A stretch of DNA of 13,627 nt. It comes from Brevundimonas sp. Lineage in GTDB: Bacteria > Pseudomonadota > Alphaproteobacteria > Caulobacterales > Caulobacteraceae. Under the pieces are notes generated by a model. The model ran no database searches and had not been told where the DNA came from. It saw only the letters and a list, made by a program, of their open reading frames with translations. A program made the position numbers and the translations under genes. The DNA lies in contig JADGMZ010000303.1 of NCBI GenBank assembly GCA_015234495.1, positions 1 through 13,627 of the forward strand, read 5' to 3'. Of this stretch, positions 1 to 13,627 are shown one piece after another (position 1 is the first letter of the stretch; the number at the start of each line of letters is the position of its first letter).

Positions 1-107
1 CGTTCCCTCCACCACTCAGCCCTACACAGGCGGAGTCTCTCTTCCCCTCCCCGGCGCTCTCCCGATCTTAACTTGCCCGCAGCGACCGGGCCGGGCGTTG
101 ATCGCGC

Positions 108-1004
108 ATGATCACCCTGCTCGCCGCCGACCCGACCTGCGCCGCCGCCTTCGAGACGCTCAGGACCGAGGGTTCGGTCGAGGCCGCCTATGTGGCGCAT
201 GTCGCCTTCGTGAAGGCGGATGCGGGGGACGGAACGCCTCGCTGGTTCCTGGTCGACACCGGGGCCAACCGCAGCGCGCTGGACGCCGGGGTCGTGCGGA
301 CGCTGGACCTGCCGGACGAGGGCGGAACGAGGTTGGAGGGAACCGTCGGGGTGGTTGAGGTCTCAAGCACCACCCTGCCCCGGTTCACCCTGGGCCCTGT
401 GACGATGCGGCTGTCACCGACCGTGTCCGACCTTGCGCGACTGGCGGGACCACAGGGCGATCCGGTGGCCGGCATACTCGGGTCCGACCTCTTCGGGGAC
501 CGGGTGCTGACCTTCGACTTCGAGCGCAGCCGGCTGGCGCTGGGTCCGCCAAGCCGGGCGGCCGCGACGGCGGCGGGATGCGGCCGCGGCGTGGCCATGA
601 CCGACGACAACGGCATTCCGCGGGTGAAGGGCGAGCTCGACGGGCGGCCGGTGGCGCTGCGCTACGACTCCGGGGCCGGGATCTTCGACAGCCCGCACCT
701 GTGGATCAACCTGTCGCAGCCGCAGCACGCCGCGTTTCTGGACGGGCGCGACCCGGGCGAGCCGCTGCAGGTGCTGGGCGGAAGCGGGACGGGCGGCGAG
801 GTGAGCCTGCCGGTCTACAAGGCGGACCGGTTCCGGTTGGGCGAGATCGAGTGGGCCGGGCCGCGGCTGATCGTGCAGCCCCCGCAGGGCTATTTCGCAC
901 GCCCCGAGGCGGTGGGCTTCGTCGGAAACGCGGCCTTCCGGCCGTTCGGCGTGATCGTCGTGGACTATCCGGGCGGCCGTCTGACCGTGCCCCCTGCGGA
1001 CTGA
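108..1004 (+). CDS. Two-lobed retropepsin-like aspartic protease (putative)
   Basis: A 298-aa protein that reads as two tandem retropepsin-like halves. The first half has the catalytic-type motif D50-T-G-A with the hydrophobic-hydrophobic-Gly flap partner GILGSDLF near residue 122. The second half has D187-S-G-A followed by GFVGNAAF near residue 270 and a closing strand IVVDYPGGRLTV. In this fold each half normally supplies one catalytic Asp, so a single chain could form a complete pepsin-like active site. The natural substrate is unknown. The start is fixed because an in-frame TGA lies at 99-101 and 108 is the first ATG after it. No convincing Shine-Dalgarno sequence is seen and there is no clear signal peptide, so the cellular location is uncertain. 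The stop abuts the stop of the convergent metal exporter gene. The family is well supported; protease activity is inferred. Confidence 0.8.
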   Translation: MITLLAADPTCAAAFETLRTEGSVEAAYVAHVAFVKADAGDGTPRWFLVDTGANRSALDAGVVRTLDLPDEGGTRLEGTVGVVEVSSTTLPRFTLGPVTMRLSPTVSDLARLAGPQGDPVAGILGSDLFGDRVLTFDFERSRLALGPPSRAAATAAGCGRGVAMTDDNGIPRVKGELDGRPVALRYDSGAGIFDSPHLWINLSQPQHAAFLDGRDPGEPLQVLGGSGTGGEVSLPVYKADRFRLGEIEWAGPRLIVQPPQGYFARPEAVGFVGNAAFRPFGVIVVDYPGGRLTVPPAD

Positions 1005-1925
1005 TCAGCAGTCGGGGCAATCGGGCAGCGGGCCGGTCTCCAGCTGAAGGGTGGTGTGGCCGATGTGGAAGCGGCTGCGGGCCAGGCCTTGCGCCTCGGC
1101 CAGCAGATTGGCGGCGTCAGGCCGGTCATGGACCAGGTGGGCGGTCAGGGCCGTCTCGGTGGTCGACAGGCCCCAGATGTGCAGGTCGTGTACCGCGCTG
1201 ACCCCCGGCAAGGCCAGCAGGCCGGCCCGCACGGCGGCGACGTCGACGCCCCGCGGGGCGGCGTCGAGGGCGAGGTTCACCGAGTCCTTGAGCAGGCCCC
1301 AGGTGCTCCACAGGATGACGGCGACGATGACCAGGCTGACCAGCGGATCGATCAGGCTCCAGCCGCTGAACAGGATGGCGGCCCCGGCCACGACCACGCC
1401 CAGCGAGACGGCGGCGTCGGCCATCATGTGCAGATAGGCCCCGCGGATGTTCAGGTCCTTGTGCTGGTCCTTGAGGAACAGAAGGGCGGTGCCGAGATTG
1501 ATGACGAAGCCGACGCCGGCCACGACCATGATGGTGGTCGAGCCCACGGGGGCGGGATCGCTGAAGCGCCGCACGGCCTCGAAGGCGATGGCCCCGCAGG
1601 CGAAGATCAGCAACAGGGCGTTGGCCAACGCCGCCAGCACCGTGGCCTTGCCGTAGCCGTAGGTCCTGGCCGGACCGGCCGCGCGGCGGGCGAGCCAGGC
1701 GGCGCCACCGGCCATGGCCAGGCCGAGGACGTCCGACAGGTTGTGGCCCGCGTCCGCCATCAGGGCGGTCGAACCGCTGACCACGCCGGCGCCGAATTCG
1801 ACGGCCACGAAGGCGAGGTTGACCATCAGGCCGACGGCGTAGCGCCAGTCGCCGGTGTCGACCGGACCGTGGTGATGGCCCTGATGGTCGTGACCGTGGT
1901 TATGGTGATCGTGATCGTTCGCCAT
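1005..1925 (-). CDS. Cation diffusion facilitator (CzcD/ZitB-type Zn/Co/Cd exporter)
   Basis: A 306-aa CDF-family transporter, which in this family exchanges cytoplasmic Zn2+ (or Co2+/Cd2+) for protons across the inner membrane. The first 20 residues are packed with His and Asp, a metal-binding tail typical of the ZitB/CzcD branch. The transport site is visible as H61 and D65 in ADAGHNLSD (TM2) and H166 and D170 in HMMADAAVSLG (TM5). About six hydrophobic segments run from residues 28 to 208. A cytoplasmic domain follows with VHDLHIWGLS and HIGHTTLQLE, typical of the CDF ferredoxin-like C-domain. The chain ends in a Cys-x-x-Cys pair (C303, C306), possibly an extra metal ligand. The ATG lies 9 nt after the TAA of the upstream membrane-protein gene, so the two are almost certainly cotranscribed. 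The exact metal cannot be read from sequence. Confidence 0.93.
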   Translation of the reverse strand: MANDHDHHNHGHDHQGHHHGPVDTGDWRYAVGLMVNLAFVAVEFGAGVVSGSTALMADAGHNLSDVLGLAMAGGAAWLARRAAGPARTYGYGKATVLAALANALLLIFACGAIAFEAVRRFSDPAPVGSTTIMVVAGVGFVINLGTALLFLKDQHKDLNIRGAYLHMMADAAVSLGVVVAGAAILFSGWSLIDPLVSLVIVAVILWSTWGLLKDSVNLALDAAPRGVDVAAVRAGLLALPGVSAVHDLHIWGLSTTETALTAHLVHDRPDAANLLAEAQGLARSRFHIGHTTLQLETGPLPDCPDC

Positions 1926-1934
1926 GACCGAGCT

Positions 1935-2591
1935 TTACGGCCGATAGAGGATGACGAGAAGGCCGACCACGATCAGGGCGAAGCCGAGCACCACGCCTTC
2001 ATAGCGGGCCCAGCGTTCGAGCCGGAGCACCGACCAGCCGGCCCGGGCCAGCAGGGTGAACAGGGCCATGCCGAGCACGGTGCCGACGGCGAAGACGACG
2101 GTCAGGGCGGCCAGCACCGCGGCCCCGCCCTGGGCCTGGTTGAGGTAGAAGGGCAGCAGGACTTCGCCGGGCGAAAGGGCCATGGTGGCGACCAGGGCGC
2201 CGAAGGCGGCGGCGTGGGAGACCGCCGGTTCCGGGCGCTCCAGCTCCGGACCGCCGGCCAGCTGCGGCCGCCGGACCAGGGACCTGACCAGGTAGAAGCC
2301 GCCGAAGACCAGCAGCAGGGCGGCCGACAGGTGCGGCAGGAGGCCGGCGATCCAGGTGTCGAGGGCCAGGCCCGCCAGCACGATCAGCCCGCCCACCGCG
2401 GCGGTGACGGCGACATGGGCCAGCCCCGCGACGACGACGGCGGCCATGACCCGGTCGAGAGCCCAGCGCTGGGCCCGACCGACGAGGACGAAGGGCAGCC
2501 AGTGGGTCGGCAGGGCGGCGTGCAGGAAGGCGGTGGTGAAGCCGAGGCCCAGCAGGGACAGGAGCATCGTCTGATCGGGGGCGGGCGTCAT
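1935..2591 (-). CDS. Polytopic inner-membrane protein, possible metal transporter (NicO/UreH-like)
   Basis: A 218-aa, very hydrophobic protein with about six membrane segments (roughly residues 9-30, 46-70, 83-103, 128-150, 155-178, 193-216). Notable polar or ligand residues sit inside membrane stretches: HAALPTHW near residues 24-31, a His in GLAHVAVT, and SPGEVLLPFYL near 139-149. The central loop is short and rich in Pro and Glu. The pattern, two repeats of three helices each opening with a conserved His or Pro-Gly-Glu motif, recalls the LysE/RcnA/NicO/UreH group of small transporters, but I do not recognise a specific family. A GGGGCGGAG purine run directly precedes the ATG. The gene sits just ahead of the CDF exporter and behind a palindromic operator candidate, so a role in metal homeostasis is inferred from context. 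Transport of another substrate, or a DsbD-like redox role, cannot be excluded. Confidence 0.75.
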   Translation of the reverse strand: MTPAPDQTMLLSLLGLGFTTAFLHAALPTHWLPFVLVGRAQRWALDRVMAAVVVAGLAHVAVTAAVGGLIVLAGLALDTWIAGLLPHLSAALLLVFGGFYLVRSLVRRPQLAGGPELERPEPAVSHAAAFGALVATMALSPGEVLLPFYLNQAQGGAAVLAALTVVFAVGTVLGMALFTLLARAGWSVLRLERWARYEGVVLGFALIVVGLLVILYRP

Positions 2592-2607
2592 CTCCGCCCC
2601 TGTAGCG

Positions 2608-2622
2608 TGTTACTTTATAACA
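2608..2622. promoter_or_regulatory. Palindromic operator candidate, Zur-box-like
   Basis: TGTTACTTTATAACA is an inverted repeat with perfect 5-bp arms (TGTTA/TAACA) around a 5-nt centre. It is an AT-rich island in very GC-rich DNA, centred 24 bp upstream of the 2591 start. Read on the minus strand it contains GTTATAAAGTAAC, which differs from the core GTTATnnnATAAC of known Zur sites at one position. It lies in the 55-bp gap between the acidic-protein gene and the metal-transport pair. Binding by Zur or another Fur-family protein is inferred. It may equally be, or overlap, a -10 element (TATAAA). Confidence 0.5.
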
Positions 2623-2646
2623 GTCGAGCCGGAATCGGCCGCCGGA

Positions 2647-3252
2647 TCAGAACAGCCAGCCGTCGTGATCGTTCAACAGGCCGATCTCGTCCGCCAGATC
2701 GCGGAAGCCGCCCTCGCCCGGATCGAGGGTGAGCATGTGGCCAGAGGCGCCGCCGAAGCCGAACGAGGGTTCGAGGGCGAGCTCGCCGGGACTGTCCAGT
2801 TCACCCGGAAGGACCAGCGGCAGATCGGCGTCCTTGGCGAGGATGAAGTCGTCGTCATCGAGGCCGGGCAGCACCTGGGCGACGTCGGCCTCCCTGGCCA
2901 GATCATGCGCCTCGCCGGAGCCCGGAAGGACCAGCGGCTCGACCGGATCGGCCCAGACCTCGGGACCGGGTTTCGAGAACGGCCGGGCTTCCTCCTGGAA
3001 ACCATCGGGAGACACATGCTCGCGGCCGGCCTGGAAGAGGAAGTCGCTCCCCGCCGGTCCCGCCAGCAGGGCGTCGAGGTCGACGCCGCGCAGGATGTCG
3101 ACGAAGGTCTGGTCGGAGGCGGACGCGGGCATGACGTCCTGATCGGCGTCGGGGCCGCGGCGCAGGGCATGCACGTCCGCTTCGTCGCCGAACAGCGAGT
3201 CCCGCGGGGCGAGGAGGTCGCCCGGTTTCCAGCCTGGTGCGCGGATGCTCAT
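2647..3252 (-). CDS. Acidic protein of unknown function with VLPG repeats
   Basis: A 201-aa protein I do not recognise. It is strongly acidic and rich in Asp, Leu, Pro and Gly, with no signal peptide or membrane segment. An N-terminal stretch (MSIRAPGWKPGD...) is followed by a hydrophobic block with VDILRGVDLDALLAG near residues 51-65. Three VLPG motifs follow at 108-111, 127-130 and 147-150, each trailed by an acidic segment (one contains DDDD), suggesting a degenerate repeat of about 20 residues. The C-terminus is DHDGWLF. I chose the ATG at 3252 because AAGGGG lies 5 nt upstream; an upstream in-frame ATG at 3276 would add only MRRRRRGV. Minus-strand codons have strongly GC-biased third positions, whereas the overlapping plus frame has an antisense-like composition. 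It is divergent from rplU and upstream of the metal-transport pair, with 55 bp between. Confidence 0.7.
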   Translation of the reverse strand: MSIRAPGWKPGDLLAPRDSLFGDEADVHALRRGPDADQDVMPASASDQTFVDILRGVDLDALLAGPAGSDFLFQAGREHVSPDGFQEEARPFSKPGPEVWADPVEPLVLPGSGEAHDLAREADVAQVLPGLDDDDFILAKDADLPLVLPGELDSPGELALEPSFGFGGASGHMLTLDPGEGGFRDLADEIGLLNDHDGWLF

Positions 3253-3359
3253 GACGCCCCTTCGACGGCGGCGCACTCCGGATAGCGCCGCTCGACGAGC
3301 CTAACCCCGGCGACCGGGCGGCGCAATCGCCCAAACGGCCCTGAAAGCCGGGTTTCGCG

Positions 3360-3387
3360 TTGACTCGGAAGGCTCGTTCCGTATATG
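3360..3387 (+). promoter_or_regulatory. Probable housekeeping promoter of rplU-rpmA
   Basis: TTGACT at 3360-3365 (-35) and TATATG at 3382-3387 (-10) are separated by 16 nt, a good match to the sigma-70/RpoD pattern. Transcription would start near 3394 and give a leader of about 60 nt before the rplU ATG. The -35 overlaps GACTC (3362-3366), a GANTC site of the kind methylated by CcrM in Caulobacterales. Confidence 0.65.
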
Positions 3388-3399
3388 TCGCCGCTCTTC

Positions 3400-3435
3400 G
3401 CCCGAGGGGGACCCCCGTCGGGCTTATTCTTTTTG
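3400..3435 (+). terminator. Terminator-like hairpin in the rplU leader (attenuator candidate)
   Basis: GCCCGA (3400-3405) pairs with TCGGGC (3418-3423). GGG (3406-3408) pairs with CCC (3414-3416), leaving one bulged G at 3417 and a GGACC loop. This 9-bp GC-rich stem is followed at once by TTATTCTTTTTG (3424-3435), which is the form of an intrinsic terminator. It lies between the predicted promoter and the rplU start, and no plus-strand gene lies close upstream that would need termination here. On the minus strand no T-run follows. Regulation of rplU by premature termination is inferred. Confidence 0.6.
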
Positions 3436-3455
3436 CGTTTCGCTGAGGCTTCAAC

Positions 3456-4064
3456 ATGTACGCGGTGATCAAGACCGGCGGCAAGCAGTACCGGGTTCAA
3501 CCGGGCGACGTCATCGTGGTCGAGAAGCTCGACGGCGAGGCCGGCTCGAACGTGTCGTTCGGCGACGTGCTGATGCTGGGCGGCGACAAGGGCGTGACCC
3601 TGGGCGCCCCGATGATCGCCGGCGCGACCGTCGCGGCGACGCTGGTCGAAACCCGCAAGGGCGAGAAGATCAAGATCTTCAAGAAGATCCGCCGTCAGGG
3701 CTATCGCCGCACCAACGGCCATCGCCAGATGGAATCGGTCCTGCGCATCACCGGCATCGAAGGCGCCGGCGAAAAGGCCAAGTGGGACGGCGAAACCTCG
3801 CTGATGACCAAGGCCGAGATGAACGCCCGCGCCCGCGGCCTGGCCCCGCGCGTCGAGGAAACCGAAGCCAAGGCCAAGCCGGCGAAGAAGGCCGCGGCCC
3901 CGAAGGCCGAAGCCGCCGAAGCGCCCGCCAAGGCCGAGAAGCCGGCCGCCAAGAAGGCCGCCGCTCCGAAGGCCGCCGCCGCCAAGGCTGAAAAGACCGA
4001 AACCAAGGCTCCCGCCAAGAAGGCCCCCGCCAAGAAGGCGGACAAGGCCGGCGACGAAGCGTAA
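3456..4064 (+). CDS. rplU: Large-subunit ribosomal protein bL21 with long basic tail
   Basis: Residues 1 to about 103 are a standard bL21 domain: it starts MYAVIKTGGKQYRV and contains the RNA-binding KIFKKIRRQGYRRTNGHRQ segment (74-91) followed by the closing strand. bL21 binds 23S rRNA early in 50S assembly. The family is usually about 103 aa, but this protein is 202 aa. From about residue 136 it becomes a low-complexity Ala/Lys/Pro/Glu tail with near-repeats such as KPAKKAAAPKA (141-151) and KPAAKKAAAPKA (162-173), resembling histone H1 tails. Such extensions are common in alphaproteobacterial L21, so this is not an artefact. rpmA follows 27 nt downstream in the same operon. Expression is probably driven by the promoter at 3360-3387 through a leader hairpin. 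Confidence 0.97.
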   Translation: MYAVIKTGGKQYRVQPGDVIVVEKLDGEAGSNVSFGDVLMLGGDKGVTLGAPMIAGATVAATLVETRKGEKIKIFKKIRRQGYRRTNGHRQMESVLRITGIEGAGEKAKWDGETSLMTKAEMNARARGLAPRVEETEAKAKPAKKAAAPKAEAAEAPAKAEKPAAKKAAAPKAAAAKAEKTETKAPAKKAPAKKADKAGDEA

Positions 4065-4091
4065 CAGTCAGACGAGAACGGGAGCAGACCT

Positions 4092-4370
4092 ATGGCTCAC
4101 AAGAAATCCGGTGGTTCGTCGCGCAACGGTCGCGACTCTCATTCCAAGCGCCTCGGCGTGAAGAAGTTCGGCGGCGAGAACGTTCTGGCCGGCAACATCC
4201 TCGTGCGTCAGCGCGGCACCACCTTCCACCCGGGTGACAACGTCGGCCTCGGCCGCGACCACACCCTGTTCGCCACCGCCACCGGCTCGGTCAAATTCAC
4301 CACCAAGCGTGGCGGCCGTTGTTACGTGTCGATTCTTCCGACCGCAGAACAGGCCATGGCCGCCGAGTAG
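4092..4370 (+). CDS. rpmA: Large-subunit ribosomal protein bL27
   Basis: A 92-aa bL27, a normal length. It begins [16 protein letters not shown], the basic flexible N-terminus that reaches towards the peptidyl-transferase centre. Unlike the Firmicutes form, it has no cleavable N-terminal extension. The rest matches the family ([40 protein letters not shown]). A GGGAG Shine-Dalgarno lies 8 nt before the ATG. It is the last gene of the rplU-rpmA operon, the usual order in bacteria, and a strong intrinsic terminator follows at 4441-4477. In many genomes the next gene is obg; here an acetyltransferase follows instead. Confidence 0.98.
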
Positions 4371-4388
4371 CGCGAGACCGACTGACAC

Positions 4389-4422
4389 CCGGATCGCGCA
4401 AGGCTCGAGAGCCGCGATCCGG
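4389..4422 (+). other. Hairpin downstream of rpmA
   Basis: CCGGATCGCG (4389-4398) pairs perfectly with CGCGATCCGG (4413-4422), a 10-bp stem. Inside it GCTC and GAGC (4403-4406/4409-4412) can also pair. No T-run follows, so it is not a terminator on its own. It lies between the rpmA stop and the real terminator and may protect the mRNA 3' end or assist termination. Confidence 0.6.
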
Positions 4423-4440
4423 ACCAAGGGATTATTTCCG

Positions 4441-4477
4441 CGGGGAGTCTGGATCACCAGGCTCCCCGTTTTCGTTT
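4441..4477 (+). terminator. Intrinsic terminator of rplU-rpmA
   Basis: CGGGGAGTCTGG (4441-4452) pairs along all 12 positions (one T-G wobble) with CCAGGCTCCCCG (4457-4468) around an ATCA tetraloop. TTTTCGTTT follows at 4469-4477. This is a textbook Rho-independent terminator. Confidence 0.88.
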
Positions 4478-4536
4478 CCCCGCCTCGAAGCCGTCCGAGC
4501 CCTCCAAGGAGGCGGCGCGAACACCGAGGCCGACCC

Positions 4537-5070
4537 ATGTGCGTGATCGAACCCTCTCCCGTCGTCGAGACGCGGCGCCTGGCCCTGCGCGCGCCCGGGG
4601 CCCAGGACGTGAGCCGCCTGGCCGCTCTCGCCAACGACGCCGACGTGGCGCGGATGACCCTGCGCATGCCGCATCCCTATTCGATCGACGACGCCGAGGC
4701 CTTTGTGCTGGCCGTCGCCGGACAGGATCCCGCTCGCGCGGCCACCTTCCTGATCGAGCACGAGGACCACGGGCCGGTCGGCGTCATCGGCCTGTTCGAG
4801 GATGGCGATCCGGCGCCGGAGGTCGGCTACTGGATCGGGCGGCCGTTCTGGGGCCGCGGCTACGCCACCGAGGCGCTGGAAGGCGCGCTGGTCTGGGCGT
4901 CGCGGCGCTGGCGGCGGCGCGCGCTGGTGGCGGGGCATTTCTCGGACAATCCCGCCTCGGGCCGTGTGCTGGAGAAGGCGGGCTTCCTGTACACCGGCGA
5001 GGTGCGCCGGGGGTTCAGCCGGGCGCGCCGGGCCGAGACCGAGACCCGGCGGATGGTCTGGCTGGCCTGA
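4537..5070 (+). CDS. GNAT-family N-acetyltransferase (RimJ/RimL-like)
   Basis: A 177-aa acetyl-CoA-dependent acetyltransferase. The RimJ/RimL-type opening is seen (VETRRLALRAPGAQDVSRLAALAND). VGVIGLFE and PEVGYWIGRPFWGRGYATEAL (about 94-113) form motif A, where GRGYAT is the pyrophosphate-binding turn. NPASGRVLEKAGF (138-150) is motif B. The family modifies protein N-termini, amino acids or small molecules; the substrate cannot be inferred here. The frame is open far upstream into rpmA, so the start matters. ATG 4537 begins the homologous part, and GAGG lies 8 nt ahead of it; a stronger AAGGAGG (4506-4512) is too far away. The gene follows the rpmA terminator and converges on a small membrane-protein gene with 10 bp between stops. 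Confidence 0.9.
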   Translation: MCVIEPSPVVETRRLALRAPGAQDVSRLAALANDADVARMTLRMPHPYSIDDAEAFVLAVAGQDPARAATFLIEHEDHGPVGVIGLFEDGDPAPEVGYWIGRPFWGRGYATEALEGALVWASRRWRRRALVAGHFSDNPASGRVLEKAGFLYTGEVRRGFSRARRAETETRRMVWLA

Positions 5071-5080
5071 CGGCGACGCC

Positions 5081-5278
5081 TCAGCCGAAGGCGGTCGGCC
5101 CCACGATGGCGGCGACCGCGACGGCGCCGCCGACGATGGCGACCACCGCTCCGGCGATGAAGGCCATCCAGGTGCGGGCCGCGCGCTGACGGCGCAGTCC
5201 GCTGGTCTTGACCGACCGGATGACGACGCCCGGCTTGGGCCCGAACACTTCCGAGCCGGAAATATTATGCTGGGACAT
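5081..5278 (-). CDS. Small single-pass membrane protein (unknown)
   Basis: A 65-aa protein. It has a polar N-terminal half ending in a basic patch (GLRRQRAARTW, about 27-37), then one hydrophobic helix of about 24 residues rich in Val, Ala and Gly, ending GPTAFG. By the positive-inside rule the N-terminus is predicted to be cytoplasmic. AGGGAG lies 8 nt before the ATG, which supports translation. I do not recognise a family. It is convergent with the acetyltransferase gene, and nothing nearby suggests a function. Confidence 0.65.
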   Translation of the reverse strand: MSQHNISGSEVFGPKPGVVIRSVKTSGLRRQRAARTWMAFIAGAVVAIVGGAVAVAAIVGPTAFG

Positions 5279-5367
5279 GAACGCGCTCCCTGATCCACCG
5301 CCCCTTGCGGGTCAGGAGACCGAAGCGGTGCGGACAAGGCGAAACAATGGCGAACGGCGATCACCCA

Positions 5368-5382
5368 CCGATCCGTGATCGG
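5368..5382. repeat. Short perfect inverted repeat between small genes
   Basis: CCGATC-CGT-GATCGG gives 6-bp arms around 3 nt. It sits between the broken BA14K-like gene and the 65-aa gene, both on -. No T-run follows on either strand, so an operator or mRNA hairpin is more likely than a terminator. It could also be chance. Confidence 0.4.
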
Positions 5383-5400
5383 ATGAACGGCGTTCCAGCC

Positions 5401-5605
5401 TCAACCGCAGAACACCAGACGGCCGCTCCAGGCGCGGTAATAGCCGCTGCGGGCGTCATAGGAGCGGTAGCGCGCGGCGCACCAGCCCATCCGGCCGGGG
5501 TCATAGTCGCCCGGGCGGTCCAGCTGGCTGCGCCAGTCGAAGGCTGGTGCGGTCGCCAGTCCGCCCGGCGGCGAGGATCACGGCGATGAGCAACGGGCGG
5601 CGCAC
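5401..5605 (-). pseudogene. BA14K-like exported protein, frameshifted
   Basis: The minus strand has a perfect AGGAGG (plus 5613-5618) 7 nt before a GTG at 5605. The GTG opens a signal-peptide-like stretch, MRRPLLIAVILAAG. That frame then runs into unrelated sequence and a stop. In a neighbouring frame the sequence continues as GLATAPAFDWRSQLDRPGD and ends with the BA14K-type motif MGWCAARYRSYDARSGYY...FCG and TGA (5401-5403). That second frame has its own TGA upstream and no start. The span is 205 nt, one more than a multiple of three. Removing one base from the GGG run (plus CCC 5564-5566) would give a clean 67-aa secreted protein. BA14K-like proteins are small exported proteins with a conserved WC...RYRSYD core. 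Genuine decay and an assembly error are both possible. Confidence 0.75.
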
Positions 5606-5661
5606 GGTCAATCCTCCTGGGCGGCCAGGTACGCGGCCGGACGAGACGGATATGCGAACGC

Positions 5662-6207
5662 TTACAGGGTGACGGAGACGCGCCCGTTGCGGGTGGTGAC
5701 GTGGCGCATTAGGACGACGCGATCCTCGCCGCCGGCGCTGACCGGGGCGATGATGAACCAGCCCCCGGCGGGCAGGCCGGAGAAGCTGAAACGGCCGTTC
5801 TGGCAGGTCGTCGAGCGGACATAGGAGCGATAGTCGGCGTTGGGGTCGGGCACGGTCCGGGCGCGGATGATGGCCTCCGGCACGGCCGCGCGGTCGGTCG
5901 ATCCATAGAGGGTGCGGAAACGCGCGCGGGTGTAGGGCGTGTCCGGCGTCAGGCCGACCGAGCCGGTGCAGTCGAAGGCCTGGCCGCCGCGACGATAGTC
6001 GATCCGTCCGTCGATCGAGGCGGCGCCCGAGGCGGTCGACCAGGCGAAGTCCTGGGCCTGGAACACGGCCGACGTGGACCCCGGACGCGGGCCGGGGCCG
6101 AAGCCGCCGTCCATCGGCACGGTACCGCAGGCGGCCAGCGCCCCGCCGAAGGCGAGGACGGCGATCAGGGGAAGGACGGGCTTACGGGCGATCATCTGGG
6201 CAGCCAT
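5662..6207 (-). CDS. Putative lipoprotein of unknown function
   Basis: A 181-aa protein starting MAAQMIARKP with a hydrophobic stretch ending in the lipobox L-A-A-C (C27), so it is probably lipid-anchored in the envelope. After a Gly/Pro-rich linker the mature part has two Cys (in FDCTG and TTCQNG) that could form a disulfide. The final strands (GRFSFSGLPAGGWFIIAPV... and NGRVSVTL) resemble the turn-and-strand style of carboxypeptidase-regulatory-like beta-sandwich domains. I chose 6207 because GGAGGG lies 4 nt upstream; an ATG at 6240 lacks a ribosome site and would spoil the signal peptide. The broken BA14K-like gene starts 56 nt downstream on the same strand, so the two may have been one operon. 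Function unknown. Confidence 0.8.
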   Translation of the reverse strand: MAAQMIARKPVLPLIAVLAFGGALAACGTVPMDGGFGPGPRPGSTSAVFQAQDFAWSTASGAASIDGRIDYRRGGQAFDCTGSVGLTPDTPYTRARFRTLYGSTDRAAVPEAIIRARTVPDPNADYRSYVRSTTCQNGRFSFSGLPAGGWFIIAPVSAGGEDRVVLMRHVTTRNGRVSVTL

Positions 6208-6345
6208 GGGCTCCCTCCGTGGCAGGCGCGGGTCGAACATCCGGATGAGACGCTGAACGCTGCGGGAAGGTCAAGGTTGCGACGCCCCGGACGGTGGTCC
6301 AAAACCTCGCGGCGACCCGGCGGAAGACCGGGTATAGGGAAGGTC

Positions 6346-7548
6346 ATGACAGTCACGTTTGACGACATTCTGGCGGCGCGAGAGCGGATCGCCGGTCAGG
6401 TCGATCGCACCCCGGTGCGCCATTCCCGCAAGCTGTCGCAGCTGACCGGCGCCGAGGTCTGGATCAAGTTCGACAACCTGCATTTCACCGGCAGCTTCAA
6501 GGAGCGCGGCGCGCTGAACCGGCTGCTGCAACTGTCGGCCGAGGAGCGCAAGCGGGGCGTCGTCGCCGCCAGCGCCGGCAACCACGCCCAGGCCCTGGCC
6601 TATCACGGCGCCCGGCTGGGCGTGCCGGTGACCATCGTCATGCCCGAGGGCACCCCCTTCGTGAAGGCGGACGGCACCCGCGCCCACGGCGCCACGGTGG
6701 TGATCAAGGGCGCCGATTTCTCCGGCTCGACGGAGGAGGCACACCGTTTCCGCGACGAGGAGGGGATGGTCTTCATCTCGGCCTTCGACGACGCCGGCAT
6801 CGTCGCCGGCCAGGGGGTCTGCGGCCTGGAATTCCTCGAGGACGCGCCGGACCTGGACGTGCTGATTATTCCGGTCGGCGGCGGCGGGCTGATCGCCGGC
6901 TCGGCCATCGCGGCCAAGGCGCTGAAGCCGTCGATTCGAATCTTCGGGGTCGAGGCGGCCATGTATCCGTCCTTCACCGCCCGCCGCCGCGGCGAACCCC
7001 CTAAATGCAGCGGCCAGACCATCGCCGAGGGCATCGCCATCAAGGCGGTCGGCGACATTCCGTTCGCCCTCGCCGATCCGCTGATCGAGGACGTGCTGGT
7101 CTGCGGCGAGGCGGACTTCGAGAAGGGCGTGGCCTTCCTGGCCACCTTGGAGAAGACGGTCGCCGAGGGGGCCGGCGCCGGGGGCCTGGCGGCGATGCTG
7201 GCCTATCCCGACAAGTTCCGCGGCCTGAAGGTCGGCATCGAACTGACCGGCGGCAACATCGACTCGCGGATGCTGGCCGTGGTCCTCAACCGCGAGCTGG
7301 TGCGTGAGAAGCGGCTGGTGGTCTACCGCATCATCGGCGACGACCGGCCCGGCATGCTGGCCAAGATGAGCGCCATCATCGGCGGTCTCGGCGGCAACAT
7401 CATCGACGTGGTGCACAACCGGCTGGCGCTGGACGTCCCGGCCAAGGGCGCGGAGTTCGACATCATGGTCGAGACGCGCGGCGAGGCGCATGCGACAGAG
7501 ATCAGACGAGAACTGGAAGAGGCGGGCTATGCGCTACGGATGGGCTAG
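6346..7548 (+). CDS. ilvA: Threonine ammonia-lyase with C-terminal ACT domain
   Basis: A 400-aa PLP enzyme that deaminates L-threonine to 2-oxobutanoate (and often serine to pyruvate), feeding isoleucine synthesis or threonine breakdown. The PLP lysine is K52 in GSFKERGA. SAGNHAQA (76-83) is the substrate/PLP loop and GGGGLIAG (178-185) binds the cofactor phosphate. From about residue 325 an ACT domain is visible (YRIIGDDRPGMLAKMSAIIG...NIIDVVHNR), which usually gives allosteric control by an amino acid. A single ACT and about 400 aa match the shorter, TdcB-like-plus-ACT class rather than the E. coli IlvA of about 510 aa with two ACT-like modules. The symbol is therefore by reaction, not strict orthology. 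ATG 6346 has GGGAAGG just upstream. The 3' end overlaps the next gene by 20 nt. Confidence 0.93.
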   Translation: MTVTFDDILAARERIAGQVDRTPVRHSRKLSQLTGAEVWIKFDNLHFTGSFKERGALNRLLQLSAEERKRGVVAASAGNHAQALAYHGARLGVPVTIVMPEGTPFVKADGTRAHGATVVIKGADFSGSTEEAHRFRDEEGMVFISAFDDAGIVAGQGVCGLEFLEDAPDLDVLIIPVGGGGLIAGSAIAAKALKPSIRIFGVEAAMYPSFTARRRGEPPKCSGQTIAEGIAIKAVGDIPFALADPLIEDVLVCGEADFEKGVAFLATLEKTVAEGAGAGGLAAMLAYPDKFRGLKVGIELTGGNIDSRMLAVVLNRELVREKRLVVYRIIGDDRPGMLAKMSAIIGGLGGNIIDVVHNRLALDVPAKGAEFDIMVETRGEAHATEIRRELEEAGYALRMG

Positions 7549-8077
7549 GACGGCGGCGGCTCTGGCCCTGGCGGCGGCGCTGTCGGCCTGCGGCGGAGAC
7601 CCTGCCCCCGGCGTGGACCCCGAGGCCGCGGCCAATCTGCGCGCGGCCGGCTTCTTCATGGAGACCAACGCCAAGGCGGACGGCGTCCGGACCCTGGCCT
7701 CCGGCGTGCAGTACAAGGTGGTGCAGGCGGGCCCGGCGGGCGGCGAGCGGCCGGACGGCAACGATCTGGTGCGGGTCGACTACGAGGGTTCGCTGACCGA
7801 CGGGACGGTGTTCGACAGTTCCTTCCAGCGCGGCGCCCCGGCGGCGTTTACGGTCGAGGACGGCATTGCGGGCTCGCTGATCCCGGGCATGCGCGACGCC
7901 CTGCAGCACATGACCGTCGGCGACGAATGGCTCGTCTACATCCCGCCGGAGCTGGGTTATGGCGACAGCCAGGTCGGCGAGATTCCGGCCAACAGCGTGC
8001 TGGTCTTCCGGCTGAAGCTGCTGGAGGTCGCGCCCGTGCCGGGCGGCGCCCGGGCCCTGGATGTCGCCCACGGCTGA
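7529..8077 (+). CDS. FKBP-type peptidyl-prolyl isomerase, lipoprotein
   Basis: A 182-aa envelope foldase candidate. The signal sequence MRYGWARTAAALALAAALSAC ends in lipobox L-S-A-C (C21), predicting a lipid-anchored periplasmic protein. A short helical N-part (AAANLRAAGFFMETNAKADGV) resembles the FkpA/Mip linker. The FKBP fold covers about 75-167: VRVDYEGSLTDGTVFDSSFQRG, then LIPGMRDAL, where the active-site Trp of many FKBPs is replaced by Met, then YIPPELGYGD and IPANSVLVFRLKLLEV. Isomerase activity is likely but could be weakened by the Met. ATG 7529 lies inside the 3' end of the threonine ammonia-lyase gene (20-nt overlap). Its GAGG site is also inside that gene, which suggests translational coupling. 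Confidence 0.93.
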   Translation: MRYGWARTAAALALAAALSACGGDPAPGVDPEAAANLRAAGFFMETNAKADGVRTLASGVQYKVVQAGPAGGERPDGNDLVRVDYEGSLTDGTVFDSSFQRGAPAAFTVEDGIAGSLIPGMRDALQHMTVGDEWLVYIPPELGYGDSQVGEIPANSVLVFRLKLLEVAPVPGGARALDVAHG

Positions 8078-8105
8078 CGGCCGGCTGAGCGGCGGGCACT
8101 CCGTC

Positions 8106-8147
8106 GGGCGCCGGGCGCTGGGCGCTGGGCGCTGGGCGCTGGCGCGG
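8106..8147 (+). repeat. Tandem 7-bp repeat (GGGCGCT)
   Basis: Five consecutive 7-bp units: GGGCGCC at 8106-8112, then four exact GGGCGCT units at 8113-8140, followed by a degenerate GGCGCGG. It begins 29 bases after the FKBP stop. Replication slippage would make copy number variable between strains; no function is apparent. Confidence 0.85.
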
Positions 8148-8445
8148 TTTCGGAGATTCGGCGTGCCAACAGCGCCAAGCGCGCGGAAAGAAAGCACGCC
8201 GGATCATTCGGTTAGCCGGATCGGCGCCACCAGCCGGGGCGAAGCTGTGCCAGATTATCGGAAATTCCGTGGGGAAACGTCGCTGGAGCGCCACGTTCGT
8301 CATTCGGTTTTCAAAGACCGCCACGGCGCCGACGGGCCGCTATCCGTGAAATGGGAGGGCCTCAACCAGGGTCAAGCCTGATTCCGGAATTAATTCCTAT
8401 GACGATTGGGGCCCCGGACGTCTGACCGGGACCGAGACTGTCGAA

Positions 8446-8486
8446 CAGCGGACACTCCGGACCGCTGCTGTGGGTGGAAAGCGGAC
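8446..8486. repeat. Dispersed palindromic repeat, part-copy A
   Basis: A hairpin CAGCGG/CCGCTG (8446-8451/8462-8467) is followed by GGGTGGAAAGCGGAC (8472-8486). The second part matches the right part of repeat B (GGGTGGAAAGCAGAC) at all but one position. It ends exactly where the stop codon of the minus-strand lipoprotein gene begins. Confidence 0.6.
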
Positions 8487-8990
8487 TTAACGCTTTTCTG
8501 ACGCGGGTTGGCTGGCGTGCAGCCCGTCTTCAGGCGTGGGGACAGGATCGTCCGGTCCAATGTGTGCGGGTCCCGTGGGAACCGGAGTGGTGAGTTCTGA
8601 CCGCGTGCAGACAGCTATGGTGCGGCTCTCGTAGTAGGCGCGATAAGTCGCTGCAAACTCGGCGAGATACTGGCCTGTGTCGGGAAACCACGCGGCTTTG
8701 TCGATGAGGTTGTAGCCGTCCGATGGTCGGTCACGAAGAACGATCAAACCTGGGTGCTGACTGCTTATGGGATAGGCGCTTCTGCATTCCCCTGTGCAAT
8801 ACCGTCCGGCTTCCAGATCGACGTGAATAACTTGTTCGTAAGGCGTGGCCTCTGAACGCACATAGCGCGTCCCGCGACAGTTCAAATCAAATCGCATATG
8901 CATAGCCGTATCTGCGCCCGTAGCCTCAGTGGAGACTTGGGGCGAGCAGCCGGAGAGCATGGCTGCTGATGCGATGATGAGGCGTTTCAT
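8487..8990 (-). CDS. Putative lipoprotein of unknown function (accessory)
   Basis: A 167-aa protein with a short signal peptide and lipobox L-S-G-C (MKRLIIASAAMLSGC, C15). The mature part carries Cys38, Cys65, Cys69 and Cys128. Four cysteines in an exported protein suggest two disulfides, with RYCTGEC as a tight pair. There is a Tyr-rich segment (TYRAYYESR) and a Pro/Asp-rich tail (PVPTGPAHIGPDDPVP). I recognise no family. The ribosome site is weak (GAGAG about 9 nt before the ATG). Codon third positions are less GC-biased than in the flanking housekeeping genes, consistent with acquisition by transfer. The stop abuts repeat A, and repeat B begins 25 nt upstream of the start. Confidence 0.72.
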   Translation of the reverse strand: MKRLIIASAAMLSGCSPQVSTEATGADTAMHMRFDLNCRGTRYVRSEATPYEQVIHVDLEAGRYCTGECRSAYPISSQHPGLIVLRDRPSDGYNLIDKAAWFPDTGQYLAEFAATYRAYYESRTIAVCTRSELTTPVPTGPAHIGPDDPVPTPEDGLHASQPASEKR

Positions 8991-9015
8991 AGAAGCACTC
9001 TCACCCCGGGAACCG

Positions 9016-9066
9016 ATGTCCGCAACGGGTCGGGAGTAGACGGTCGCCTAAGGGTGGAAAGCAGAC
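9016..9066. repeat. Dispersed palindromic repeat, copy B (51 bp)
   Basis: It starts ATGTCCGCAACGGGTCGGG and ends GGGTGGAAAGCAGAC. It matches copy C (9516-9566) at 44 of 51 positions with no gap, exactly 500 bp away in the same orientation. The ends (TGTCCGC / GCAGACA) are nearly complementary, so the element can fold back. It lies between the divergent starts of two accessory genes. Confidence 0.85.
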
Positions 9067-9093
9067 ATTCGTTTCAGCGACGTTGGCGATCCG

Positions 9094-9127
9094 TTCAGCA
9101 GTCCCGATCATAATCGGGACTGCTGAA
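9094..9127. repeat. Perfect 15-bp inverted repeat (hairpin) ahead of accessory gene
   Basis: TTCAGCAGTCCCGAT (9094-9108) and ATCGGGACTGCTGAA (9113-9127) are perfectly complementary around a CATA loop. This is the strongest hairpin in the window. No T-run follows on either strand, so it is not a simple terminator. It ends 12 nt before the probable TTG start at 9140 and borders that gene's GGGAG ribosome site, so it may act on translation or be a protein-binding site. Confidence 0.9.
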
Positions 9128-9139
9128 TGGGAGATTGCC

Positions 9140-9496
9140 TTGCGGAATATCGCTTCGACTGCGGGCATCGGGGCCTTGTTGCTTCTCAACGTCGGCTGCC
9201 AAGGCGGCACCCGCGCATCAGCCGAGGACATTGACTGCTTGGCGAGCTACCTGCTGCTGACTTCCAGCAGCACCGCGCCGGTCCACGACACGTTGCCCAG
9301 CCTCTCTTACTTCTATGGACGGTTGGATGCTCAAGCGTCTGAGGGCGGCTGGGAAAAGGAAGCCGTCTCACGGATGCGCAGCATGGCTAAGGACATTCCT
9401 GCGACCCAAGCTACGGCGAGGGCCTGCGATGAACGAATGGTAGCCCTCACCCGCCAGCACTCGACTTTGATCGAAGCTGAGATTCGTGGGCTCTGA
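9140..9496 (+). CDS. Exported small protein of unknown function (accessory)
   Basis: A 118-aa product if translation starts at TTG 9140. I prefer this start because GGGAG lies 7 nt upstream and it gives a proper signal peptide (MRNIASTAGIGALLLLNVGC). An ATG at 9083 is also open but would put the 15-bp hairpin inside the coding region and bury the signal. The Cys at 20 could be a lipidation site, although LNVGC is a poor lipobox. Further Cys occur in DIDCLASYL (C33) and ARACDER. The mature part looks helical (LSYFYGRLDAQASEGGWEKEAVSRM). I do not recognise the family. The gene lies between two 51-bp direct repeats, B and C, and is divergent from the lipoprotein gene. Confidence 0.65.
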   Translation: MRNIASTAGIGALLLLNVGCQGGTRASAEDIDCLASYLLLTSSSTAPVHDTLPSLSYFYGRLDAQASEGGWEKEAVSRMRSMAKDIPATQATARACDERMVALTRQHSTLIEAEIRGL

Positions 9497-9515
9497 TTTC
9501 CGGCGGAGGTCTCCG

Positions 9516-9566
9516 ATGTCCGCAACGGGTCGGGAGCGGACGGTCGCATGAGAGCGGGAAGCAGAC
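9516..9566. repeat. Dispersed palindromic repeat, copy C (51 bp)
   Basis: Direct copy of repeat B (44/51 identical). Its left part forms a perfect 6-bp stem, GTCCGC (9518-9523) with GCGGAC (9536-9541), around a 12-nt loop. It lies 19 nt after the stop of the plus-strand gene and ends one base before the TAG (9568-9570) of the minus-strand DUF3885-like gene, so it fills the convergent gap between them. Confidence 0.85.
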
Positions 9567-9567
9567 G

Positions 9568-10188
9568 CTAGCTAGCACCACCATCGAATACGGCAGCCAT
9601 TCGAGCCCGATCATAGTCCAAGAGCCACCGATCAAACTCGCCGTAGACCGAGGCAACGCTCTCAGCAGACAAGCCTTTGAGGTCCATACCTCTGTCGTCA
9701 TAGACGTGGAGAAGCACGGCGGCGTCGGGGTCGAGGAGGTAGCTCACGACGGCGGCGTTGGGTTCGACCGGCATCTCGTCGGCGATGGAACACCAGAGCA
9801 GAATATCGTGTTGGCTACGGGACGCGGACAGATCGAACGCAGCCCAAAAACACCTGACGGCCTCGGGATCCTCTCCTTCGAGCCAAGGCGGTAGCCCTTC
9901 CCATGAAAGGATCGGCTGGGAAGTGTCGAACCCGATGGATGCCAGCGAGGACAGACCGGGTTTTCGCGGACGGCCAGTCAGGTCCGATGGCTCCTCTGCC
10001 CACATCACCACGGCGATCAGTCGCCGCGACGCCCGAAAAACTCTGTCGGCCACCGCGCGCGCTCGATCATAGGCTTGGCTGAACCGGCGCACCGGGTCCT
10101 CAAGATTTGAGAGGTCACCGCCAAGTTCGAACCGCAAGGAATACGGCGATTGCTCAAACGGACTTAGCCAGCCAGGACCGAGGTTCAT
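9568..10188 (-). CDS. DUF3885-like protein
   Basis: A 206-aa soluble protein without signal peptide or membrane segment. The C-terminal part matches my memory of the DUF3885 signature: HVYDDRGMDL (161-170), then a short linker and FDRWLLDYDRARM (185-197). The N-terminal part opens GPGWLSPFEQSPYSLRFELGGDL and includes YDRARAVADRVF and a Trp-rich block (LSWEGLPPWLEGEDPEAVRCFW). The biochemical role of DUF3885 is not known to me. It occurs scattered among bacteria, often beside mobile or toxin/immunity genes, which fits this accessory setting but proves nothing. The ATG has only a weak upstream site (GTAGG). Repeat C abuts its 3' end and repeat D lies 25 nt upstream of its start. Confidence 0.75.
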   Translation of the reverse strand: MNLGPGWLSPFEQSPYSLRFELGGDLSNLEDPVRRFSQAYDRARAVADRVFRASRRLIAVVMWAEEPSDLTGRPRKPGLSSLASIGFDTSQPILSWEGLPPWLEGEDPEAVRCFWAAFDLSASRSQHDILLWCSIADEMPVEPNAAVVSYLLDPDAAVLLHVYDDRGMDLKGLSAESVASVYGEFDRWLLDYDRARMAAVFDGGAS

Positions 10189-10213
10189 CCTACGACCCTA
10201 CCATGCCCGCCAA

Positions 10214-10242
10214 GGTCCGCTATGGGTCGGAAGCGGCTATTG
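10214..10242. repeat. Dispersed palindromic repeat, copy D (short)
   Basis: It contains GTCCGC (10215-10220), GGGTCGG (10224-10230) and AAGCGG (10231-10236), matching the left unit of copies B and C but with an imperfect right arm (GCGGCT instead of GCGGAC). It lies just upstream of the DUF3885-like gene. Confidence 0.7.
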
Positions 10243-10266
10243 GACCCGACTTACCTGCCCCTCCCC

Positions 10267-10296
10267 GTCATCCTCGGGCTCGACCCGAGGATCAGA
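10267..10296. repeat. REP-like palindromic element, left copy
   Basis: The copy contains ATCCTCGGGCTCGACCCGAG, nearly self-complementary (ATCCTCGGG...CCCGAGGAT). It matches the reverse complement of 10370-10399 at 29 of 30 positions. I recall very similar GTCATCCTCGGGCTTGACCC elements as common intergenic repeats in alphaproteobacteria. Confidence 0.85.
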
Positions 10297-10369
10297 CCGT
10301 CCGGCGCCCCGTCGAAGATCGACGGTCGCGCTCGCGGGGCCGTCACCACCGCACAGCCCGCCTCTCGCC

Positions 10370-10399
10370 TCTGATCCTCGGGTCAAGCCCGAGGATGAC
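10370..10399. repeat. REP-like palindromic element, right (inverted) copy
   Basis: Inverted partner of 10267-10296 (29/30), with a 73-nt spacer. The pair can form one long stem or two separate hairpins. Related ATCCCGGCC-type sequence continues at about 10431-10440. This is typical REP/BIME arrangement. Confidence 0.85.
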
Positions 10400-10742
10400 G
10401 ACGACGGCGGGTGGATTCCCGGACCCTGTCATCCCGGCCAAACCGCGCCAGACCCTGCCATCCCGTGCACCCTGTTCGAGCCACGACGCTTTGGCGGAGA
10501 GCCAATGGGCCGAGGGATCACGCGAAGAGATCATGCGCCCGCCGGCGGCCCCGCGCTGACACTGGCGCGAGGACGGCTCCCACGCGGGCGGGCCACGCCG
10601 CCCCACGACCGATCCTGACGCACCGCCGCCCTACACTGCGCTGGATCGGTCTTTGACATCGTTGCACAGCATCCCTCTCGCCCGGGATCGGCTGCTCAAG
10701 AGTGTCGGGATGGCAGGGTTTGGCGATTTTTCAGCGACAGGG

Positions 10743-12593
10743 TCAGTCGGCGCGGAACTGCAGCTCCGCCAGCCGGGCGTACAGCCCCCCGCGCGCCATC
10801 AGCGCCGCGTGGGTCCCCTCCTCCACCACCTGGCCGTCGTCCATCACCACGATCCGGTCGGCGCGCAGCACGGTGGCGAGGCGGTGGGCGATGACGAGGG
10901 TCGTGCGCGTCGACATGGCCTTGTCGAGCGCCGCCTGCACCAGCCGCTCGTTCTCGGCGTCGAGCGCCGAGGTCGCCTCGTCGAGCAGCAGGATCGGGGC
11001 GTCGCGGACCAGGGCCCGGGCGATGGCCATGCGCTGGCGCTGGCCGCCGGACAGGCTCTTGCCGCGTTCGCCCAGCGGCGTGTCGAAGGCTTCCGGCAGG
11101 GCTTCGATGAAACCGAGGGCCTGGGCCTCGTCGGCCGCCGCCTTGACTTCATCTTCTGTCGCAGCCTCCCGGCCGAAGCGGATGTTTTCCATGGCCGAAC
11201 CCGAGAACAGCGGGGCCTCCTGCGAGACCCAGGCGAAGCGGTTCCGGACGGCGACCGGATCGGCCTCGCGCACGTCGACGCCATCCACCGACACCACGCC
11301 GGACTGGGGGTCGTAGAAGCGCAGCAGCAGGCGGAAGACGGTGCTCTTGCCCGCGCCCGAGGGCCCGACCAGGGCCACGGTCTCGCCGGGCCGCACGGTC
11401 AGGGAAAAGCCCTTCAGCGCCGGCAGGTCGGGCCGCCCGGGATAGCTGAACTGCACCGCCGACATCGACACCTCGCCGACCGGCGGCTCGGGCAGGGCGC
11501 GCGGCGCGGCGGGCGGCGCGATCGACGGCGTGCTGCGCATCAGCTCGTCGATCCGCTCCATGGCGCCGGCGGCCTTCTGCACGTCGCCCCAGCTCTCCCC
11601 CAGCGCCCCGACCGCGCCGGCCACGAACACCGCCAGCAGCACGAACTGCAGCAGGGCCCCGGGGCTCATCCGCCCGGCGATGACGTCCTGCGCGCCCAGC
11701 CACAGCACCAAGGTGACGCCGCCGAACATCACGGCGATGACCAGGGCGGTCATCAGGGCCCGGGCCCGGATACGGGCCAGGGAGACGCCGAAAGCGTCCT
11801 CGACCGCCTCGCCGAACCGGTCGATGGCGCTCTTCTCGCGGCCGAAGGCCTGTACCGTCTCGATGGCGTCGACGCTCTCGCCGGCGAAGCCCACGGCCCC
11901 GGCGAACCGGTCCTGCGAGGCCACGGTCAGCCGGCGCACCACCCGCCCGAACAGGAACAGCGGCCCCAGCAGCAGCGGCACCACCAGCATCACCAGCCCG
12001 GTCAGCTTGGGGCTGACCACGAACAGCAGGATGGTCCCGCCGATCAGGGTCAGGAAGTTGCGCACGGCGTAGGACACCGAGGTGGTCAGCAGGGTCTCGA
12101 CCAGGGCGATGTCGGTGGTCAGCCGCGACAGCACCTCGCCCGTGCGCATGCGCGCATAGAAGGCCGGATCCAGGGTCAGGATGCGCTCGAACAGCCCCTT
12201 GCGCACGTCGGCGACGACGCGCTCGCCGGTCTTGGTGACGAAGAAGTAGCGCACCGCCGTGGCCAGGCCGAGGAACAGGGCGTTGGCCGCCAGCACCAGG
12301 AACCACAGGTTCAGCTGCTCGCCGCCGTTCTCGAAACCGTTGTCGATGGCGCCGCGCGCCGCCACCGTCAGGGCCAGGGAGGCGGCCGTGGACATCATCA
12401 GCCAGAAGACCGCCATGGCCATATGGCCCTTGTGCCGCAGGGCGTAAGGCATCAACCGGGCCAGCGGGCGGATGTCGCGCCGCTTGGCCCGCCGCGCCCC
12501 GGCCTCGCCCATCTGCTCGGCCAGCAGGGCGCCGGCGCCGGGCCGTCCGTGGGGGTCGGCGGCGTCGGGAGCGGAGGCGGTCGTATCGGTCAT
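10743..12593 (-). CDS. ABC exporter half-transporter, MsbA-related
   Basis: A 616-aa fused permease-ATPase that would work as a homodimer in the inner membrane. The transmembrane domain spans about residues 45-340 with roughly six helices. The ATPase domain has Walker [10 protein letters not shown] (410-418), the Q-loop in [12 protein letters not shown], signature LSGGQ (514-518), Walker B ILLLDE with catalytic E539, D-loop SALD, and H-loop His570 in IAHR, so all catalytic parts are intact. It resembles the MsbA-related alphaproteobacterial group. Lipid, LPS or drug export is plausible, but the substrate cannot be read from sequence. I chose ATG 12593 (MTDTTASAP) because AGAGG lies 8 nt upstream; an ATG at 12644 would add 17 unlikely residues. 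It is divergent from rpmE with 131 bp between the starts. Confidence 0.93.
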
Positions 12594-12724
12594 GGCCGGG
12601 CCTCTTGCCCCGGAACGGCCCCCGGTGTAAACGCCGCCGCTCATTCCCGCCGCCGCCCGGCGGGTTTCTCATTTTCGCGCACAGACGGTCGGCATCGTCA
12701 CCGCGCAGAGACCGGACAACGACC

Positions 12725-12949
12725 ATGAAGGCCGATACCCACCCCGACTACCACTTCATCACCGTGACGATGACCGATGGTACGACCTACCAGACGCGCT
12801 CGACCTACCAGAAGGAAGGCGCCGTCCTGAACCTGGACATCGATCCGCTGACCCACCCGGCCTGGACCGGCGGCAACCAGCACCTGATGGACCGCGGCGG
12901 TCGCGTGTCGCGCTTCAACAACAAGTTCGGCGGCTTCATCAAGAAGTAA
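12725..12949 (+). CDS. rpmE: Large-subunit ribosomal protein bL31, zinc-free form
   Basis: A 74-aa bL31, recognised from [15 protein letters not shown] near the start, [16 protein letters not shown] in the middle and [16 protein letters not shown] at the end. bL31 bridges the two ribosomal subunits. The CxxC zinc ribbon of the C-plus form is absent and there is no Cys at all, so this is the C-minus type, which does not need zinc. ATG 12725 gives the normal length; the longer upstream frame reads antisense to the ABC gene. The ribosome site is weak (AGAG and CCGGA are the only purine-rich stretches). An intrinsic terminator follows, so it is probably transcribed alone. Confidence 0.95.
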
Positions 12950-12992
12950 ACGGTCTGGCTTTCGGGCCACACCCGCGTCGCAGACGATCACG

Positions 12993-13029
12993 AAGGCGTC
13001 GGTCCCCGGGCCGGCGCCTTTCTGTTTCC
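12993..13029 (+). terminator. Intrinsic terminator of rpmE
   Basis: AAGGCGTCGG (12993-13002) pairs with CCGGCGCCTT (13011-13020), 10 pairs including one T-G wobble, around an 8-nt loop. TTTCTGTTT follows from about 13019. It lies 44 nt after the rpmE stop. Confidence 0.8.
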
Positions 13030-13033
13030 CCGG

Positions 13034-13088
13034 AACGCCGATAACATGACGGCGTTGGACCACCGGGGCGGGAACGCAGGTCCTGCGT
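13034..13088. other. Two short hairpins upstream of the L,D-transpeptidase gene
   Basis: AACGCCG/CGGCGTT (13034-13040/13050-13056) and ACGCAG/CTGCGT (13074-13079/13083-13088) are perfect inverted repeats in the 82-bp gap between the rpmE terminator and the next gene. There is no T-run. They may be promoter operators or leader structure; chance is possible in such GC-rich DNA. Confidence 0.4.
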
Positions 13089-13111
13089 GGAAACGGGCAA
13101 GAGCAGCAGTG

Positions 13112-13627
13112 ATGAATCGACGGCAACTGGGTCTGGGCGCGGCGGCGGCGGCCCTCGCGTCGGCAAGCGGGCTGGCCGCGCAGGCGCAGACCCGCGATCC
13201 GTCCGCCATCGCCTTCTACGACAGCTTCAACGACCAGCTGGCCCGCCTGCCCTCGACCATCCAGCCGGACGTCCGCGCCTTCTATGAGATGAACGGCTGG
13301 CGCCCTGTGTGGACGCCGGAGCGCCTTCGCGGGCTGCAGGTCGCCGCCGGCCGGGCCGAACGCCACGGCCTGTCCCAGAGCGACTTCTTCGACTTCGACG
13401 CCCTCGCCGCCGACCGCATGTCGGCCGAGATGCGCACCACGGCGGCCGCCCTCGTCTACGGCCGCGTGCTGGCCGAGGGCCGGGTCCGGCCCGAGACGGT
13501 CGAAGACCTGTGGGAGATGCAGAAGAACCGCGTCGATCTGCCGCTCGGCCTGAATGACGCCCTGGCCCAGAACCGGCTGGTCGACTGGTACGAGGGCCTG
13601 GCCCCGACCGACATCGGCTATTCCAAC
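13112..13627 (+). CDS. L,D-transpeptidase, YcbB-like, N-terminal part (cut by window end)
   Basis: The first 172 codons of a gene that runs off the window. The N-terminus MNRRQLGLGAAAAALASASG carries a twin-arginine and a hydrophobic, Ala-rich stretch ending LAAQAQT, so the protein is exported, possibly by Tat. The mature part matches the scaffold domain of large YcbB/LdtD-type L,D-transpeptidases: a Trp-rich start (YEMNGWRPVWTPERLRGLQ), then RAERHGLSQSDFFDFDAL and LVYGRVLAEGRV. The catalytic YkuD domain with its Cys would lie beyond the window. These enzymes make 3-3 cross-links in peptidoglycan or attach proteins to it. The ribosome site is weak (AAGAG about 11 nt before the ATG). Confidence 0.82.
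   Translation, partial: MNRRQLGLGAAAAALASASGLAAQAQTRDPSAIAFYDSFNDQLARLPSTIQPDVRAFYEMNGWRPVWTPERLRGLQVAAGRAERHGLSQSDFFDFDALAADRMSAEMRTTAAALVYGRVLAEGRVRPETVEDLWEMQKNRVDLPLGLNDALAQNRLVDWYEGLAPTDIGYSN

Follow-up and report, generated by a model that had tools for sequence, protein, structure and literature searches.

The capture of gene cassettes has been described mainly for integrons, whose IntI-type integrase has an extra domain. According to the IntegronFinder 2.0 paper, integrons are extremely rare in Alphaproteobacteria, with 6 complete ones, and their attC sites are conserved in structure rather than in sequence (PMC9024848). In Acinetobacter dif (pdif) modules, genes are bounded by short sites in which a 6-bp centre separates two 11-bp arms (PMC6449649). 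Here we analysed a stretch of 13,627 nucleotides from a Brevundimonas sp. contig (the window), which carries small genes set between copies of a repeat. Judging from the sequence comparisons below, this locus is likely part of a gene-cassette array moved by site-specific recombination. The cassettes are probably shuffled by a small recombinase, found in relatives in the middle of such arrays, and the whole may be a gene-swapping system that resembles integrons but is assembled from other components. By title and abstract, we found no description of the repeat or of such arrays in the open literature among the matches listed.

The window contains three small, unrelated genes interleaved with a repeat that occurs four times, each time in the same orientation, and the coordinates confirm the order given in the initial annotation: repeat A, a lipoprotein gene (minus strand), repeat B, an exported-protein gene (plus strand), repeat C, a DUF3885-like gene (minus strand) and repeat D. 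To score sites, we used a weight matrix (PWM) derived from relatives, with 60 dinucleotide-Markov copies of the window as the control; the PWM maximum was 12.0 in these copies versus 16.6-36.8 for the scored window sites A-D, all of which lie on the plus strand. Repeat A (8460-8489) is a recombination-site-like element with a degenerate left arm and the centre GGGTGG (PWM 16.6). Repeat B (9015-9069) is a doublet whose two units, 25 bp apart, have the centres GGGTCG and GGGTGG (PWM 25.5 and 19.8), and repeat C (9515-9569) is another doublet, with unit 1 at PWM 35.2 and unit 2 below PWM 5. Repeat D (10212-10241), a single site, reads GTCCGCTAT-GGGTCG-GAAGCGGCT, scores 36.8 and matches the repeat pattern with 2 mismatches. 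B and C form a direct repeat with 87% identity over 54 nt. When up to 3 mismatches were allowed, the pattern was matched three times in this genome, always within the window array, and one further doublet was found on contig C371.

Cassette gene 1 (8487-8990, minus strand) encodes a small lipoprotein-like protein with a lipobox recognised by eye. It has no Pfam family and is a near-orphan, since a search of 5.8 billion proteins listed 7 matching proteins, one of them the window's own. Cassette gene 2 (9083-9496, plus strand), taken from the list of open reading frames, encodes a small exported protein, also without a Pfam family; by eye, an in-frame TTG at 9140 is preceded by a purine-rich stretch and goes with a lipobox-like LNVGC, making this TTG the likelier predicted start. 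Cassette gene 3 (9568-10188, minus strand) encodes a DUF3885 protein (Pfam PF13021, 93.6 bits, cut-off 23). Of 119 genomes in the family, 6 have DUF3885 homologs, this genome included, and their loci elsewhere lie mostly away from sites (1 of 6 near a site); scanning genome contigs with this protein as query found no relative. Two minus-strand stop codons had been placed at repeat ends, and indeed the stop at 8487-8489 lies inside A and that at 9568 at the end of C. The plainer composition noted earlier is also borne out, with a GC content of 0.603 in 8440-10250 versus 0.702 in the remainder of the window. GC3 is 0.605 in gene 1, 0.70 in gene 2 and 0.61-0.70 across the three array genes, compared with 0.90-0.95 in five other window genes; the three array genes are compositionally foreign.

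On the left, the array is flanked by an FKBP-type peptidyl-prolyl isomerase gene (7490-8077, plus strand; Pfam PF00254). In blastn comparisons of the window with its nearest relatives (L391-L393), homology ends at 8079-8081, just past the FKBP stop. Two close relatives, G073 and G537, lack the insertion and have the FKBP gene and a convergent GST gene, identified by Pfam, with stops 6 bp apart; this FKBP|GST junction is the empty site. On the right, a 38-nt inverted-repeat pair found by repeat search (10259-10407) lies at the join between the array and an ABC transporter gene (10743-12644, minus strand; Pfam), and homology with G073 resumes at 10406. A conserved FKBP-ABC neighbourhood was rejected as the empty site, since G073, G519 and G537 each carry the two genes on separate contigs.

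In relatives, the repeat is 30 bp long: inverted arms of 12 bp each flank an asymmetric 6-bp centre, GGGTSG, and this centre is about as conserved as the arms (284 sites). Different centres and multi-unit forms of the repeat are present in other groups. A perfect Caulobacter copy folds well (z −4.0), and 2 of 12 arm pairs covary with z > 2.5, namely 12-19 (z 4.5) and 2-29 (z 2.7), the pairs between arm positions 4-9 and 22-27 showing no covariation (z −0.7 to 0.8; 284 sites in both cases). Lineage mixing, or recombination in the centre, may blur the covariation signal either way. When folded as single strands, the copies in the window behave like shuffled sequences (z −0.55 to 0.57), and copy A is degenerate, so that the description "palindromic" suits the consensus in relatives better than the window copies to which it had been applied. 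A hairpin reading was disfavoured by the folding of the window copies together with the clear covariation at only 2 of 12 arm pairs, and Rfam gave nothing at gathering scores.

The repeats of relatives are grouped in islands rather than being evenly spread, and each is typically accompanied by about one small gene (228 array intervals hold 181 called genes, median 142 aa). When exact arms were required, this strict pattern matched 5 genomes in a class sample of 385. Neighbouring repeats 60-3000 bp apart are co-oriented in 320 of 339 pairs (86 loci). In 14 of the 19 discordant pairs, the repeats flank a ~200-aa tyrosine recombinase gene and point outward on both sides of it (Sphingomonas relatives), leaving 5 exceptions without explanation. 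On the complete chromosome of S. sediminicola, the orientation flips between nearby islands (minus at 6-19 kb, plus at 21-29 kb), and since these lie only a few kb apart, a replichore effect is not the cause; replication-strand bias was thus rejected as the source of coherent orientation.

The elements could instead be REP-like palindromes that spread by themselves, settle by stop codons and maybe end transcripts, the genes between them being the contents of poorly constrained islands. Stops do lie near the repeats (group medians 16-39 bp versus 44-147 bp for starts, in groups with more than one gene), and the folding Caulobacter copy, the two covarying arm pairs, the other centres and the multi-unit forms would all be in keeping with such an origin. 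Yet we consider it unlikely, because orientation is coherent despite mixed gene strand (62 genes on the same strand, 130 on the opposite one), entire gene-plus-repeat units are common to loci with unrelated neighbours, and 6 of 12 arm pairs lack covariation, with a putative loop conserved like the stem.

Cassette sharing was assessed on 17 full-length matches, after removal of one 100%-identical row. Both ends lay within 12 bp of a repeat in 9 matches, 6 of which had no match in either 400-bp flank and 3 of which had one common neighbour. In the other 8, the distance between an end and a detected repeat exceeded 12 bp and reached up to 1120 bp. Of 12 ends (6 pairs), 3 had their junction at the centre and 2 just within the right arm; 5 were uninformative and 2 fitted poorly. 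The suggestion that genes are carried between repeats by recombination thus draws support from clustering, coherent orientation, 6 clear shared cassettes and the empty site; G073 and G537 also lack the array at the syntenic position, so that the three genes are not syntenic in all relatives.

Ordinary homologous recombination between repeats of 30-56 bp, with no dedicated enzyme and the recombinase as a passenger, would also preserve orientation where repeats are direct. It would fit the arrays that exist without a recombinase and the 8 of 17 shared rows whose ends are away from detected repeats, and as a matter of general knowledge the repeats may suffice in length for weak RecA exchange. We nevertheless find it improbable, as the recombinase sits exactly at the orientation reversal in 14 loci, the five readable junctions are at the centre or just within the right arm, and a tyrosine recombinase requires just such a site, two-fold symmetric but for a fixed asymmetric centre.

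The ~200-aa recombinase matches PF00589 and so falls within the tyrosine recombinase family. Residues R48, K76, H145, R148, H171 and Y180 are invariant in 21 recombinase sequences and presumably form the active site, in line with the R-K-H-R-H-Y motif of the family. Over 16 loci, the repeats to the left of the recombinase are 71 minus and 8 plus, and those to the right 69 plus and 1 minus. Relative to the gene itself, upstream repeats are 21 minus and 1 plus and downstream repeats 27 plus and 1 minus (24 parsed of 30 loci), and 8 of the 24 parsed loci have no repeat. In Sphingomonas relatives, the 16 parsed loci with a repeat include 12 with outward sites on both sides, 3 with downstream sites only and 1 with inward sites; one recombinase locus, L376, is reversed. 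Random insertion of palindromes is disfavoured by orientation, cassette sharing and the position of the recombinase.

Within the genus to which the window belongs, sites were seen only downstream of the recombinase (L288-L290, with L291 only at PWM 7.9). Across the family, no site reaches PWM 12 at 14 of 20 recombinase loci, and a de novo repeat search beside these 20 genes gave no convincing alternative, most of the top matches resembling coding repeats by eye. At E 1e-8, no recombinase homolog was found in the window's own assembly, which is 76% complete, or in G025 and G003, two Caulobacter genomes rich in arrays. The Rhodanobacteraceae genome ZG21-1 has 9 PF00589 matches in frames of 319-754 aa and none near 200. 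The initial annotation saw no integrase; relatives have a recombinase at the point at which the arrays diverge, but none was found in the incomplete assembly that holds the window. In the genus of S. sediminicola, 18 close carriers have a median of 32.5 repeats versus 12 in the other 53 genomes (p 9e-4). As the 34 genomes there without a recombinase match still bear repeats (median 8.5, up to 97), the association at genome level is modest. We also found a relative of the recombinase in 369 of 72,556 plasmid records and in 3 phage records. Three recombinase-bearing plasmid records were examined and had no site at PWM of at least 12; one plasmid record (L438) has one arm-pair element with another centre.

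Under the model that we favour, site-specific recombination of cassettes, a cassette would consist of a 30-bp site together with a single small gene or, in some cases, two; the asymmetric GGGTSG centre gives the site its direction. The recombinase presumably acts on GGGTSG sites, with strand exchange in or beside the centres of two co-oriented sites. A cassette would be released as a circle and could then integrate at a different site. The recombinase gene of Sphingomonas relatives stands between two outward-facing sites with arrays running both ways, and the window would carry a recombinase-less array, inserted behind the FKBP stop in the ancestry of this genome, which may once have had such a recombinase nearby. 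More tentatively, and with slightly less than an even chance in our judgement, this could be a second cassette platform of independent origin, filling in Alphaproteobacteria and some Gammaproteobacteria the role that integrons have elsewhere. Its minimal tyrosine recombinase, placed between outward-facing double-stranded core sites, would feed two diverging single-gene arrays and be able to rejoin arrays across loci, drawing on a pool of mostly unstudied accessory genes. If so, such a system, with a recombinase and sites unlike those of integrons, would account for the one-at-a-time swapping of small accessory genes in these bacteria. Many uncharacterised cassette genes would be opened to study, with the GGGTSG site as a search key, and intergenic islands of orphan genes may prove to be mobile.

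Among known systems, integrons and CALIN elements are similar in that a tyrosine recombinase gene lies beside arrays of one-gene cassettes with fixed site orientation (320 of 339 pairs here), recombinase-less arrays occur and the cargo consists of accessory, for the most part unrelated genes. If the locus were a genuine integron that has diverged, with the recombinase as IntI and the repeats as attC, it would share this layout, including the CALIN-like arrays elsewhere (PMC9024848), and integron-integrase models do give a trace match. We hold this to be very improbable. The match of three recombinases to TIGR02249 is 12.8-15.5 bits against a cut-off of 265, and at ~200 aa they are far below IntI models. 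RYYYAAC...GTTRRRY pairs number 0, 0, 2, 0 and 0 in five array stretches versus 0.15, 0.15, 1.39, 0.67 and 0.90 expected, which is no excess. Sites here are short and conserved in sequence, the opposite of attC as described in PMC9024848, and gene strand is free. The earlier statement that the repeats are not attC sites is upheld on these grounds, and attC identity was rejected. Integrons also have a single attI and a one-sided array; the outward sites on both sides of the recombinase in 12 of 16 Sphingomonas-relative loci depart from that arrangement, but L288-L290, from the genus of the window, have sites on the downstream side only.

FimB/FimE invertases are similar in size (model length 198-200), and in Sphingomonas relatives the recombinase gene likewise lies between inverted sites, but the scores of 23.6-24.9 bits for NF007370 and 16.7-22.6 bits for NF007371 are far below the cut-offs of 221 and 222, and the recombinase here bounds cassette arrays. 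REP elements are also short palindromic intergenic repeats near stop codons; they differ from the present repeats, which show coherent orientation, cassette exchange at repeats, a conserved centre and a tyrosine recombinase at the divergence point. The arms of the GGGTSG site are presumably unlike those of dif. The dif-module site is 11-6-11 (PMC6449649), comparable to 12-6-12 here, and genes move as modules. There the host XerC/XerD act and modules are reported to lie between inversely oriented sites, whereas here the recombinase gene sits in the array and the sites within an array are direct repeats.

The interleaving of genes and repeats described in the initial annotation was borne out: the array block of the window (8440-10250) carries three small genes, encoding a lipoprotein-like protein, an exported protein and a DUF3885 protein, which are separated by four repeat copies (A to D). 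All four copies lie on the plus strand and two of them are doublets. Scored with a site weight matrix (PWM) built from relatives, whose training set overlaps partly with loci later scored by it, the window sites reached 16.6-36.8, far beyond chance: the highest score among 60 Markov-generated versions of the window was 12.0. The plainer base composition noted earlier was also confirmed. GC content is 0.603 in the block versus 0.702 in the rest of the window, and GC3 is 0.61-0.70 in its three genes versus 0.90-0.95 in five other window genes; the block is therefore compositionally foreign. Within the genome itself (2.16 Mb, 375 contigs, 76% complete), all three pattern matches with up to three mismatches fall inside the block, and contig C371 holds one further doublet. 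DUF3885 homologs in other genomes had a site nearby at only one of six loci.

In relatives, the repeat was found with up to two mismatches in 39 of the 119 genomes of the Caulobacteraceae sample, clustered in islands around small genes, and a reversed control pattern gave no match. With up to three mismatches, four named genomes contained 215 real matches versus one control match, in one genome. The 30-bp site has the consensus AATGTCCGCTWT-GGGTSG-AAAGCGGACATT, in which two 12-bp inverted arms enclose an asymmetric 6-bp centre (S = C or G), and we read it as a putative two-fold site for a protein, its centre giving direction. Over 284 distinct sites, the conservation profile is close to symmetric, and centre and arms are conserved to much the same degree, position 17 (C/G) excepted. 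No covariation links arm positions 4-9 to 22-27 (z -0.7 to 0.8), but pairs 12-19 (z 4.5), 2-29 (z 2.7) and slightly 10-21 (z 2.0) do covary, which could reflect lineage mixing or a degree of base pairing. In folding tests the window copies behave like shuffled sequences; the fold is good for a Caulobacter copy (z -4.0) but not for one from S. sediminicola (z 0.2).

The arms also enclose different centres in Sphingomonas, Rhizobium, Hyphomicrobium, Lysobacter and others, among at least 120 stretches, and exact arms were present in only 5 of 385 genomes of the class. At four loci on Hyphomicrobiales and other contigs (L069, L131, L139, L157), the same arms form composites, again often co-oriented, in which two or three units spaced by about 46 bp have differing centres (GGGTCA, CGGGGGT, TGGCTA, TGGCAC or GTGCCA). 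At five others (L117, L126 and L136, all from Lysobacter, plus L146 and L150), a GGGTCG unit is often followed about 59 bp on by an inverted TGGCCG unit, and these composites are intergenic. In rhizobial genomes, common hypothetical-protein words such as SALPPKADI presumably resemble what the arms would encode around other centres, and a literature text search for such words found nothing relevant. Searches of open-access papers found no description of the repeat or the arrays, although one may exist elsewhere in print.

Intervals between repeats commonly hold one gene. Between co-oriented repeats, the 228 intervals that measure 200-2000 bp contained 181 genes called with a simple codon score (median 142 aa). 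Neighbouring repeats 60-3000 bp apart agreed in orientation in 320 of 339 pairs at 86 loci; 14 of the 19 discordant pairs flank a tyrosine recombinase of about 200 aa, and five have no explanation. On the complete S. sediminicola chromosome, orientation reverses between adjacent islands, and therefore replication direction is ruled out as the source of this coherence. Relative to the GGGTSG strand, 62 genes lie on the same strand and 130 on the opposite one, and genes of either strand have their stop codon near a site. The cargo is varied, with 116 cassette proteins giving matches to a total of 86 Pfam families, none of which has more than three members. It includes one member each of a rifampin ADP-ribosyltransferase family and a beta-lactamase family.

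The initial annotation had suggested, as one of two readings, that genes are carried between repeats by recombination, and that gene content between repeats be compared. When 426 intervals were compared by blastn with the loci used, 18 full-length rows were obtained, one of which was dropped (100% identical including flanks, same genome); the remaining 17 count two pairs from both sides (L065/L117, L215/L427). Both ends lay within 12 bp of a repeat in nine of the 17, neither flank matching in six of these and one neighbour being common in three, and in the other eight an end lay 18-1120 bp from a detected repeat. Examples include a 312-bp cassette at two islands of Rhodanobacteraceae ZG21-1, and 702 of 709 bp and 514 of 520 bp common to two Sphingomonas species (94-97% identity). 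Elsewhere, one chromosome stretch (L424) carries the same 327-bp cassette twice, about 11 kb apart (945-1271 and 12164-12490), the copies being 90% identical with both ends at sites.

Junctions were read at 12 ends from six shared pairs. The switch between different and identical sequence falls at the centre at three ends (left ends of pairs 1 and 3, right end of pair 2), and identity stops just inside the right arm at two (right ends of pairs 4 and 5). At pair 6 left, where one copy lacks a recognisable site, identity begins in the right arm, and at pair 4 left differences lie in centre and right arm alike. Five ends were uninformative: two have sites alike through the right arm, two fall within a two-cassette block common to both copies, and the left end of pair 5 sets a doublet opposite a single site. 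The junctions, few in number, fit a crossover in or beside the centre. Overall, the reading of these rows as arrays of gene cassettes, which recombination would move, is well supported.

The initial annotation had also asked whether the genes are syntenic in all relatives. The array is absent from two relatives (G073, G537), where 6 bp separate the FKBP gene from the stop codon of a convergent gene assigned to GST by Pfam, and the locus has no repeat at PWM >= 12. In a third, G519, a 257-aa ORF of weak codon score and without a Pfam match lies between FKBP and a truncated GST, together with repeats scoring 12 and 28. In the window, homology to relatives stops at 8081, just past FKBP (7490-8077, plus strand). 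The genome's own GST gene is on C371, and from it to the contig end there are a 95-aa ORF and the doublet, in the orientation that an array placed between FKBP and GST should have. The ABC transporter gene at the right (10743-12644, minus strand) is on another contig in G073 and G537, and in G537 a single site begins at its stop codon; the join of copy D to this gene thus results either from two arrays that rearranged with each other or from an error of assembly. A 38-nt inverted-repeat pair at this join (10259-10407) is an element distinct from A to D.

When ten genomes were searched with PF00589, the small recombinase lay exactly where arrays diverge in S. sediminicola and S. daechungensis, and 37 of 71 genomes of that genus have a relative. 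Of 30 loci there, 24 were parsed, the other six being missed by the motif filter. Taking strand relative to the gene, there were 21 minus repeats and one plus repeat upstream, and 27 plus and one minus downstream. Eight of the 24 had no repeats; among the other 16, 12 had outward-facing sites on both sides, three downstream only and one (L376) inward. Raw lists for the six unparsed loci give minus on the left and, where present, plus on the right. At 16 loci of up to 20 kb, repeats were 71 minus and 8 plus on the left (seven of the eight from L424 alone) and 69 plus and 1 minus on the right. In the window's family, relatives at E < 1e-60 occur in 17 of 119 genomes, and a site at PWM >= 12 is present at six of 20 fetched loci and absent from 14. 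In the window's own genus, three loci (L288-L290) have a site about 35 bp past the recombinase stop and a fourth, L291, a weak one (PWM 7.9), all sites within 4 kb lying downstream. The recombinase was not found in the window's own assembly (76% complete) or the array-rich Caulobacter genomes G025 and G003, nor as a small protein in genome G503 by the PF00589 search.

In the S. sediminicola genus, the 18 carriers of the closest clade have a median of 32.5 sites (minimum 3) versus 12 in the other 53 genomes, 12 of which have none (p 9e-4). For the 19 genomes whose relatives are all more distant or partial, the median is 22, and for the 34 without any match it is 8.5, with up to 97 sites; the association is significant but modest. 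This recombinase is the likely candidate for the enzyme acting on the sites. Four relatives (L292, L294, L295, L303) lack an adjoining GGGTSG repeat, and their flanks share, by eye, a motif like AATGTC..TTCC.GG...CC..GGC...TGGCGC, perhaps their own site. On a Methylobacterium plasmid (L438, position 7675), an arm pair with two mismatches and centre GGAGGCA lies about 150 bp after a relative.

The residues that we take to form the active site are invariant in all 21 aligned members. The closest solved chains are XerD (E 2e-5). Scores fell short of the XerC and XerD models (cut-offs above 300) and of FimB and FimE; two of three recombinases matched an archaeal XerA-type model best (52-55 bits, cut-off 220), the remaining one XerC (53 bits). 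Membership of the arrays in the integrons is not supported: unlike integron integrases, their recombinases score only 12.8-15.5 bits with the integrase model (three recombinases), far below its cut-off of 265.
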